Part shown: piece by piece, positions 1 through 64,000 of the stretch
How positions within the stretch are numbered: position 1 is the stretch's first letter
Layout of the letters: the number at the start of each line of letters is the position of its first letter
Program-made: the position numbers and the translations under genes
Notes under the pieces: model-generated
Seen by the model: the letters and a program-made list of their open reading frames with translations, nothing else
Databases searched by the model: none
What the model was told of the DNA's origin: nothing
DNA from: Salisaeta longa DSM 21114
GTDB lineage: Bacteria; Bacteroidota; Rhodothermia; Rhodothermales; Salinibacteraceae
Direction: 5' to 3'
Length of the DNA: 64,000 bases
Assembly: GCF_000419585.1 (NCBI RefSeq)
Contig: NZ_ATTH01000001.1
Span: forward strand, 1,696,005 to 1,760,004

Positions 1-1
1 T

Positions 2-310
2 GACGCGGTTATCGCACCGCAGGGCGGCCCCGTTGCGCGCGTGCTCACGCTCGCCAAGCGCGACCTACGCGCCGGCGAGACGATCGACGGGCTGGGCGGC
101 TTTATGACCTATGGCGTGCTGGAAACCGAAGCCGAGGCCGCTATGCACAACCTGCTACCCATCGGACTCGCCGAGGGCGCTACGCTCACCCGCGACGTGC
201 CGCAGGATGAAGCGTTGACGTTCGATGCCATCGCGCGCCCCGCGGGGCGCCCCCTCGACCGGCTGTGGAATGAACAGGTCGAGCGATTTGGATCAACAGT
301 CGACGCCTGA
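2..310 (+). CDS. SAF-domain NAD(P)-dependent oxidoreductase, C-terminal part
   Basis: The reading frame is open from the first complete codon of the window, so only the last ~102 residues are present. The visible part resembles the C-terminal SAF-like domain attached to homoserine-dehydrogenase-like oxidoreductases: RDLRAGETIDGLGGF, then LPIGLAEGATLTRDV and a final ARPAGRPLDRLWNEQ segment. The Rossmann domain that would carry NAD(P) binding lies upstream and cannot be seen, so the substrate is unknown. An internal GTG at 41 could be mistaken for a start, but the frame continues upstream with sensible residues. The gene ends at a strong bidirectional hairpin shared with the converging lipoprotein gene. 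Confidence 0.6.
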   Translation, partial: DAVIAPQGGPVARVLTLAKRDLRAGETIDGLGGFMTYGVLETEAEAAMHNLLPIGLAEGATLTRDVPQDEALTFDAIARPAGRPLDRLWNEQVERFGSTVDA

Positions 311-363
311 TTGACGTCGGCCTCGCGGTACCATCGCCCCACAAAAACGTCGGCGAACATAAA

Positions 364-399
364 AAAGAGGCTCACAAGCACACACTTGCGAGCCTCTTT
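364..399. terminator. Bidirectional intrinsic terminator
   Basis: Fifteen-base arms 364-378 (AAAGAGGCTCACAAG) and 385-399 (CTTGCGAGCCTCTTT) pair with one mismatch around a six-base loop. A run of A precedes it and T-rich sequence follows, so it can stop both the plus-strand oxidoreductase and the minus-strand SusCD-lipoprotein operon, which converge here. Confidence 0.85.
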
Positions 400-435
400 G
401 CTTTGGTATGCTATGCTGGAATCGTAACCAGCGTG

Positions 436-888
436 TCAGTCTTGCGGATCGTCGACGATCTGCAGCTCAAAAGTCGACCAGTTCTCGGCCACCACAACCT
501 CACTGGCATCAGCGCCCGTGAGCCTGAGTTCCACGACCTGCGTCGCGCCATCATTGACTCCGCTTTGTACGTTGATGGCCAGCGTGCCACTGCTGCTATC
601 CGCCGGGATCGTAAGGCTATTTCCATTTGGCAACGAGTAGGCGCTTCCGCCCTCTGCCTGGAAGTTCACCGTGAGCGGCGCACTACGTTGCGGACCAACG
701 AGCTCAACGGTCAGGCCAACAACGCCCGATCCTTCAAGCACGGCTGCCGAATACGCGCCGCCAACTTGTGCAAAAGCCACCTGAGGCGGTCCGTCGTAGG
801 GTCCGCTAACTTCGTCAAAGCATCCCGTGAGCAGTAGCATGGAAGCAACCGCTACGGCAAGTACAAGTGTGTATCCTCGAGTTCTCAT
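436..888 (-). CDS. SusD-linked lipoprotein with Calx-beta-like domain
   Basis: A 150-residue exported lipoprotein. The start at 888 gives a classic signal: MRTRG, a hydrophobic stretch and the lipobox LLTGC with Cys23. The mature part is Thr/Ser/Asp-rich beta-strand sequence ending LQIVDDPQD, similar in style to the Calx-beta/DUF4843-like lipoproteins that often follow SusD in Bacteroidota. It is the last gene of the susC-susD-lipoprotein operon, about 96 bases after susD, and ends just before the bidirectional terminator. It is likely a surface lipoprotein that helps bind the ligand of the neighbouring transporter (inference from position). An in-frame start 12 codons further upstream would spoil the signal peptide. 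Confidence 0.65.
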   Translation of the reverse strand: MRTRGYTLVLAVAVASMLLLTGCFDEVSGPYDGPPQVAFAQVGGAYSAAVLEGSGVVGLTVELVGPQRSAPLTVNFQAEGGSAYSLPNGNSLTIPADSSSGTLAINVQSGVNDGATQVVELRLTGADASEVVVAENWSTFELQIVDDPQD

Positions 889-984
889 AACGTCAAAAGA
901 GTTAAGACATACAAAATTGAGCAATCCATGGTACCGTGCTGCGTGACGCTCTCACGCCACGCAGCCTAGCACACCTGGCAACCG

Positions 985-2469
985 TTAGTATCCAGGATTT
1001 TGCACAAGCTCAGGATTGCTGTCGACCTGTGCCGACGGCAGCGGCGCCAAGATCCGGATATCAGAGTACGGAAGCGATCCGCCAAGCTGCGGCTTCGGAA
1101 TGTCGCGCGCATAGCGCTTCAGGTCAAAGAAGCGATGGCCTTCGTACACCAGTTCGCGACGACGCTCCAGCAGGATGCTGTCAATGAGTGCCGCCTGGCC
1201 GATGCTCGTTCCGATGCTCCCGACTCCACGGTTTGTGCGGATAACATCGAGGTCACTGCGTGCCCCCGGCAACTTGCCCTGTTGGGCGCGCGCCTCGGCA
1301 CGGGTCAGGTACATTTCCGATATCCGAATCACCGGGAGGCGATCGGTAAAGGGCGCAATCGTCCCCGTGTACTTCGCCAGGTACGTGGCACCATCGCTAT
1401 CCGTTCTGAGCAACTCACGACGCACATCATTTGCGGCGTACGTGCTGATCAGGTCTTGGGTCGGAAGGACCTCGTACGTGAATACCCCAGGCGTTGTAAG
1501 CGCAGTCAACGCTTCATTGGAGTTGGTTACAGCTCCATCAAGCCCGGAGGTTAGTGTAAGCTCGAAGATAGACTCAGGATGCGTGCTGCTCGCCCAGTCT
1601 CCTGCAAACGAAGACGGCGTACTCACTGTGACGCCCGCCGCTTCAGCGAGGTCAATAGCACGCGTGGCCCACGTTTCTGCTTCCGCCCACAAGGGATCGT
1701 TAGCAGCCGTGGGATCAGCATGGTACAAGTATACGCGGGCAAGCAGTGCTGCTGCCGCCGCTGCCGTCGCACGATTAGGAAGCGGCGCAGCCGTCGGATT
1801 ATCCAGGAGAAGGTCGTACGCAGTGCTCAGGTCACTCTCTATGAGGGCATAAACTTCTGACACTGGCGCCCGAGGCAGAAAGCTTGCATCTTCAACCGTT
1901 TGGGTTGGCTCCGTCCGAATGACGACGCCTGTTTGGGGCGTCCATCCCTGTGGTGCATCCGGTTGCTGAACGCCACGTCCTGGCTCATAGGCCTTGGTCC
2001 GCACGAGATCGAAATAACTCAGGGCGCGGAGGAAGCGCGCTTCCCCTTCGATGCGATCACGAGTCGCTTCCGCGTCGGTGCCGGTAATTTCCACATCTGG
2101 AATGGCCGCCAGGACATTGTTTGCTTCGTTTATCGACGCATAGGGGCCGCCGTAAGTAGTCAAGTGCGTAAACACTGTATTTGCAACTACCCCTGGGTAG
2201 CGGTTAGAGGTTGACCCCTGCTTAATTTGAATGTTGTCTGCCAATGCAGACGGGTACAGCAAAAAATGTTGCCCATACCGTGTTACGCCCTGCAAGCGAT
2301 CGTAGACACTTGCAAGAATAGACTCAAGCCCTTGTACGGTCGAGAGCGCCTCTCCAGGAACGACGCGGTCTGTAGGCTGCGCCTCATCGAGCGCAATAGT
2401 ATCGCATGCACTGAACAAGCCAATGGCCAGCGCGGCTATTAGTGTTAAACGTGTAAGCTGTCTAATCAT
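985..2469 (-). CDS. RagB/SusD family nutrient-binding outer-membrane lipoprotein
   Basis: A 494-residue SusD-type protein, which forms the extracellular lid of a SusC TonB-dependent transporter and binds the nutrient (glycan or peptide). The signal peptide ends in the lipobox GLFSAC (Cys22). SusD-type landmarks include the TPR helices (ARFLRALSYFDLVR, AAAALLARVYLYHADP) and the C-terminal ILLERRRELVYEGHRFFDLKR motif, the best signature of the family. The ATG at 2469 is preferred to a TTG two codons earlier. It lies downstream of susC with two hairpins between them. No glycoside hydrolase or peptidase is linked, so the ligand cannot be guessed. Confidence 0.93.
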   Translation of the reverse strand: MIRQLTRLTLIAALAIGLFSACDTIALDEAQPTDRVVPGEALSTVQGLESILASVYDRLQGVTRYGQHFLLYPSALADNIQIKQGSTSNRYPGVVANTVFTHLTTYGGPYASINEANNVLAAIPDVEITGTDAEATRDRIEGEARFLRALSYFDLVRTKAYEPGRGVQQPDAPQGWTPQTGVVIRTEPTQTVEDASFLPRAPVSEVYALIESDLSTAYDLLLDNPTAAPLPNRATAAAAAALLARVYLYHADPTAANDPLWAEAETWATRAIDLAEAAGVTVSTPSSFAGDWASSTHPESIFELTLTSGLDGAVTNSNEALTALTTPGVFTYEVLPTQDLISTYAANDVRRELLRTDSDGATYLAKYTGTIAPFTDRLPVIRISEMYLTRAEARAQQGKLPGARSDLDVIRTNRGVGSIGTSIGQAALIDSILLERRRELVYEGHRFFDLKRYARDIPKPQLGGSLPYSDIRILAPLPSAQVDSNPELVQNPGY

Positions 2470-2535
2470 AGTCAAAAGCTTCTAAGGAAGCGAGGATGTT
2501 TCTTGAACGTATCGAACAGAGACTTCTGGCACTGC

Positions 2536-2607
2536 ATTTCTCCGTTGAGGAGAAATCAGGCGCAGCCGCATCATGCGCTACCGGGAAGCAAAATGCCTCC
2601 CGGTAGC
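2536..2607 (-). promoter_or_regulatory. Two hairpins in the susC-susD intergenic region
   Basis: A perfect 8-bp hairpin (ATTTCTCC 2536-2543 with GGAGAAAT 2549-2556, 5-nt loop) lies beside a perfect 10-bp hairpin (GCTACCGGGA 2577-2586... arms GCTACCGGGA near 2577-2586 and TCCCGGTAGC 2598-2607). Neither is followed by a T-tract on the minus strand. They may stabilise or partly terminate the susC message, setting the SusC:SusD ratio (inference). Confidence 0.5.
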
Positions 2608-2626
2608 TTCCCATGATACGAATCAT

Positions 2627-5600
2627 TTAGAAGCCAATGTTGATGCCGCCGGTGATGGTCTTGGCCTGCGGATAGTCACCAAGGGCCGTACCCACGAGCT
2701 CCGGATCGGGGCCCGTAAAGTTCGTCCACGTTACCAAGTTTGCTCCTGCACCGTAGATCTCAACCGAACGGAGACCCGTACCTGCAAGTAGCGAGGACGG
2801 CAGGGAATATCCTAACCGGACACGCTTCAAGCGGATGTAGGAGGCGTTCTCGACAAATCGCGTGGTGAAGATTCCTTCAGTCGTTCCATCCGGAAACGTT
2901 GTTCCTCCAGCAAGCAGCGTTGTACCGTAAGGCTTCGGGACCTCGGTCACATCGCCGGGCTGACGCCAGCCATCCAGCACGCGATCTGCCTTGTTGAATG
3001 AGAAGTACCCAACGTCGGAGAAGAACGCATTATTGTTAAGCGTTGTGCGACCGTAGTCGTACTGGAAGAAAACGCTGAGTGAGATTCCCTTGAACGAGAA
3101 ACTATTGGTCAAGCCACCCAAGAAATCAGGCTGCGTGTTGCCCACCAGCTTCTCGTCATCGACGTTCGTTCCAACGTAGGTCAGGTCGCCATCCGCATCG
3201 TAGTACATGGGCCGTCCGTTGGCCGGATTGGCTCCTGCGTACCGCACGTAGCGGGATTGCGCTACGGGTTCGCCAACCACGTAATAGAGGCCACCAGCAA
3301 TCACCGTGTCATCACCGGGTAGAAGTTTGTTTACCTCGGTGCGCTGAAAGCTAATGTTGAAGGACGTATCCCACCGGAAGTCGGCATAGTCGATGTTCGT
3401 AGTGTTCACGAGCACATCAATGCCTTCGACCGTGATCTCTCCCACGTTGTCGATAATCGAGCCAAACCCGCTATCAACCGGCAGGTCACGATTTAGGAGC
3501 AGTTCCGTGCGGCGATCACGCCACACGTCCACAGCACCCGAGATGCGACCGCCAAAGAGGCCGTAGTCAAGCCCAATGTTGGTCGACCACTTCTCCTCCC
3601 ACGACAGCTGGTTATTACCAATGCTGTTAGGGCGCAACCCAGGTGATCCGTTGTATTCTCCGGCACCCAGGAAGCTCTGACGCGAGATAAAGTTGTTGAT
3701 GTCGCTGTTTCCAGTGACACCATAGCTCGCACGCAGCTTCAGGTTTGAGAGTGCCTCAATATCCTGAAGGAATCCCATGTTGGATACGCGCCAGTAGCCG
3801 GCCACCGTACCGAATGTACCATAGCGCTGGGATTCGCCAAAGCGTGAGTTGCCGTCGCGCCGTACCGTCGCCGAGATCTGATACGTGTTGTCGTAGGTGT
3901 ACTCTACATTTCCAAACACGCTCAGCTGGCGATACTCCGTGCTGTACTGAAACACACCAGTTGGTTCCGCTGCTTGACTCAGCTTGCGAAACAGAAAGCT
4001 AGGAAACCCCTGGGCATTTCCACCAAGACCGGTTTCCAGCTCGCGCTTCACCTCGCCACCAAGAAGGACGGACACGTTGTGTACGTCTGCAAACAGCTTG
4101 TCGTACGCCACGGTCTGGCTAATGTTAAAGCTTGTCGTACGCGAGGCCCGCGCAAAACCGGACCCGCCAACGCCTGCATTCGCCGGAAGTCGTGGGTCAT
4201 CGTAGTTTTCCTCTTGTACGTCCTCGTACTGTACACCAGCAAACGTACGCGATGCAATATCATCCGTCCACTGGTAATCAGCCGACACATTCGCAATAAC
4301 CGTATTCACCACGGAGTTGCGCGTATTGAATTTCTCCTGCGCTACCGGGTTATAGCTAAAGGTGTTATTGGGCTCCAGATTGAACCCGCTTGCCGGGTTG
4401 CCCGGTTCGTTATACAACGAAGCGGTAGGCGGAATAAACTGCGCGGCCCAAAACGGACTATTGATGAATGCACCGTTTCCAATGGTTCCGCGGTAGTGTC
4501 CGTTCGTGAAGTTGAAGGTAGACTCCAACGTCAGCTTGTCATTCACATCGTGACTCAGGTTCGCACGCAAGCCGCCTTGCTTGAAAGCCGACTCGATAAT
4601 TTGCCCTTCATCTCGACCAAAACGCCCAGAGATGTAGAACTGTGTATCCTCGTTGCCGCCACGCACTGAGAGGTTGTAGGACTGCTGAAGTCCGGTGCGA
4701 AATACCAGATCTTGCCAGTTCTCATTGACGCTACGTGGTCCTCGGAACGAATTTGCGATCCCGTATCCTGTAAAGTCTCCGTTGCTGTTGAAGCTGTCTT
4801 CGAGGTTACCAACGGGAATATTTCCGGCATTTGAGATTGCTAGCGCTCTGTACCGAAGATATTGCGGCGTATTCAGCACGTTAAATGTTTTCGTGCGATC
4901 CGCCGACCCGAGCTGCGCACTGAAGTTGACGCGTGTAGCGCCCTCACGACCACGCTTTGTGGTAATGAGCACCACGCCATTGGCCGCCTGGGCGCCGTAA
5001 ATTGACGCAGCCGCGGCATCCTTCAGAACCTCAATCGACTGAATGTCACTTGGGGCGATGGACGTGAGCGGGTTGCCTGAGGCAAGCGACAAGTTGTCGT
5101 TGGCGCTTACTTGGACGCCATCCACAATGTAAAGCGGCGACGTGCCGGCATTCACCGATACCGCGCCACGAACATTCACCTGGATGCCTGCTCCCGGCTG
5201 CCCACTAGCAGCGGTAACACGTACACCAGCGGCCTTGCCTTGAATCGCAGCGTCGGGGCTCCGTACACTCACGCCTTCTAGCTCTTCGGAGCCGACAACG
5301 ACCGACGCCCCGCTCTCTGAACGAGATGTGGTGGGCCGATAGCCCGATACCGTAACGGCATCAAGCGTTGCCGTCTTAATCGACAAGCGGAAGTTGACGT
5401 TGACGCGCTGGCCTTCACTTACCGTAATTTCTTTGGTTTGGGTGTTGTACCCAACAAATGAGGCCTGCAAGGTATAGGTGCCTGCCGGAACACTGGCAAT
5501 GGTATACCGACCGTCAGCATCGGTTGCGGCACCCATGCTCAAACTTTGAATCTGGACCGTGGCGCCGGGAAGGGGTTCTCCCTCGGTGTCGCGCACGACC

Positions 5601-5692
5601 CCTCGAATCGTAGCATCTTGTGCCCACGCAAGTGCTGGTGTAAAGAGCAACACCAACAACCCGCAGAGGAGCTGTGTAGCAAATCTTCTCAT
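2627..5692 (-). CDS. SusC/RagA family TonB-linked outer-membrane protein
   Basis: A 1021-residue TonB-dependent transporter, the beta-barrel partner of the SusD-like lipoprotein downstream; it imports a bound nutrient using TonB energy. Order of parts: signal peptide (residues 1-24, cut after AWA), a carboxypeptidase-regulatory-like domain (about 27-105, with GEPLPGATVQIQ and TDADGRYTIASVPAGTY), the plug (SIEVLKDAAAASIYGAQAANG, a SusC-type signature), then the 22-strand barrel ending in a hydrophobic strand with a terminal Phe. ATG 5692 is chosen because it begins the signal peptide; the 20 residues upstream in frame do not look coding. Base composition in the barrel region is lower in GC than neighbouring genes. 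A sigma-70-like promoter lies at 5847-5875. Confidence 0.93.
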   Translation of the reverse strand: MRRFATQLLCGLLVLLFTPALAWAQDATIRGVVRDTEGEPLPGATVQIQSLSMGAATDADGRYTIASVPAGTYTLQASFVGYNTQTKEITVSEGQRVNVNFRLSIKTATLDAVTVSGYRPTTSRSESGASVVVGSEELEGVSVRSPDAAIQGKAAGVRVTAASGQPGAGIQVNVRGAVSVNAGTSPLYIVDGVQVSANDNLSLASGNPLTSIAPSDIQSIEVLKDAAAASIYGAQAANGVVLITTKRGREGATRVNFSAQLGSADRTKTFNVLNTPQYLRYRALAISNAGNIPVGNLEDSFNSNGDFTGYGIANSFRGPRSVNENWQDLVFRTGLQQSYNLSVRGGNEDTQFYISGRFGRDEGQIIESAFKQGGLRANLSHDVNDKLTLESTFNFTNGHYRGTIGNGAFINSPFWAAQFIPPTASLYNEPGNPASGFNLEPNNTFSYNPVAQEKFNTRNSVVNTVIANVSADYQWTDDIASRTFAGVQYEDVQEENYDDPRLPANAGVGGSGFARASRTTSFNISQTVAYDKLFADVHNVSVLLGGEVKRELETGLGGNAQGFPSFLFRKLSQAAEPTGVFQYSTEYRQLSVFGNVEYTYDNTYQISATVRRDGNSRFGESQRYGTFGTVAGYWRVSNMGFLQDIEALSNLKLRASYGVTGNSDINNFISRQSFLGAGEYNGSPGLRPNSIGNNQLSWEEKWSTNIGLDYGLFGGRISGAVDVWRDRRTELLLNRDLPVDSGFGSIIDNVGEITVEGIDVLVNTTNIDYADFRWDTSFNISFQRTEVNKLLPGDDTVIAGGLYYVVGEPVAQSRYVRYAGANPANGRPMYYDADGDLTYVGTNVDDEKLVGNTQPDFLGGLTNSFSFKGISLSVFFQYDYGRTTLNNNAFFSDVGYFSFNKADRVLDGWRQPGDVTEVPKPYGTTLLAGGTTFPDGTTEGIFTTRFVENASYIRLKRVRLGYSLPSSLLAGTGLRSVEIYGAGANLVTWTNFTGPDPELVGTALGDYPQAKTITGGINIGF

Positions 5693-5846
5693 GATGATTC
5701 CTCTAATGTAACCGAGAAACGACGAGTGGACTGCACGATGGGTAACGCCCAAGGGCCGCGTGCGCCGTAGGTGGGTCTACGACGGTTGAAAGAGCGGGGG
5801 AGTTCACAAACGGCAATCCGTGCGTTTTGCGAAATATTACGTTCCC

Positions 5847-5875
5847 ATCTTATGCGAAGGTCAACAGACTGTCAA
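5847..5875 (-). promoter_or_regulatory. Predicted promoter of the susCD operon
   Basis: Read on the minus strand there is TTGACA (5870-5875), a 17-base spacer and TAAGAT (5847-5852), close to the sigma-70 consensus. It would start an mRNA with a leader of roughly 150 bases before the susC ATG at 5692. Bacteroidota often use a different -33/-7 promoter, so experimental confirmation matters. Confidence 0.5.
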
Positions 5876-5957
5876 GAGAGGGTGACCATATCCCCCGCAC
5901 TTCGCTCATCCTACAAGCCAAGTTTTTGGTATCTTCACATTTTGGTCGTTATGCGCC

Positions 5958-7322
5958 TCATCCGTCCGACGCAGCGGGCAACACGATGCGGAAGGTGCTG
6001 CCGTGCCCCACGTGGCTCTTGGCAAGCGCCAGCGTGCCTTCGTGGTAGACGTTGATGACGCGCTGTGCCAGGCTGAGCCCCAGCCCCCAGCCGCGTTGTT
6101 TTGTGCTGTAGCCGGGCCGAAAGATGCTCTTCCGCTCGCTGCGCGCAATTCCCCGACCGGTGTCTTCCACCTCGATGCGAATCTGCGCGGCCTGCCGCTG
6201 TGCCCGCAGGGTGATGGTGCCGCCTGAAGCATCCAGCGCGTCGAGGGCGTTTTTGAGGAGGTTCTCAATCACCCAGCCAAACAGCTCTGCGTTTACCGGC
6301 GCCGTAAGGGGCTCTTCTATCGCGGTTTCAAGGCGCACGCGGCCCGCGTGCTGGGGCACCCGGCGCTGCATGTACTGCACGGTATCCTGCAAGATGGGCC
6401 CCAGGGGCTGCTCCACCAGCTTGGGCATCGACCCTATATCCGAAAAGCGATTGGCCACGCGCTGCAGCCGCTCAATGTCGCGCGCAATCTCCTGCACGGC
6501 CTCTTTTCGCCGGGCGGCCGACAGGTCGTTGGCCTCCAGGAGCTGCGTCCACCCCATCAGGCTGGAGATGGGCGTGCCGAGCTGATGCGCGGCCTCCCGC
6601 GCCATGCCCACCCACAGGTTGCTCTGCTCGTTGCGCCGAATGTACGAAAAGCCGACGTAGCCTATGCCGATGAAAAGCGCTACGAACAACAGTTGCACGT
6701 ACGGAAACCATCGGAGCTCGGTGACCAGCGACGACTCGTCGTAGTGCACGTACTGCGTTATCTGCGCGGGCCCCTGCGGCGTGCCAAACTGAATGGTGAT
6801 GGGGATGGGCGCAAACGCGGCGTCCATTGCGACCACGCGCTCGCGGAGTTTCTGCAGGGCTTTCAGCGAGTCCTCGCGCGTTAGGGACTGCAGCGACGGC
6901 GGCACGCCGACGTTTCGCCAAAAGAGCGGCTGCCCGCTTGCGTTCGTGATGATCGCCGGTATCGCAAAGGCGTTCGGCTCCAAGATCTCGTTGAGGATGA
7001 AGTTGACCTCGCCTGCGGGCGGCATGGACTGCGCCCACTGAATGGCGCGGAGCAGCTGGGTGCGCTGTGCGGACGAGAGCGCAGCGCCTTCCCGCACGTA
7101 GGCCGCGAGCGATTGCAGCTCGCGCTGGTAGGGGTTGCCGGTTTGCTGTTGCGCGCTGGCGAGCTGGGCCTGCGCATCGGCCCAGAGCTGCACGATGGCC
7201 TGTTCGCGCTCCTGCAGCCGGTCGACGAGCTGCTGCGTGTACCATAGCGAGGCCAATGCGATGACCCCGGCAAAGACGATGAGTCCCAGCTTCAGCCGAA
7301 CCGACCAGCGGTAGGTGTTCAT
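5958..7322 (-). CDS. Orphan membrane sensor histidine kinase
   Basis: A 454-residue HisKA-type kinase. Transmembrane segment near residues 12-28, a long periplasmic sensor region (about 30-205) with no recognised ligand domain, a second transmembrane segment (about 210-230), then the phospho-acceptor box AREAAHQLGTPISSL. The GHKL ATPase domain has an N-box (ENLLKNALDALD), a G1 box (EDTGRGIA), IFRPGYSTKQRGWGLGLSLA (F and G2 boxes) and a C-terminal GHGSTFRI. ATG 7322 is preferred over an upstream in-frame start because it directly precedes the first membrane segment. No response regulator is adjacent; the gene sits between purA and susC on the same strand, with a hairpin and a tandem repeat in its upstream region. 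Confidence 0.9.
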   Translation of the reverse strand: MNTYRWSVRLKLGLIVFAGVIALASLWYTQQLVDRLQEREQAIVQLWADAQAQLASAQQQTGNPYQRELQSLAAYVREGAALSSAQRTQLLRAIQWAQSMPPAGEVNFILNEILEPNAFAIPAIITNASGQPLFWRNVGVPPSLQSLTREDSLKALQKLRERVVAMDAAFAPIPITIQFGTPQGPAQITQYVHYDESSLVTELRWFPYVQLLFVALFIGIGYVGFSYIRRNEQSNLWVGMAREAAHQLGTPISSLMGWTQLLEANDLSAARRKEAVQEIARDIERLQRVANRFSDIGSMPKLVEQPLGPILQDTVQYMQRRVPQHAGRVRLETAIEEPLTAPVNAELFGWVIENLLKNALDALDASGGTITLRAQRQAAQIRIEVEDTGRGIARSERKSIFRPGYSTKQRGWGLGLSLAQRVINVYHEGTLALAKSHVGHGSTFRIVLPAASDG

Positions 7323-7360
7323 GAGACTCGCAGGGCAGAAGAAATAGGTATGCAACGCAA

Positions 7361-7386
7361 CAGGGGCGCACGTGCATGCGCCCCTG
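7361..7386 (-). terminator. Hairpin between purA and the histidine kinase gene
   Basis: Perfect 10-bp arms CAGGGGCGCA (7361-7370) and TGCGCCCCTG (7377-7386) with a six-base loop. On the minus strand it lies after purA and before the kinase start, so it probably ends the purA transcript, although no clear T-run follows. Confidence 0.5.
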
Positions 7387-7394
7387 CGACTTCT

Positions 7395-7422
7395 TGTTGT
7401 ACATCAACTGTTGTACATCAAC
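7395..7422. repeat. Tandem 14-bp direct repeat
   Basis: TGTTGTACATCAAC occurs twice head to tail (7395-7408 and 7409-7422). Each unit is nearly palindromic (GTTG...CAAC). It lies upstream of the kinase gene and downstream of purA, so it could be a double operator, but this is inference from position only. Confidence 0.6.
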
Positions 7423-7461
7423 GCCAGCTGGCTGCTTCGCTGCAGCCGTGCAGCTCCATGC

Positions 7462-8769
7462 TTACGCGGCAGGCGCGGTGTCGGCCAGGGGGATGATCTG
7501 GTCGCGCCGCGGCCCAATCGACACCATGCCCACCGGCACGCGCAGGTAGTCGCTGATGAAGTCGAGGTAGTCCTGGGCCTCGCTGGGCAGCTCGCTGATG
7601 TGGCGCGCGTCGGTGATGTCTTCGTCCCAGCCGGGTAGCGTTTCGTAGAGCGGCTCCACACGTTCCAGCGTTTGCGCTTCGCTGGGGAAGCGGCGGGTCG
7701 TTTTGCCATCGTAGCGGTACTGCGTGCACACCTTCAGCTCATCGAGCCCCGAGAGCACGTCCATCTTCGTGATGGTGAGCTCGCTGAAGCCGTTGATCAT
7801 GCTGGTATAGCGCAGCGCCACCAGGTCGAGCCATCCGCAGCGCCGCGGCCGCCCGGTGGTCGCGCCAAACTCGGCGCCCACCTTGCGCAACCGCTCGCCG
7901 GCGGCATCGTGCAGCTCGGTGGGAAAGGGCCCGTTGCCCACGCGCGTGCAGTACGCCTTGGCAATGCCAATCACCCGGTCCACCGCCGTGGGCGGTACGC
8001 CCAGCCCCGTGCAGCAGCCGCCCGCCGTGGGGTGGCTGGACGTCACAAACGGGTAGCTGCCGAAGTCTACATCCAACAGCGAACCCTGCGCGCCTTCTGC
8101 CAGCACGCGTTTGCCATCGTCCAGGGCGTTGCACAGGTACTCCGACGTGTCGGTGACGTACGGGTCAATCTGCTGGTCGAACGCGACGTACTCTTCAATA
8201 ATCGCGTCCACATCGAGCTGATCGGCGCCGTGGATCTGCTTGAGGATGGCGTTTTTCTCCTCGATGGAGCGCGTCAGCTTGGCGCGCAGCACGTCGCGGT
8301 CCAGCAAGTCGACCACGCGGATGCCGGTGCGCGCAAACTTGTCGGTGTAGCTGGGGCCAATGCCGCGGCCCGTGGTGCCAATTGCGTCGTCGTCGGAGGC
8401 TTCGGCGCGGCTCGCCTCCTGCGCGGCCTCGATGGCCTTATGATAGGGCATGATGAGGTGCGCATTGTGCGAGATCTTCAGCCGTCCTTCAACGGGGAAG
8501 CCCAGGTCTTCAATCTTCTGGATCTCGTCAATGACGGCCTTCGGGTCGAGCACCACGCCGTTGCCAATCACGCAGGTGACCCCGTCGTGAAAGACGCCGC
8601 TGGGCACCAGGTGCAGCACAAACTCCTCGTCGTCCCAGCAAATGGTGTGGCCGGCGTTGGCGCCGCCCTGGTAGCGGGCCACAATGTCGACGTCGGGGCT
8701 GAGGAGGTCGACGATCTTGCCTTTGCCTTCGTCGCCCCACTGGCTTCCGATAACAATTGAAACGGGCAT
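7462..8769 (-). CDS. purA: Adenylosuccinate synthetase
   Basis: A 435-residue cytosolic GTP-dependent enzyme that joins IMP and aspartate to make adenylosuccinate, the first committed step to AMP. The N-terminal phosphate-binding loop GSQWGDEGKGK starts at residue 8, followed by YQGGANAGHT and the conserved TTGRGIGPSY. The IMP/GTP-site motifs GAQGSLLDVDFGSYPFVT and TTGRPRRCGWLDLV are intact. Length is normal for the family (about 430). It is transcribed after secF with a hairpin between them, so it probably has its own promoter in the short 76-base gap or is read from secDF. Confidence 0.97.
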   Translation of the reverse strand: MPVSIVIGSQWGDEGKGKIVDLLSPDVDIVARYQGGANAGHTICWDDEEFVLHLVPSGVFHDGVTCVIGNGVVLDPKAVIDEIQKIEDLGFPVEGRLKISHNAHLIMPYHKAIEAAQEASRAEASDDDAIGTTGRGIGPSYTDKFARTGIRVVDLLDRDVLRAKLTRSIEEKNAILKQIHGADQLDVDAIIEEYVAFDQQIDPYVTDTSEYLCNALDDGKRVLAEGAQGSLLDVDFGSYPFVTSSHPTAGGCCTGLGVPPTAVDRVIGIAKAYCTRVGNGPFPTELHDAAGERLRKVGAEFGATTGRPRRCGWLDLVALRYTSMINGFSELTITKMDVLSGLDELKVCTQYRYDGKTTRRFPSEAQTLERVEPLYETLPGWDEDITDARHISELPSEAQDYLDFISDYLRVPVGMVSIGPRRDQIIPLADTAPAA

Positions 8770-8805
8770 GAGAATGCGTTGGGTCTTCAGAAATTGAGCA
8801 GAAAT

Positions 8806-8829
8806 GGCGCCGGCGACGCGGCCGGCGCC
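8806..8829 (-). terminator. Hairpin after secF
   Basis: Perfect 9-bp arms GGCGCCGGC (8806-8814) and GCCGGCGCC (8821-8829), six-base loop. On the minus strand it is followed by ATTTCTG-type T-rich sequence, so it can terminate or attenuate secDF transcription ahead of purA. Confidence 0.6.
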
Positions 8830-8845
8830 CCATCATGGATACACG

Positions 8846-9754
8846 TTACGCTGCCGCCTTCGCGCGGTCACGGAGTTCCACCACCACGGGCGAGGCCACG
8901 AAGATGGATGAATACGTTCCCACAAGCACGCCAATGATGAGCGCAAACGAGAAGCCGCGCAGCACCTCGCCGCCAAAGAAGAACAGAATGGTGACGACCA
9001 GCAACGTCGTAATCGACGTCATGAAGGTACGGCTGAGGGTGTTGTTGATGGATCGGTTTACGACGTCGTTGTACGCGTCGGTTTTGAACATGTTGGTGTA
9101 CTCGCGCACGCGGTCAAACACCACCACGGTGTCATTCAGCGAGTAGCCCACCACCGTAAGGAGCGCGGCGATAATGGACTGATCGACCTGGAGCGAGAAC
9201 GGCGCGATGCCGGCCAAGAGCGAGAAGATGCCCAGCGTGATGGTGACGTCGTGAAGGAGCGCGGCCACTGCGCCTGTGCTAAATTGCCACTCGAAACGCA
9301 GCAAGATGTACAGAAAGATGACGAGCAGCGATCCGAGCACGGCATAGAAGGCCCCCCACATCAAGTCCTCGGCAAAGCGCGGCCCCACCACGTTGGTCTT
9401 CACCATTTTGGGGGTCGACTGCGGAAACTCTTGCCGGATTGTGTTGAGGATGGTCGACTCCACGGCGCTAATGTCGTCTTGCGCCGCGGTACGAATGAGC
9501 AGCCCCACCTCGCCATACGTCTTTACCTCGGGCTGACCGCCCAGCGGCTGCGTGAGGGCATTGCGCACCTCGGTGGCTTCCAAGCGGTTGCTCGCCTCCA
9601 CGACGAACTCCATACCGCCCTTGAAGTCGATGCCTACCTGCAGCCCGCGCGTGGCAAGCGAGCCGATGCTAAGGAGCAGGAGCACCGCCGAGATGATGTA
9701 CGCCCGGCGGCGATTGGGAATGAACGAAAAGTTGGCGTTTTCAAAAATACGCAT
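8846..9754 (-). CDS. secF: Protein translocase subunit SecF
   Basis: A 302-residue inner-membrane protein that works with SecD to pull exported proteins through SecYEG using the proton or sodium gradient. Six transmembrane segments are visible: one near the N-terminus (AYIISAVLLLLSIGSLATRG) and five after the small periplasmic domain. Family landmarks are GIDFKGGMEF, VVGPRFAEDL, and VGYSLNDTVVVFDRVRE. SecF is separate from SecD, not fused as in some bacteria, and follows it by 66 bases on the same strand. Confidence 0.96.
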   Translation of the reverse strand: MRIFENANFSFIPNRRRAYIISAVLLLLSIGSLATRGLQVGIDFKGGMEFVVEASNRLEATEVRNALTQPLGGQPEVKTYGEVGLLIRTAAQDDISAVESTILNTIRQEFPQSTPKMVKTNVVGPRFAEDLMWGAFYAVLGSLLVIFLYILLRFEWQFSTGAVAALLHDVTITLGIFSLLAGIAPFSLQVDQSIIAALLTVVGYSLNDTVVVFDRVREYTNMFKTDAYNDVVNRSINNTLSRTFMTSITTLLVVTILFFFGGEVLRGFSFALIIGVLVGTYSSIFVASPVVVELRDRAKAAA

Positions 9755-9820
9755 AGTAGCTATTCGGTTGAGGTCGTTGCCGACCGGTCAATAGATGGAA
9801 CGGAGCGGACAGGCGGCGCA

Positions 9821-11767
9821 TCAGCCGTAGTTGATGCTCGTCACCCCGCGCGTGTCCATCAAGTAGTCGAAGACGATGCGCGTTACGATGATGGCGGTAA
9901 AGAGCGACGCCAAGATACCAATCATGAGCGTAACGGCGAAGCCTTGGATGGGCCCCACGCCAAAGGAGTACAGAATTACGCCCGTAAAGAAGGTGGTGAT
10001 GTTGGCATCCAGGATGGCGCTGAGGGCCTTGTCGTAGCCCGCTTCCAGCGCGGCGCGCTCGGTCTTTCCGGTGGCCATCTCCTCGCGGATGCGCTCAAAG
10101 ATGAGCACGTTCGCATCCACCGCCATACCAATCGTAAGCACGATGCCCGCGATGCCCGGCAGCGTGAGCGTGGCGTTGAAGGCGGCCAGCACGCCCAGAA
10201 TGAGGACGATGTTAAGCAGCAGCGCTACGTCGGCCACAATGCCGGCGGTGCGGTAGTAGAAGATCATGAACAGCGCCACAAGCAAGAGCCCCACCACGGC
10301 CGAAATGAAACCGGCGCGGATGGACGCTTCGCCGAGGCTTGGGCCTACCGTGCGCTCCTCGATGATGTCGAGCGGCGCGGGCAGCGCACCCGACTGCAAG
10401 ATCGTCACGATGTCCTGGGCTTCCGCGCGCGACTCCAGTCCGCTAATGGAGGTGCGGCCGCCGGCGATGCGCTCCTGAATGCGCGGATAGGAGTACACCT
10501 TGCCGTCGAGCACCACAGCCACCTGCTCGCCCACGTTGGCGCCGGTGAGGCGTGCCCAGATGCGGGCGCCGTCCGAGTTCATGGTCATCGACACGCTGGG
10601 CTCGTTCGTAAACTGATCGAACTGCACCGATGCGCTTTCAATCACTTCGCCGCTCAACTCCGACTCGGCCTGCACGCCTATCAGGTTGTAGGCTTCTTGC
10701 CCACCCGGCGCGCCCGGCGCGGGGTTGGCCGTCCACATCAGGCGGACGCCGTTGGGCAACATGCGCTGCACCGCCGGACGCTGTAGCAAGTCGTTTACGC
10801 GGGCCGTATCGCGCGCAAAGGCCTGCCCCAACACGGGCTGCTGGCGGTACGGCAAGGGCTGCAGCACCGCAAGCAACGGGTTTTGCGCATCGCCGCTGGG
10901 GCCCGTAAGCGCGGTGCCCTGATCGCCGCCCGCGGTTGTATCGGTGGGATCGACGAGCGACGTGCCCTGCGTTTCGGGCACGGGGTCGCCGCCGGCTTGC
11001 GGATCGGCCGCCACGGTGTCCACCGCGGTCGTGTCGGCGGTGCCGGTGGTGTCGGGCTCGTAGTATGCGATGATGTCCTGCGCGGACTGCGTGAGGGCCT
11101 GCGGCTCGGCGGTGAGGTGGAAGGTGAGGCGCGCGGCGCCTTCCAGGAGATTCCGCACGCGGTCGGGGTTGTCTACGCCCGGCAGCTCTACGCTGATGCG
11201 CCGCGACCCTTTCTTCTGGATGGACGGCTCGGAGACGCCATACTGATCGACGCGATTGCGCACCACCTCCATGGCGCGATCCACGGCTTCGTCCACCTGC
11301 TGCCGCAGGTACTCGGCCACCTCCTCGTTGGTGGAGCGGCGCGTGATGTTGGCCGTTTCGTTACGGAAGTACCGCGAGAGGCGCACTTGCCCGTCGCGCT
11401 GTTGAAACTGCGTCAGGAAGGCTTCCACTACCGAGGTGCCCTGGGCGGCGGCCTGCTGCCGGGCCGCTTGCAGCACTTCGCGAAACGCAGCGTCTTTGTT
11501 TGTGGCCAGCTGATCGAGCAGCGCCGCGACGCGCACTTGCAGCGTTACGTGCATGCCGCCTTGCAGGTCGAGGCCCAGCTGAAGCGAGCTGTTGCGCACA
11601 TCGCGGATGTACTGGGCATTGTCTGCTATGTATTGCTCGCGGGCCTCGGGGGAGAGCTCGTTGAGCTTGTTGGTGAGCATAAAGTTCTGCGCGGTGGGGT
11701 ACAGGTAGTACCCGCAGATGGCCAGGAAGAATACCGTCAGGCCAATTTTTACTCCGTTACCGTTCAT
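9821..11767 (-). CDS. secD: Protein translocase subunit SecD
   Basis: A 648-residue inner-membrane partner of SecF. An N-terminal transmembrane segment is followed by the large periplasmic region with LGLDLQGGMHVTLQV, RRISVELPGV and the P1-head part, then five C-terminal membrane segments with LPAPLDIIEERTVGPSLGEASI and GMAVDANVLIFERIREE, all SecD signatures. Residues about 236-296 form a Thr/Asp/Gly/Pro-rich low-complexity insert within the periplasmic domain that is absent from typical SecD. It is the first gene of the secD-secF pair. Confidence 0.96.
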   Translation of the reverse strand: MNGNGVKIGLTVFFLAICGYYLYPTAQNFMLTNKLNELSPEAREQYIADNAQYIRDVRNSSLQLGLDLQGGMHVTLQVRVAALLDQLATNKDAAFREVLQAARQQAAAQGTSVVEAFLTQFQQRDGQVRLSRYFRNETANITRRSTNEEVAEYLRQQVDEAVDRAMEVVRNRVDQYGVSEPSIQKKGSRRISVELPGVDNPDRVRNLLEGAARLTFHLTAEPQALTQSAQDIIAYYEPDTTGTADTTAVDTVAADPQAGGDPVPETQGTSLVDPTDTTAGGDQGTALTGPSGDAQNPLLAVLQPLPYRQQPVLGQAFARDTARVNDLLQRPAVQRMLPNGVRLMWTANPAPGAPGGQEAYNLIGVQAESELSGEVIESASVQFDQFTNEPSVSMTMNSDGARIWARLTGANVGEQVAVVLDGKVYSYPRIQERIAGGRTSISGLESRAEAQDIVTILQSGALPAPLDIIEERTVGPSLGEASIRAGFISAVVGLLLVALFMIFYYRTAGIVADVALLLNIVLILGVLAAFNATLTLPGIAGIVLTIGMAVDANVLIFERIREEMATGKTERAALEAGYDKALSAILDANITTFFTGVILYSFGVGPIQGFAVTLMIGILASLFTAIIVTRIVFDYLMDTRGVTSINYG

Positions 11768-11912
11768 AAGTCAGGCAGTCGTTCGATAGAGACAAAGAGG
11801 GTCGGCAGCGCACGCACGGCGCACGCGCTGCATGCTGCATGCCTGTGACAGGCGCGCAGCTGACAGAAGGAGAGACGAAGCGCGGCGTCCCGCGACATGG
11901 GACGCCCAGAGA

Positions 11913-12476
11913 CTACGGCGCGCGCGGTTGCAGCACGCGGGGGATGAGGGCCTCGGCGATGGCAGCGCCCACGGGCGGGCCCCAGCGCTGCACGACCATG
12001 TGCATCCGCATGGCCAGCGTCCGCGTGGCGGCCCCAAGGGCAGCCGCAGGACCGCTTGCGGCGGTGGAGGTGGCTACGAGCCATTGCGCGAGCCGCGGGC
12101 CGGGCACGGCCGGAAGGGCCTGCAAGCTTTGCTGCCCGCGCAGGTACCGCACGAGCGCAGGCCCATCGGTGGCGGCGTGCCCTATCACCTGTGCCAACGA
12201 ACGAGACGGTTGTTGTGCAGCGTAGGCCTGCACGAAGGCTTCCACAAACGCGGCAAGCGAAGGTGCCGGTTGCTGCTGTGCGGCCTCAAGCGCCGCCTGA
12301 ACATCCGGCTGCACCGCCTCGGCAGTTGCCGGCAGGCGCGCGTGCAGCCATTGCGCATACGCCGCGTTCGATGTGGGCGGCGCGACGAGCGTCTGCACGC
12401 TGCTGAGCGGTAGCAGGCTGGCCACCAGCACAACGACCGGCACAAGCCGGCCCCAATACGTGCGAAACCTCTGCAT
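11913..12476 (-). CDS. Small exported or membrane-anchored protein of unknown function
   Basis: A 187-residue protein not recognised. It begins with a basic patch and one hydrophobic segment (MQRFRTYWGR then LVPVVVLVASLLPLSS), which could be a signal anchor. The rest is Ala/Gln/Pro-rich and helix-prone (for example AALEAAQQQPAPSLAAF) and ends in VLQPRAP. ATG 12476 is the only start that places the hydrophobic segment at the N-terminus. It follows the sua5-type gene by 109 bases and precedes secD by about 145 bases on the same strand. Codon usage fits the neighbours, but lack of homologue recognition leaves some doubt. Confidence 0.5.
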   Translation of the reverse strand: MQRFRTYWGRLVPVVVLVASLLPLSSVQTLVAPPTSNAAYAQWLHARLPATAEAVQPDVQAALEAAQQQPAPSLAAFVEAFVQAYAAQQPSRSLAQVIGHAATDGPALVRYLRGQQSLQALPAVPGPRLAQWLVATSTAASGPAAALGAATRTLAMRMHMVVQRWGPPVGAAIAEALIPRVLQPRAP

Positions 12477-12585
12477 GGATGCCGTTCGGAAGGCGCTCAG
12501 GAAAGAAGTTCGTAACAACCGCAACCGCCAATTCGCCACCGGCACCGGTTGTTCCTCCGGCCCGGTGCGGGCCGTGCGTTGCCTG

Positions 12586-13530
12586 TTACCCCGCCGCGGC
12601 CCGCGCGACCCGGTCGTTGATGGTGGGCCCCAGCCCCTCCGCGGGCGCCCGCTCAGCAAAGATGACGCAGCAGCCGGCCCGGTCGGCCTGCCGGAAGAAG
12701 TCGAAGAGCCGGTGCGCATACGCGGCTTGCGTGTCGCACACGGCCACCAGCCCAAACGCCTCGGGCGCGGGCGGCGCGTGTCGACCGATGTAGGCGTGCT
12801 GCGCCCCCGGCGCGGCGGCCCCGGGGTGCGCCACCGGCACCACACGGGCCTGCGGCGCATAGTGGCGGTAGCGCGTGCCCGGACTCCGCGCTTGCTGTTC
12901 GGCGCTCGATGACACGCGGAGGGCCGGACATACCGTGCGCAGCGCCTCCACCGTGCAGGCACCGTGCCGCAAGAGAACCGGCGGATCGGTCGTGCAATCG
13001 ACCACGGTCGACTCCACGCCGGCATCGGTGGGGCCGCCGTCCAAAACGCACGCAATCCGGCCGTCCATGTCTTCCAACACCGCGGCGGCCGTGGTTGGAC
13101 TGGGCCGTCCCGAGCGGTTGGCCGAGGGCGCGGCCACCGGCCGGGCGCACGCCTGCAGGAAGTGCTGTGCCATTGGATGCGCGGGGATGCGAAGCCCTAC
13201 CGTGTCGAGGCCGGCCGTCACCGCATCGGGCACACGCGGGCCGCGGGGCACGATCACCGTGAGCGGTCCCGGCGCAAACGCATGGAGCAGCGTCTCGGCC
13301 GCTTCGGGCAATACGTCCGCAAGCAAGCGGGCTTCGACGACCGAAGCGACGTGGGTAATCAGCGGATTATCGGCGGGGCGGCCTTTCGCTGCAAAGATCG
13401 ACGCCACCGCCGCGGCATCCAGCGCGTCGGCGCCCAAGCCATACACCGTCTCGGTGGGAAAGGCCACTAGCGCCCCCGACCGAAGCACCGCGGCGGCCCG
13501 CTCCACATCAGACGTGCAAAGGGTCTTCAT
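12586..13530 (-). CDS. tsaC: L-threonylcarbamoyladenylate synthase, Sua5 type
   Basis: A 314-residue enzyme that makes threonylcarbamoyl-AMP from threonine, bicarbonate and ATP for the t6A37 modification of ANN-reading tRNAs. The YrdC/TsaC fold is shown by FPTETVYGLGADALD, FAAKGRPADNPLITHV, TVIVPRGPRVPDAVTAG, VGLRIPAHP and APSANRSGRPSPT. A second, Sua5-specific domain follows (SPGTRYRHYAPQARVV onward), making it longer than the ~190-residue TsaC of E. coli. It is divergent from the lamin-tail-domain gene, with only 70 bases between the two starts. Confidence 0.94.
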   Translation of the reverse strand: MKTLCTSDVERAAAVLRSGALVAFPTETVYGLGADALDAAAVASIFAAKGRPADNPLITHVASVVEARLLADVLPEAAETLLHAFAPGPLTVIVPRGPRVPDAVTAGLDTVGLRIPAHPMAQHFLQACARPVAAPSANRSGRPSPTTAAAVLEDMDGRIACVLDGGPTDAGVESTVVDCTTDPPVLLRHGACTVEALRTVCPALRVSSSAEQQARSPGTRYRHYAPQARVVPVAHPGAAAPGAQHAYIGRHAPPAPEAFGLVAVCDTQAAYAHRLFDFFRQADRAGCCVIFAERAPAEGLGPTINDRVARAAAG

Positions 13531-13600
13531 GCCAATTCGTTATTTTCTGGCGGTCTGCGTGTCTTGCCTCCCCGTGCCTGCTACGCTTTGCTGCTCGCGT

Positions 13601-16102
13601 ATGTGCCAACTGACCCGCGCCCTCCTGCTTCTCGTGCTGTGCGCCTCCAGCGCTGTCGCCCAACCGGCGCCCACGCCGGGCGATCTGGTGATTAACGAAG
13701 TACTGTTTGCGCCCACGCCCACCGCGGCCGAGTTCATCGAGGTCTACAACACCACCGATCAGACGCTGTCGCTCGACGGCCTTCAGTATGCCGACGGCAA
13801 CCGCGATTTCGATGCGCTGGCGCCTGCCGGCACAGCGCTGCCCCCGGGCGCCTATCTCCTGATTGCCCGCGACACCACGGCCTTCGCGGCGCGCTTTCCG
13901 CAAGCGCCCGCAGCCCTCGAAGCCCCCGACTGGGAGGGCCTCAACAACGGCGGCGACCGGGTGCTGCTGCGCCGCGGCTCCACCATGATCGACTCCCTCG
14001 TCTACGACGGCGATGCCGCGCCCGACAACGTTTCCCTTGAGCGGATCGACCCGCGCGGCCCGTCCACCTCCGAAAACGTTGCCGCCTCCACCGATCCGCA
14101 AGGCGGCACGCCCGGCGTCCAAAACAGCGTGTACGCCGTCGATACCACCCCGCCGCAACTGCGCACGGTGCGCTGGGCCCGCGACGGGCGCACCCTCCAC
14201 GCGGCCTTTTCGGAGGCCCTCGCTCCGGCAGCCGTGACGCCCGCTGCATTTGCGTTGGACGGCCCCGCGCCGCCCGCCATCACCGAAGCGGCGCTCGTTG
14301 CCCCCGATACCGTCCGCTTGCGCCTGGGCGCTGCACTTTCTGACGGCCGGTACACGCTCGTCGCCACCAACATGGCCGACCGCCGCGGCAACGTGCAGCC
14401 CCGCACCACTGCCTCGTTCACCTATTTTCAGGCCGATAGGCCCGCGCCCGGCGACCTCGTCATCAACGAGCTGATGATTGATCCCAACGGCTCGGGCGAG
14501 TACGTGGAGCTTTACAACCGGTCGAACAAGACCATCGACGTGCGCCAGCTCCGGTGGCGCGACGAACGAAGCGCCCCGCAGCGCCTCACCGCCACGCGCC
14601 GCCCGCTGCGCCCCGGGGGCTATCTGGTGCTAGTGGAAGCGCCCGCAGCCTTTGCCGCATCGTTCCCCAACGCCAACGCCGACACGCTCACGCTGCCCAA
14701 CTGGCCCGCGCTCAACAACGGCGGCGACATTCCGGCCGTGTTGTTTGAAACGACCGTGCTGGATGCCGTCCCATACGCCTCGTCGTGGGGCGGCGGCGAC
14801 GGCACAGCCCTTGCGCGGGTGGACCCACGGGGCCCCTCGGATGCGCCTGCCACGTTTGCCGCGTCTACCGACCCGCAAGGCGGCACGCCCGGGGCCCGCA
14901 ACAGCGTGTACGCCCCGGATGAGCGCGCGCCGCGGCTCGTGTTTGCCGAAGCGCAAGCCGCCGATACGCTCCGGCTGTGGTTCAGCGAGGCCATCGACGC
15001 CGCCACGCTCAGCGCGGGCGACGTGCGGTGGGGCGAAGCCGCCGCCCGCTCGGTCACCACGGCCGCCGATGCCACGACCGCCGTCGCTGTGTTCGATGAC
15101 GCCCCCGCGGGCCGCGTGGCCACCGTGCGCACCTTTGCCGACCGCACGGGCAACGAGCAATCCGCCACGCGGCACGTCGTGGCATTCCGCGCCGACTCGT
15201 CACACGTGGCCCTCACCGAGATCATGTACGCCCCGCGCACCGACGCCTTCGACGATCGCCCCAATCAGCCGGAGTACATCGAGGTGCAGAACCTGTCCAA
15301 CCGCCCGCGCACCCTCCGCGGCTGGTTCCTGACCGACACGCCCGACGAGACAGGCGCGGCCGACACGCTGCGGCTTGGCGACCGCTTGCAGGCCGTGCCG
15401 CCGGGCGGCTTTGCCGTGGCGTACAACCGCGTAGATGCAGCCCCGCCCTCCGATACCACCGCGGGCCTCGCCACGGCCTTTCCGGGGCTGTCGTTTGCTG
15501 CCGATAGCGTAGCGCTGTTGCCTGCACAGGCCGCCTCGCTGGGGTTGCTGAACAGCGGCGAACAGATCGTGGTGCATCGCGCCGACGGCCGCGTGGTCGC
15601 ACGCATCGCCTACCGCCCCGACTGGCACGCCGAGGCGCTGGAGACACCGCGCGGCGTTGCGCTGGAGCGGATCAGCGCCACCGGCCCGGCGCAGTCGGCC
15701 GACAACTGGTCGAGCAGCACGGCTGCCGCCGGCGGCACGCCCGGCCACACCAACAGCCTGTCGCTTCCGCCCCGCACCGCTCGCCCCACCGCGGCTACGC
15801 TCAGCATCGCGCCGTCGCCGTTTTCCATCGAACGTGACGGAGCCACGCGCCTCCGCTACACGCTGCCGCGGGCCCCGCAGCTGATTCGCGTGCGCATCTT
15901 CGACAACCGCGGCCGCCAGGTGCGTACCCTCACCGCCGCCCGGCTGGCCGGCCCCACCGGCGAGCTGCTGTGGGATGGCCGCGACGACAATGGCCACCGG
16001 CTGCCCGTGGGCATTTACGTGGTCCTGTTTGAAGCCGTCGACGCGCGCGGCGGTACCGTCGCCCGCGAAAAGGTGCCCGTCGTGCTTGCCCGTCCGTTGT
16101 AA
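13601..16102 (+). CDS. Secreted protein with three lamin-tail domains and FlgD-like C-terminus
   Basis: An 833-residue exported protein. Signal peptide MCQLTRALLLLVLCASSAVA at residues 1-20; an in-frame ATG at 13529 overlaps the tsaC start and would bury it, so 13601 is chosen. Three lamin-tail (LTD) domains begin with GDLVINEVLFAPTPTAAEFIE, GDLVINELMIDPNGSGEYVE and VALTEIMYAPRTD...QPEYIEVQN; each of the first two is followed by a bacterial Ig-like segment and a near-identical STDPQGGTPG.RNSVYA linker. The end (SIAPSPFSIERDGATRLRYT to WDGRDDNGHRLPVGIY) is a FlgD-type Ig fold common at the C-termini of exported Bacteroidota proteins, possibly a secretion or anchoring signal. Function beyond an extracellular scaffold is unknown. 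Confidence 0.85.
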   Translation: MCQLTRALLLLVLCASSAVAQPAPTPGDLVINEVLFAPTPTAAEFIEVYNTTDQTLSLDGLQYADGNRDFDALAPAGTALPPGAYLLIARDTTAFAARFPQAPAALEAPDWEGLNNGGDRVLLRRGSTMIDSLVYDGDAAPDNVSLERIDPRGPSTSENVAASTDPQGGTPGVQNSVYAVDTTPPQLRTVRWARDGRTLHAAFSEALAPAAVTPAAFALDGPAPPAITEAALVAPDTVRLRLGAALSDGRYTLVATNMADRRGNVQPRTTASFTYFQADRPAPGDLVINELMIDPNGSGEYVELYNRSNKTIDVRQLRWRDERSAPQRLTATRRPLRPGGYLVLVEAPAAFAASFPNANADTLTLPNWPALNNGGDIPAVLFETTVLDAVPYASSWGGGDGTALARVDPRGPSDAPATFAASTDPQGGTPGARNSVYAPDERAPRLVFAEAQAADTLRLWFSEAIDAATLSAGDVRWGEAAARSVTTAADATTAVAVFDDAPAGRVATVRTFADRTGNEQSATRHVVAFRADSSHVALTEIMYAPRTDAFDDRPNQPEYIEVQNLSNRPRTLRGWFLTDTPDETGAADTLRLGDRLQAVPPGGFAVAYNRVDAAPPSDTTAGLATAFPGLSFAADSVALLPAQAASLGLLNSGEQIVVHRADGRVVARIAYRPDWHAEALETPRGVALERISATGPAQSADNWSSSTAAAGGTPGHTNSLSLPPRTARPTAATLSIAPSPFSIERDGATRLRYTLPRAPQLIRVRIFDNRGRQVRTLTAARLAGPTGELLWDGRDDNGHRLPVGIYVVLFEAVDARGGTVAREKVPVVLARPL

Positions 16103-16113
16103 TCGCCGCGGCG

Positions 16114-17070
16114 CTACGCCCCGTGTTGCGCCTCGTACAGCGGATCGGACGGCTCGACGTGGTGCGGCGGATGCGCCTCGTCGTGACGCGCCGGCTCTAA
16201 GTGAGCGGTTACGTGCACCTCGGCCCGCGGAAAGAGCGTCGCGATCTCGTCCTCTACGGCGTGCGACCGGGCGTGCGCCTCCTCAATCGACATCTTGCCC
16301 GGGAAGAGTAAGTGGTACTCAATCCACACCTCGTCGCTCACGCGGCGGTAGCGCACCTGATGGAAATTGACGATGGTCTCGTTTTCCAGTGCTTCGTTTA
16401 GCACGTTAAAGATGCGCGCGGTGCTTTCCGGATCGGCCTTTTCCATGAGGCCATACACCGAGCGGCGCAGAAGCTGGCCCGCCGTCCACAGGATGTTGAG
16501 GGCCACGAGGATCGCGGCCACCGGGTCGAGCCACTCGATGCCCGTCAGCCACACCAGCGCCACGCCGCCAATCACGCCCACGCTCGTCCACATGTCGGTA
16601 AGCACGTGCTGCCCGTTCGACACCAGCACGAGGCTGTTGTGCTTGCGCCCGGTGTGCACCAGATACGCCCCGAGCCCCAGGTTCACCAGCGTAAGGCCCA
16701 GCAAAATGTACAGCCCCGTGCCCAGCCGGTCGAGCGACGGGCCGCGCACCAGATCTTGAATCGCCGTGTAGAGGATGGTGAGGGCAGCCACCAAGATGAG
16801 CAGCCCTTCGACGGCCGAGGCAAAGTAGGCGATCTTGCCGTGGCCGTATGGATGGCTCTCGTCGGCAGGCGTGGAGGCGTACCACAGGCTAAAGGCCGCA
16901 AAGCCCGTAGCAAAAAGATGGATGACGGACTCCGCCGCATCGGAATAGATGGCCGCGCTGCCGGTGATGGCCGCCGCGGTCAGCTTCCCGGCCAGCATGA
17001 GGACGGCAACGGCTACGCTCCACCCGATGGCTCGGTAGCGGGCGCGTTGATTTGGGCGGGTAGCAGGCAT
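16114..17070 (-). CDS. Cation diffusion facilitator (CDF) transporter
   Basis: A 318-residue inner-membrane antiporter that exports divalent metals such as Zn2+, Fe2+ or Mn2+. Six membrane segments, with the metal-site motifs in TM2 (IYSDAAESVIHL) and TM5 (HVLTDMWTSVGV, HxxxD), a histidine-containing loop DESHPYGHGK and the cytosolic CDF C-terminal domain (IVNFHQVRYRRVSDEVWIEY to EVHVTAHLEP). A His-rich tail (HDEAHPPHHVEP) may also bind metal. ATG 17070 is used because the ~55 in-frame residues upstream are basic and unlike the family. It converges with the lamin-tail gene with an 11-base gap. Confidence 0.92.
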   Translation of the reverse strand: MPATRPNQRARYRAIGWSVAVAVLMLAGKLTAAAITGSAAIYSDAAESVIHLFATGFAAFSLWYASTPADESHPYGHGKIAYFASAVEGLLILVAALTILYTAIQDLVRGPSLDRLGTGLYILLGLTLVNLGLGAYLVHTGRKHNSLVLVSNGQHVLTDMWTSVGVIGGVALVWLTGIEWLDPVAAILVALNILWTAGQLLRRSVYGLMEKADPESTARIFNVLNEALENETIVNFHQVRYRRVSDEVWIEYHLLFPGKMSIEEAHARSHAVEDEIATLFPRAEVHVTAHLEPARHDEAHPPHHVEPSDPLYEAQHGA

Positions 17071-17549
17071 ATGTGATACGCATTGGTCCAGAGGGGGTAG
17101 GCTACGCTCCTCCCCGCGCGGATGTTGACGCCCGCGCCGCGACTTGTCCGTCGAGTGCTTGTGTGCCCAACGGCTTATGGGCCCCACAGCGCCGATTGAC
17201 GACCGCCTGCGCACGGTCCATCTGGATTTCACCACGAATTACGTGTTAAACGCTGTAAAGGCGGGTCCATGGTCGGTACGTTGAAGCCTTGCAACCTGCG
17301 ATCCGTGCCCGTCTTTTAGGGGCGTTGCACGCGGCAGGTCGCGCACAGATTTTTGTTTCTGAGGTTTTGCCATGGCCTTTTAACCCCATGGCACGCGTCC
17401 GTTCAGCCCTCGACGCAGTCTGCGGGCCGCGGCGGAACGACCGGCGAACTTGAAAAACAGCAAGCACGCCACCCCCCGGCGCACCACGTCGGGAACGGAC
17501 GTGACCACACCAACGCAATTTTACTTCATTCATTGGCTGAATAGCTCTC
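17071..17549. other. Long non-coding region upstream of the pyrophosphatase gene
   Basis: About 480 bases between the divergent CDF and hppA genes; no convincing gene on either strand. The clearest structure is a perfect 8-bp hairpin (TGCCATGG 17368-17375 with CCATGGCA 17386-17393) in the presumed hppA leader. It should hold promoters for both genes, but I cannot place them with confidence, and I recognise no riboswitch. Confidence 0.5.
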
Positions 17550-19652
17550 ATGAGTCTGTCACTTATTAACATTCTGGTGCCGGTAAGCGGTGTGCTGGCC
17601 CTTCTCTACGCGTTGTACCGAACGCAGTGGATTAACAAGCAGGAGGTCGGCACCGAACAGATGGCCGACCTCGCGGCCAGCATTGCCGACGGGGCCCGCG
17701 CCTTTTTGAACCGCGAATATCGGATTCTGGCCATCTTCGTCCTGGTGGTGGCAGGTCTCCTGATCGTGGCCAACACGAACGAAGCCGCTTCGTCGTGGTG
17801 GATTGGCGTCTCCTTCATTCTCGGCGCCGTTTGCTCGGCCCTAGCCGGATACATTGGCATGACGGTGGCCACAAAGGCGAACGTACGCACCACGCAGGCG
17901 GCGCGCACGGGCCTGAGCCCGGCCATGAACGTGGCCTTTTCCGGCGGCTTGGTCATGGGACTTTCGGTGGTGGGCCTCGGCATCATCGGCCTGGGCTTGC
18001 TCTGGCTGCTGTACACGAGCTTCGGATGGGAGACGGCCAAGGTGATCAACGTGATCACCGGCTTCTCGATGGGCGCATCGTCCATCGCCCTGTTTGCGCG
18101 TGTGGGCGGCGGCATCTACACGAAAGCGGCCGACGTGGGCGCCGACTTGGCCGGCAAGGTGTACGCCGGCATCCCGGAGGACGACCCGCGCAACCCCGCC
18201 ACCATTGCCGACAACGTGGGCGACAATGTGGGCGACGTGGCCGGCATGGGCGCCGACCTCTTCGAAAGCTACGTCGGCTCCATCATTGGTACGATGGTGC
18301 TGGGCACGGCCTTCATGACGGCCTTTCAGGCCCAGACGGGCATTATGGAACTGGCTGCTGTCGTCCTCCCGCTCGTTATCGCGGGCGTCGGTATTGTAGT
18401 GGCCATCGCCTCGTCGTTCTTCGTGCGCGTGAAGGAAGGCGGCAACCCGCAGACCGCGCTCAACATCGGAGAGTTTGGCGCAGTGGGTATCATGTTCGTG
18501 GCCACGTACTTCATCATTGGTGCGCTGCTGCCTGATAGCTGGACAGCTGCCAGCGCCATCACGGGGGCCAACTTCACATACACTGCCAACGGCATCTTTG
18601 CTGCCGTGGTCATCGGTCTTCTCGCCGGCACGTTTATCGGCCTCATCACCGAGTATTACACGGCCACCGACAAGAAACCGGTGCTGGGCATTGCGGAGCA
18701 GAGCGTAACCGGCACCGCCACCAACATCATTAGCGGACTGGGCGTGGGCATGTACTCCACCGGCATTCCGGCCCTCATCATTGCCGTGAGCATCATTGGT
18801 GCAAACTACTTTGCCAGCCTGTACGGCATTGCCATTGCGGCCGTGGGCATGCTCAGCGTAACCGGCATCCAGCTGGCCGTTGATGCCTACGGTCCGATTT
18901 CGGACAACGCCGGCGGCATTGCCGAGATGGCCGAGCTCCCGCCCGAAGTGCGCGAGCGCACCGATAAGCTCGACGCAGTGGGCAACACCACAGCCGCCAT
19001 CGGCAAAGGCTTTGCGATTGGTTCGGCGGCCCTTACGGCCCTTGCGCTGTTCGCCGCGTACATGCAGCAAGCCCAAGTGCCAAACATTGACGTCGCCAAT
19101 CCGCGCATTCTGGCCGGTCTTCTGATTGGCGCCGTTCTGCCGTATGTCTTTAGCGCCATGGCCATGGGTGCGGTGGGCCGCGCCGCAGGCGACATGATTA
19201 CCGAAGTGGGCCGTCAGCTGAACGACATTCCGGGCATCATGGAGGGCGAAGCGAAGCCCGACTACACCCGCTGCGTCGACATTTCGACGAAGGCCGCGCT
19301 GCGCGAGATGGTAGCGCCCGGCATCCTGGCGGTGCTCGTCCCGGTCGTGATTGGCTTTATCGACAAGAGCATGCTGGGCGGCCTGTTGGCCGGCGTCACG
19401 GTATCCGGCGTTCTGTTTGCCATCTTCCAAAGCAACGCCGGCGGCGCCTGGGACAATGCCAAGAAGCGCATTGAGTCGGACCTCGTGGTGGACGGCACCA
19501 CGCACGGGAAAGGCTCCGAGGCCCACAAGGCATCGGTCGTGGGCGACACCGTGGGCGACCCGCTGAAGGACACCAGCGGCCCCAGCCTCAACATCCTGAT
19601 CAAGCTCATTGCGGTAGTGTCGCTCGTCATTGCACCGCTCCTCGCGGGCTAA
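17550..19652 (+). CDS. hppA: Membrane pyrophosphatase, K+-dependent type
   Basis: A 700-residue, ~16-helix inner-membrane pump that couples pyrophosphate hydrolysis to export of H+ (or Na+). The catalytic segment [20 protein letters not shown] and [20 protein letters not shown], and the second acidic cluster [18 protein letters not shown], are intact. The diagnostic [10 protein letters not shown] segment has Ala where K+-independent enzymes have Lys (GNTTKA) and Gly where they have Thr, so it should need K+ (established family rule). Whether it pumps H+ or Na+ cannot be decided by eye. It is a single-gene unit with its own terminator at 19682-19739. Confidence 0.96.
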
Positions 19653-19681
19653 TTGGCGGCCGCCACACAGCACACCATCAC

Positions 19682-19739
19682 GCGGGGCGGTCACGCAGAT
19701 GCGCGCACAGCGGATCTTCCGAGGCCGCCCCGCTTTTTT
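19682..19739 (+). terminator. Intrinsic terminator of hppA
   Basis: Arms GCGGGGCGG (19682-19690) and CCGCCCCGC (19725-19733) are perfectly complementary and are followed directly by six T residues (19734-19739). Confidence 0.85.
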
Positions 19740-19863
19740 GATACCGTTGCGTTTCCTACATTACCTTATCGCAAACGCAACGGCTGCGGCAGCGCTTCCG
19801 CCCCGAAGCACCGCCCACCCCTCACGCACACATGCTCTCAGACGCTGAATACGCGGATCTATT

Positions 19864-21732
19864 ATGGCGAAGGTTGACGTCGAAATGCCCAAAATGGGCG
19901 AAAGCATCACTGAAGGCACCATCATCGTCTGGCACAAACAGCCGGGCGACCAGGTGGAGCAGGACGAAATTCTGCTGGAGATAGGAACGGACAAGGTCGA
20001 TACGGAGGTGCCGTCGCCCGCCGAGGGCACGCTCGACGAGATCCTCGTCAACGAGGGCGATACCGTGGAGGTGGGCACCATTATCGCGCGCCTCGAAACG
20101 GAGGCCGCCGCAGCAGGCGACGGGGCCTCCGGCGACGCCCCCGACGAGGCAGCCCAGGAAGCGGCGGCCGAAGAAGCCGACGACACGGCCCCCGAACCAG
20201 CCGCTGCGGACGCGTCCGGCGACGAAGCATCCACCGGCGACGGTGCGGATGCGCCTGAGGCGGGCGATGACGAAGCGGCCGGCGAGCTGGTCGACATCGT
20301 GATGCCCAAGATGGGCGAGAGCATCACCGAAGGCACCATCATTGCCTGGCACAAGCAGCCCGGCGATTCGGTGGAGATTGACGAAATCCTGCTGGAAATT
20401 GGCACAGACAAGGTGGATACCGAGGTGCCGTCGTCGGCCGCCGGAACGCTGCACGAGCAGCTTGTGGACGAGGGCGACACCGTAGAGGTGGGCACCGTCA
20501 TTGCACGGGTAGCCACTGGCGCAGGCGCGGCCCCCGCTGCCGATGCGACCGGCGGCACCGGCGGCGCGGCAGACGCTGCGCCCGCAGACACCAGCGACGT
20601 GGATACCAGCGCGCCCGCCGCAGGCGACGGCGCGGCCCAGCCTGTACCGGCCGGTGACGGCGGCCCCATTGAGCGCCGCGGCACGGATGGCCAATTCTTT
20701 TCGCCGCTCGTCCGCTCGATTGCCGAGAAGGAAGGCCTATCGATGCACGAGCTGGAAACGATTGACGGATCGGGCCGCGACGGGCGCGTCACGAAATCCG
20801 ATGTAATGGACTATCTCGACACGCGCGAGGCCGCCCCGACGCCCGCGCAACCCGCACAGGAGCAGGAAGCCACCCCCGGGCGCGAACCCTCCCGCGAGGA
20901 CGCCCCGGCCGAAGCGCCCGCCCAGCGGTCGTCGCAGCCCGCTGCGGCCCCTGCGCGGCCCGCGTACACGGTTGAGGATGGCCCCAGCGATGCGGAGATC
21001 CGCCAGCAGTACGGCGACCGCGTCGAGATTCAGGAGATGGATCGCATGCGGCGCATCACCGCCGAGCACATGGTCCGCTCGAAGGCCACATCGGCGCACG
21101 TCACGTCGTTTGCCGAAGCCGACGTAACCGGTCTCGTCAACTTCCGCGAGAAACACAAGGCGGCCTTCCAAGAACGCGAAGGCATCAAGCTGACGTACAC
21201 GCCGTTCTTTGTGCAGGCGGCGGTAGAGGCCCTGCGCGAACATCCCGTGCTGAATGCCAGCGTAGAAGGCGATAAGATTGTGGTGAAGAAGGATTACCAC
21301 GTGGGCATTGCGGTGGCCATCGGCACCAAGGGGCTCCTCGCTCCCGTCATTCGCAACGCGGGCGACTTCAACGTGGTGGGCATCGCGCGCCGCGCGGCCG
21401 ACATTGCCGAGCGCGCTCGGTCGAAGCAGCTGCAGCCCGACGAGCTGCAGGGCGGCACGTTCACCGTCACCAACATCGGCTCGCTTGGCTCGCTCATGGG
21501 CACGCCCGTCATCAACCAGCCGCAGGTGGGCATCCTGGCAACGGGCGCCATCAAGAAGAAGCCGGTGGTGGTTGAAGACCCCGCGATGGGCGATGTGATT
21601 GCCGTTCGCCACATGATGTACCTGTCGCTCAGCTACGACCATCGCATCATCGACGGCGCGATGGGCGCTAGCTTCCTGCGCAAGGTGGTCGACGAGCTGG
21701 AAGCGATTGATGCCGACAGCGATCTGTTGTAA
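19864..21732 (+). CDS. Dihydrolipoamide acyltransferase (E2) of a 2-oxo acid dehydrogenase complex
   Basis: A 622-residue E2 protein. Two lipoyl domains (about residues 1-78 and 142-217) share MPKMGESITEGTI and GTDKVDTEVPS, with lipoyl lysines K44 and K183. Acidic Ala/Asp/Glu-rich linkers separate them. A peripheral subunit-binding domain (about 278-318, SPLVRSIAEKEGLSMHELE) leads to the catalytic acyltransferase domain, which ends with LSYDHRIIDG (His593, Asp597). The GESITEGTI lipoyl sequence is typical of 2-oxoglutarate or branched-chain E2 rather than pyruvate E2; the exact substrate is not decided. No E1 or E3 gene is adjacent. hppA upstream is separated by a strong terminator. Confidence 0.93.
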   Translation: MAKVDVEMPKMGESITEGTIIVWHKQPGDQVEQDEILLEIGTDKVDTEVPSPAEGTLDEILVNEGDTVEVGTIIARLETEAAAAGDGASGDAPDEAAQEAAAEEADDTAPEPAAADASGDEASTGDGADAPEAGDDEAAGELVDIVMPKMGESITEGTIIAWHKQPGDSVEIDEILLEIGTDKVDTEVPSSAAGTLHEQLVDEGDTVEVGTVIARVATGAGAAPAADATGGTGGAADAAPADTSDVDTSAPAAGDGAAQPVPAGDGGPIERRGTDGQFFSPLVRSIAEKEGLSMHELETIDGSGRDGRVTKSDVMDYLDTREAAPTPAQPAQEQEATPGREPSREDAPAEAPAQRSSQPAAAPARPAYTVEDGPSDAEIRQQYGDRVEIQEMDRMRRITAEHMVRSKATSAHVTSFAEADVTGLVNFREKHKAAFQEREGIKLTYTPFFVQAAVEALREHPVLNASVEGDKIVVKKDYHVGIAVAIGTKGLLAPVIRNAGDFNVVGIARRAADIAERARSKQLQPDELQGGTFTVTNIGSLGSLMGTPVINQPQVGILATGAIKKKPVVVEDPAMGDVIAVRHMMYLSLSYDHRIIDGAMGASFLRKVVDELEAIDADSDLL

Positions 21733-21777
21733 GGTCGTTGCGTTGCTGCATCGCCTCAACGGTTGATTAAAACCGCG

Positions 21778-21817
21778 CGCGGCCCTTGATTGGTACCAAC
21801 GCCAGTCGAGGGCCGCG
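21778..21817 (+). terminator. Hairpin after the E2 gene
   Basis: Arms CGCGGCCCT (21778-21786) and AGGGCCGCG (21809-21817) pair perfectly. No T-tract follows, so termination may be partial; it lies 37 bases before the recombinase-like start. Confidence 0.5.
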
Positions 21818-21853
21818 TGGCGTTCGTATTCTGCTCGTTGATTGTTGCCTCTT

Positions 21854-22792
21854 ATGCCTGGTGCTTCCGACGCGCCCGAGTCTCCGCACCTCAAGCTGGG
21901 CCTCAAAGCCCTTCGCCGCCACCTGGACGCGTTTGTCACCGAGTACCTGGCCGAAAAGAGCGAGGAAACGGTGGGCACGTATCAGCGCTCGCTGCGCACC
22001 TTCCAAAAGTGGTTTGTGCAGATCAACGGCCGCTTCTACTTCCGCGAGGACGATGTGCGGGCGTACAAGACGTACCTGGGCGAGGAGCGCGGGCTGAGCC
22101 AAGTCTCCGTGTCAACCTATCTGACGGCGCTGCGGCGCTTCTGCCAGTACCTTGTGGATACCGGCGCGCTGTCGGAAAATCCGGCAGCCGGGGTCAAAGG
22201 CAACCGGCGCCCCGATCGTCACACGCGCAAGGTGCTCACCGAAGCCGACATCACCGCGCTCAAGGAGGAACTGGGCGGCTCGTCGCCGATCGACAAGCGC
22301 GATGTGGCCATGGTGCATCTGATGTTGTATGCCGGTCTTACGGAGATCGAAATTGTGCGCGCCAACGTGGAGGACCTCGACCACACGCTGATGGGCCCCG
22401 TGTTGTATGTGCAGAGCAAGGGGCACACGGCCAAGGATCAGCAGGCGCCGCTCGACCCGCCGGTGCTGGCCACGGTAGAGGCGTACCTGCAAACGCGCGA
22501 TCAGCCCGCGCCCTCTGCGCCGCTGTTTGTATCGCACGGGCACCGGTCGGCCGGCCAGCGCCTGAAGACGCGTTCGGTGCGCAGCCGCATCAACGGGTAC
22601 CTAAAGGCGGCGGGCATTAAGCGACGGGGCATAACGCCCCACAGCCTCACCCACACGGCCGCCCTAATCTGGTTGAACGAAGGCATGCCGCTCGAAGAGG
22701 TGAAAGAGCGCATGCGCCACGGCACCCTCGAAACCACCATGATCTACTACAAGAAACAGGGCCTCCTCACCCGCGCCCCTGAGGACACTTGA
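21854..22792 (+). CDS. Tyrosine-recombinase-fold protein lacking both catalytic arginines
   Basis: A 312-residue protein with the two-domain layout of XerC/D-type recombinases: an N-terminal SAM-like core-binding domain (about 15-105, HLDAFVTEYLAEKSEETVGTY) and a C-terminal catalytic fold. Active-site Lys189 (QSKGHT), His263 (HSLTHT), His289 (RMRHGTLE) and the nucleophile Tyr298 (TTMIYYKK) are in place, but the two arginines are replaced: Thr163 (AGLTEIE, normally GLR) and Thr266 (HSLTH, normally HxLRH). The codons are ACG and ACC, each read directly. It should therefore bind DNA but cleave poorly or not at all. The frame is intact and codon use fits its neighbours. It is not linked to any mobile element. 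Confidence 0.88.
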   Translation: MPGASDAPESPHLKLGLKALRRHLDAFVTEYLAEKSEETVGTYQRSLRTFQKWFVQINGRFYFREDDVRAYKTYLGEERGLSQVSVSTYLTALRRFCQYLVDTGALSENPAAGVKGNRRPDRHTRKVLTEADITALKEELGGSSPIDKRDVAMVHLMLYAGLTEIEIVRANVEDLDHTLMGPVLYVQSKGHTAKDQQAPLDPPVLATVEAYLQTRDQPAPSAPLFVSHGHRSAGQRLKTRSVRSRINGYLKAAGIKRRGITPHSLTHTAALIWLNEGMPLEEVKERMRHGTLETTMIYYKKQGLLTRAPEDT

Positions 22793-22821
22793 CGCCGGCT
22801 TAGAGGCCCTCGCGGCGCGCG

Positions 22822-23550
22822 CTATTCGTCCATGGCTTCAATGGACCCCGCGCCGCTTACGCTCTGCGAAATCTTCGGCGTCCCCTTGTAGCGCACCTCG
22901 CCCACGCCGCTGATGGTTACGTCGAGGCGATCGGTCGCGTACACGCTGCAGTCTCCGGCCCCGCTAACGGTGAGCGTCGAGCGGGCGGTCTTCAGCTCGT
23001 GCGCCGTCACCTCGCCGGCCCCGCTCAACCGGAGCGTGTGCTCCGTGGCCGTTCCCTGCAGGATCAGGTCGCCCGCGCCAGAGAGCGCCGACGTCACGCG
23101 GTCGGCCGCAACATCGAGCGTCATCGAGCCCGCGCCGCTCAATGACAGCCGCAGCGTCTCCGTTTTGATGGGGGTATCGCCCACCACGTCGGCCGCGCCC
23201 GACACCGCCACCTCATTGATTACGGGCATCTGTACCGTAGCCACCGGTGCGTTGTCATCGTCGAAGCCGTCGCCAAACAGCCGGTCCCAAAAGCCGCGCT
23301 GCTTCGCCTCTAGCACCAGCAGGCCGTCCTCGACCGAAACCGCAAGTTCGTTGAGGACCCGCGCCGGCGCTTCGATGGCTACCGCGTAGGTGTCGCCTTG
23401 ACGCACGTGAATGGTGCCGTACAACGACGCAGAAAGGCCCGTAAAGCCGCGGACGTCGTACGTGCGGCGCTCTACATCTTGCGCGCTAACCGCCGACGCG
23501 CCGGCAAGCAACAGCAAAAACATCATCGGTATCCAGGCAAAACGTTTCAT
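22822..23550 (-). CDS. Exported GIN-domain (DUF2807) protein
   Basis: A 242-residue exported protein. Signal peptide at residues 1-23 (FLLLLAGASAVSA before QDVERRTYDV). The mature part is a head GIN domain, a repetitive beta-helix-like fold described as a putative autotransporter-adhesin head; it shows the typical repeated SGAGD/SGAGS turns (LRLSLSGAGSMTLDVAAD, ALSGAGDLILQG, LRLSGAGEVTAHEL, LTVSGAGDCSVYA, SVSGAGSIEAMDE). Its role is unknown; members are periplasmic or surface proteins. It is divergent from the response-regulator gene across a 264-base region. Confidence 0.88.
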   Translation of the reverse strand: MKRFAWIPMMFLLLLAGASAVSAQDVERRTYDVRGFTGLSASLYGTIHVRQGDTYAVAIEAPARVLNELAVSVEDGLLVLEAKQRGFWDRLFGDGFDDDNAPVATVQMPVINEVAVSGAADVVGDTPIKTETLRLSLSGAGSMTLDVAADRVTSALSGAGDLILQGTATEHTLRLSGAGEVTAHELKTARSTLTVSGAGDCSVYATDRLDVTISGVGEVRYKGTPKISQSVSGAGSIEAMDE

Positions 23551-23814
23551 GGTAGGCAGGGGTGTTGTATGTGTAGCATGCGTGAGCGCTGCATGGCATT
23601 GGTGCAGCGTGTGCCCGTCAAGACGAAAGGCCTGCGCGCAATGTTACGCCCCTACAGGCCGCTCCTCAGTAGTCCTAAACTTCGCATTGCCCCACCTTCC
23701 ACGCTTTTTTGCATCCTTTCTGGGTTTGTGGATGGACACTCTCATTTGTGCCTCTTATATTTAAGAGAATACCCACCCACAACTCTGTAACCGTACATTT
23801 TTAGACACCTGCCC

Positions 23815-24501
23815 ATGAAACTTGTACTCCTGGTAGAAGACGAACCGGAATTGGCCGATACCCTGCTCGACGGCATTGAAGCCCACGGGTACCGCGTGCA
23901 TCATATGGAAACCGCCGAGGATGCCCTGAAGGCGGCCGATGAGCATAACTACGACGCGATGGTCGTCGACTGGATGCTGCCCGGCATGAACGGCCCGAAG
24001 CTCATCAAGACGTTGCGCGACAAAGGCCACCACACCCCGGCCATGATGCTGACGGTGCGCGATAGCGTGTCTGATCGCGTGGAGGGCCTGGAAAGCGGCG
24101 CCGATGATTACCTCACGAAGCCGTTCTCGTTTGAGGAGCTGCTAGCCCGCTTGCGCGCCCTACTGCGGCGGCCCACTAGCTGGCAATCGATTGACGACAT
24201 CCACGTAGGCCCGCTGCACATCGACATGGCGCAGCGGCGCGTGTACATCGGCGACACGACCCTTGAGCTTCGGAAGAAAGAATTCGACTTGCTGCGGCTC
24301 GTGGCCGAGCGGGCGCCGGCGGTGGTCCCGCGAAACGTGATCGCGCGCCGCGTATGGGGATCGAGCGACGTCTCGAACAACGCCATCGACGTCACCGTCT
24401 CGACGCTGCGACAGCACCTGCGCGAAGCCTATGATGGGGACGAAGACCTACAGCTGAAGACGGTGCGTGGGGTGGGCTACCGCCTCGAAACGGACGAGTA
24501 A
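23815..24501 (+). CDS. OmpR/PhoB-family response regulator
   Basis: A 228-residue two-domain regulator. The receiver domain (1-118) has the acidic pair LLVEDEPE, the phosphoacceptor Asp in MVVDWMLPGMNG and the switch Lys in LTKPFSFEELLARLRALLRR. The DNA-binding domain (about 128-226) is a winged helix with LRKKEFDLLRLVAER, NNAIDVTVSTLRQHLRE and TVRGVGYRLE. It should bind DNA as a phosphorylated dimer. No histidine kinase is adjacent, so the partner is unknown; the divergent GIN-domain gene is a natural candidate target because they share one upstream region (inference). Confidence 0.94.
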   Translation: MKLVLLVEDEPELADTLLDGIEAHGYRVHHMETAEDALKAADEHNYDAMVVDWMLPGMNGPKLIKTLRDKGHHTPAMMLTVRDSVSDRVEGLESGADDYLTKPFSFEELLARLRALLRRPTSWQSIDDIHVGPLHIDMAQRRVYIGDTTLELRKKEFDLLRLVAERAPAVVPRNVIARRVWGSSDVSNNAIDVTVSTLRQHLREAYDGDEDLQLKTVRGVGYRLETDE

Positions 24502-24611
24502 CGCCCGTTTTCTTTCCGATCAGGTGGCGTGTGCCTCGGGCAGCTATGCTTTGCGCCCGAGGCGCCGCCCCGTTTCGTTTCGCCCTTTGCACGAACGCCC
24601 TTCAACCCCTT

Positions 24612-26012
24612 ATGGCTACCGATTTTCGAACCGAGCGCGACTCCCTTGGCGAGGTGCGCGTGCCGTCTGATGCCCTTTACGGCGCCCAGACGCAACGCGC
24701 GAAGGAGAACTTTCCCGTAAGCGACTTACGGTTTTCGCGCCGCTTCATTGAAGCCCTTGGCATCGTGAAGGAAGCCGCGGCCCGCGCCAACCAGTCGCTG
24801 GGCTTGCTCGACGAGGCCACCGCCGATGCGATTGTAGCAGCCGCTCGCGAGGTGCGCGCGGGCACCCACGACGACGCCTTTGTCGTCGACATCTTCCAAA
24901 CCGGCAGCGGCACCTCCACCAACATGAACGCCAACGAGGTGATTGCCAACCGCGCCTCGGAGCTGGTGGGCGCCGCGCGCGGCAGCAAGGCGGTGCACCC
25001 CAACGACGACGTCAACATGTCGCAGTCGTCCAACGACACCATTCCCACGAGCATGCACGTGGCCGCCCGCCGTGCGCTCACCGAGGAGTTGCTGCCCGCC
25101 CTGCGCGCCCTCCACACGGCGCTATCGGACAAGGCCGCTGCGTTCGACGACGTGCTCAAAAGCGGCCGCACCCACCTGATGGACGCCACGCCGGTACGCT
25201 TGGGGCAAGAGTTTAGCGGATATGCTGCGCAGGTTGCGCGGGCCATCGCGCGCATCGAGGAGTCGGCCGCGGCGCTGGGCACCGTCGCCCTGGGCGGCAC
25301 CGCCACGGGCACCGGCCTCAACTGCCCCCCCGACTTTCCCGAGCGGGCCATCGGGTTTATCAGCGAGATTACGGGGCTCGACTTCCAGGAGACCGACAAT
25401 CACTTTGCCGAACAGGCCGCCAAAGATACGTACGTGGAGGCGCACGGCAGTTTGAATACGTTGGCCTCGGCCCTTCTCAAGATTGCCAACGACCTGCGCC
25501 ATCTGTCGAGCGGGCCCACGAGCGGGCTCTCGGAGATTACGCTGCCCACCATTCAGCCGGGGTCGTCGATCATGCCCGGCAAAATCAACCCGGTGCAAAG
25601 CGAACAGGTGATGATGGTTGCGGCCCGCGTGATGGGTAACCACACCACCATCACGGTTTCCAACACGCACGGCAACTTCGAGCTGAATGTGATGATGCCC
25701 GTCATGGCCCATGCCATGCTTGAGAGCATCGACATTTTGGCCGGCAGCGTAGAGGCCTTCCGCACCAAGTGCGTCGAGGGCATCGAGGCCAACCGGGCGC
25801 GCTGCAAGGAGCTGTTGGAACTCAACCCTTCGATTGCGACGGCCCTGAATACTGCGATTGGATACGACAAAGCCAGCGAGGTAGCCAAGCGGGCCGCGAA
25901 GGAGCGGAAGTCGGTGCGCACCATCGTGCAGGAAATGGATCTGCTCACCGCCGAGGAGCTCGACGAGTACCTCGACGTGCGCGCCATGACCGAACCCGGC
26001 ATCCCCGGCTAG
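24612..26012 (+). CDS. fumC: Fumarate hydratase, class II
   Basis: A 466-residue iron-independent fumarase that interconverts fumarate and L-malate in the TCA cycle as a homotetramer. Intact signatures: GSGTSTNMNANEV, SQSSNDTIPTSMHVA, the catalytic TGTGLNCPPDF region, and GSSIMPGKINPVQSEQ, the class II fumarase/aspartase loop. MATDFRTERDSLGEV at 24612 is the typical N-terminus; 27 codons upstream in frame do not match the family. A hairpin terminator follows at 26044-26081. Confidence 0.97.
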   Translation: MATDFRTERDSLGEVRVPSDALYGAQTQRAKENFPVSDLRFSRRFIEALGIVKEAAARANQSLGLLDEATADAIVAAAREVRAGTHDDAFVVDIFQTGSGTSTNMNANEVIANRASELVGAARGSKAVHPNDDVNMSQSSNDTIPTSMHVAARRALTEELLPALRALHTALSDKAAAFDDVLKSGRTHLMDATPVRLGQEFSGYAAQVARAIARIEESAAALGTVALGGTATGTGLNCPPDFPERAIGFISEITGLDFQETDNHFAEQAAKDTYVEAHGSLNTLASALLKIANDLRHLSSGPTSGLSEITLPTIQPGSSIMPGKINPVQSEQVMMVAARVMGNHTTITVSNTHGNFELNVMMPVMAHAMLESIDILAGSVEAFRTKCVEGIEANRARCKELLELNPSIATALNTAIGYDKASEVAKRAAKERKSVRTIVQEMDLLTAEELDEYLDVRAMTEPGIPG

Positions 26013-26043
26013 CGTAGATGCGTCAACCAAACGTAAGATTGCC

Positions 26044-26081
26044 GGAACGGGCCCGCGCATACGAAACCGCGGGTCCGTTCC
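26044..26081 (+). terminator. Terminator hairpin after fumC
   Basis: Fourteen-base arms 26044-26057 (GGAACGGGCCCGCG) and 26068-26081 (CGCGGGTCCGTTCC) pair with one G-T position. There is only a weak T-tract after it. Confidence 0.65.
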
Positions 26082-26167
26082 GTTATACAGCCCCGTGGTG
26101 GGAGTTGCAGCGGCCCCGCATACCCGGGCCGTTGTTCGTGTTGCCAAGCGACGAATACGCACAGCTT

Positions 26168-27682
26168 ATGAGTGCAAAAAGCAAAGTATCGATAGCAATC
26201 GTGGTGGTTACGGCATTTACCGCCGGCATCTTTTTCGCCACCATAGGTGCCAATTACTTCAATGCCAAGGAGGCCGTAGGCACAGCAACCACGGCAGCCC
26301 CCTCGGCCGCGGCGTTGCCGGTTAGCCCGCAGATGGCTGCCATGCAAGAAGCCTTTACCCAAGTTGCTGAAACCGTCAACCCGGCGGTCGTCCAAATTCA
26401 GGCGGAAAAAGTCATACAACGGCGCAGCCCGTTTGCTGGCACGCCGTTCGAAGAGTTCTTTGGCGGGCGGGGCGGCGGCACGTATCGCTCGCAAGGCATC
26501 GGCTCGGGCGTGGTCGTGCGTTCCAGCGGGTACATCGTCACCAATAACCACGTGGTGGAAAATGCCGACAACTTAAGCGTGCGCATGTTCGACGGCACGA
26601 CCTACGACGCCGAAATTGTGGGCACCGATCCGCTGAGCGACCTGGCCGTCATTAAGGTCGACGCAACCGAGTTGCCCACCGTCCCCTACGCCGATGTTGA
26701 ATCGGTAGAGACCGGGCAGTGGGTGGTGGCGTTTGGCTCCCCGCTCTCCGCACAGCTAAGCAACACCGTTACCGCAGGCATCGTCTCAGCCGTCGGGCGC
26801 CTGCGCGCGGCCTCCCAAGACGGCGGCGTCCAGAACTTCATTCAGACCGATGCCGCCATCAACCCCGGAAACTCCGGCGGCCCCTTGGTAAACCTTAAGG
26901 GGCAAATCATCGGCATCAACACAGCCATTATCTCCGAGACCGGCGGCTATCAAGGCATTGGCTTCGCCATTCCGGTGAACACCGTGAAACGGGTCGCCGA
27001 ACAATTGATCGCCGATGGCACCGTGCAGCGCGCGCGCCTCGGCATCCGCTACGGCCCGGCGCCGCAAACGCTCATTGAAAACGAAGACCTACCAGCCGGC
27101 GCTGCCGTCATTGGGCAGGTGAACGAAGGATCGGCCGCCGACGAAGCCGGCCTCAAGGCAGGCGACATCATTGTAAGCATCGATGGGCAGACGCTGGAAG
27201 ATTACCTGCAGGTGGGCAATGTCATTCTTGGCAAACAACCCGGTGACACCGTGCAGCTCACGGTACAGCGTAACGGCGAACGTCAGACCTTTACCGTCAC
27301 GCTTGGGGCCATGAACCCCGGCCCAACGGCTTCAAACGGATCTTCGGGCGAGGGCGACGAGGACAGCCTGACGAGCGAAGACATCATGAGTGAGCTAGGC
27401 TTTGCTTATCGCGATATCACCCCCGAAATCGCACGTCAGCTGGGCCTAGAGACGTCAGAAGGTGTTATCATCACGGAGGTAGACCAGAGCAACCGCATGG
27501 TGCGCAACTCCGGCATCCAGCCCCGCATGGTCATCGTGCAGATGGCGGGACAGCGCGTAACCGGCGCGGATTCCTTCGAGGCGATCTACCAACAGATTGA
27601 GCCGGGACAGAGCTTCCGGATCATGCTCCAAAGCCCGAACGGCTTCATGTACGTCTCCTCCCTCACGAAGCCCGCGAACTAA
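26168..27682 (+). CDS. HtrA/DegP-type periplasmic serine protease
   Basis: A 504-residue envelope protease and chaperone of the DegP/DegQ family. An N-terminal signal anchor (VSIAIVVVTAFTAGIFFATIGA) targets it to the envelope. The trypsin-like domain has the catalytic His in VTNNHVVENA, Asp in DPLSDLAVIKVD and Ser in NPGNSGGPLV. Two PDZ domains follow (about 320-400 beginning ARLGIRYGP, and about 425-500 beginning GFAYRDITPEIARQLGL). It degrades or refolds misfolded exported proteins. The start at 26168 gives the signal sequence; longer in-frame forms add a basic segment without family support. A 14-bp terminator follows. Confidence 0.95.
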   Translation: MSAKSKVSIAIVVVTAFTAGIFFATIGANYFNAKEAVGTATTAAPSAAALPVSPQMAAMQEAFTQVAETVNPAVVQIQAEKVIQRRSPFAGTPFEEFFGGRGGGTYRSQGIGSGVVVRSSGYIVTNNHVVENADNLSVRMFDGTTYDAEIVGTDPLSDLAVIKVDATELPTVPYADVESVETGQWVVAFGSPLSAQLSNTVTAGIVSAVGRLRAASQDGGVQNFIQTDAAINPGNSGGPLVNLKGQIIGINTAIISETGGYQGIGFAIPVNTVKRVAEQLIADGTVQRARLGIRYGPAPQTLIENEDLPAGAAVIGQVNEGSAADEAGLKAGDIIVSIDGQTLEDYLQVGNVILGKQPGDTVQLTVQRNGERQTFTVTLGAMNPGPTASNGSSGEGDEDSLTSEDIMSELGFAYRDITPEIARQLGLETSEGVIITEVDQSNRMVRNSGIQPRMVIVQMAGQRVTGADSFEAIYQQIEPGQSFRIMLQSPNGFMYVSSLTKPAN

Positions 27683-27712
27683 CACACCGGTCTTACGCTG
27701 TCGGTACCATAC

Positions 27713-27754
27713 CGCAAACGCCCGGACCGCTTTGCAGCGATCCGGGCGTTTGCG
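27713..27754 (+). terminator. Strong intrinsic terminator after the HtrA protease gene
   Basis: Perfect 14-bp arms CGCAAACGCCCGGA (27713-27726) and TCCGGGCGTTTGCG (27741-27754), followed by TTTG. It separates the protease from the converging A-type carrier gene. Confidence 0.8.
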
Positions 27755-27791
27755 TTTGCGTGCCCGACGACAGACGTCGCCTCAGTGCGGT

Positions 27792-27807
27792 GTAAACAAA
27801 CGTTTAC
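27792..27807. repeat. 16-bp palindromic element, copy 1
   Basis: GTAAACAAACGTTTAC, with outer arms GTAAAC and GTTTAC around AAAC. It overlaps the stop codon of the A-type carrier gene (27804-27806). An identical copy is at 28339-28354. See findings. Confidence 0.75.
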
Positions 27808-28136
27808 ATGCCAAACGACTCACCGCATGCGCAAGTGCGCGATGCCTGCGGGTTGGCAAAGTGAAAGCCCTCGCCATCTAGCCCGTCGGTAAAATCCAGC
27901 TCCGAGCCGTCGACGTAGAGCGCGCTTTTCTGATCGAGCACAACGCGCACGCCGTCCACCGCCTCCACGGTGTCCGTTTCCTGCACGGTGGTATCCCAGC
28001 CTAGGTCGTACGTAAGCCCCGAGCACCCGCCGGGCACGACCGCAACGCGCAAGAGCGTTTCTTCCAGGTCAACCCCTTCCTCAGACGCTACATCGCGGAT
28101 TTGATTAAGCGCGCGATCCGTAACAGAGACAGTCAT
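27804..28136 (-). CDS. A-type Fe-S carrier (HesB/IscA/SufA family)
   Basis: A 110-residue Fe-S cluster carrier that accepts clusters from the SufBCD scaffold and passes them to apo-proteins. The three conserved cysteines are present: one in VVPGGCSGLTYDL and the pair in SRTCACGESF. ATG 28136 begins the typical TVSVTDRALNQIRD N-terminus; the 21-codon upstream extension is unsupported. It is divergent from sufB across about 306 bases, so both may be driven from one control region, and it probably functions as this locus's SufA or ErpA. Confidence 0.93.
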   Translation of the reverse strand: MTVSVTDRALNQIRDVASEEGVDLEETLLRVAVVPGGCSGLTYDLGWDTTVQETDTVEAVDGVRVVLDQKSALYVDGSELDFTDGLDGEGFHFANPQASRTCACGESFGM

Positions 28137-28338
28137 GGCAGCAACCAAACAAGTGAAGCAGTTCATTGCAGACGGATGATTCGTAACCGCGGCATCCACT
28201 CATAAGTTTCTGCGCACGACCGCATGAACCCTGCGTGAGAATCGGGGCAAACCGTGACCAACATGCAATGCCAAACCACGGCCGCGGAACGTCCGGGAGG
28301 TGCACAGGTAGACCAGGTGTGTCGACTGCTGTTGACAC

Positions 28339-28354
28339 GTAAACAAACGTTTAC
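28339..28354. promoter_or_regulatory. 16-bp palindromic element, copy 2, in the sufA-sufB divergent region
   Basis: GTAAACAAACGTTTAC again, identical in all 16 bases to 27792-27807. TTGACA (28332-28337), a good -35-like hexamer in the sufB direction, ends one base before it, so a protein bound here could control sufB. No matching -10 was seen, and the rest of the 28137-28442 gap shows no other clear signal. Confidence 0.55.
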
Positions 28355-28442
28355 ACTGCGATGAACACTGGCTGCCTGCTGCCGCATGGGCCGGTTTCGT
28401 TCATCCTCCGCGCACTTGAGCCTGAGCACAACGCGACGCCCT

Positions 28443-29909
28443 ATGAGCCAGTCTGAAACCGAATACCTCGAAGGAGTGGCCAGTCAGGAGTATGAGCATG
28501 GCTGGACCACCGACATCGAAACCGAGACGGCCCCCAAAGGCCTGAACGAAGACGTCGTGCGCTACATTTCCGAGCGCAAGGAAGAGCCCGAGTGGCTTAC
28601 CGAATGGCGCCTGAAGGCCTTTCGCTACTTCAAAACACTGATGGAAGACGAAGGCAGCTATCCGGAGTGGGCCCATCTGGACTATAAGCGACCGGACCTG
28701 CAGGACATCAGCTACTTCTCGGCTCCAAACAACAAGGCCCGCTACGACAGCCTCGACGAGGTCCCACAGGAGCTCTTGGACACGTTTGAGCGCCTCGGCA
28801 TTCCGCTGGAAGAGCAGAAGCAGCTCACCGGCGTGGCCGTAGACGCGGTGATGGACTCCGTTTCGGTCGCCACGACGTTTAAGGAGACGCTGAAAGAGGC
28901 GGGCGTCATCTTCATGTCGTTTGGCGAAGCGGCCCGCGAGCATCCCGAACTCGTCAAGAAGCACCTGGGCTCGGTGGTGCCCTACACCGACAACTACTAC
29001 GCGGCGCTCAACTCGGCCGTGTTCTCGGACGGCTCGTTCGTGTATGTGCCTGAGGGCGTACATTGCCCCATGGAGCTCTCCACCTACTTCCGGATTAACG
29101 AGCAGGGCACCGGTCAGTTTGAGCGGACGCTCATCGTAGCCGAGAAGGGCAGCTATGTGAGCTATCTGGAAGGCTGCACGGCCCCCATGCGCAAGGAGCA
29201 GCAACTGCACGCAGCGGTGGTGGAGCTCGTGGCGCACGAAGATGCCGAGATCAAGTACTCTACCATCCAGAACTGGTACCCCGGCAACCCCGAGACCGGC
29301 GAAGGTGGCGTGCTGAACCTCGTGACGAAGCGCGGCATCTGCAAGGGCGACCGCTCGAAGATCAGCTGGACGCAGCTTGAAACCGGCTCCGCCGTCACGC
29401 AGAAGTACCCGAGCGTCATCCTGAAGGGCGACGACTCGGTCGGCGAGTTCTACTCTGTGGCTTTCACCAAAGGCAAGCAGCAGGCCGACACCGGCACCAA
29501 GATGCTGCACCTAGGCAAAAACACGAAGTCTACGATTATCTCGAAGGGCATCTCGGCCGGCGAGTCGAATAACAGCTACCGCGGCCTCGTCAAGATTGGC
29601 AAGAACGCCGAGAATGCGCGCAACTTTTCGCAGTGCGACTCGCTCTTGCTGGGCGACACCTGCGGCGCGCACACCTTCCCGTACATCGAAGTGGGCAACA
29701 ACTCGGCCCAGGTGGAGCACGAAGCGACCACCTCGAAGGTGGGCGAAGATCAGATGTTCTACTGCCACCAGCGCGGCCTGGGCGAGGAGGAAGCCCTGAA
29801 GCTCATTGTGAACGGCTTCTGCCAGGAGATTCTGGCCGAGCTCCCCATGGAGTTTGCCGTTGAGGCCAAGGAGCTGCTCGCCATCGAGCTGGAAGGCTCC
29901 GTTGGATAG
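28443..29909 (+). CDS. sufB: Fe-S cluster assembly scaffold protein SufB
   Basis: A 488-residue core subunit of the SufBC2D scaffold on which Fe-S clusters are built. The conserved C-terminal beta-helix is clear: [35 protein letters not shown]-like [17 protein letters not shown], and [15 protein letters not shown]. The conserved cysteine near the end lies in [13 protein letters not shown]. It is first in a tight run sufB-sufC-sufD-sufS-sufE-sufT on the plus strand. The start at 28443 ([11 protein letters not shown]) is the family-typical N-terminus. Confidence 0.97.
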
Positions 29910-29931
29910 GCCCCATCCGAACCCCCTTTAC

Positions 29932-29970
29932 GGAGGGCGTCCGGCCGGACCGCCGGCCGCTCTCCTTTTT
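29932..29970 (+). terminator. Attenuator-like hairpin between sufB and sufC
   Basis: GGAGGGCGTCCGGC and GCCGGCCGCTCTCC-type arms pair with two imperfect positions and are followed by five T residues. Because sufC-sufT lie directly downstream, it is more likely a partial terminator that raises SufB relative to the rest than the end of the operon. Confidence 0.6.
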
Positions 29971-30004
29971 CCGTATTTCTCTACACCCGATATCAGCACA
30001 CAAC

Positions 30005-30775
<771 letters not shown>

Positions 30776-30821
30776 CCGCACGCTTCGCTCTCCGTCGAAC
30801 GAACCACTCCCGACTCCCATT

Positions 30822-32162
30822 ATGGCAACTGCACTCGACACCGACACCCGCCCCGAAGACCGCTTCATCTCGGCCTTTGAGGTTAACCACGGCGAGGCCC
30901 TCAACGGCACCAGCGCCTCCATGGCGCAGCAGCGCGAACAAGCGATTGCGCGCTTTGCCGAGCTGGGCCTGCCCACCAATAAGCTGGAGGCCTACAAGTA
31001 CACCAACATCGCCAAGGTCCTCGACCGGCCCTACACGATGCCGCTAGGCTCCGAGGCCCCGTCGGTAGCACCGGACGACATCACGCCGTTCTTGATCGAC
31101 GACCTCGACGCCCACCGCCTCGTGCTGGTGAATGGCCGCCTCGATGCGTCGCTCTCCGACGTGGGCGCGCTGCCCGATGGCGTGGTGGTGAGCGGCCTGG
31201 CCGACGCCGGAGCGCATAACGCGGACCTCGTGGATGCGCACTACGGCCGCTATGCCGACAGCACCGACGAGGCCCTCACGGCCCTCAACACGGCGTTTGC
31301 ACAAGATGGCGCGTTCGTGTATGTGCCCCGCGGCACCATGCTCGACAAACCGGTCTTCGTGCTGCACCTCAACGCGGGCGCCGAGGATGCGTTCGTACAG
31401 CCGCGCCAACTGTTTGTGGTGGAAGAGGGCGGCGCGGCCCGCGTCATTGAGGCCCAGTACAGCCTCACCGAGGCGCGCACCTTTACCAACACGGTCACAG
31501 AAGCCTTTGTGGGCGCGCGCGGCAACCTCGACCACTACGTCCTGCAAGATGAAGGCGCACACGCCTCGCAGGTGCACACCCTGGCCGCCGCGCACAACGA
31601 AAGCAGCATCTTCGATACGCACACCGTCACGCTCTCGGGCGAGGTGGTGCGCAACAACCTGACGCTCACGCCCGACGGCGCCCACTGCGAAACACACCTC
31701 TTTGGCCTGCTGCTCGGACGCGGCACCATGCACATCGACAACCACACGCTGGTAGACCACGTGCATGCCGATTGCTTCAGCAACGAGCTGTACAAAAACA
31801 TCCTGGACGAATCCGCAACCGGCGTCTTCAACGGCAAGGTGTTTGTCCGACCCGACTCGCAGCGCATCAACGCCTACCAGTCCAACAAGAGCGTGGTGCT
31901 CACGGACGAGGCCGAGATCTACGCGAAGCCCGAGCTCGAAATATACGCCGATGATGTGCAGTGCAGCCACGGCGCCACCACCGGACAGCTCGACAAAGAA
32001 GGCCTGTTCTATCTCCGCTCGCGGGGCCTCTCGGAGTACCGCGCCCGCGTGCTGATGCTGCAAGCCTTTGCGCAGGATGTCATCGACGAGATTAAGGATG
32101 ACACCTACCGGGCGTTCGTCACCGAGCGCGTGCGCCAGCGCTTTGCCGAATCGTTCGCATAA
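30822..32162 (+). CDS. sufD: Fe-S cluster assembly protein SufD
   Basis: A 446-residue paralogue of SufB and third scaffold subunit; it is needed for iron delivery to the nascent cluster. The N-terminal helical part contains GLPTNKLEAYKYTNIAKVL, and the beta-helix ends with RINAYQSNKSVVLTDEAE, the YADDVQCSHGATTGQLD motif and FYLRSRGLSE. ATG 30822 is preferred over longer in-frame starts. It sits between sufC and sufS, as in many Bacteroidota suf operons. Confidence 0.96.
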   Translation: MATALDTDTRPEDRFISAFEVNHGEALNGTSASMAQQREQAIARFAELGLPTNKLEAYKYTNIAKVLDRPYTMPLGSEAPSVAPDDITPFLIDDLDAHRLVLVNGRLDASLSDVGALPDGVVVSGLADAGAHNADLVDAHYGRYADSTDEALTALNTAFAQDGAFVYVPRGTMLDKPVFVLHLNAGAEDAFVQPRQLFVVEEGGAARVIEAQYSLTEARTFTNTVTEAFVGARGNLDHYVLQDEGAHASQVHTLAAAHNESSIFDTHTVTLSGEVVRNNLTLTPDGAHCETHLFGLLLGRGTMHIDNHTLVDHVHADCFSNELYKNILDESATGVFNGKVFVRPDSQRINAYQSNKSVVLTDEAEIYAKPELEIYADDVQCSHGATTGQLDKEGLFYLRSRGLSEYRARVLMLQAFAQDVIDEIKDDTYRAFVTERVRQRFAESFA

Positions 32163-32185
32163 CCGCCACCAACCCCCGCCCCGCC

Positions 32186-33433
32186 ATGGCGCAAGCCCCG
32201 CCCGCCGACGTATCGTTTGACGTAGCCGCCGTGCGGCGCCAGTTTCCGGCGCTCGCGCAAGAGGTGTACGACGACACGCCGCTCGTGTACCTCGACAACG
32301 CCGCCACGACGCAAAAGCCGCAGGCCGTCATCGACCGGCTGCAGACCTTCTACGCGGAGGAAAACAGCAACGTGCACCGCGGCGTGCACCGCCTGAGTCA
32401 GCAGGCGACGGATGCGTACGAGGACGCGCGCCGCACGCTGGCCGCGTTCATCGGGGCGCCGTCGCCCGAAACGGTTGTCTTTACGCGGGGCACCACCGAG
32501 TCGATCAACCTCGTCGCCCAAACCTTCGGCCGCTCAACCTTCCAAGACGGCGACGAGATCGTGCTGACGGCCATGGAGCACCACGCCAACATTGTGCCGT
32601 GGCAGCTTCTGCAGCGCGACATCGACCTGACCCTGCGGGTGGTGGAACTCACCGATCGCGGCGCGCTCGATATGCAGGCCTTTGCCGAGGCCCTCTCGCC
32701 GCGCACAGCGCTGGTGGCGCTGCCGCACATCTCAAACACGCTGGGCACCGTCAACCCCGTGGCCGATGTGGTGGAGGCCGCCCATGCGCGCGATATTCCG
32801 GTGCTGGTTGACGGCGCACAGGCCGCGCCCCACCGCCCGCTCGACGTCGCGGCGCTGGATGCGGACTTCTACGCCTTCTCGGGCCACAAAATGTTTGGCC
32901 CCACGGGCATCGGCGTGCTGTATGGCAAGGCGGAGCACCTGGCGGCGATGCCGCCGTATCAGGGCGGTGGCGACATGATCGATACGGTGTCGTTTGAGCG
33001 CACCACCTTCGCCGAGGCGCCGCACAAGTTTGAGGCGGGCACGCCCAACATTGCCGACGCGATTGGCCTAGCGGCGGCTGCGCAGTGGATGATGGATCAC
33101 GACCGCGCGGCCCTCGCGGCGCACGAAGACGACGTGCTGGCATACGCCACCGATCGGTTGTCGCAGCGCCCCGGCGTGCGCCTGGTGGGCACCGCGCCGG
33201 AGAAGGCGAGCGTGCTCTCGTTCGTGCTCGACGACGTGCATCCCTACGACGCGGGCACCGTGCTCGACCGCCTGGGCATCGCCGTGCGCACCGGTCAGCA
33301 CTGCACCGAGCCGCTGATGGACCGCCTGGGCCTTCCGGGCACCATCCGCGCCTCCTTCGCCTGCTACAACACCCGCGCCGACGCCGACCGCCTCGCCGAA
33401 GGCCTCGACCGCGTGCAACAACTGTTTGGATAG
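32186..33433 (+). CDS. sufS: Cysteine desulfurase SufS
   Basis: A 415-residue PLP enzyme of the type II cysteine desulfurase group. It removes sulphur from cysteine as a persulfide for Fe-S cluster assembly. The fold starts with VYLDNAATTQKPQ; TTESINLVAQ and the PLP lysine region FSGHKMFGPTGIGVLY follow, then the persulfide-carrying Cys in VRTGQHCTEPLMDRLG. Length is normal (~410). SufE follows 4 bases after its stop codon and should accept the persulfide. Confidence 0.97.
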   Translation: MAQAPPADVSFDVAAVRRQFPALAQEVYDDTPLVYLDNAATTQKPQAVIDRLQTFYAEENSNVHRGVHRLSQQATDAYEDARRTLAAFIGAPSPETVVFTRGTTESINLVAQTFGRSTFQDGDEIVLTAMEHHANIVPWQLLQRDIDLTLRVVELTDRGALDMQAFAEALSPRTALVALPHISNTLGTVNPVADVVEAAHARDIPVLVDGAQAAPHRPLDVAALDADFYAFSGHKMFGPTGIGVLYGKAEHLAAMPPYQGGGDMIDTVSFERTTFAEAPHKFEAGTPNIADAIGLAAAAQWMMDHDRAALAAHEDDVLAYATDRLSQRPGVRLVGTAPEKASVLSFVLDDVHPYDAGTVLDRLGIAVRTGQHCTEPLMDRLGLPGTIRASFACYNTRADADRLAEGLDRVQQLFG

Positions 33434-33437
33434 TCTC

Positions 33438-33866
33438 ATGCCAACCGATTCCTCCATCGACGCCCGCGCCCAACAGATCGTGGATGAGTTTGCGCTCTTC
33501 GACGACTGGATGGGCCGCTACGAATACCTGATCGAGATGGGCAAAGACATCCCGCGCATCGATGATGCCTACAAAACCGATGCCCACAAAATTAACGGCT
33601 GCCAGTCGAATGTGTGGGTGCGCGCCGACACTCACGACGGGCGCCTCCGCTTTACCGGCGACAGCGACGCGATGATTACGAAGGGCCTCGCCGCACTGCT
33701 CATCCGCGTGCTCGACGATCAGCCCCCCGAGGCCGTGGTGCAGGCCGACCTCAACTTTCTAGACGACATTGGCATGCGTGAGCACCTGTCCTCCACCCGC
33801 AACAACGGCCTGCAAGCCATGGTCCGCCAGATGAAAGCCCGCGCCGCACGCCTTTCCGCTGCTTAA
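33438..33866 (+). CDS. sufE: Sulfur acceptor protein SufE
   Basis: A 142-residue sulphur-transfer protein that takes the persulfide from SufS and hands it to SufB. The acceptor cysteine is in HKINGCQSNVWV, and the N-terminal LFDDWMGRYEYLIEMGKDIP is typical. ATG 33438 is used; it lies four bases after the sufS stop, indicating translational coupling. Confidence 0.96.
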   Translation: MPTDSSIDARAQQIVDEFALFDDWMGRYEYLIEMGKDIPRIDDAYKTDAHKINGCQSNVWVRADTHDGRLRFTGDSDAMITKGLAALLIRVLDDQPPEAVVQADLNFLDDIGMREHLSSTRNNGLQAMVRQMKARAARLSAA

Positions 33867-33887
33867 CACCACCCAACCCTTGCTGCC

Positions 33888-34271
33888 ATGACCGAACCAT
33901 CCAACGACGCGTCCCGGAAAATTGAGCGCCCCGAAACGGTGCCCGCGCATCTTCAGGAGGGTCCAACCACAGACCTTGAAGAACGCATCGTCGCGGCCAT
34001 TCGGGAAATCTACGACCCCGAGATTCCCGTCAACGTCTACGACCTCGGGCTCATCTACACCGTGAACGTGCACGACGACAACACCGTCGACGTCCTCATG
34101 ACGCTCACCGCGCCGAACTGCCCCGCGGCCGGCATCTTGCCCGGACAGGTGGAAGATGCGGTGCGGATGGTGGATGGCGTGGAAGGCGTGCATCTGGAAA
34201 TGACCTTTGACCCGCCCTTCTCGCCGCAGATGATGTCGGAGGAAGCGCAGCTTGAGCTTGGCTTCCTGTAA
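33888..34271 (+). CDS. sufT: SUF-associated DUF59/MIP18-family Fe-S maturation protein
   Basis: A 127-residue protein of the MIP18/PaaD-like (DUF59) family that assists Fe-S cluster delivery. The domain signature reads IREIYDPEIPVNVYDLGLIY and LMTLTAPNCPAAGILP, with the conserved Asp and the Cys in the second. It ends in SEEAQLELGFL, which is typical of SUF-linked members, and closes the suf run. Naming as SufT rests on position as well as family. Confidence 0.9.
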   Translation: MTEPSNDASRKIERPETVPAHLQEGPTTDLEERIVAAIREIYDPEIPVNVYDLGLIYTVNVHDDNTVDVLMTLTAPNCPAAGILPGQVEDAVRMVDGVEGVHLEMTFDPPFSPQMMSEEAQLELGFL

Positions 34272-34333
34272 AGCGCCGCCGTGTCTAGCGCCGCATCCGT
34301 CGCGTGCACCTTCCGCACAATCGTCCATCCGGT

Positions 34334-37060
34334 ATGGAATTTGAGCAGACCATAGCGCTGGCTAGCGACTTGCTGGCCGATGGACGCACCGCCGATGTGT
34401 TGCAGATGATTGACCCGCTGCTCGCCTCGCACGACGCGCCGCAACGCACTGCGCGCCTGCGTGCGCTGGCCGCACGCGTGGCCGTCACCGATCGGTGCGA
34501 TGCGCCCCGGGCCTTGGAGCTGCTGGCGCCGTTTCGGGAGCGAGCGGCCCGCGCCACACTGTCCGACACCGCCCGCGCCGATGTGGCGCTGTGGCTGGGC
34601 TGGGCATTGGCGTTGCGCACCGGCTCGCCCGCGGACGATGCCCACGCGCTCAGCCTGCTCGACGAAGCCGAACAGCAATACGCGGCGCTCTACGACGTGC
34701 ACGGCCAGGGCTGGGCGCTGCTTGGGCAGGCACAGGCGTACTTTGCCATCGACGAATACCACCTGATGCGCCGGGCGCTGCGCGAGGCCAAGCACTTGCA
34801 ACGTGCCCTCAACGATGTTCTTGCCACGCGCTGGCTCTGCGAGCTGCGCATCCCGGCCTTGCGCTTTGAAGGGCGCTACGACGAGGCGCGCGCGGCGATC
34901 GAGCGGCTGCGGTCGCTCCAGCCGTTTGTCCACGACCGCCGCGTGAAAGGCCATGCCTATGCCCACGAGGCCGCTGTGGACTACGACACGGGCGCGCCCC
35001 CCGAACGCATTGTGGAAGCCGCCACACAGGCCGCCACGCTGCTTGGCCCGCTCGCTACCGACGCCCGCTATCCGCTCCTCACGTCGTACCACGCCCGCAT
35101 CGGAGCGCTGCTTCGCTCCGGGGCCGACGAAGAGGCCGAGCGCTGCATTGCCGCGGCCCTCGATGCCATGGACGATTATCCCGTGGGCACGGCGCACCTG
35201 CAAACCCTTCGGGCGCGGCGCGCGCTTCGTCAGGGGGCACCAGAGCGCGCCGAAGCCTTGCTCCGCGATCTGTTTGCGCAGGCCCACCACCTGCCCCACG
35301 GGCTGCAGCGCTCGCACGTGGCACTGCTACGCGGGGAGCTCCTCGCGCGCCGCGGCGCCACCGACGAGGCCCTCCGCTGGATGGAACGGGCCTTGCAAAA
35401 TGCCCAGGAAACGGGCCACCGCGGCCATCAGCTGCAGGCCCTTCTCACCCTGGCCGCCACAGCCCTGCGCGCGCAACGGCCGGAGACGGCCCAGCGATAC
35501 CTGAAGGCCACCGCGCAGTACAAGCGCTACTTTGGGGTGCTTCCCTTTGCCGCGCAGCGCTTTGCCGTGCTCGCCCGCGCCGCCGACGACGCACCGGATG
35601 CATACCGGTGCCTGGCTGCGCAGGCGTACCGGCGCATGGGCGATGCACAGCGGGCCGACGCGCTCGCTGTGCCCTCGTATGCCGTAACGGATCATCTTGC
35701 CCCCTTACTTACCAGCGCAGCACCGTGCCTGCCGCTTGTGGCGTCGCTGTGGCACGCGGCCGACGGAACCGAAGCATCGACCCTTGTGCTGCATGCCGCC
35801 GACGGGGAGACGCGCTGGCGCGTTCTGGCCGGGTCGGTGGCGGCGCTGCCCGACGCACCGCCCCCGCCCGACGCCGTCGTAAACAACCGGCGGTGGGTGC
35901 GCCTCTACGCCGATGACACCCATGCCGTATACTGGTGCGGCCCGCCCGATGACGACCGCTGGACGGCCCGGCTGGAGGCCCTCGCCCCGTGGCGCCCGGT
36001 CGTGGCACTGGCCCTAGAGCAGTCACTGCGCGCCCGTCCGCCCGTTGCCAACGAGCCGTCGAATCCGCTGCCTGCGCTGGTGGCCGAGAGTACGGCGATG
36101 CAGGCGGTGCTGGACGAGATCCGACACATTCATGCCAGTCACCACGCCGTGCTCATTAGCGGAGAGGGCGGCGTCGGCAAGTCGCTTGTTGCTCAGGCGC
36201 TGCATCGCGCAAGCGCCCGCCACGACGCGGCCTACCACGAGGTGGAGTGCGCCTCGATGCAACGCATTCCGCTGGCCGAGCGCCTGTTTGGGCGGGCCGG
36301 CGATCCGGCATCGGGGGCGTTCCGGCGCGCTGCGGGCGGCACCCTGGTGCTGCGCAACATCGACGCCCTCCCTAACGACCTGCAGCGCCGCTTGCTGCGC
36401 GTGCTGCGGCGGGGCACCATCTTTCCAGAAGGCAGCGAGGCGCCCGAGCCGGTCGACGTGCGTGTAGTGGCCACGGCCCCGCACACGCTGGCCGACCACG
36501 TGCGGCGCGGCGACTTTCGCTCCGACCTGTACGACGAACTCGGCGTGATCCGGCTGCGCGTGCCGCCCCTACGCGAGCGTCGCGCCGACATTCCGGTGCT
36601 TGTACGCCACTTTTTGCGCGCCCTCACGCCCGAGGCCCAATCCATTGTTGCCATCACCAACCGGGCCCTGCGCGCGCTGCGCACGTACAACTGGCCCGGC
36701 AACGTGCGGCAGCTACGCAACGAAATTGAGCGGGCGCTGCTGTTGGTGCGCAGCGAACCGGCGCCCACTATCGACTTGCGCGACCTTTCCGCCAGCATCA
36801 CAGAACGCGACGACGCGGCGGAGCCGGCCGCCTCGCCCAACGACGCCCTGGAGGCCATCCTGGCGCCTAACGAGACACTCCGCGACGTACTCGCGCGCAC
36901 CGAAACGGCCGTCATCGAGCGCGTGCTGCGCGCATGCGACGGTCAGGTGACGGCCTCGGCCGACGTGCTGGGCCTCTCGCGGCAGGGCCTCTACAAAAAG
37001 ATGAAACGCCTCAATATCGACGCCGCCGCCTTCCACAGCGAAGCGGCCGCTGCATCGTAG
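34334..37060 (+). CDS. TPR/AAA-plus/Fis regulator with degenerate ATPase core
   Basis: A 908-residue regulator. Residues ~1-480 are helical TPR-like repeats; ~490-570 resemble a linker/GAF-type region; ~576-800 is a NtrC-like AAA+ domain; the last ~30 residues are a Fis-type helix-turn-helix (ADVLGLSRQGLYKKMKRL). Walker A GEGGVGKS is intact at 610-617, and the arginine-finger regions FRSDLYDELG and PPLRERRADIP remain. However, the GAFTGA loop that contacts sigma-54 is missing (LFG653 runs to SGAF663 directly), the Walker B Asp-Glu is Arg674-Asn675 (LVLRNIDAL), and sensor-I Asn is Ala715 (VVATAP). It should bind DNA and perhaps ATP but not act as a normal sigma-54 activator. The GTG at 34304 is an alternative start. 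Confidence 0.85.
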   Translation: MEFEQTIALASDLLADGRTADVLQMIDPLLASHDAPQRTARLRALAARVAVTDRCDAPRALELLAPFRERAARATLSDTARADVALWLGWALALRTGSPADDAHALSLLDEAEQQYAALYDVHGQGWALLGQAQAYFAIDEYHLMRRALREAKHLQRALNDVLATRWLCELRIPALRFEGRYDEARAAIERLRSLQPFVHDRRVKGHAYAHEAAVDYDTGAPPERIVEAATQAATLLGPLATDARYPLLTSYHARIGALLRSGADEEAERCIAAALDAMDDYPVGTAHLQTLRARRALRQGAPERAEALLRDLFAQAHHLPHGLQRSHVALLRGELLARRGATDEALRWMERALQNAQETGHRGHQLQALLTLAATALRAQRPETAQRYLKATAQYKRYFGVLPFAAQRFAVLARAADDAPDAYRCLAAQAYRRMGDAQRADALAVPSYAVTDHLAPLLTSAAPCLPLVASLWHAADGTEASTLVLHAADGETRWRVLAGSVAALPDAPPPPDAVVNNRRWVRLYADDTHAVYWCGPPDDDRWTARLEALAPWRPVVALALEQSLRARPPVANEPSNPLPALVAESTAMQAVLDEIRHIHASHHAVLISGEGGVGKSLVAQALHRASARHDAAYHEVECASMQRIPLAERLFGRAGDPASGAFRRAAGGTLVLRNIDALPNDLQRRLLRVLRRGTIFPEGSEAPEPVDVRVVATAPHTLADHVRRGDFRSDLYDELGVIRLRVPPLRERRADIPVLVRHFLRALTPEAQSIVAITNRALRALRTYNWPGNVRQLRNEIERALLLVRSEPAPTIDLRDLSASITERDDAAEPAASPNDALEAILAPNETLRDVLARTETAVIERVLRACDGQVTASADVLGLSRQGLYKKMKRLNIDAAAFHSEAAAAS

Positions 37061-37083
37061 TATCCTTCAACGCTCCCGTTGCC

Positions 37084-37485
37084 ATGTCCGACGAACCCGC
37101 CGATACCCCCTCAATTGCCGTGCGCCTGGATCATGCGTCCGTGATGACGCCCGATCTGGACGCGGCCGCCGATTTTTACACGACGGTGCTCGGGCTTCAG
37201 CTCCGCACCGTGACCGACGACCCCGTGCGCAAGGGCCGCCGGCAGGCCCTGCTCATGGACGGCGCGGGCCACGACATCGTGGAGCTCATCGAAATGCCGG
37301 AAATGGCCCATCCGTCGGTGCCGGGCCGCGGCGGGGTGCATCACCTGGGCTTTCGGCTTTCGGATGCCGACTGGCACACGCTGCGCGCCCGCCTCGACGC
37401 GCAGCAGTACCCGTACCAGGAAAAGGAAGGCCGCCTGTTCATTCGGGATGCCGACGGGCTCGTTCTGGAAGTAGAACATACCTAA
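37084..37485 (+). CDS. VOC-family (glyoxalase-like) protein
   Basis: A 133-residue single-domain VOC protein with metal-binding pattern: His in RLDHASVMTPDLDAAADFY, Glu in HDIVELIEMP, His in GVHHLGFRLSD and Glu near the end in GLVLEVEHT. Such proteins include glyoxalase I, methylmalonyl-CoA epimerase and antibiotic-resistance members; length alone fits methylmalonyl-CoA epimerase, but no key motif separates them here. ATG 37084 lies 23 bases after the regulator gene stop, so it could be co-transcribed. Confidence 0.75.
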   Translation: MSDEPADTPSIAVRLDHASVMTPDLDAAADFYTTVLGLQLRTVTDDPVRKGRRQALLMDGAGHDIVELIEMPEMAHPSVPGRGGVHHLGFRLSDADWHTLRARLDAQQYPYQEKEGRLFIRDADGLVLEVEHT

Positions 37486-37518
37486 CGGCCTGCTCCCACG
37501 CGGCCCGCGCACGGGCCT

Positions 37519-38955
37519 TTAGCCGTGGGCTTCCAGCACCTCAGCCAGGCCAAGCTGGTCGATGGCATCCTTAACCAGCGCCCGCGCCCCGTCAGGCGTC
37601 TCGGCTTCGGAGTACACGCGCAGCACCGGCTCCGTGCCGCTCGGCCGGATGAGCAACCACCCATCCGCCGCAATGTGCTTGTAACCATCCAGCGTATCGA
37701 CGCGCTGCACCGGACGCCCATCAATCGTGTCGAGGCCGCCGTCGGCCGCCAGCCGGGCTAAGACGCGCTCTTTCAAGGCGTCGGTGATGTGCAGGTCGTC
37801 GCGGTAGCAGTGGTGCGGCCCAAAATCGTCGTACAGCTCCTGCACCAGCGCCGCGAGCGGCCGCCCGCGCTTCACCATCATCTCCACCAGCAGAAGCCCA
37901 ATGTAGAGGCCGTCGCGCTCGGGGATGTGCCCGGCCGCAGCAATGCCGCCCGACTCCTCGCCGCCCACCAACACGTTTCCGTCGGCCATCTTCGTGGCGA
38001 TGTATTTGAAGCCGATAGGCGTCGTTTCCAGCGGCAGGTCGTACCGCGCGGCCATCGCGTCGAGCATGTGCGTCGTCGAAAACGTCTTGACCACGGTGCC
38101 CGTCAGCCCGCGCTCCTCCACCAGGTACTTGACGAGCAGGGCCAGGATGCGGTGCGAGCTTACGAAGCGGCCCGTGGCGTCGTACATGCCAATGCGGTCG
38201 GCATCGCCGTCGTTGGCAATGCCCACATCGGCGCCATGCGTGGCAATGGCCTCCGCGAGGGGCGCGAGGTTACGAGCGATGGGCTCGGGCGCCTGCCCAT
38301 GAAAGCCCGGATTTTCGTCGTGGCGCACCGGCACCACCTGATCGCCCAGCAGCTCCTGCAGAAACCCTTGTCCGGCGCCGTACATCGCGTCGTGGGCAAT
38401 GGTAAGGCCCGAGGCCGCGATGGCCTCGATGTCGAGCCGTTCGCGGAGCACGTGCAGGTAGGCCGAGCGCAGGGCGTACGGCGACACGCGGCCCTCGGCC
38501 TGTAGCGTCTCCAGCTCGGGCAACGCATCGGGCGCGGGCCCTTCCGCGGGGATGCGAGCCTCTACCGCGTCGATCATCGCGGGCGGCGCCGGGCCGCCAA
38601 AGTCGGCCTTGATCTTGAATCCGTTGTAGTGCGGCGGATTGTGACTGGCCGTAATCACGAGGCCCGCGTCAGCGTCTTGGTCGAGCGTGCCCCAGCTTAC
38701 GGCGGGCGTGGGCACAAACGTGTCGGCCAGGTGCACCGTGAGGCCCGAGGCGCCAAAGATGCGCGCCACAAACTGCGCAAACGAGCGGCTCATGAAGCGC
38801 GTGTCGTGCCCCAGCACAACCGACGGCTCCGGCCCGTAATCGTCAAGCAGCCAGTTGGCGGTGGCTTGCGCGACGCGCGCGAGGTTGTCGAACGTATACT
38901 CTTCCGCAATGACGGCGCGCCAGCCGTCGGTGCCAAACGAAATTGGGGATGCCAT
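37519..38955 (-). CDS. Phosphoglucomutase/phosphomannomutase family enzyme
   Basis: A 478-residue phosphohexomutase that moves phosphate between C1 and C6 of a hexose phosphate through a phosphoserine. The catalytic loop is VITASHNPPHYNGFK, the Mg-binding loop IANDGDADRIGM, the sugar-binding loop VGGEESGGI and the phosphate-binding loop IRPSGTEPVLRVYSE. ATG 38955 begins the typical MASPISFGTDGWR; 20 codons upstream in frame are unsupported. Whether it prefers glucose, mannose or glucosamine phosphate is not clear. It lies downstream of thrC by about 113 bases. Confidence 0.94.
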   Translation of the reverse strand: MASPISFGTDGWRAVIAEEYTFDNLARVAQATANWLLDDYGPEPSVVLGHDTRFMSRSFAQFVARIFGASGLTVHLADTFVPTPAVSWGTLDQDADAGLVITASHNPPHYNGFKIKADFGGPAPPAMIDAVEARIPAEGPAPDALPELETLQAEGRVSPYALRSAYLHVLRERLDIEAIAASGLTIAHDAMYGAGQGFLQELLGDQVVPVRHDENPGFHGQAPEPIARNLAPLAEAIATHGADVGIANDGDADRIGMYDATGRFVSSHRILALLVKYLVEERGLTGTVVKTFSTTHMLDAMAARYDLPLETTPIGFKYIATKMADGNVLVGGEESGGIAAAGHIPERDGLYIGLLLVEMMVKRGRPLAALVQELYDDFGPHHCYRDDLHITDALKERVLARLAADGGLDTIDGRPVQRVDTLDGYKHIAADGWLLIRPSGTEPVLRVYSEAETPDGARALVKDAIDQLGLAEVLEAHG

Positions 38956-39068
38956 AACGCGGCGAAGATGCGTGATTGATGGGATCGGGCCTTCAAGAAA
39001 CGATGCGGCGCGCACAAAAGCACGGCGGCCCCTGCAAACCGCTTGTTAAAGTTGAGCGCTACGCCCGA

Positions 39069-40358
39069 TCACTCCGATACGACAACGTCCCACAGCGCGT
39101 CGAGCGTGGGATCGATGGTGGGCACCGCGTGCGAGCGAGCCATCACCTCGGCCAGCGCCTCCGGCACAGGCACCGTGGCACCCACGAGCGGCTCCACCAC
39201 ATCGGGAAACTTGGCCGGATGCGCCGTTGCCACCAGCATCCACGGATGATTGTCGTCGGGGTCGAGGCGCTCGCGTGCAGCCACCGCGGCCGCCGTGTGC
39301 GGATCCCACACGGTATCCCACGCGTCGGGGCCGCGGCGCATGTGTTCGCGAAGGGCGTCATCAGGCACACGCACGGCCTCTACGGCCTGGCGCAGGGCGT
39401 CGGGCGGCGGCCAGTGGTGCAGCAGGCGCTCCATGTTGCTGGGGTCGCCCACATCCATGGCGGTGGCCAACGTCTCGACCGTGTCGAAGGCCGTATAGGC
39501 GCCATGCTCCAGCGCATGCACCACCGCGCGGTTGGCATTTGTCGCCAGCACGATGCGTTGCAGCGGTGCCCCCAGAGCGCGGGCGTATAACGCCGCGAGG
39601 CCGTTCCCGAGATTGCCAGAGGGCACGATGACGTTAGGCGCCACGCCATGCCGCGCGCGGTAGCGCAGCCCCGCCGCCACGTAGTAGGTCATCTGCGGGA
39701 GCAGCCGCCCGATGTTGATGCTGTTGGCCGAGGAGAGGCGCAGGCGCCCATTCCAGCGCTCCGACTGAAACGCCGCCTTCACGAGGCGCTGGCAGTCGTC
39801 GAAGACGCCGCGCACCGCCACCGTCTGCACGTTGGCATCCCAGCCGGTGAGCTGCTTTTCTTGGCGCGCTGAGACGCGGCCCTTGGGATAGAGCACCACC
39901 ACCTCTACGTTGGGCTTGCGGTGAAAGGCGGCCGCGACCGCCGCTCCCGTATCGCCCGAGGTGGCCACCAGGATGGTGAGCGGTTGGTCCGCGGAAGCGT
40001 TCAGGCGGGAGAGGCTATCGGCCAGAAAGCGTGCGCCCACGTCCTTGAAGGCAGCGGTGGGGCCGTGGTAGAGCTCTAGCACAGCGGTGCGGCGGCCCAC
40101 ATCGGTGAGCGGGACTGGAAAGCCGTACGTCGCTTCGCAGAGCGCGGGGAGCACCGGGGCGAGCGGGTCATTTTCCCCCACAAACGGACGCAGGGCATGC
40201 GTGGCCACCGTGGGGAGGGATGCCGCAGGCGCGGGCCAGTGATTCAGCGTGGGAAGCGTCTGCGGCACGTACAGCCCGCCATCAGGCGCAAGGCCTTTCT
40301 GCAGCGCCGTGGCGAGCGATACAGCGCGGGCGTCGGATTGGGTGCTCAGGTACTGCAC
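39069..40358 (-). CDS. thrC: Threonine synthase
   Basis: A 429-residue PLP enzyme that turns O-phospho-L-homoserine into threonine. The PLP lysine is in LYHGPTAAFKDVGARF; LVATSGDTGAAVAAAF and IVPSGNLGNGLAALYARALG bind the cofactor phosphate. The N-terminus LSTQSDARAVSLATALQKGLAPDGGLYVP is the standard thrC start. It follows the alpha/beta hydrolase gene by 30 bases on the same strand, which suggests cotranscription. Confidence 0.96.
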   Translation of the reverse strand: MQYLSTQSDARAVSLATALQKGLAPDGGLYVPQTLPTLNHWPAPAASLPTVATHALRPFVGENDPLAPVLPALCEATYGFPVPLTDVGRRTAVLELYHGPTAAFKDVGARFLADSLSRLNASADQPLTILVATSGDTGAAVAAAFHRKPNVEVVVLYPKGRVSARQEKQLTGWDANVQTVAVRGVFDDCQRLVKAAFQSERWNGRLRLSSANSINIGRLLPQMTYYVAAGLRYRARHGVAPNVIVPSGNLGNGLAALYARALGAPLQRIVLATNANRAVVHALEHGAYTAFDTVETLATAMDVGDPSNMERLLHHWPPPDALRQAVEAVRVPDDALREHMRRGPDAWDTVWDPHTAAAVAARERLDPDDNHPWMLVATAHPAKFPDVVEPLVGATVPVPEALAEVMARSHAVPTIDPTLDALWDVVVSE

Positions 40359-40388
40359 AAGCAGGGAAAGCCGGTGACAGAGGACGCG

Positions 40389-41204
40389 CTATGACGCCGC
40401 GGGCCATGCGCTGAGTTCGTTGTGCGTAAGCTCTTCTAGAAAATCGAGCACGTAGGCATTAAACTGCTTCGGATGCTCAATCATGGGCGCATGCCCGCAC
40501 TTGTCGATGAAGTGGAGCGTAGCCTGCGGCATCCGTTCCTGAAACTCGCGGCCCACGTCGGGGGGCGTGATTTCGTCGTTGGCGCCCCACACCAACAGCG
40601 TCGGCATGTTCAGTTCGCCCAGGCGATCCGTTACAATTTCTTTATCGGCCGAACGTGCAATCTTGATCAGTCGGATGGCGCGCCCGCGATCGTCGAGCAC
40701 GTTGAGCATCTTGTCGATCAGCTCGTCGGTCGCGTGCTTCGGATCGTAGAACGTCATCTCGGTGCGCTCGCGGATGAACTCCCGGTCGCGGCGGCGCATG
40801 GTGGAGTTGCCGAGCGACGCCTCGTAGATGCCTGACGATCCCGAGAGCACCATCGCGTGCACCGTCTCCGGATAGTCCAGCGCATACAGCAGCGCAATGT
40901 GCCCGCCCAGCGAGTTGCCCACGAGCACCGTCTGGTCAAACTCCATAAACTCAACAAAATCACGGATATAGTCCGTGAGACCAGGGATGTGCGTGTTGCG
41001 CACCGAAAGCTCGTACACCGGAATGACCGGGACAACTACGCGGTACCCGGCCTCGGCGAGCGCGTACACCGTGTCGGTCCAGTTATCAAGATCGCCCAAG
41101 AGGCCGTGCAAAAGCACAATCGGGGGCAAAGGGGACGCCGTTGGCCCTTTGTCGATGTATGCGAAATCATTCGACTCGTGAACAGTGAACGGCGTGTCGT
41201 GCAT
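40389..41204 (-). CDS. Alpha/beta-fold hydrolase
   Basis: A 271-residue alpha/beta hydrolase. Oxyanion-hole and first strand PIVLLHGLLGDLDNW, nucleophile elbow VLVGNSLGGH (Ser), acid in LVWGANDEITP and catalytic His in DKCGHAPMIEHP. Substrate unknown; the family covers esterases, dehalogenases and lactonases. ATG 41204 was chosen because the 15-codon in-frame extension has no family support. It is directly upstream of thrC. Confidence 0.9.
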   Translation of the reverse strand: MHDTPFTVHESNDFAYIDKGPTASPLPPIVLLHGLLGDLDNWTDTVYALAEAGYRVVVPVIPVYELSVRNTHIPGLTDYIRDFVEFMEFDQTVLVGNSLGGHIALLYALDYPETVHAMVLSGSSGIYEASLGNSTMRRRDREFIRERTEMTFYDPKHATDELIDKMLNVLDDRGRAIRLIKIARSADKEIVTDRLGELNMPTLLVWGANDEITPPDVGREFQERMPQATLHFIDKCGHAPMIEHPKQFNAYVLDFLEELTHNELSAWPAAS

Positions 41205-41559
41205 GAGCGGCAAGTGCAATAAAACAGGAGACAACCTGGCGGCGAACATGTTAACAGGCGGTCAACGCACCCCCGTCCGGGCTTGATCCACAAAGCCACC
41301 TTTGCACACATTCAATACGCGCCCTTGCAAGAATTGTGCGCTGTGCCTACCATACGGGTACCGCTGCGGCCAAACATGCCATGCGCAGGCCACACGCTGC
41401 AGCGACGGACGGCATCACGGGCTACGTGCCCGGACTGTTTGAATCCTCTGCTATACCGGCGGTTTGCGTCCGCCACGAAGAAACCGTCCGGGAAATGTAT
41501 AAGTTATGAAGCATCCAATAACTGGCGTATCTATTCCTTTGTATGGGTTTTCTTTATCC
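41205..41559. other. Non-coding stretch with no gene seen
   Basis: 355 bases between the divergent hydrolase and YtxH genes. It should contain both promoters. A TTGCAA followed 17 bases later by TACCAT (around 41327-41355) is a weak candidate for the plus direction. No RNA gene, repeat or riboswitch was recognised. Confidence 0.4.
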
Positions 41560-41889
41560 ATGAGCGAACGATCGAGCACACGTACCCTGCCGTCTAGCCT
41601 GTGGAGCGCTCTTGCCGGCGGTGCCGTGGGCCTTACGCTGGGTCTTTTGCTGGCCCCTCGCAAAGGCGTACAAACGCGGCGGCGCGTTGCGTACCAGCTG
41701 GAGTCGCTGGCCCTGCGCGTCACCGAGTCTCTGCAACGCATCGCCCGTGAGGATGCTGCAAGCGAAGCCCAACGCACCCGCGCCGCCCTGGCGTCTGATG
41801 CCCAGGCCCGAGCCGATCATATTCGGGAAGACATCGACGCCCTTCTTGAAGAGCTACGTAAAAAGCAGCCGTCGCCGCCCAACGACTGA
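41560..41889 (+). CDS. YtxH-domain protein
   Basis: A 109-residue protein with the YtxH layout: a short N-terminus, one glycine-rich membrane segment (WSALAGGAVGLTLGLLLAPRKG; the LLLAPRKG end is diagnostic), then a helical cytoplasmic tail (QLESLALRVTESLQRIA to DALLEELRKKQ). Members are stress-related and poorly defined. ATG 41560 places the membrane segment correctly, and a longer in-frame start at 41506 is unlikely. Confidence 0.8.
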   Translation: MSERSSTRTLPSSLWSALAGGAVGLTLGLLLAPRKGVQTRRRVAYQLESLALRVTESLQRIAREDAASEAQRTRAALASDAQARADHIREDIDALLEELRKKQPSPPND

Positions 41890-41945
41890 TGCCGCCGCCT
41901 GCATGGCGCGCTCGCTTTCTTCCCATTTGTTGTTAACGTGCCTAC

Positions 41946-42764
41946 ATGCCTAAACTTTCCGTTCTCCTCGCGCCGTCCGAAACCAAACAGCCCGGCGGCA
42001 ATCCCTTTGCGCCCGACATGTTTGACTACCGCACCTCGGGCACGTTCAACTATTTCGATTCCCTCAATCCCGAGCGGCGCAAGCTCATCGACGCGATTCA
42101 CGCGGTCATCGAGACCGGAGACGAGGCGGCACTCGCCGATCTTTTTCAGGCCGAGGGCCCCATCCTCGACGAGGCCGTACAGGCGATGGCCGAGATCTAT
42201 GATGCGCCGCTGATGTCGGCCCTCGACCGCTTCAGCCCCGGCATCATGTATGCCGCCATGGATTTTGCCAACCTGCCCACGGGTGCCCAGCGCCGGCTCC
42301 TTGAAAACGGCATCATCTTCTCTGGCCTGTTCGGGCTGCTACGACCCGACGACCTGATCCCGAATTATCAGCTGGGCATGGAAGCCACGGTGCCCACCAT
42401 TGGCCCCGTAACCGATTACTGGCGGCCCCTGATCAGCGATGTGCTGAACGACTACCTCCGCGACCGCTTCGTGTGGGACCTCCTGCCCGAGGTGCACCGC
42501 TCGGTGTGGGTCGATGAGCACACCTACGAGGCCCGGGTGCGCGTGCGCTTCGAGGAAGTGATTGACGGGGAGCGGCAGCCCGTACCGCCGGAGGAAGCGG
42601 CCATCCAAAAGGGCCAGTTTGTGAACTACATCGTGCAAGAAACCGCCGAGGAGCTGGACGACCTGCTCGAATGGGAGCATCCGGACGACTTCGTGTTCGA
42701 CGAGGCCGGGGCTTCGTTTGATGACGAAACCAACACCTGGTCGATTGCCATGGTGCAAGAGTAA
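41946..42764 (+). CDS. yaaA: YaaA/DUF328 family peroxide-stress protein
   Basis: A 272-residue protein of the YaaA family, in E. coli a DNA-binding, OxyR-regulated protein that lowers free iron during peroxide stress. Family features here are MPKLSVLLAPSETK, ALDRFSPGIMYAAMDFANLP, NGIIFSGLFGLLRPDDLIPNYQLGM and PVTDYWRPLI. It lies between YtxH and udk on the plus strand with short gaps, and may form a stress-related unit with YtxH (inference). Confidence 0.92.
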   Translation: MPKLSVLLAPSETKQPGGNPFAPDMFDYRTSGTFNYFDSLNPERRKLIDAIHAVIETGDEAALADLFQAEGPILDEAVQAMAEIYDAPLMSALDRFSPGIMYAAMDFANLPTGAQRRLLENGIIFSGLFGLLRPDDLIPNYQLGMEATVPTIGPVTDYWRPLISDVLNDYLRDRFVWDLLPEVHRSVWVDEHTYEARVRVRFEEVIDGERQPVPPEEAAIQKGQFVNYIVQETAEELDDLLEWEHPDDFVFDEAGASFDDETNTWSIAMVQE

Positions 42765-42796
42765 ACGAGCGGATTAAGGGTAGCACGCCTTACGGT

Positions 42797-43426
42797 ATGG
42801 ATACGCCGGTTGTCATTGGCATTGCGGGCGGGTCGGGCTCCGGTAAAAGCACCGTGTTGCAGCGCGTGGTGCGCTCTATTGGCTCTGCGCGCATCGCCGT
42901 GCTCGATCACGATGCGTACTACCGCGACCTCTCGCATCTGCCGCCCGAGGAGCGCGCGCAGTTCAACTTCGACCACCCGCGCGCCCTCGAAACCGACCTG
43001 ATGCGCGAACACCTCGATACGCTGCTGCAGGGCACGCCCATCGAGAAGCCGATCTACGATTTTACGACCCACAGCCGAAAGGACGAGACGCAGCACATCG
43101 CCCCGCGGCCCGTCATTATCCTGGAGGGCATTCTGGTGCTCGCCGAGCCTGTGCTGGAAGCGGTGATGGACATCAAGATTTACGTGGACACGGCCGACGA
43201 CATTCGGCTCATGCGCCGCATCCGGCGCGACATCCAAGAGCGCGGGCGCTCCATCGACGGCGTGCTCAACCAGTACGAGCGCACCGTACGGCCGATGCAC
43301 CTGGAGTTTGTGGAGCCCTCGAAGCGCAACGCCGACGTCATCATTCCGCGCGGCGGCCACAACCACGTCGCTATCCAGATGGTGCTCGCCCGCATCCGCG
43401 ACCTCCTTCCCGCGCCCACGGCCTGA
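42797..43426 (+). CDS. udk: Uridine kinase
   Basis: A 209-residue ATP/GTP-dependent kinase for uridine and cytidine in pyrimidine salvage. Walker A GIAGGSGSGKST is at residues 7-18, followed by LDHDAYYRDLSHLP, NFDHPRALETDLM and IYVDTADDIRLMRRIRRDIQERG, all typical of the PRK/Udk fold. It converges with the mannosyltransferase-like gene, 25 bases away. Confidence 0.96.
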   Translation: MDTPVVIGIAGGSGSGKSTVLQRVVRSIGSARIAVLDHDAYYRDLSHLPPEERAQFNFDHPRALETDLMREHLDTLLQGTPIEKPIYDFTTHSRKDETQHIAPRPVIILEGILVLAEPVLEAVMDIKIYVDTADDIRLMRRIRRDIQERGRSIDGVLNQYERTVRPMHLEFVEPSKRNADVIIPRGGHNHVAIQMVLARIRDLLPAPTA

Positions 43427-43451
43427 TGCGCACATCGTGCCGTTTCGATGC

Positions 43452-44594
43452 TCAAGCCGTCGGCACGGCGTCTGAGGCGGCCACGGCCTCGATGCGAGCA
43501 TCGAACGCTTCATGCTGTACCGACCAGTCGAAGCGTGCCGGGATTTTGCGCAGCGTGCCGTGTGGAAGCAGCGGCTGGCGCCCCGCCAGCACGTCCCGCA
43601 GAATCGCAAAGAGCGCGTCCTCGTCGTCGTACAAGATGGGTGCGTGCAGCAGGGGGCGGTGGTGCGTATCCGGAATGAGCTCGGGGTAGCTGAGCCGGTT
43701 GGGCAGCACCGGATGGCAGCCGCAGTAGATGGCCTCCATGACCGCCACGCCAAAGAACTCGTGCAGCGCCGTTGATACCACCACATCGGCCCGGTGCAGC
43801 AAACGGCTGTACGCGGCAAAGTCCTCGGCGTAGCCGTAGTGCAGCACGCGATCGCCGTACCGTTCAAACGCCTGCTCAAACACCTCGGGCGCATTGCGAA
43901 ACTTCTTACCCGCCAAAATCAGCCGGAAGTCGCAGCCTACGTCGTCGAGGCGATTCATGGCGCGAAAAAACGCCTCCGGGTTTTTGTCGTACTCCCACCG
44001 CTGATTCCAGAGAATGATGGGCGGCGTGTTGCGGATCGCCTCGTCCGGGGCCTGCGCGTCGTGCGCCTTGAGGTTGAGTCCGAGCGGCAGCACGGAGCTT
44101 TTCTCACGAATGGCGCGCACCGTGTGCAGGTTCGTAAAGTCGGGGAACGTGCGCAGCAGTTGCGGCAGCGCGTCGGTGAACTCGTTGAAGTGGAAGCGCG
44201 AGTTGAACGCCACGTGGTCGGCCGCGAGCGCCGATTGGTAGTTGATGATGCTGTAGCTGCGGTCGCGCGAGCGGTCGGGCGGTAGCGGGTACGTGAGCTG
44301 GTTTTCGTGGAAGTAGGCCAGCACGGGCACGTCGGCAAGCACGTCGCGCGTGAGTGCCAGGAACGCCGGCAGGTGCACCATGCTACTGGCTAGCAGCACA
44401 TCGGGCACAAAGCCGTCGTGCAGGGCCTGGCGGGCCTTCTCGGCCAGCGTGATGGCGCCGCCTTCCATGCGCCACCGCCAAAAGCGGCCCGGCATGGTGA
44501 GGCACCGGAACGTGTGCGTGCTGTGCGCCGCGAGGCCATCCAAGAATCGCCGGTGCGAGCCGCCGTACCAGGGTTCAAGCGCCAGGACGTTCAT
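43452..44594 (-). CDS. tRNA-queuosine alpha-mannosyltransferase-like glycosyltransferase (DUF3524)
   Basis: A 380-residue cytosolic GT-B glycosyltransferase whose N-terminal half is DUF3524, the domain of human GTDC1/QTMAN, which adds mannose to queuosine in tRNA-Asp. Key segments are NVLALEPWYGGSHRRFLDGLA, LPAFLALTRDVLADVPVLAYFHENQLTYP (the motif most like the QTMAN family), NYQSALAADHVAFNSRFH, and the GT4-type donor site VSTALHEFFGVAVMEAIYCGCHPVLPN. Bacterial members are annotated by homology; direct evidence for their substrate is limited. It is convergent with udk. Confidence 0.85.
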   Translation of the reverse strand: MNVLALEPWYGGSHRRFLDGLAAHSTHTFRCLTMPGRFWRWRMEGGAITLAEKARQALHDGFVPDVLLASSMVHLPAFLALTRDVLADVPVLAYFHENQLTYPLPPDRSRDRSYSIINYQSALAADHVAFNSRFHFNEFTDALPQLLRTFPDFTNLHTVRAIREKSSVLPLGLNLKAHDAQAPDEAIRNTPPIILWNQRWEYDKNPEAFFRAMNRLDDVGCDFRLILAGKKFRNAPEVFEQAFERYGDRVLHYGYAEDFAAYSRLLHRADVVVSTALHEFFGVAVMEAIYCGCHPVLPNRLSYPELIPDTHHRPLLHAPILYDDEDALFAILRDVLAGRQPLLPHGTLRKIPARFDWSVQHEAFDARIEAVAASDAVPTA

Positions 44595-44637
44595 GCGGTT
44601 GGGCGTGGTTGAACAGACGGCGCGCGACCGGTGAGCG

Positions 44638-46512
44638 TTACGATTGCTGGCGCTTCTGGGCTTCTTCGGCCTTTTCGATCAGCTTGGCGAAAAAGCCTTT
44701 CTTCGCATCCTTGCGCGAGCCCCGGCCGTTGGTCGACGGGTCGTCCTTCTCCTGCTCAATCTCGTGGTTGATGTACTGCTGCTGCGCCACCGAGACGATG
44801 TTAAACGCCAGGTAGTACAGGCTGAGCCCCGAGGCAAATCCGTTGAAGATGAACAAGAAGAAGATGGGCATGCCGTACATCATCGCCTTCATCTGACCGC
44901 CGCCCGCGCCAGGCGACGACTGCAGCCGCATGGTGGCAATCATGGAGAGGGCCATGAGCAGCGTGAAGCCGGAGACGTAATCGCCGTAGAACGGAAGGGT
45001 AAACGGCAGCTGGAGAATAACATCCGGCGCCGACAAGTCTGCCGCCCACAAGAAGCTCTCCTGGCGCAGCTGAATAGACTGCGGAATAAACTGATAGAGT
45101 GCGATGAGCACCGGGTACTGCAAGAACATGGGCAAACAGCCCCCAATGGGGTTGACGCCCGTCTCCCGGTACATCTTCATCATCTCCTCCTGCTGCTTCT
45201 GCGGGTCGTCGCCGTACTTGTCCTTGATCTCCTCCATCTTGGGCTGCAGCTCGCGCATCTGCGCCATGCTACGGTACGACGAGCGCGTCAGCGGATAGGT
45301 GAGGAGCTTGACGAGCAGCGCGATGATGATAAGCGCCAGCCCGTAGTTGGGCAGCACGCCGCCCAGGTATGTGAGCACCGGGATGAAGATGTATTTTGCG
45401 AGCGGCCGCGTCATCCACTCGAAAAAGTCCCAGCCGTAGTCAACCATGTCGTACAGGTCACGGTTGTACGACGCGAGGTTGTAATAATTGATGGGCCCCA
45501 GGTACAGGTTGAACTGATCCGTAGGCTCCGCCGGAGTGGGCGCCGGCAGCTGGAGCCGGGCCGTAAGGCTTTTTGTGTCGATGGAGCCGTCGTGCTGTAC
45601 GCGATCGCCGATCAGGTCGGCCCCCTTCACCGCATCGGGCGCGTCGGGCAGCACCGCGGCCGTAAAGTATTTGTTTTTCGTGGCCACCCACCCGATGTCG
45701 CCGTTTAGGCTGCGCTCGTTGTGGTCTTGGTCAGACAGCGCGAGGCCCACCACCTCGCCGCCCGAGTACGCAAAAAGGCCCGTGTGGCGCAGCTCGCCCT
45801 CCGTTTCGTCTTCCGAGAAGGGCATCGCATCGTCCCAGACCAGCGCGTAGCCGTCGCGCGTCAGGTAACGATCCGCGTTCTCATGGCGGATCGCCAACCC
45901 GACGTCGTACGACGACGGCCGGAAGGTATAGGTCTGATGCAGCGTGCCGCCGCTGAGCGTAGCCGTAAACGTGAGCGTGGCCTCTTGCTCCGTTATGCGG
46001 AGGGTGTCGCCGGCAAAAGCGGAGGTGAAGTGCACGTCGCGCGTGTCCACGAGGCGGCTCTGCGGCGTCGTGAACGAAAGCGCCAGCGCGCCCCGCCCGG
46101 TGGAGTCGATCAGCTGCACCGGGTTCTGCTGTTGCCCGTACTGGTGATAGTCCTTGAGGGCAAAGCGCCGGAGCGTACCGCCTTGCGAGGAGAGCACCGC
46201 CTCGTAGAGCGGCGTCTCGACGACGATGGTGCGCGCGGTGTCCGGCAGCGGCTGGTTGGTCGCCGGCGCCAGGGCCGCCGTATCGCGCGACGCGGTTGCG
46301 GCCGCTGGCGCTGCCGTATCGGACGGCGCGGCCTGCGGGGCGGGCGCCTGCGCGGCGGCCGTGGTGTCCTGAAACGGCTGCTGCGGCGGTTGCGGCGGCT
46401 GCGGGTTGAACCAGTACATCCAGCCCAGCATCACCACGCCAAACAGAATGGTGGCGATGATGACGTTGCGCTGGTCTTCCGGCGCGGGTTGGTTGCTAAG
46501 CGAGCGGGGCAA
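44638..46512 (-). CDS. yidC: Membrane protein insertase YidC
   Basis: A 624-residue insertase that inserts and folds inner-membrane proteins, alone or with SecYEG. One N-terminal membrane segment (VIIATILFGVVMLGWMYWFN), then a long Pro/Gln/Ala-rich low-complexity linker (about 35-90) and the periplasmic beta-domain (TPLYEAVLSSQGGTLRRFAL). The five-helix YidC core includes YGLALIIIALLVKLLTYPLTRSSYRSMAQMRELQPKM, NPIGGCLPMFLQYPVLIALY and a charged C-terminal tail. It follows rnpA and rpmH, the widespread bacterial order; a separate yidD gene is not visible between them. Confidence 0.96.
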   Translation of the reverse strand: MPRSLSNQPAPEDQRNVIIATILFGVVMLGWMYWFNPQPPQPPQQPFQDTTAAAQAPAPQAAPSDTAAPAAATASRDTAALAPATNQPLPDTARTIVVETPLYEAVLSSQGGTLRRFALKDYHQYGQQQNPVQLIDSTGRGALALSFTTPQSRLVDTRDVHFTSAFAGDTLRITEQEATLTFTATLSGGTLHQTYTFRPSSYDVGLAIRHENADRYLTRDGYALVWDDAMPFSEDETEGELRHTGLFAYSGGEVVGLALSDQDHNERSLNGDIGWVATKNKYFTAAVLPDAPDAVKGADLIGDRVQHDGSIDTKSLTARLQLPAPTPAEPTDQFNLYLGPINYYNLASYNRDLYDMVDYGWDFFEWMTRPLAKYIFIPVLTYLGGVLPNYGLALIIIALLVKLLTYPLTRSSYRSMAQMRELQPKMEEIKDKYGDDPQKQQEEMMKMYRETGVNPIGGCLPMFLQYPVLIALYQFIPQSIQLRQESFLWAADLSAPDVILQLPFTLPFYGDYVSGFTLLMALSMIATMRLQSSPGAGGGQMKAMMYGMPIFFLFIFNGFASGLSLYYLAFNIVSVAQQQYINHEIEQEKDDPSTNGRGSRKDAKKGFFAKLIEKAEEAQKRQQS

Positions 46513-46560
46513 AGGCTTCAGACGATTGCGAAAGACAACAATGGAACGACCGCCCGGGCG

Positions 46561-46995
46561 CTACGGGTGGAGCGTGGCGACGAGGCGGTCAAGCACGCGG
46601 GGCAGGTCGCGCGGGATGGCGGTGTCGGCTGTCGCCGGATCGCCGCGAAACAGCAACATCACCAGCAGCGCATCGGCCCGGGGCCGCTGCACCTCGAGCA
46701 CGGCATGCTGATGCCGGCGGTAGACCTCCCGCATGAGGCGCCGCACGCGGTTGCGCGCCACGCCGCTGCGTACGCCGGGGCCGGGACTAAACCCTATCTG
46801 AAGCGGGGTGTCGTGGCCCGTTTGCGAGCGGTCGACCCGCCGAAACAGGGCGCGCAGCGCGCCCACCGCCACTGTGGCCACGTCATCGCGCGACCGGTCG
46901 AAGAGCGACCGGATTAGGCGGGTGCGCTTCAGGCGGTGCGACGGCGGAAATGTGTAGCGGCGCGCCTGCGGCGCACCGGCCCGTGACGAAGACAT
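46561..46995 (-). CDS. rnpA: Ribonuclease P protein component
   Basis: A 144-residue protein that helps the RNase P RNA process tRNA 5' ends. The conserved central motif appears as ARNRVRRLMREVYR and the N-terminal HRLKRTRLIRSLF; arginine content is high, as expected. ATG 46995 gives the usual size. It is downstream of rpmH and upstream of yidC. Confidence 0.95.
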   Translation of the reverse strand: MSSSRAGAPQARRYTFPPSHRLKRTRLIRSLFDRSRDDVATVAVGALRALFRRVDRSQTGHDTPLQIGFSPGPGVRSGVARNRVRRLMREVYRRHQHAVLEVQRPRADALLVMLLFRGDPATADTAIPRDLPRVLDRLVATLHP

Positions 46996-47005
46996 AGGGC
47001 GTGGG

Positions 47006-47170
47006 TTATACCGGCTTGCCGGAGCTCTTGTCACTCACCGTGAGGTTTTTGCGTCCTTTCTTGCGGCGGCGCTTGAGGATCTCACGGCCACTTTTCGTTT
47101 TCATGCGCGCCCGAAAGCCGTGCTTGTTGCGGCGCTTCCGGCGGCTGGGTTGGTAGGTGCGCTTTGGCAT
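47006..47170 (-). CDS. rpmH: 50S ribosomal protein L34
   Basis: A 54-residue protein, the smallest ribosomal subunit protein, with the typical [20 protein letters not shown] start and [20 protein letters not shown] centre. ATG 47170 is used. It is slightly longer than the family norm (44-50) because of an extra C-terminal SSGKPV tail. The order rpmH-rnpA-yidC is conserved in bacteria. Confidence 0.97.
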
Positions 47171-47355
47171 AACAGTCGATAGAATAAGAGGACAGAACAC
47201 AACGAATCACGCGCTCTAACGACGGCTGCCCTTCGATGTTTGGGGCGGGCCGGGCTAAAACATCGTCAAATTAACACGCCGCGGCCCCTGCGGTGCCTGG
47301 GAACGCAGGGTGCCCCCAGACATTAACAGAAAACATGCACGTGGTGCGTCCACTA

Positions 47356-47379
47356 GCAGGCGGCTTGTGCGCCGCCTGC
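47356..47379. other. Perfect hairpin just upstream of tRNA-Gly
   Basis: Arms GCAGGCGGC (47356-47364) and GCCGCCTGC (47371-47379), six-base loop, five bases before the tRNA. It has no T-tract; it may be part of the tRNA leader or a weak terminator. Confidence 0.5.
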
Positions 47380-47384
47380 ACGCA

Positions 47385-47459
47385 GCGGGAATAGCTCAGG
47401 GGTAGAGCATCAGCTTCCCAAGCTGAGGGTCGCGGGTTCGAATCCCGTTTCCCGCTCCA
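47385..47459 (+). tRNA. tRNA-Gly (anticodon CCC)
   Basis: The acceptor stem is GCGGGAA paired with TTCCCGC, the T-loop is GGTTCGAATCC, and the seven-base anticodon loop TTCCCAA gives CCC, which reads GGG. The 3' CCA is encoded (47457-47459). All stems pair. Confidence 0.93.
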
Positions 47460-47590
47460 CCAGCGCGCGGGCCCGCACGAGGCGCGGCGTTCCCGGTTCG
47501 TGTGGAGCCTGTGTGGAAAGCGCAGCCGCTCCGAACCTTCGCGGGCGGCGGGCTTACATCGGTAGCGCAACGCGTTACTACGCGCCCTTG

Positions 47591-47665
47591 GGGCGATTAG
47601 CTCAGTTGGTTTAGAGCACCTCCCTTACAAGGAGGGGGTCGTTGGTTCGAATCCAGCATCGCCCA
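47591..47665 (+). tRNA. tRNA-Val (anticodon UAC)
   Basis: Acceptor GGGCGAT pairs with ATCGCCC; anticodon stem CCTCC/GGAGG encloses CTTACAA, giving TAC (reads GUA and related Val codons). T-loop is GGTTCGAATCC. The 3' CCA is not encoded, unlike the tRNA-Gly next to it. The accessory island begins directly after it. Confidence 0.95.
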
Positions 47666-47990
47666 CATTTTTTCTCCGTAAGTCTCTTTTTTTATGGACT
47701 TACGGATTCCATGGTACAACGCAGCACAGCAAATTAGCTGAGTACGGAGAGCAGACTCCGCAACGTATACCGCGGATATTGTCTTTTCTGTGACGTGCAC
47801 CGCAGCGGTGCACGTGTCCTTCCACCTCATCCGGGTCGCGCCCAATAGCTTACACCGATTCGGCTACCTGATTTTAGCCTTGGTATTCACCGAGAATGTC
47901 GCGCTCGCACCGAGCAAAGATTGATCGCTCCGCCTCCCTGTTGTACACTACACATCAAGCTTTCTGAATCCATGATCTCTGTAGCTGGTG
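47666..47990. other. Non-coding boundary of the accessory island
   Basis: About 325 bases between tRNA-Val and the mod gene. They hold a perfect 10-bp inverted repeat, TCCGTAAGTC (47675-47684) and GACTTACGGA (47697-47706), whose 12-base loop carries a T-run. The region is more AT-rich than the core genome. No integrase gene and no repeat of the tRNA 3' end were seen. Confidence 0.55.
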
Positions 47991-50900
47991 ATGTCAACCC
48001 CCGATTCTCTTGCAAGGTTTACGGACACCCTCTGCACGCTCTTTCAGTTCGACGTAGCAGATCTTGACTTTGGTGTCTACCGAATCTTAAACGAGAAGCG
48101 CGACGACATCGAGCGGTTCATCGAGCGTGATCTCGTGGTAGGCGTCCGAGAGGAGCTGCGCGCCTACGAGGAAGGGCAAATCGAAGCGGCCCGCGAAGCT
48201 GTCAAGGAGGCGCGGCAGACGGTCTTGCAGACGCTTTCTGAGGACGCGATCTTGCCGGATGGCTCGATAAAGGAAGCGTATCGTGAGCTGAAGGCGGCGC
48301 AGGATTATATCAAGGCCCGCAAACGGCTGGAAACAGCGGAGCTTTCGGAGGACACCGAGCGGCGCATTTACGACGACCTGGCGCGCTTCTTCAACCGCTA
48401 CTACGATGGCGGCGACTTCATCACGAAGCGGCGGTTTGCAGCGGGCGATTCCAAGTACATGGTGCCCTACGACGGCGAGGAGGTGCTGCTGCACTGGGCT
48501 AATCGGGACCAGTACTACGTCAAGACGACGGAGCACTTCCGGGACTATCGCTTCACGATTCGCGGCGTGGATGTGCACTTCCGCCTCGTCGATGCGCAAA
48601 CGCCGCAGGACAACGTGAAGGCGAGCGACACCCGCTATTTCGTGCTGCAGGGCGAGGATCCGGTGACGGTAGACCCAGAGGCCGGGCGCTGTACCATCGA
48701 GTTTGCCTATCGGCCCCTCACCGAGGACGAGGACGAACGGCTCCTGGCGCGCTACAACGAGCAGCAGAGCACATCCAACCGGCGGAAGACGAACGACCGG
48801 TCGACCATCGTCGCAGCGACCACGCAGGAAGTCCTGGATGCGATGGGCGACCGCACGATCCGCGCTCAGCTTGCCCAACCGGAGGAGGGCACGGAGAAGA
48901 GCCCACTCGAAATCCATCTTAACCGCTACACGGCGAAGAATACGGCGGACTACTTCATCCACAAGGACCTGAAGGGCTTTCTGCGGGGACAGCTGGCGTT
49001 CTTCATCCAAAACGAGGTCCTGAACCTGAATGAGGTGCTGGAGGCGGAAGAGCACCGGCGCCTGCATCAGGTGGACCGCGCGAAGGCGGTGAAGAAGATC
49101 GGGGAGCGCATTATCGACTTCCTCGCGCAGATCGAGAATTTTCAGAAGCGCCTCTTCGAGAAGAAGAAGTTTATCATTGACACGGGCTACTGCGTGACGC
49201 TCGACCGCGTGCCCGACGCACTCTACGATGCGATTCTCGCTAACGAAGCGCAGCTCGACGAATGGCGCGACCTGTATGCCACAGACCAGTGGGACAACGG
49301 GCTCTTCAGCCAGGGCTATGAGGACGGCACGTTCACGCGGGACTTTCTGGAGGCACACCCGCACGTGATGATCGACACCCGGCACTTCGGGCAAGATTTC
49401 ACCGATGCCCTGCTCGCACACCTTTCGACGCTCGATGCGGACGAGGGCCTATCGGGCGTGATCGACGGCCGCTGCATTCAGGGGGAAAACTTCCAGGCGC
49501 TCAACCTGCTCCAGGAACGGTTTCGAGAGAAGGTGGACTGTGTGTATATCGATCCGCCGTACAACACGGGCAACGACGGGTTTCTCTACAAGGACAGTTA
49601 CCGGCATTCCTCATGGATGAGCATGATGGCGGATCGGGTCATGCTCACGCGCAGCTTGATGCCTGGAGAAAGCGCGCTTTTTGCCAATGTCGACGACAAC
49701 GAACAGGATAACCTGCGGAAACTGTTAGGACAGCTGTTCGGAGAAGGAAACTTCGTCGCCAATCTCATCTGGCAGAAGAAATATTCTCCCGCAAACGACG
49801 CGACGTGGTTTAGCGATGACCACGATCATGTCCTCGTGTACGCTGAGGACAAAACAAAATGGCGGCCGAAGAAGCTTCCACGTACGGAAAAGCAAAACAG
49901 CGGTTATACTAATTCAGACAATGACCCACGTGGTCCTTGGCTTTCTGGAGACTACACGTCAAACAAATCAGCAGAACAGCGACCAAATCTATACTACCCA
50001 ATCACGAATCCGAATACCGGAGAAGAAATTTGGCCACCGGAAGACGCTGTTTGGCGCTACTCTGAGGAGTATCATGAGCGTAATGTCGAGGCTAACAGAG
50101 TCTGGTGGGGACAAGAGGGAACCAATACAATGCCGCGTTACAAGCGCTTTCTAAGTGAGGTGGAAGGTATTGTGCCGCGCACAGTCTGGACATATGACAA
50201 GGCTGGGCACAACCAGGATGCCGTACGTGAACTCCACGCGCTATTCGAGCGGAATCCTTTTCCCAGCCCAAAGCCGACCAAACTCTTGCGGCGCATCTTC
50301 CAGGTGGACGGCGGTAACGTTGTGCTCGACTATTTCGCCGGAAGCGGCACCACAGGCCACGCGGTCATGAATTTGAACCGTGAGGACGGCGGCAGCCGGA
50401 CGTATGTCCTCGTCGAAATGGGCGAGCACTTCGATAACGTGATGCTCCCGCGCCTCAAGAAGGTTGCCTTCAGCAGCGAATGGAAAGACGGTGTGCCGCA
50501 GGCGAGCGACGGCATGAGCCACGTCATCCAGTATCACCGGCTGGAATCGTACGAGGATGCGCTCAACAACATCGAGGTCAAGCGCCCGGAGGCCGAGCCG
50601 TCACTTCTCGACCGGTTCGACGACTACGCACTCCGCTACATGCTCCCGCACGAGACGCGGGAGAGTGAGACGCTGCTGGCGCCGGATGCCTTCGCACGGC
50701 CGTTTGAGTACACGCTGCGCATTCAGCACGGCATGCACAGCCCCAAGGCGCACGCAGTCGATCTGGAGGCGACGTTCAACTACCTGATCGGCCTGCAGGT
50801 ACACACGCGCCGCGTTTACGAACACCAGGATCGCCGGTACGTCGTGGTGACCGGCACCGTTGAGCACGAGCAGTCCATCGACGCCGTACTGGTCGTCTGG

Positions 50901-51068
50901 CGCAATCAAGAGGACCTGGACTTGGACGCGGAGAAAGCGTGGGCGGCGGAGACGTTGCCCGAGGGGCCGTTCGACACCGTGTACGTCAACGGCCCGAGTT
51001 TCATTCACGGGCAGGCCGAGCCGCTGGAGATCACCTTACGCGAGCGGATGGATCCCGCCGCCGGATAG
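47991..51068 (+). CDS. Type III-like DNA adenine methyltransferase (Mod) with long N-terminal extension
   Basis: A 1025-residue beta-class N6-adenine methyltransferase: the catalytic motif DPPYNTGNDG is at 521 and the AdoMet-binding FAGSGTTGHAV at 782, the order used by type III Mod proteins. Between them lies the target-recognition region, where base composition drops sharply (28 G+C in bases 49981-50040 versus 34 of 60 in 48961-49020). Residues 1-~480 are an N-terminal extension not found in classical Mod proteins of ~650 residues; it includes LRGQLAFFIQNEVLNLNEVL. It methylates the recognition site to protect host DNA. A GTG one codon upstream (47988) is an alternative start. It leads a mod-RAYT-res run. 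Confidence 0.92.
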   Translation: MSTPDSLARFTDTLCTLFQFDVADLDFGVYRILNEKRDDIERFIERDLVVGVREELRAYEEGQIEAAREAVKEARQTVLQTLSEDAILPDGSIKEAYRELKAAQDYIKARKRLETAELSEDTERRIYDDLARFFNRYYDGGDFITKRRFAAGDSKYMVPYDGEEVLLHWANRDQYYVKTTEHFRDYRFTIRGVDVHFRLVDAQTPQDNVKASDTRYFVLQGEDPVTVDPEAGRCTIEFAYRPLTEDEDERLLARYNEQQSTSNRRKTNDRSTIVAATTQEVLDAMGDRTIRAQLAQPEEGTEKSPLEIHLNRYTAKNTADYFIHKDLKGFLRGQLAFFIQNEVLNLNEVLEAEEHRRLHQVDRAKAVKKIGERIIDFLAQIENFQKRLFEKKKFIIDTGYCVTLDRVPDALYDAILANEAQLDEWRDLYATDQWDNGLFSQGYEDGTFTRDFLEAHPHVMIDTRHFGQDFTDALLAHLSTLDADEGLSGVIDGRCIQGENFQALNLLQERFREKVDCVYIDPPYNTGNDGFLYKDSYRHSSWMSMMADRVMLTRSLMPGESALFANVDDNEQDNLRKLLGQLFGEGNFVANLIWQKKYSPANDATWFSDDHDHVLVYAEDKTKWRPKKLPRTEKQNSGYTNSDNDPRGPWLSGDYTSNKSAEQRPNLYYPITNPNTGEEIWPPEDAVWRYSEEYHERNVEANRVWWGQEGTNTMPRYKRFLSEVEGIVPRTVWTYDKAGHNQDAVRELHALFERNPFPSPKPTKLLRRIFQVDGGNVVLDYFAGSGTTGHAVMNLNREDGGSRTYVLVEMGEHFDNVMLPRLKKVAFSSEWKDGVPQASDGMSHVIQYHRLESYEDALNNIEVKRPEAEPSLLDRFDDYALRYMLPHETRESETLLAPDAFARPFEYTLRIQHGMHSPKAHAVDLEATFNYLIGLQVHTRRVYEHQDRRYVVVTGTVEHEQSIDAVLVVWRNQEDLDLDAEKAWAAETLPEGPFDTVYVNGPSFIHGQAEPLEITLRERMDPAAG

Positions 51069-51100
51069 CCATTAACCACAAAAAGCCGACGCAATACCCG

Positions 51101-51715
51101 ATGAGCGACACGCGATACCTTGGACAATACCGAACCGGCTCGATACGGCTGGACGGCTGGGATTATCGGCGGTCGGCGTGGTATTTCGTGACGATATGCA
51201 CCCATCGGCGCGCCCATCATTTTGGCGTAATCCGCAGAGGCGTCATGGGATTGTCTCCTGCCGGATGCGTCGCCGCACAATTTTGGCAACGTATCGAAGA
51301 TCTGAACGATCGGGCCGTATTGGACGCCTTTGTGGTGATGCCCAACCACGTACATGGAATATTGGGATTGTTGCCACGGCCTAACCATGCCACGGTAGAG
51401 ACGTTGGATTCCAATGTCTCTACCGTGGATTCCAACGTCTCTACGGACGCGACGGGCGCAAAAACGCCGGATCAAAGATCCCGCCACATGTCCCGCATTT
51501 CCCCGAAGGCCGGTTCAATATCGACCATCATTCGATCCTACAAAGCCGCCGTCACGAAACGCGTGCGGCCTGCACTATGCCCCGATTTTGGATGGCAACC
51601 TCGTTTCTACGACCACATCATCCGCAATGAACGGGCCTTTCGTGCCATTCGTCGGTACATTGAAAACAACCCCACACAGTGGGGCGAGGACCGTTACCAC
51701 TCCACGTCGTCATAG
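51101..51715 (+). CDS. RAYT (REP-associated tyrosine transposase), Y1/HUH type
   Basis: A 204-residue Y1 transposase-family protein. The HUH motif is H83-V-H85 in VVMPNHVHGILG, and the candidate catalytic tyrosine is Y186 in RRYIENNPTQW. The N-terminal WYFVTICTHRR segment is typical of this group. RAYTs cut single-stranded REP hairpins and are domesticated rather than freely transposing. A near-perfect palindrome lies inside the gene (51391-51427) in the loop between HUH and the C-terminal helix. It sits 32 bases after mod and 12 bases before res, in the same orientation, so all three are probably transcribed together. Confidence 0.9.
   Translation: MSDTRYLGQYRTGSIRLDGWDYRRSAWYFVTICTHRRAHHFGVIRRGVMGLSPAGCVAAQFWQRIEDLNDRAVLDAFVVMPNHVHGILGLLPRPNHATVETLDSNVSTVDSNVSTDATGAKTPDQRSRHMSRISPKAGSISTIIRSYKAAVTKRVRPALCPDFGWQPRFYDHIIRNERAFRAIRRYIENNPTQWGEDRYHSTSS
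51391..51444. repeat. REP-like palindrome inside RAYT gene 1
   Basis: Arms CACGGTAGAGACGTTGGA (51391-51408) and TCCAATGTCTCTACCGTG (51410-51427) pair with a single G-T type mismatch around one base. A second right arm, TCCAACGTCTCTAC (51431-51444), follows directly and pairs perfectly with 51395-51408. The core is GTAGAGACG / CGTCTCTAC. Confidence 0.85.
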
Positions 51716-51727
51716 ATCTGATCTCCC

Positions 51728-54700
51728 ATGCCCTCCAAGTCGTTCAACAAATTTCAGAAGCGGCTCGTCCTTGCTGCTTACTTTCGGGAGTGCTTCGGCG
51801 TGCGGGATCCAGAGGATCCCAAGGCCATCCGTCAGTACCACGAGACGCTGCGCACCACGAAAGAGGGGTTTGCACCAAGCGGCGTGTCGTACCTGGTACA
51901 GGCGCTACAAACCCGGAAGCGCGTCAGCGTGAGCGACGCGGACCTCATCCGCTACGACGAGCACATCCGTGCGCACACCGACGCCATCAACGCCCGTCGC
52001 ACCGAGCCAATCACCTGGAAGTATTTCCAGCACCTCGCGGGGCTCATGACCGAGCATTACCTTCACCGGCTCAAGACGGACGCCGAAGCATTCGCGGCGG
52101 ACATCAACGCCTTCGCCGCGCGTCGTAATGAGCACCGCACGTACATCAAGTACCCGGAGGTCAGCGCCGGTGACCTCAACAAGCTTGCGTACTGGATGGC
52201 AACCGGGAGCGGGAAGACGCTCCTGATGCACCTCAACTACTACCAGTACCGCCACTACTTCGGGGCGGCCCTGGATCACATTCTGCTCGTGACGCCCAAC
52301 GAGGGGCTTACCCGCCAGCACATGCGTGAGCTGCGTCAGAGCGGCATCGACAGCGTGTATTATCTGGATCTGCTGGAAGGCAGTCTTGATGTGGCGCCCG
52401 AGGGCGTGAAGGTCATCGAGATCTCGAAGCTCGTCGAAGACAAAACCGACGAAGGGATCCGCGTGGAGGTGGACGCCTTCGAAGGTCGGAATCTCGTCTT
52501 CGTGGATGAGGGGCACAAAGGTGCGCGCTCGGCAGCCGGCACGTGGCGGAGCTTGCGGGCGGGGCTGGCTGCGGACGGGTTCACGTTTGAATACAGCGCC
52601 ACCTTCGGGCAGGCTGTGGGCGGTTCCACACCGGCCGCCGTTGAAGAGGAGTACGGCAAGGCAATCCTGTTCGATTACTCGTATCAGCGGTTCTACGAGG
52701 ATGGCTACGGCAAGGACTATCGCATCTTGAACCTGGAGACGAGCGCCGACGAGGTGCTGGCCGGTAGCGACGATCTGACCGATCGCTATCTTTTGGCCAA
52801 CCTGCTGACGTTCTACGAGCAGCAACTCGTCTTCGGGCAGGACGAGCGCCGCATGCGGGAGGCGTACCACCTGCGGAAACCGCTCCTCATGTTCATTGGC
52901 CACAGCGTCACGGGCGGACGGAGCGTGTCGGACCTCGGCACGAACGACAAACGAAGCGTCACCGACATTCAACGCCTCGTCGCCTTTCTGCATCGGGTGC
53001 TCACCGATAGCGAGTGGGCCGAAGGGGCGATCCGGGAGCTGCTCACCGGCGACAGCCCGTTGCAGATCGATGGGAACGACCTGTTCGCGGATGCCTTTGG
53101 CGCGCTGCGGGCGCAGCTCGAATCCGGATGGACGGTGCAGGCGCTTCTCGGAGATCTGCGCGAGCGCCTCTTCCATGCCTCCGGAGCAACGGGCCTCCGC
53201 CTCGTGAATCTCACCAGCGCTCAGGGCGAGATTGGCCTCCGTGCAGGCGACGCCGACGCCTTCTTTGGCGTCATTGATGTCGGAAACGATCGCGGCTTTC
53301 TGCAACTGACCGAACAGGACCTGCCCGACATTACCATCGCCGAGTCGGCGTTCGAGGGCTCCCTGTTCAAGCGCATCAACCGGCGGGGCTCAAACGTCAA
53401 CGTGCTTCTCGGCGCGAAGAAATTCATTGAGGGCTGGAGCAGCTGGCGGGTCTCTACGATGGGCCTCATGAACATCGGCCGCGGGGAAGGCCCACAGATC
53501 ATCCAACTCTTTGGGCGCGGCGTGCGCCTCTTGGGGAAGAATCGCAGCCTGAAGCGATCGACGGCTCTGCCAGAAGCAGGCCCCCACCCCCGGCGTCTGC
53601 CGCTGCTCGAAACCCTGAACATCTTCGGCGTGCGGGCCAAGTACATGGCCCAATTTCGCAACTACCTCGAAGATGAGGGCATCGACACCGAGGAGCGAGA
53701 GATCATCCGGTTCAAGACCCGCACGGACAATCGCTTTGTGGGAAAAGGGCTGCAGGTGATCCGCCCACGTACGACCGTCACATACGAATCGCAAGATGAG
53801 GTCAGGCTTTCGATCGATGACGATATTGTCCCAGAGCTCGACCTGACTCCACAAATGGAAGCGCTCGTCTCAGCCGATGCGGTTCACGAGACACCAGCCA
53901 CGTACGACATGGGCGAGAACCGGTATGTCGACCCAGGTCTGCTTCCACTGCTTGACTGGAAGCGTATCTATCGGACCTGCTGGCGCTATCGGGAAAAAGA
54001 GGGCTACACGAATCTCACGTTCGACGTGACCCCGTTGCGGGAGCTCATCGAGGCGCAGCATTACGTGCTCCGTTGCCCGGCCGAAATGATCGAGTGCAAC
54101 CGATTCGAAGACCGCCGCGACATCGAATCGATCGTGCTGCGCATCCTTCGTACGTATATCACCGCGTTCCATTCCAGCCGCAAGCAACAGTGGGAGCGTT
54201 CGACCATGCAGTATGAGACCCTGACAAAGCAAGATGGGAATCTCGTTGCTGTCATCGAGGCGCGAGTGCGACGCTCAGCAACAACGTTCATTGAAAAGCT
54301 ACTCGATCGACTAGAACACATCGATACAGACGGCGAGGTGCTCTTCGTTGGAGACGATGCATTATACGAAACCGAGTCGGGAACGCCGCCGCGTGTTTAC
54401 TTCGAACGGCACCTGTATCTTCCTCTTGTTACGCAGGAGGATGATGTTGTAAAATACAGCCCTCCGGGCCTTAACACCGGAGAGCGCACCTTCATTGAGC
54501 ATCTCCGTTCGTTTCTGCGCACACCGAATGGGGGTGATTTCATGAAGGGCAAAGAGTTGTACGTCTTACGCAACCAGTCACGCGGGCAGGGTGTGGGGTT
54601 TCAGATGCAGGAAGGCGGCCGCTTTTTCCCGGATTTTATTCTCTGGCTCGTCGATGATAGCAAGCAGCATATGATCTTCGTCGATCCGAAAGGGCTTAAC

Positions 54701-54976
54701 GTTGGGATGGGTGGAATCGATGCAGACGCCAAGGTCACGTTTTGCAAGAGCATCGGAGCTTACCAGCAGGAGTTGAATGAGCGGTCCGGTCGTGACGACA
54801 TCAGGCTGCATGCATTCATTTTTTCAACAACTGATTTCCAGACGATCCAGCAAAAGCAGACCATAGATACGCGAGAGGAATTTGCGGATCGCCACATCTA
54901 CTTTTTAGAGGACGGCCCGACAGCAGTCCATCGGATGCTGGCCAGAACGCACCGCGCTGATGATGCGGCGGCATAG
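51728..54976 (+). CDS. Type III-like restriction subunit (Res), helicase-nuclease
   Basis: A 1082-residue SF2 helicase/translocase plus endonuclease. Walker A ATGSGKT is at 158-164, motif II DEGH at 260-263, motif III YSATF, and motif VI IIQLFGRGVRLLGKN. The C-terminal PD-(D/E)XK nuclease shows D969 (FFPDFILW) and D986-P-K988 (FVDPKGLN). It uses ATP to move along DNA and cuts unmethylated sites with Mod. No start ambiguity: ATG 51728. The gene follows the RAYT by 12 bases. It is in normal length for the family (~1000). Confidence 0.9.
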   Translation: MPSKSFNKFQKRLVLAAYFRECFGVRDPEDPKAIRQYHETLRTTKEGFAPSGVSYLVQALQTRKRVSVSDADLIRYDEHIRAHTDAINARRTEPITWKYFQHLAGLMTEHYLHRLKTDAEAFAADINAFAARRNEHRTYIKYPEVSAGDLNKLAYWMATGSGKTLLMHLNYYQYRHYFGAALDHILLVTPNEGLTRQHMRELRQSGIDSVYYLDLLEGSLDVAPEGVKVIEISKLVEDKTDEGIRVEVDAFEGRNLVFVDEGHKGARSAAGTWRSLRAGLAADGFTFEYSATFGQAVGGSTPAAVEEEYGKAILFDYSYQRFYEDGYGKDYRILNLETSADEVLAGSDDLTDRYLLANLLTFYEQQLVFGQDERRMREAYHLRKPLLMFIGHSVTGGRSVSDLGTNDKRSVTDIQRLVAFLHRVLTDSEWAEGAIRELLTGDSPLQIDGNDLFADAFGALRAQLESGWTVQALLGDLRERLFHASGATGLRLVNLTSAQGEIGLRAGDADAFFGVIDVGNDRGFLQLTEQDLPDITIAESAFEGSLFKRINRRGSNVNVLLGAKKFIEGWSSWRVSTMGLMNIGRGEGPQIIQLFGRGVRLLGKNRSLKRSTALPEAGPHPRRLPLLETLNIFGVRAKYMAQFRNYLEDEGIDTEEREIIRFKTRTDNRFVGKGLQVIRPRTTVTYESQDEVRLSIDDDIVPELDLTPQMEALVSADAVHETPATYDMGENRYVDPGLLPLLDWKRIYRTCWRYREKEGYTNLTFDVTPLRELIEAQHYVLRCPAEMIECNRFEDRRDIESIVLRILRTYITAFHSSRKQQWERSTMQYETLTKQDGNLVAVIEARVRRSATTFIEKLLDRLEHIDTDGEVLFVGDDALYETESGTPPRVYFERHLYLPLVTQEDDVVKYSPPGLNTGERTFIEHLRSFLRTPNGGDFMKGKELYVLRNQSRGQGVGFQMQEGGRFFPDFILWLVDDSKQHMIFVDPKGLNVGMGGIDADAKVTFCKSIGAYQQELNERSGRDDIRLHAFIFSTTDFQTIQQKQTIDTREEFADRHIYFLEDGPTAVHRMLARTHRADDAAA

Positions 54977-55012
54977 TGCTTCGATTCACAGTGCAGCGGC
55001 AGCTCAACGCCT

Positions 55013-55078
55013 TCATACGCGTTCCGGTGCATTCAGCCGTACATCCAGAACAACCCGGCGCACTGGAGCGATGACTGT
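55013..55078 (+). pseudogene. Third RAYT remnant, C-terminal fragment
   Basis: In the frame starting at 55013 the DNA reads about 20 codons giving AFRCIQPYIQNNPAHWSDD, which matches AFRAIRRYIENNPTQWGED at the end of the intact RAYT at 10 of 19 positions, including the YIxNNP tyrosine motif. No start or HUH part is present, so it is a small decay fragment. Confidence 0.6.
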
Positions 55079-55224
55079 TGTTGTTCTGTTGCGGTGCGTC
55101 CGTCTTCATAACTCCGTCACCCTGCTTGTATCGTTACCGTACCGAAGACACTGCGTGCAGTGCGGAATCTCCTCCTGGCACCGTGCGCAAAACGGAACCA
55201 AAACGAACCATCCTCCATGTCTTC

Positions 55225-55455
55225 ATGCCTGCCCTCACGCTGAAAGGCATCCCCGAAGAGGTCATGGACCGCATTCGGGAGCTGGCCGATACCGAGCGGC
55301 GCAGTCTGAACCAACAGGCGATCTTGCTGCTGGGGCGGGCCGTGGCCGAGCAGCCGGATTCGTTTGGTACCGCGTATCGCCGATTCCGGAAGCAGCGGGG
55401 TCCATCGCCACTGGATGCAGATACGTTGGATAGCCTCCGAGATGAGGAGACATAA
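55225..55455 (+). CDS. FitA-like (Arc/MetJ-type) antitoxin
   Basis: A 76-residue protein with a FitA-type N-terminus: MPALTLKGIPEEVMDRIREL followed by ERRSLNQQAILLLGRAVAEQ, a ribbon-helix-helix DNA-binding domain with a C-terminal tail that would hold a PIN-domain toxin. Such antitoxins normally overlap or precede a VapC/FitB toxin gene by a few bases, but here a RAYT pseudogene follows and no PIN-domain gene is visible. ATG 55225 matches the family start; 49 codons upstream in frame have no support. Confidence 0.75.
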   Translation: MPALTLKGIPEEVMDRIRELADTERRSLNQQAILLLGRAVAEQPDSFGTAYRRFRKQRGPSPLDADTLDSLRDEET

Positions 55456-55521
55456 TCTCGGTTTGGTGAAGACTCAACTGCTGCCTGTTGAGCTGCTCAA
55501 CAGCCTACTCATTGCGAAGAG

Positions 55522-56117
55522 ATGCGACGCATGGCCTTGTACCGCGGGACCTATCGGATCGATTCGGCACGCCATCCAACCTGGGATTATCGGTCGCCGG
55601 GGTGGTATTTCGTCACAATCTGTGCACACCAGCGTGCCTGTTTCTTCGGATCGATCTGTAACGGCATCATGGGGGGTCAGAGGCGGGATGCGTCGTGGCC
55701 GAAGAATGGCAACGAACCCCGCAGGTGCGTCCGTACGTGGTGTTAGATACATGGGTCATTATGCCTAACCATGTGCATGGGGTGGTCGGCATACGGTCGA
55801 ATTCACCTGGGGCATCGCTCGATGTTTTATCCGACGTAGAGACGCCTCGCCGAGGCGTCTCTACGGGCAAAACTCCGACCTTGCATGCACATTCGTTGGG
55901 CGCGATCATCGGGCAGATAAAATCCGCCTGCACCAAACGTATTCGGCGGGAGGTACGCACCGATTTCGCATGGCAATCCCGGTATCATGACCGCATTGTG
56001 CGCAACGAACGTGAATTCCGCGCCATCCGCCAGTACGTGTTTGACAACCCGATACAATGGATAGAGGACCGGCTACATCCAGACAGCGCGCTACCCAAAA
56101 GATCCCCGAAATCGTAA
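55522..56117 (+). pseudogene. Second RAYT, split by a one-base frameshift
   Basis: The N-terminal half (starting at 55522) reads MRRMALYRGTYRIDSARHPT through WYFVTICAHQRACFFG and breaks after GIMG. The C-terminal half continues in another frame from about 55677 (SEAGCVVAEEW, then VIMPNHVHGVVGI with HUH and RQYVFDNPIQW with the Tyr) to 56117. One extra base within the six-G run at 55671-55676 would restore a single ~198-residue RAYT. It carries a perfect palindrome at 55835-55865. It is either inactive, phase-variable at the G-run, or a sequencing error. Confidence 0.8.
55835..55865. repeat. REP-like palindrome inside RAYT gene 2
   Basis: Perfect 15-base arms CGTAGAGACGCCTCG (55835-55849) and CGAGGCGTCTCTACG (55851-55865) with a single-base centre. 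The core GTAGAGACG / CGTCTCTAC is shared with the palindrome in RAYT 1, and it lies at the same place in the protein, after HVHG and before the C-terminal helix. Confidence 0.9.
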
Positions 56118-56158
56118 CTGCCGACCGCATCACCATAATCCCGAAATCCGCCCTGCGC

Positions 56159-56311
56159 ATGGACTAACGCTTCATCGAGCATGATCTTCCGCTGGCCGAA
56201 ACCTCTGAAGAGTCGGCGCGGGAGAAAAACATCCGGCACGGCCATCCCTCCTCCACTGGCGCCCCCTCTGCGGAACGTTCGGCAGCACGGCCTTCGCAAA
56301 AGACGGAGTGA
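56159..56311 (+). pseudogene. Decayed N-terminus of a DUF1156-type DNA methylase
   Basis: ATG-GAC at 56159 is followed by a TAA, then the frame reads RFIEHDLPLAETS and EESAREKNIRHGHPS. This matches the start of DUF1156 adenine methylases (a LIE-x-x-LP-L then EKxIRHGHxSTLH pattern) until about 56258, where the expected WWARRPL segment appears only in another frame (LLHWRPLC). A nonsense codon and a frameshift within ~100 bases make it a pseudogene. DUF1156 genes are common in defence islands. Confidence 0.55.
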
Positions 56312-56428
56312 TCGGCGTCTACGCAATGGTATGCCGGCCCTGCCGGTGGAGCTATTACACACCAACGGCCCGCCGCGCACTAGGCACCGCAGGCCGTTGT
56401 ATGGTGTGTCAGCGCTGATGCCTTGTTG

Positions 56429-57187
56429 CTACTTGGCTGCCGTTGGGGCCGACGCCGACGGCGGCGTGCCGACCAGCTCGTAGCCCGCGCTTGTCACGGC
56501 GTAGAGCTCCTCCAGAAGCGCCTGGGCGTCTTCCTGAAGCTCTTGCACCTGCGCCTTCACCTGCGTGGTGCCCGGCCGCAGCGACGCGTTCAGCAGGGTG
56601 ACGAACACGTCGTTGCCGGCGTTCACGAGAAGCCGCACGTCGCGCAGGTCGGCGGCCGACTGCTGAAGCTGCTGCGTCCACGCGCGTTGGAGCGCCAGGT
56701 TGTTCTCCAGCTCGCTGGCCCGCAGCTCCGGATTGGCGATGCGCGCCGTCTGCCGGTTCAACTGGTTGAAGTAGCGCGTGCCAGACGTCTCAACGTCCGT
56801 AAACTGGTCGCCCAGCTGCTCCGTGGCGCGGGCGGCGGCGGTCCACTGCTGCCGCCATGTCTCGGTGACTGCGCGCAGGTCGGCTGGCTGCGAGACGCTG
56901 TCGAGCCGCGCTAGCGCGGTCGACGTGGCGTTGGTGAGGGCTTCGAGGGCGGCTTGCCGCTGCGCCTCGTACGTCGATAGCTGCTGCTGAAACGCATTGG
57001 CGTACTGCACGGCCTGCGCAAGCGCCGCGGGCCGCGCGGGCGCGGCCGTCGCTGCGGTGTCTTGGGCGGCCGCCGGTGCCGAGGCATCGGCACGCGTGGC
57101 CGTTTGGGTGGCCCCCGTCGAGGAACACCCAACGGCTAGTCCAGCAGCCAGAAATAGAAAAAGCGAACGTTGGAGTAGTTGCTGCAT
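56429..57187 (-). CDS. Coiled-coil-prone lipoprotein of unknown function
   Basis: A 252-residue lipoprotein: signal MQQLLQRSLFLFLAAG with lipobox AVGC. A low-complexity Ala/Thr region (about 25-55) is followed by long amphipathic helices rich in Gln, Ala, Leu and Arg (for example LEALTNATSTALARLDSVSQ, LQRAWTQQLQQSAADLRDV), suggesting a coiled-coil or helical-bundle fold, faintly similar to DUF2959 proteins. Function is unknown. The start at 57187 keeps the lipobox near the N-terminus. It is divergent from the TPM-domain gene. Confidence 0.7.
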   Translation of the reverse strand: MQQLLQRSLFLFLAAGLAVGCSSTGATQTATRADASAPAAAQDTAATAAPARPAALAQAVQYANAFQQQLSTYEAQRQAALEALTNATSTALARLDSVSQPADLRAVTETWRQQWTAAARATEQLGDQFTDVETSGTRYFNQLNRQTARIANPELRASELENNLALQRAWTQQLQQSAADLRDVRLLVNAGNDVFVTLLNASLRPGTTQVKAQVQELQEDAQALLEELYAVTSAGYELVGTPPSASAPTAAK

Positions 57188-57363
57188 AGGGGGAAGCGGT
57201 TGATGAGTGAAATACATCGCGCACTGTGCAGAACATGTGAGCGATACGACACCGTGTGTACGGGTCGCGCAGCAGCAGAGTTGAGCAAGGGCTGTGCCGC
57301 AGTGGCAACTCCTTCGTTTTTTGATCTGCGCTGTTGCATATTGCAGCACCTCCTGTTTGTAGA

Positions 57364-58053
57364 ATGAACCTGCGCCTTATCATGCCCCACCGACTTTCAA
57401 CCCTCGACGAAGACCGCATCCGGGCGGCTGTTGCTGCAGCCGAAGAGCGCACGGCGGGCGAAATTGTACCCTACGTCGTTACGCAAAGTGACGATTACGA
57501 GATTGCAGTGTGGCGCGGCGCGGTCTTGGGGGCGCTGCTTGGATCGATCGGCACGGTTGGCTTTGCGACGTGGTACACCGGCTGGGCGTTTGCTTGGCTG
57601 TATGAACCCGCCGGGGCGCTGCTGCTGCCGGCGCTCACAGGACTCCTCGGCGCGCTGCTGGGCAACTACGTGCCGGCCGTCATGCGCCGCCTGGTGGGGC
57701 GTACGCTGCTCGACGTGCGCGTGCACCGGCGGGCGCTGCAGGCATTTCTGACGGAGGAGGTGTTCAACACGCGCGACCGCACCGGCATCTTGCTGTTCGT
57801 GTCCTTGCGCGAGCATCGCATCGAGGTGCTGGGCGACACGGGCATCAACGCACAGGTGCCCCCCGAGGCGTGGGCCGACGTCGTGGCGACGCTGCGCCAT
57901 CACATCAAAACAGCGGGCGACCTTACGGCCGGACTCGTGGACGCGATTGAACAGTGCGGCCGCCTGCTGGAACGCAAGGGCGTTGCCATCCGCCCCGACG
58001 ACACGGACGAGCTCTCGAACCGGGTGCGCACGCCGGATGCCAACGACGACTGA
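57364..58053 (+). CDS. TPM-domain (DUF477) membrane protein
   Basis: A 229-residue protein with the TPM domain, here split: N-terminal part DEDRIRAAVAAAEERTAGEIVPYVV, two membrane segments (about 65-115, glycine-rich), then the C-terminal part TGILLFVSLREHRIEVLGDTGINAQVPPEAW that completes the TPM fold. Members sit in the membrane and may act in membrane-protein quality control or phosphatase-like roles; the function in bacteria is not settled. ATG 57364 is used; a second ATG six codons on (57382) is possible. It converges with the FG-GAP gene. Confidence 0.85.
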   Translation: MNLRLIMPHRLSTLDEDRIRAAVAAAEERTAGEIVPYVVTQSDDYEIAVWRGAVLGALLGSIGTVGFATWYTGWAFAWLYEPAGALLLPALTGLLGALLGNYVPAVMRRLVGRTLLDVRVHRRALQAFLTEEVFNTRDRTGILLFVSLREHRIEVLGDTGINAQVPPEAWADVVATLRHHIKTAGDLTAGLVDAIEQCGRLLERKGVAIRPDDTDELSNRVRTPDANDD

Positions 58054-58061
58054 TGCGGCTT

Positions 58062-59897
58062 TTACCGTACCGGGCGCTTCTGAAAGAGATACAGGCCGCC
58101 CCGCGTGCCACCCATCAGGAGGTCGCGCGCGCCATCGGCGTTCAGGTCGTACAGGAGCGGCGCGGCAAGAGCCGGCGCGGCGACGTCTACGGGCTCCGCT
58201 TCGGCGGCAAAGGACGGCTGCTTCGGGCGCCCGTCGTTCATGAACCATTGCACGTCGCCCGCGGCATTACCCACGAGCAGATCGAGCGTCCCGTTGCCGT
58301 CGCGGTCGGCCAGGTGGGGGGCGCTGCGCTTGCCAACGGACAGGCCCTGTAGCGCCGCGGCGGCTTTGGTGAACGCGGGCTGCGTGGGCGTGCCGGTGTT
58401 GCGATATAGCGTGAGCGCGCCGGTGCTTTCCCCAACCACGAGGTCGAGGTCCCCATCGGCGTCTACGTCGCCCAGCGTGGGCACGGCGTTGCTCCCCTCG
58501 GTGGTAAACAGCGGCGTGCCGGACGCTGCAAATCCCTCGGCGGTGCCTGCAAACCAGCGCACGCCGCCTTGCCAGTCGCCCACCACCAGGTCGGCGCGGC
58601 CGTCGGCGTTCAGGTCGCCCAGCGCAGGCGCCAGATGGTACACGCCCGGCAGGCCGCCCAGCGGCCCGCGCATGCGAAAGCGTGGCGCGCGCTCCGTTCC
58701 CACGTTTTCAATGACGTGCACGGCCGACGCGCGCGCATTCCCTGGCGCAATCTTGTTGGCCAGCAGCAGATCGGTATCGCCGTCGCCGTCTATGTCGCCC
58801 GCCGCGGGAATGCTCTCGCTGCCCACATCAATCATCGAGAGGAATTGCTTTGTGCGAAGGCGGTAGCGCTCCTGCTGCCGCTCGTAGAAGTAGAAGTTGC
58901 GCACCAGCGACGTGTTGGCGTTGTACGCGCCGCCCAGCACGCCCACAAACAGATCCGTGTCGCCGTCTTTTCCCCAATCGGTGACGGTGGGGGCGTTGTA
59001 GCCGCTTGTTTGCAGGGGCTGCGACGGCGGAAACGGCCGCGGCTCGGTGCGCAGGTTGGGCGATTGGGGCGTGCCCCGATTTTCGATGAGCAGCAGCCCC
59101 GCCTCGAAGAAATCGCCCCACAGCAGATCGTAGTCCCGGTCGCCGTCTACATCCACAAAGGTGATGGTGTTGGCGCCGTGCAAGCTGCCCACGCGGCGCG
59201 GTCCTACAATTTCGATGTCCTCGAAGCGCTCGGTGACGAGCCGAAAGCGCGGCACCCCATCGGTGTTGGCCGTGCGGCGGGTGGCCTCGTAGCGCATCAC
59301 CGTGCCGTCCAAGCGCCCAATGAACAAGTCCATGCGCTCGTCGGCGTCGATGTCGACGATGTTTGGGATGTTTTGGCGGTCGGAGAAGATGGGCGTGCCG
59401 TCGGCTGTGCGCAGCGTGTCGGCGGCGGGCGAAAACACGGCGCGCCCGTCCATACCGGTGTTTTCGTAGTAGCGGATGTAGCTGTAGACCTGTTCGGCCA
59501 GCAGGTCGGGATCGCCGTCGGCGTCCATGTCGGCAAACCGAAACCACTCGCCGATCTGCAAGCCGCGGAAGCGGTCGGTGCGCCAGCGGAGCGTATCGCC
59601 GGTGGTGTGCTCAAAGAACATGAGCTCGTTGGTATCCTCCTGCACGAACAGGTCGGCGTCGCCATCGCCGTTAACGTCGGTAAACTGCGGGCGCGGCACG
59701 TTGAGTCCGCCCAAAAACGGCTGATCCATGGGCTGCCCGGTCGAATCGAGGACGGGCACCGGGCCGTCCACCACCCGCTGAAACCGTGCGGCCGCAGGCG
59801 TTTCGCCGGATTGAGACGCCGTGCCCGGGCCGCTGCAGCCCGCAATCAGGCCAATGAGCATGAGCCATCCAGCGAGCTGCAGCGTCGGGCGTTGCAT
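58062..59897 (-). CDS. FG-GAP/VCBS repeat lipoprotein
   Basis: A 611-residue exported lipoprotein with a lipobox GLIAGC near residue 22. The rest is at least eight FG-GAP/VCBS repeats containing the calcium-binding motif DxDxDGDxDL, for example DVNGDGDADLFVQ, ADMDADGDPDLLAEQ, DVDGDRDYDLLWGD, DIDGDGDTDLLLANK, DLNADGRADLVVGD and DVDADGDLDLVVGES. These form an integrin-like beta-propeller, probably at the cell surface. It starts the run of three exported beta-propeller genes reading on the minus strand (although nearest the 3' end here). Confidence 0.9.
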   Translation of the reverse strand: MQRPTLQLAGWLMLIGLIAGCSGPGTASQSGETPAAARFQRVVDGPVPVLDSTGQPMDQPFLGGLNVPRPQFTDVNGDGDADLFVQEDTNELMFFEHTTGDTLRWRTDRFRGLQIGEWFRFADMDADGDPDLLAEQVYSYIRYYENTGMDGRAVFSPAADTLRTADGTPIFSDRQNIPNIVDIDADERMDLFIGRLDGTVMRYEATRRTANTDGVPRFRLVTERFEDIEIVGPRRVGSLHGANTITFVDVDGDRDYDLLWGDFFEAGLLLIENRGTPQSPNLRTEPRPFPPSQPLQTSGYNAPTVTDWGKDGDTDLFVGVLGGAYNANTSLVRNFYFYERQQERYRLRTKQFLSMIDVGSESIPAAGDIDGDGDTDLLLANKIAPGNARASAVHVIENVGTERAPRFRMRGPLGGLPGVYHLAPALGDLNADGRADLVVGDWQGGVRWFAGTAEGFAASGTPLFTTEGSNAVPTLGDVDADGDLDLVVGESTGALTLYRNTGTPTQPAFTKAAAALQGLSVGKRSAPHLADRDGNGTLDLLVGNAAGDVQWFMNDGRPKQPSFAAEAEPVDVAAPALAAPLLYDLNADGARDLLMGGTRGGLYLFQKRPVR

Positions 59898-59956
59898 AGC
59901 GTACGTCATACATCCGAAGAACATGAAACAGGTTGTGCGCGTGCGGCCCGCAGCAC

Positions 59957-61024
59957 CTACTGCGCCGCCACTTGTCCGCCCCAGGTGCCAATGCCCGAGG
60001 GGTACGTTCCCACCTCAATCACCTCAACGATTTCGCGCGACTGCGTATCGATGACGGTGATCGTGCCGGCGGTGGAATTGTTGCCGGTGGGCGTGTAGGT
60101 GCCCTTGCGGTTGTTGTTCGACACAAACAGGTAGCGGCCATCGGCCGAGAGCACCGTGCCGTGCGGCTGTGCAAGGCCGTTGCCCGTGATGGTGTCGACG
60201 ACCTCGCGCGCTTGCAGGTCGATGATGCTGACGCTGTGGCTGGCTTTGTTGGGAATGTATGCGTAGCGGCCATCGGGGCTAATGACGGGGTGCCACGGCT
60301 GCGCGCCCACCTGCAGCGTATCGGTGACGGTGATGGCCGGCGCGTTGCTCATGTCAAAGAGCAGCACCTCGCCAGTCACCTGGCCGGTGCCCACCATGGT
60401 CGTTCCGTCGGGAGTCACGGCAAAATCCACGAACGTCTGCGTCTTGCCGCCCAGCGTTTTCAGTTCAATCTTGGTGGACGACGCATCCATGGCCAGCATC
60501 TGGTTCATGGCGAGGCTCGCGTTGTACACGTAGCGTCCGTCGGGCGAAACGGCGATGGGATGCGGCCGCGGAAAGAACGTGTTGGCCATCTCAACGCGCA
60601 TCGCCGCCCGGTCGATCACGGCGAGGCTTTGCGGTGGGTTGACCGCGCTCATCGAGCGGCCGGCGTAGAGGCGCGTGCTCGTCGTGTCGATCGCCAGAAG
60701 ACCCGGCACCTCCATATCGAGGCGCTTCACGAGTTCGTTCTGGGCATTAAACTTGAGCACCGTGTTGGCACCGATCAGCGTGAGGTACCACGCCGAGCCG
60801 TCCGCCTCGGCCACCACGTGATGCGGCTTAGCGTTTTTGGAAAAGCCGAGCGCCTTGAGGTCGACGCGATCGACAATCTCCAACGATTGCATGTCGATAA
60901 TCGACACGGTAGCTTCGCCCTGGTTGGCTACGTACAGCAGCGGCGCACCGCTTGCTTGGCCGCGGGCCGCGCCCGGCAGCAGCAGTCCAACAACACAGGC
61001 AAATACAGCAATCAAACGTCGCAT
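59957..61024 (-). CDS. YVTN-family beta-propeller protein
   Basis: A 355-residue exported protein with signal peptide MRRLIAVFACVVGLLLPGAA. Repeats of the YVTN type (LYVANQGEATVSIIDMQSLE, AVSPDGRYVYNASLAM, VISPDGRYAYIPNKASHSVSIIDLQAREVVD, VLSADGRYLFVSNNN) form a seven-bladed propeller like YncE. Such proteins bind surface, metal or quinone ligands; the ligand here is unknown. It lies between the other two beta-propeller genes with gaps of 59 and 99 bases. Confidence 0.9.
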   Translation of the reverse strand: MRRLIAVFACVVGLLLPGAARGQASGAPLLYVANQGEATVSIIDMQSLEIVDRVDLKALGFSKNAKPHHVVAEADGSAWYLTLIGANTVLKFNAQNELVKRLDMEVPGLLAIDTTSTRLYAGRSMSAVNPPQSLAVIDRAAMRVEMANTFFPRPHPIAVSPDGRYVYNASLAMNQMLAMDASSTKIELKTLGGKTQTFVDFAVTPDGTTMVGTGQVTGEVLLFDMSNAPAITVTDTLQVGAQPWHPVISPDGRYAYIPNKASHSVSIIDLQAREVVDTITGNGLAQPHGTVLSADGRYLFVSNNNRKGTYTPTGNNSTAGTITVIDTQSREIVEVIEVGTYPSGIGTWGGQVAAQ

Positions 61025-61123
61025 AAGCACAGACCGATAGGGAATGGATCGTTGAGAAACCACGAGCGCAGAAGCCCGAAGGCCGCTGCGCTCGTCGCAT
61101 GCTTCCAACCATGAACGCGCGTC

Positions 61124-63487
61124 TTACAGGCTTTCCTGCTGACGCCGAAGGATGAAGAGTCCTTCGTTCATGCTCGTCATGATGATAATGCCGCTGTCAA
61201 AGAACGGATAGTTACTCCACGTGCCGGCAAAGCCCGGCTCGTCTTTGCCAAAGGGCACCGTGTCGAACTCGGCCACATGGCGCGGCGCGGTTGGATTGCT
61301 CACGTCCAAGATATGCAGTCCACTCACGTAGTTCGACTGGTAGGCCAGTCCGTCGCGAATGTACATGTTGTGATCGGTGGAGCGGTTCGGGAAGAAGTAT
61401 TCCGTCGCCAGTTTCGGATTATCGAGGTCCGTCACGTCCCACACGAGCGCCCGCGTGCTGTCTGCCAGGCCTTGGATCTCATCGAGCTCATCGTTCTGAA
61501 TGAAATACCGATGGTCTTCGGTGAGCCAGCCCTGGTGCACGTAGGCGTGATCCGGGTACGTACCCGTCGATACGGCTACGGGCTCGTCCTTGTTGGTAAC
61601 ATCGGCAATGCTGATGGCCGTTTCGTTCGCGCCGAAGCAAATCTCGCGGCCCTGATAATCTTTATCGGGACCGTTGTAGACGACGCACTGGGCGTCATGC
61701 GAGTAGCCCGTGCCGGTACGTCCGGTGGACGGATCGGCAAAGCATCCTGCAAATTCCGGCTCGGTCGGGTTCTCGATGTTGACCATGTGCAAGCCGCCAC
61801 CACAGGTTTGGCCGCCGCCGCTGCTTCCTACGATATAGGCATAGCCCGTATCGGTGTTGATGACGACGTTGTGCGCGCTGTGAATCTTGTCGTAGTGCGC
61901 GGTTTCCTCAAACGTGACCGGTGCTTCGCTGGGCGACACGTCGCGCAGCTGCGTCAGGTCAAAGATCTGCATGCCGTGCTCGCCGGCGTTGTCGGCCACC
62001 ACGTATGCGTGGTTCTTGTAGACCTTCACGTCGCGCCACACATTTACCGTGGAGCCTTCGGTGCGGGGCAAGCTGCCCAGGTACACCGGGTTGCTCGGGT
62101 CGGTCACATCTACGAACGAGGTGCCGTCAATGCGGCCCACGAGCGCGTACTCTCGCCCGGTCTCTGGATCGGTCCAGCCCCAGATGTCGTTCACCTGCAC
62201 GCCTCGGCCGCCGCCAATCTTGTGCACCGGAAGGAACGAGACGAGGTCGACGTTCTGGCACTCAAACATCTTGGCGGTGCCATCGGTGCAGCGAACTTTG
62301 TTGCCGGTGATGGAAGACATCACATCGGCCGGCGCGCTTGCTACCGTGGCTTCTTTCCAGCCGCTCTCGGTAGCCCACAGGATCGTTGCGGTGCCCGCGC
62401 CATAGTCGGCACCTAGGCGGCCCGTCGCAACCACGTCGTCGCTCGCGGCGAGCGACGCCCCGGCCATCTGCCCCGTTTTGGTTGCTTCGAGGGCCACGTG
62501 CTGCGCAGCCGTCCAGTTGCCGTCGCTCCAGGTATAGCGGTAGAGAGCGCCGGTCCGGTCGTCCGCGCCGGGCGCGCCAATCCATGCCTGATCGCCTGCA
62601 AAGGCAAGCGAGGCGCCAAAGTAGTGCTCGCCGCCGGTGGCCAGTGGGTAGAGCGTGTGCTGGTGCTCCCATGTGCTGGCCGTATCGTTGAAGGCAAACG
62701 TGAACACCCGGCCCGCAGCCTCGTCGGCGCGCGGCGCGCCAATGAAGGCCGTACCATCGTGCAGCGCGATCGTTGAGCCGAAGCGTGCAGCGGAGTTCAG
62801 CTGACTGCGCATGAGCTGTCCCACCTCGTTCCACGCCTCGGCGTCCGCATCATAGCGGAAGGCATACACGACGCCCGTCTCCTGTCCGGCCGCGCCCGCC
62901 AGCAAGTGGCCGTCCTGCAGCGCCACGGTGCCACCAAAGCGGTTGCCCTTCTGAGCGCTCGACCCCACAAGCGTGGCCGTCTGGGCCCAGCCCGCATCGG
63001 TGCGGCGGTACACAAACACGCGGCCAACGGATGCGCGCGACGACGCGCCCACCGCAAGCCAATCGCCGTCAAGCGCAATGCTGCTGCCAAACCCGCTGAT
63101 GCTATCCGGCACGGTCAGCTTGGCGGCTTGCGTCCAGTCCGACCCCGACTTATTGAAGATGTAGACCGCATCGCTGGAGGCGCTGGCCAGCGTGGTGCCA
63201 TCCACCGAAAGGGCACTTCCAAATCCATCCTGCACGGCGCCGTCTTGGGCTTCCAGCACGGCGGCCTCTTGCCAGGCCCCCTCCTGCTGCGTATACAGAT
63301 ACACGCGGCCGGGGGTGTGCACAGCCCGCGGCTCGCCAATGAACACGGTGCCCTCGTGCACCGCAAGCGCTTGCCCAAAGCCCATCATGGCGCTATTGCG
63401 CGCAAACGGCGCAGACTGCGCGTGCACGCTGAGCGGCCACACGAAAAGGAGTAACAGAAGAAGAACGCGTCGCGATTGTACCATCAT
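61124..63487 (-). CDS. Choice-of-anchor B protein with FG-GAP and LVIVD repeats
   Basis: A 787-residue exported protein. Signal peptide at residues 1-23 (VLLLLLLFVWPLSVHAQ). Residues about 30-370 contain FG-GAP-like integrin repeats with GSALSVDGTTLAS, GSSIALDGDWLAVGA, GGTVALQDGHLLAGAA, GSTIALHDGTAFIGAPRADE. Residues about 400-780 are the choice-of-anchor B domain with LVIVD repeats (HIGGGRGVQVNDIWGWTDPE, FVDVTDPSNPVYLGSLP, MVNIENPTEPEFAGCFAD, LHILDVSNPTAPRHVAEFD). It likely forms two propellers on the outside of the cell. Alternative ATG at 63484. Confidence 0.85.
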   Translation of the reverse strand: MMVQSRRVLLLLLLFVWPLSVHAQSAPFARNSAMMGFGQALAVHEGTVFIGEPRAVHTPGRVYLYTQQEGAWQEAAVLEAQDGAVQDGFGSALSVDGTTLASASSDAVYIFNKSGSDWTQAAKLTVPDSISGFGSSIALDGDWLAVGASSRASVGRVFVYRRTDAGWAQTATLVGSSAQKGNRFGGTVALQDGHLLAGAAGQETGVVYAFRYDADAEAWNEVGQLMRSQLNSAARFGSTIALHDGTAFIGAPRADEAAGRVFTFAFNDTASTWEHQHTLYPLATGGEHYFGASLAFAGDQAWIGAPGADDRTGALYRYTWSDGNWTAAQHVALEATKTGQMAGASLAASDDVVATGRLGADYGAGTATILWATESGWKEATVASAPADVMSSITGNKVRCTDGTAKMFECQNVDLVSFLPVHKIGGGRGVQVNDIWGWTDPETGREYALVGRIDGTSFVDVTDPSNPVYLGSLPRTEGSTVNVWRDVKVYKNHAYVVADNAGEHGMQIFDLTQLRDVSPSEAPVTFEETAHYDKIHSAHNVVINTDTGYAYIVGSSGGGQTCGGGLHMVNIENPTEPEFAGCFADPSTGRTGTGYSHDAQCVVYNGPDKDYQGREICFGANETAISIADVTNKDEPVAVSTGTYPDHAYVHQGWLTEDHRYFIQNDELDEIQGLADSTRALVWDVTDLDNPKLATEYFFPNRSTDHNMYIRDGLAYQSNYVSGLHILDVSNPTAPRHVAEFDTVPFGKDEPGFAGTWSNYPFFDSGIIIMTSMNEGLFILRRQQESL

Positions 63488-63808
63488 TGCTCAGGTCTTG
63501 CTCGGAGGTCGATGAAGCTGGTGCGTTCTGCAGGAAAACCGGCAGACGTAACTTGGGGCGTTGCTTGGGAACTCTTGCCAACGTGTTGACCCATTGCTCT
63601 CTCAAACAGAGCACAGCCAACCGATCCTTCATAGCCTTTCCATGATCGGGTGTTCCTATGTGGAGCCCTTGTGCTGTTGACAGCACACGCACGTCATCAG
63701 TTGCACCTGGCGCGCCGGTGGCACCGCATCGGCAACGGATCTGTCGGGCCTATCCTTCGTACGGAAAGACAGCATGAGCTCTTCGAAAGGTCTTAACCAA
63801 AGCGGCGT
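63488..63808. other. Non-coding region upstream of two divergent genes
   Basis: About 320 bases between the choice-of-anchor B gene and the truncated last gene. A 7-bp hairpin TGTGCTG (63670-63676) and CAGCACA (63681-63687) is the only clear structure. No gene or promoter could be supported. Confidence 0.4.
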
Positions 63809-64000
63809 ATGCGCGGGACCGGCGTGCGATGGATGATTGGGGTGCTGTTGCTGACCCTCGGCGGCGTGGGCGGGGCGATGCTCGCGCGGCGGTCGGGTAC
63901 CGAGGCGCCGCCCGCGCCCACCGTAGCCCATGAGGCGCTGCAAATCCTAAAAGCCCGCCACGTAGCAGCCCCTACGGCCCGCCGGCTTGCGGCCGCCGGC
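63809..64000 (+). CDS. Membrane-anchored protein, N-terminal part, truncated by the window end
   Basis: The frame from ATG 63809 is open to the last base (64 codons). Residues 1-10 are basic, 9-24 hydrophobic (MIGVLLLTLGGVGGAMLA), then RRSGTEAPPAP, consistent with a signal anchor followed by an exported domain. The visible part after it (AHEALQILKARHVA) is too short to assign. Confidence 0.4.
   Translation, partial: MRGTGVRWMIGVLLLTLGGVGGAMLARRSGTEAPPAPTVAHEALQILKARHVAAPTARRLAAAG

Follow-up and report, generated by a model that had tools for sequence, protein, structure and literature searches.

Two genes for REP-associated tyrosine transposases (RAYTs), designated RAYT1 and RAYT2, lie within the 64,000-nucleotide stretch of Salisaeta longa DNA that was analysed (hereafter, the window), and each was found to carry, in frame and between its HUH motif and the following helix, a palindrome of the form GTAGAGACG...CGTCTCTAC. 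The features of the two genes, in coordinates of the window, are:

51101..51715, + strand: RAYT1, a subclass 2.4-like REP-associated tyrosine transposase; intact open reading frame of 204 aa with NHVH, WQ and YIENNP
51395..51423, + strand: RAYT1 double-foot palindrome GTAGAGACGTTGGATTCCAATGTCTCTAC; codes from residue 99 on, with pairing that reaches 51390-51428
51406..51447, + strand: 21-bp in-frame tandem duplication of the RAYT1 right arm (DSNVSTV / DSNVST)
51512..51574, + strand: RAYT1 helix alphaC GSISTIIRSYKAAVTKRV; part of model helix 140-158 and counterpart of E. coli TnpAREP alpha3
55019..55075, + strand: remnant of the 3' end of another RAYT, AFRCIQPYIQNNPAHWSDD (RAYT1 as tblastn query: 58% across 19 aa, E=0.001)
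55522..56117, + strand: RAYT2, frameshifted near 55671-55674; one frame encodes the N-terminal half (55540-55674), another the C-terminal half (55671-56117)
55836..55864, + strand: RAYT2 double-foot palindrome GTAGAGACGCCTCGCCGAGGCGTCTCTAC; perfect, with pairing that reaches 55835-55865
55890..55946, + strand: RAYT2 helix alphaC HSLGAIIGQIKSACTKRIR; of a class common to RAYTs L100, L265 and L266

The HUH motif, the catalytic-core fold and the REP_Tyr_transpos profile were all found, and identify a RAYT / TnpAREP (HUH Y1 transposase). The NCBIfam model NF047646 matched RAYT1 with E=7e-15 and the C-terminal half of RAYT2 with E=2.7e-14, both under its curated cut-off of 80 bits, and an AlphaFold2 model of RAYT1 (mean pLDDT 85) returned 4er8 as its top PDB match (E=1e-6). 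RAYT2 displays NHVH, WQ and YVFDNP, the last a near match to YIxNNP. Signatures and anatomy (in RAYT1, an insertion between beta3, which bears the HUH motif, and alphaC; in both genes, an in-frame double-foot REP, GTAG...CTAC, at 51395-51423 and 55836-55864) point to a subclass 2.4-like assignment for the pair. A preliminary description of this DNA had missed the frameshift in RAYT2, which is therefore probably a pseudogene. RAYT1 sits between the mod and res genes of a type III system, and the RAYT of another genome (G131) stands among apparent type I restriction-modification genes; a general link between RAYTs and restriction-modification loci was considered and rejected, few such families being present in 129 ORFs neighbouring 80 RAYT loci.

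The same description had reported both palindromes at a single site in the protein, and that observation was borne out, together with the peptides VETLDSNVST and VETPRRGVST that they add to the two loops. The RAYT2 arms (55835-55849 / 55851-55865) are 15 nt long and perfect, as claimed, while those of RAYT1 proved slightly longer than described, at 19 nt (51390-51408 / 51410-51428) with a G-T wobble as the single mismatch. RAYT1 can also form a second pairing, between arms 51395-51413 and 51426-51444, in which the repeated right arm (CGTCTCTAC, 51436-51444) pairs perfectly with the left one; the units of the underlying duplication (51406-51426 / 51427-51447) are identical at 18 of 21 positions. 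Target-driven mosaicism, an idea already raised in the preliminary description, is possible, and is hinted at by such tandem duplications of one arm. The relatedness claimed for the two palindromes held for the outer nine bases, which are generic; the inner stems belong to different classes, that of RAYT2 resembling the palindromes of L100, L265 and L266 (29 nt, ending CG-N-CG or a close form). In the RAYT1 model, the loop that carries the hairpin corresponds to residues 91-139, between a strand (83-90) and a helix (140-158), and is predicted to be disordered, with a pLDDT of about 50 across residues 91-120.

All four RAYT genes of the source genome harbor a palindrome at this site, each one different, including two genes outside the window (RAYT3 and RAYT4). 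A genome-wide search (3.4 Mb, up to 3 mismatches), which covered the elements of RAYT1, RAYT2 and RAYT3, uncovered no further copies and no dispersed REP family; the RAYT1 and RAYT2 elements were recovered only in their own genes and at one degenerate site with 3 mismatches, so that the original observation of their absence elsewhere stands save for that site. The 1-kb flanks of RAYT1 and RAYT2 likewise contain no palindrome, and a classical REPtron, in which a RAYT is flanked by REPs that are dispersed genome-wide, was accordingly rejected for both genes. (A search with PF01797 recovered just one of the genome's RAYTs, and a protein query was used instead.)

Such palindromes might in principle arise by chance, or through constraint on a protein repeat (VET...VST) as opposed to a DNA element, a notion for which nothing speaks except similar peptides in some RAYTs. 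The palindromes of RAYT1 and RAYT2 fold far more stably than expected, both as DNA (z of -8.0 and -5.6) and as RNA (z of -7.8 and -5.9), a stability equalled by 0 of 200 shuffles, and no such palindrome appeared in 585 codon-shuffled RAYT loops. That result, and the occurrence of the same DNA in two reading frames, make this explanation exceedingly improbable, and it was ruled out. In a sample biased towards RAYT1-like sequences, 76 of 117 subclass 2.4-like RAYTs possess a long loop-region palindrome and 8 possess one elsewhere in the ORF, and the loop between HUH strand and alphaC is highly variable across all 117. The element is 28 nt long in 57 of 70 cases and 29 nt in 11, and its GTAG occupies phase 0 in 49 cases, phase 1 in 17, and never phase 2, which would place TAG in frame.

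Comparison with relatives further indicated that it is the nucleic acid that is conserved, at the same site and in either of two open frames. Matching palindromes are kept in relatives from other genera despite saturated silent sites (4-fold sites of family-level relatives are identical at 8/27 to 18/37), and every stem difference among these relatives is a two-sided compensatory change. The palindromes of RAYT3 and its relative L320 share 28 of 29 bases in different reading frames, and those of RAYT4 and L339, and of RAYT1 and L319, differ only by paired changes and at the unpaired center. Among closer RAYT pairs, 499 two-sided stem changes were counted versus 88 one-sided, and 18 pairs display identical palindromes, with flank identity near random in most and different frames in 5, such that one and the same DNA yields the peptides VETLQCNVST and RDVACNVST. 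The compensatory changes, the saturated silent sites and the use of a second frame therefore argue that what is preserved is a hairpin, of DNA or RNA, and not a peptide, each RAYT lineage having its own inner stem.

Within the phylum, 58 of 394 genomes contain the element, and its absence from relatives, which had been named as grounds for abandoning the original proposal, was thus not encountered. In one genome of the same order (G096), a 29-nt form that shares the outer arms exists in 41 copies, two of which flank the only RAYT match; G131 has two copies only, one within its RAYT and the other immediately beyond it. For 21 of 83 RAYTs, the flanking DNA contains the embedded arm again, versus 2.3 (maximum 5) with swapped arms, and is about ten times commoner beside the gene than swapped arms are. 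In f24 genomes, dispersed elements match the embedded stem in 16 of 68 cases, where swapping the genomes gives 8.5 (P=0.007, or P=0.11 with genomes weighted equally); the excess is modest, and most dispersed elements differ from the embedded stem. The copies in G096 and G131 and the recurrence of the arm in flanking DNA, together with the covariation described below, uphold the initial suggestion that the palindrome is of REP type; by its sequence, the element is REP-like. Invasion of RAYTs by a host-wide REP was unsupported, as the stems of RAYTs within a single genome differ (on average 1.46 of 5 inner positions match, and 1.82 when all pairs are taken).

Across phyla, the inner stem covaries with helix alphaC (r=0.48, partial 0.435), above the maxima obtained by permutation (0.17) and from matched random columns (0.26), in a test whose permutations leave phylogeny in; shared descent or cassette exchange could partly explain the association. 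An independent cyanobacterial set (n=14) gave a partial r of 0.55 (maximum 0.41). The alpha3 helix of E. coli is the DNA-binding helix of that enzyme (PMC8266576), and RAYT1 alphaC is its equivalent. One reading of the covariation is that the palindrome and its neighbouring segments, from the end of alphaB to alphaC, are exchanged between RAYTs as a recombination cassette, and that stem and helix are linked in this way and not by function. Covarying segments do lie on both sides of the palindrome (the alphaB-end segment having been picked after the data were seen), with little signal from the conserved HUH strand between them. The C-terminal core just past alphaC is, however, almost unassociated, such that a very local exchange would have to recur over phyla, and exchange does not explain the paired changes in family-level relatives; we consider this reading quite unlikely.

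The hairpins might instead reflect neutral parasitism, in which REPs enter many genes, the RAYT loop offers a tolerant in-frame site near that of enzyme synthesis, and functionless copies turn over by insertion and decay. Intragenic REPs are reported in many genes (PMC3733652), the loop is judged peripheral, and its insertion perhaps of little impact, by Quentin et al. (PMC6006769), and the loop is disordered in the RAYT1 model. Tandem repeats occur in 42 of 167 RAYT loops, and many RAYTs have no loop palindrome at all: it is missing from roughly one in three of the main sample, from about 60% of the cyanobacterial RAYTs sampled and from 8 of the 18 at family level, and is therefore dispensable. 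The broken RAYT2 still has a perfect palindrome, and a live enzyme is therefore unnecessary over short times. Against this, lineage-specific stems are kept across genera by two-sided changes only while 4-fold sites are saturated, the source genome offers no other copy of the RAYT1-3 elements for reinsertion, and stem class tracks alphaC and not the host's common REPs, with RAYTs of the same genome no likelier to share stems than randomly paired ones. Neutral parasitism is thus possible, although doubtful. Autoregulation, which the preliminary description also proposed, would mean that the RAYT holds down its own synthesis by binding the hairpin, whether in the transcript or in the gene, or that translation is slowed by the hairpin in the mRNA. 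Such an effect would accord with the very stable predicted mRNA hairpins (-37.7 and -26.9 kcal/mol) and with a stem preserved by two-sided changes. The same evidence is nevertheless compatible with a role at the DNA level, published RAYT enzymes bind single-stranded DNA REPs (PMC8266576), and the many RAYTs without the element again count against it; this account appears unlikely.

The reading that we favor is that RAYT1 and RAYT2 are probably subclass 2.4-like genes that house their own cognate double-foot REP hairpin in the loop between HUH strand and alphaC. The enzyme would recognise the hairpin while the gene is single-stranded in replication, or possibly in mRNA, and the hairpin would be retained since the loop tolerates it and enzyme and target stay together, a pairing that would let both survive horizontal transfer or the loss of dispersed copies; self-binding that dampens expression or cleavage might be an additional effect. 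It is an even call whether, more generally, the RAYT gene acts as its own REP repository, with a hairpin under selection for nucleic-acid structure that co-evolves with alphaC, a target specificity readable even where dispersed REPs are lacking, and a pair that travels between phyla. Only a handful of enzyme-REP pairs have served to study recognition in RAYT groups 2 and 3. Should the embedded palindrome be the cognate target, each gene would directly reveal its enzyme-target pair, across phyla, and a recognition code between alphaC and stem would become testable by swaps. The palindrome would then represent a DNA element maintained within coding sequence, in either of two frames, for nucleic-acid reasons, and would bear on what guides a RAYT to its REPs and what makes a host genome keep such an enzyme.

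With the E. coli TnpAREP/REP system (group 2; 4ER8, PMC8266576), RAYT1 and RAYT2 share the HUH-tyrosine fold and the GTAG foot of the target, whose hairpin is read in E. coli by alpha3; they differ in subclass motif (NHVH versus DHLH), and E. coli REPs are imperfect, single-footed hairpins with a bulge, highly repeated and located on either side of the gene. The GTAG-tagged REPs of Di Nocera et al. (2013; PMC3733652) are, in the available sections of that report, likewise short palindromes with intragenic in-frame copies, and flank RAYT genes in REPtrons; there, however, intragenic copies are found mainly in replication and repair genes and are not a regular feature of RAYT genes. A literature search with the palindrome sequence itself returned only unrelated papers, and one for RAYTs with in-gene REPs returned Quentin et al. 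(2018) alone. The in-gene habit was thus already published in 2018: the available sections of that study (PMC6006769) describe, for subclass 2.4 (RAYT group 4) of Cyanobacteria, Bacteroidetes and other phyla, double-foot GT[AG]G...C[TC]AC REPs in frame between HuH and Y of tnpAREP genes, a variable beta3-alphaC insertion, and the signatures NH[IFV]H, WQ and YIxNNP, a description that RAYT1 and RAYT2 appear to fit. Those sections contain no report of compensatory maintenance or of stem-alphaC covariation. The source genome departs from the subclass as described there in that searches for flanking REPs (RAYT1 and RAYT2) and for dispersed copies (elements of RAYT1, RAYT2 and RAYT3) yielded none, and in that each of its four RAYTs has a private palindrome.

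Re-examination of the sequence located the palindromes of RAYT1 and RAYT2 where a preliminary description had put them, and both fold far above shuffled sequence, as DNA and RNA alike; RAYT2, which had been taken as a plain gene, was found to be broken by a frameshift near 55671-55674. A type III restriction-modification pair, mod (47988-51068) and res (51728-54976), encloses RAYT1, with all three genes on the + strand, and a RAYT 3' remnant behind the res gene indicates that the locus has taken up RAYT copies repeatedly.

RAYT features in the window
51101-51715, + strand: RAYT1, intact, 204 aa
51395-51423: RAYT1 palindrome GTAGAGACGTTGGATTCCAATGTCTCTAC; counting one G-T wobble, the arms pair as far as 51390-51428
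51406-51426 and 51427-51447: in-frame 21-bp tandem duplication of the RAYT1 right arm, the extra copy following the palindrome
55019-55075: remnant of the 3' end of a further RAYT, directly after the res gene
55836-55864: RAYT2 palindrome GTAGAGACGCCTCGCCGAGGCGTCTCTAC, perfect

A small ORF with a weak match to ribbon-helix-helix (FitA/CopG-like) antitoxins (55078-55455) stands just upstream of RAYT2. The ORFs surrounding a RAYT with an embedded REP in G131, a genome of the same order, resemble type I restriction-modification genes (locus L313); a neighbour scan of 80 RAYT loci gave no general link between RAYTs and restriction-modification. Tandem duplication of one palindrome arm, in frame and with a 21-bp period, is seen at 51406-51447 and in RAYTs of different phyla (L071, L072, L096). 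Tandem repeats occur in 42 of 167 loops, often with periods of 9-21 bp, and the arm duplications suggest that the hairpin undergoes slippage or has been cut and rejoined repeatedly.

The host genome (3.4 Mb, three contigs) encodes two further RAYTs, RAYT3 and RAYT4 (C1:2196152-2196748 and C1:996847-997470, the latter with an internal stop codon), which carry perfect palindromes at the same site but of differing sequence, GTAGGGATTCATCGCCGATGAATCCCTAC and GTAACGTCGACCGGCCGGTCGACGTTAC. A genome-wide search for the elements of RAYT1, RAYT2 and RAYT3, allowing up to 3 mismatches, returned no other convincing copies, extending to the whole genome the initial observation that the palindrome of RAYT1 and RAYT2 was not found outside these two genes. 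Each RAYT of this genome thus has a private palindrome; the GTAGAGACG common to RAYT1 and RAYT2 is a generic outer arm.

Among RAYTs from many phyla, a palindrome (arms of at least 11) was found in the loop region of 76 of 117 subclass 2.4-like genes and elsewhere in the ORF in 8; it was also present in 16 of 42 genes of a cyanobacterial sample and in 10 of the 18 RAYTs read from the window's own family (including two of the window genome itself). Sampling was skewed to RAYT1-like genes, and the percentages are not unbiased rates. The initial GTAG begins in codon phase 0 in 49 cases, in phase 1 in 17, and never in phase 2, which would make TAG a stop codon. Some RAYTs carry an identical 28-nt element in one phase and others in the other phase, indicating that the DNA, rather than the peptide, is conserved. 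Among family-level relatives, the elements of RAYT3 and L320, a RAYT of another genus, are identical at 28 of 29 bases in different reading frames, with a core protein identity of 65% and 11 of 29 4-fold sites identical. Differences are compensated: RAYT4 and locus L339 differ at one base pair, RAYT1 and locus L319 at two (8 of 27 4-fold sites identical), and RAYT1 and L315, from another family of the order, at one, each changed on both sides (the perfect second right arm of RAYT1 being taken in its comparisons). Across all pairs with core identity of at least 0.55, 499 differing pair positions were two-sided versus 88 one-sided, counts that are not independent events.

Throughout the phylum, GTAGAGACG N0-26 CGTCTCTAC is present in 58 of 394 genomes, and its reversed control in 2. 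Most elements measure 28 or 29 nt overall, with inner arms that vary between genomes while keeping their complementarity. With one element read per genome, 4 of 30 lie inside a RAYT gene, 3' of the HUH motif. Within the same order, G096 has 41 copies of a 29-nt version, two of them flanking its sole RAYT hit (HUH form DHVH, without an embedded copy), and G131 has only two, one within a RAYT and one just outside; G013 has a single copy, inside a RAYT. These placements tie the element to the RAYT/REP system and bear out the REP-type nature first proposed for the palindrome. Elsewhere in the phylum, tandem GTAGAGACGCGAAGTATCGCGTCTCTAC elements cluster within about 600 bp (L027, G363:C22:35005-35569).

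For 21 of 83 RAYTs, the 700-nt flanks contain a further match to the embedded arm (14 nt, at most 1 mismatch); swapped arms give a mean of 2.3 (maximum 5). In eight genomes, 16 of 68 dispersed elements match same-genome embedded stems, compared with 8.5 when the genomes are swapped (P=0.007, or 0.11 with equal genome weights), which assigns many of these elements to other or past RAYTs. An AlphaFold2 model of RAYT1 (mean pLDDT 85) finds its best solved-structure match in 4ER8, the REP-bound E. coli RAYT, and shows the residues encoded by the palindrome as part of a disordered loop, with pLDDT about 50, running from the HUH strand to alphaC. The more alike two RAYT proteins are, the more alike are their inner five bases (Mantel r 0.39; at most 0.15 in permutations). 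The association is strongest for helix alphaC (0.48) and the alphaB end (0.38, a segment picked after data inspection) and near zero for the catalytic C-terminal core. With the rest of the protein controlled for, alphaC retains 0.435, the alphaB end 0.343 and the rest 0.057; variability-matched column sets reach at most 0.26. In a separate cyanobacterial set (n=14), alphaC is again the only segment to lie above every permutation (partial r 0.554; highest permuted value 0.409). The alphaC counterpart in the E. coli enzyme is the DNA-binding helix alpha3 (PMC8266576). These permutations leave phylogeny in, and a short cassette exchanged between RAYTs could give a similar stem-alphaC pattern.

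The kind of finding is already known from Quentin et al. 2018 (PMC6006769), who report 'double-foot' REPs lying in frame, between HuH and Y, within tnpAREP genes of subclass 2.4. Three features were not found in the consulted portions of that paper: lineage-specific maintenance by compensatory change, elements private to their RAYTs where the genome has no dispersed copies, and the stem-alphaC association. Together these three turn the 'inserted REP' into a testable proposal, drawn from sequence comparison, in which the embedded palindrome would be a cognate target carried by the RAYT gene; the hairpin may stay there through enzyme-target linkage, autoregulation or tolerance. Alongside this embedded type stands a classical REPtron, the DHVH RAYT of G096 (L233, G096:C28), which has a short loop and a 29-nt GTAGAGACGCCCCACTGGGGCGTCTCTAC on both sides, an element with about 40 close relatives within that genome.
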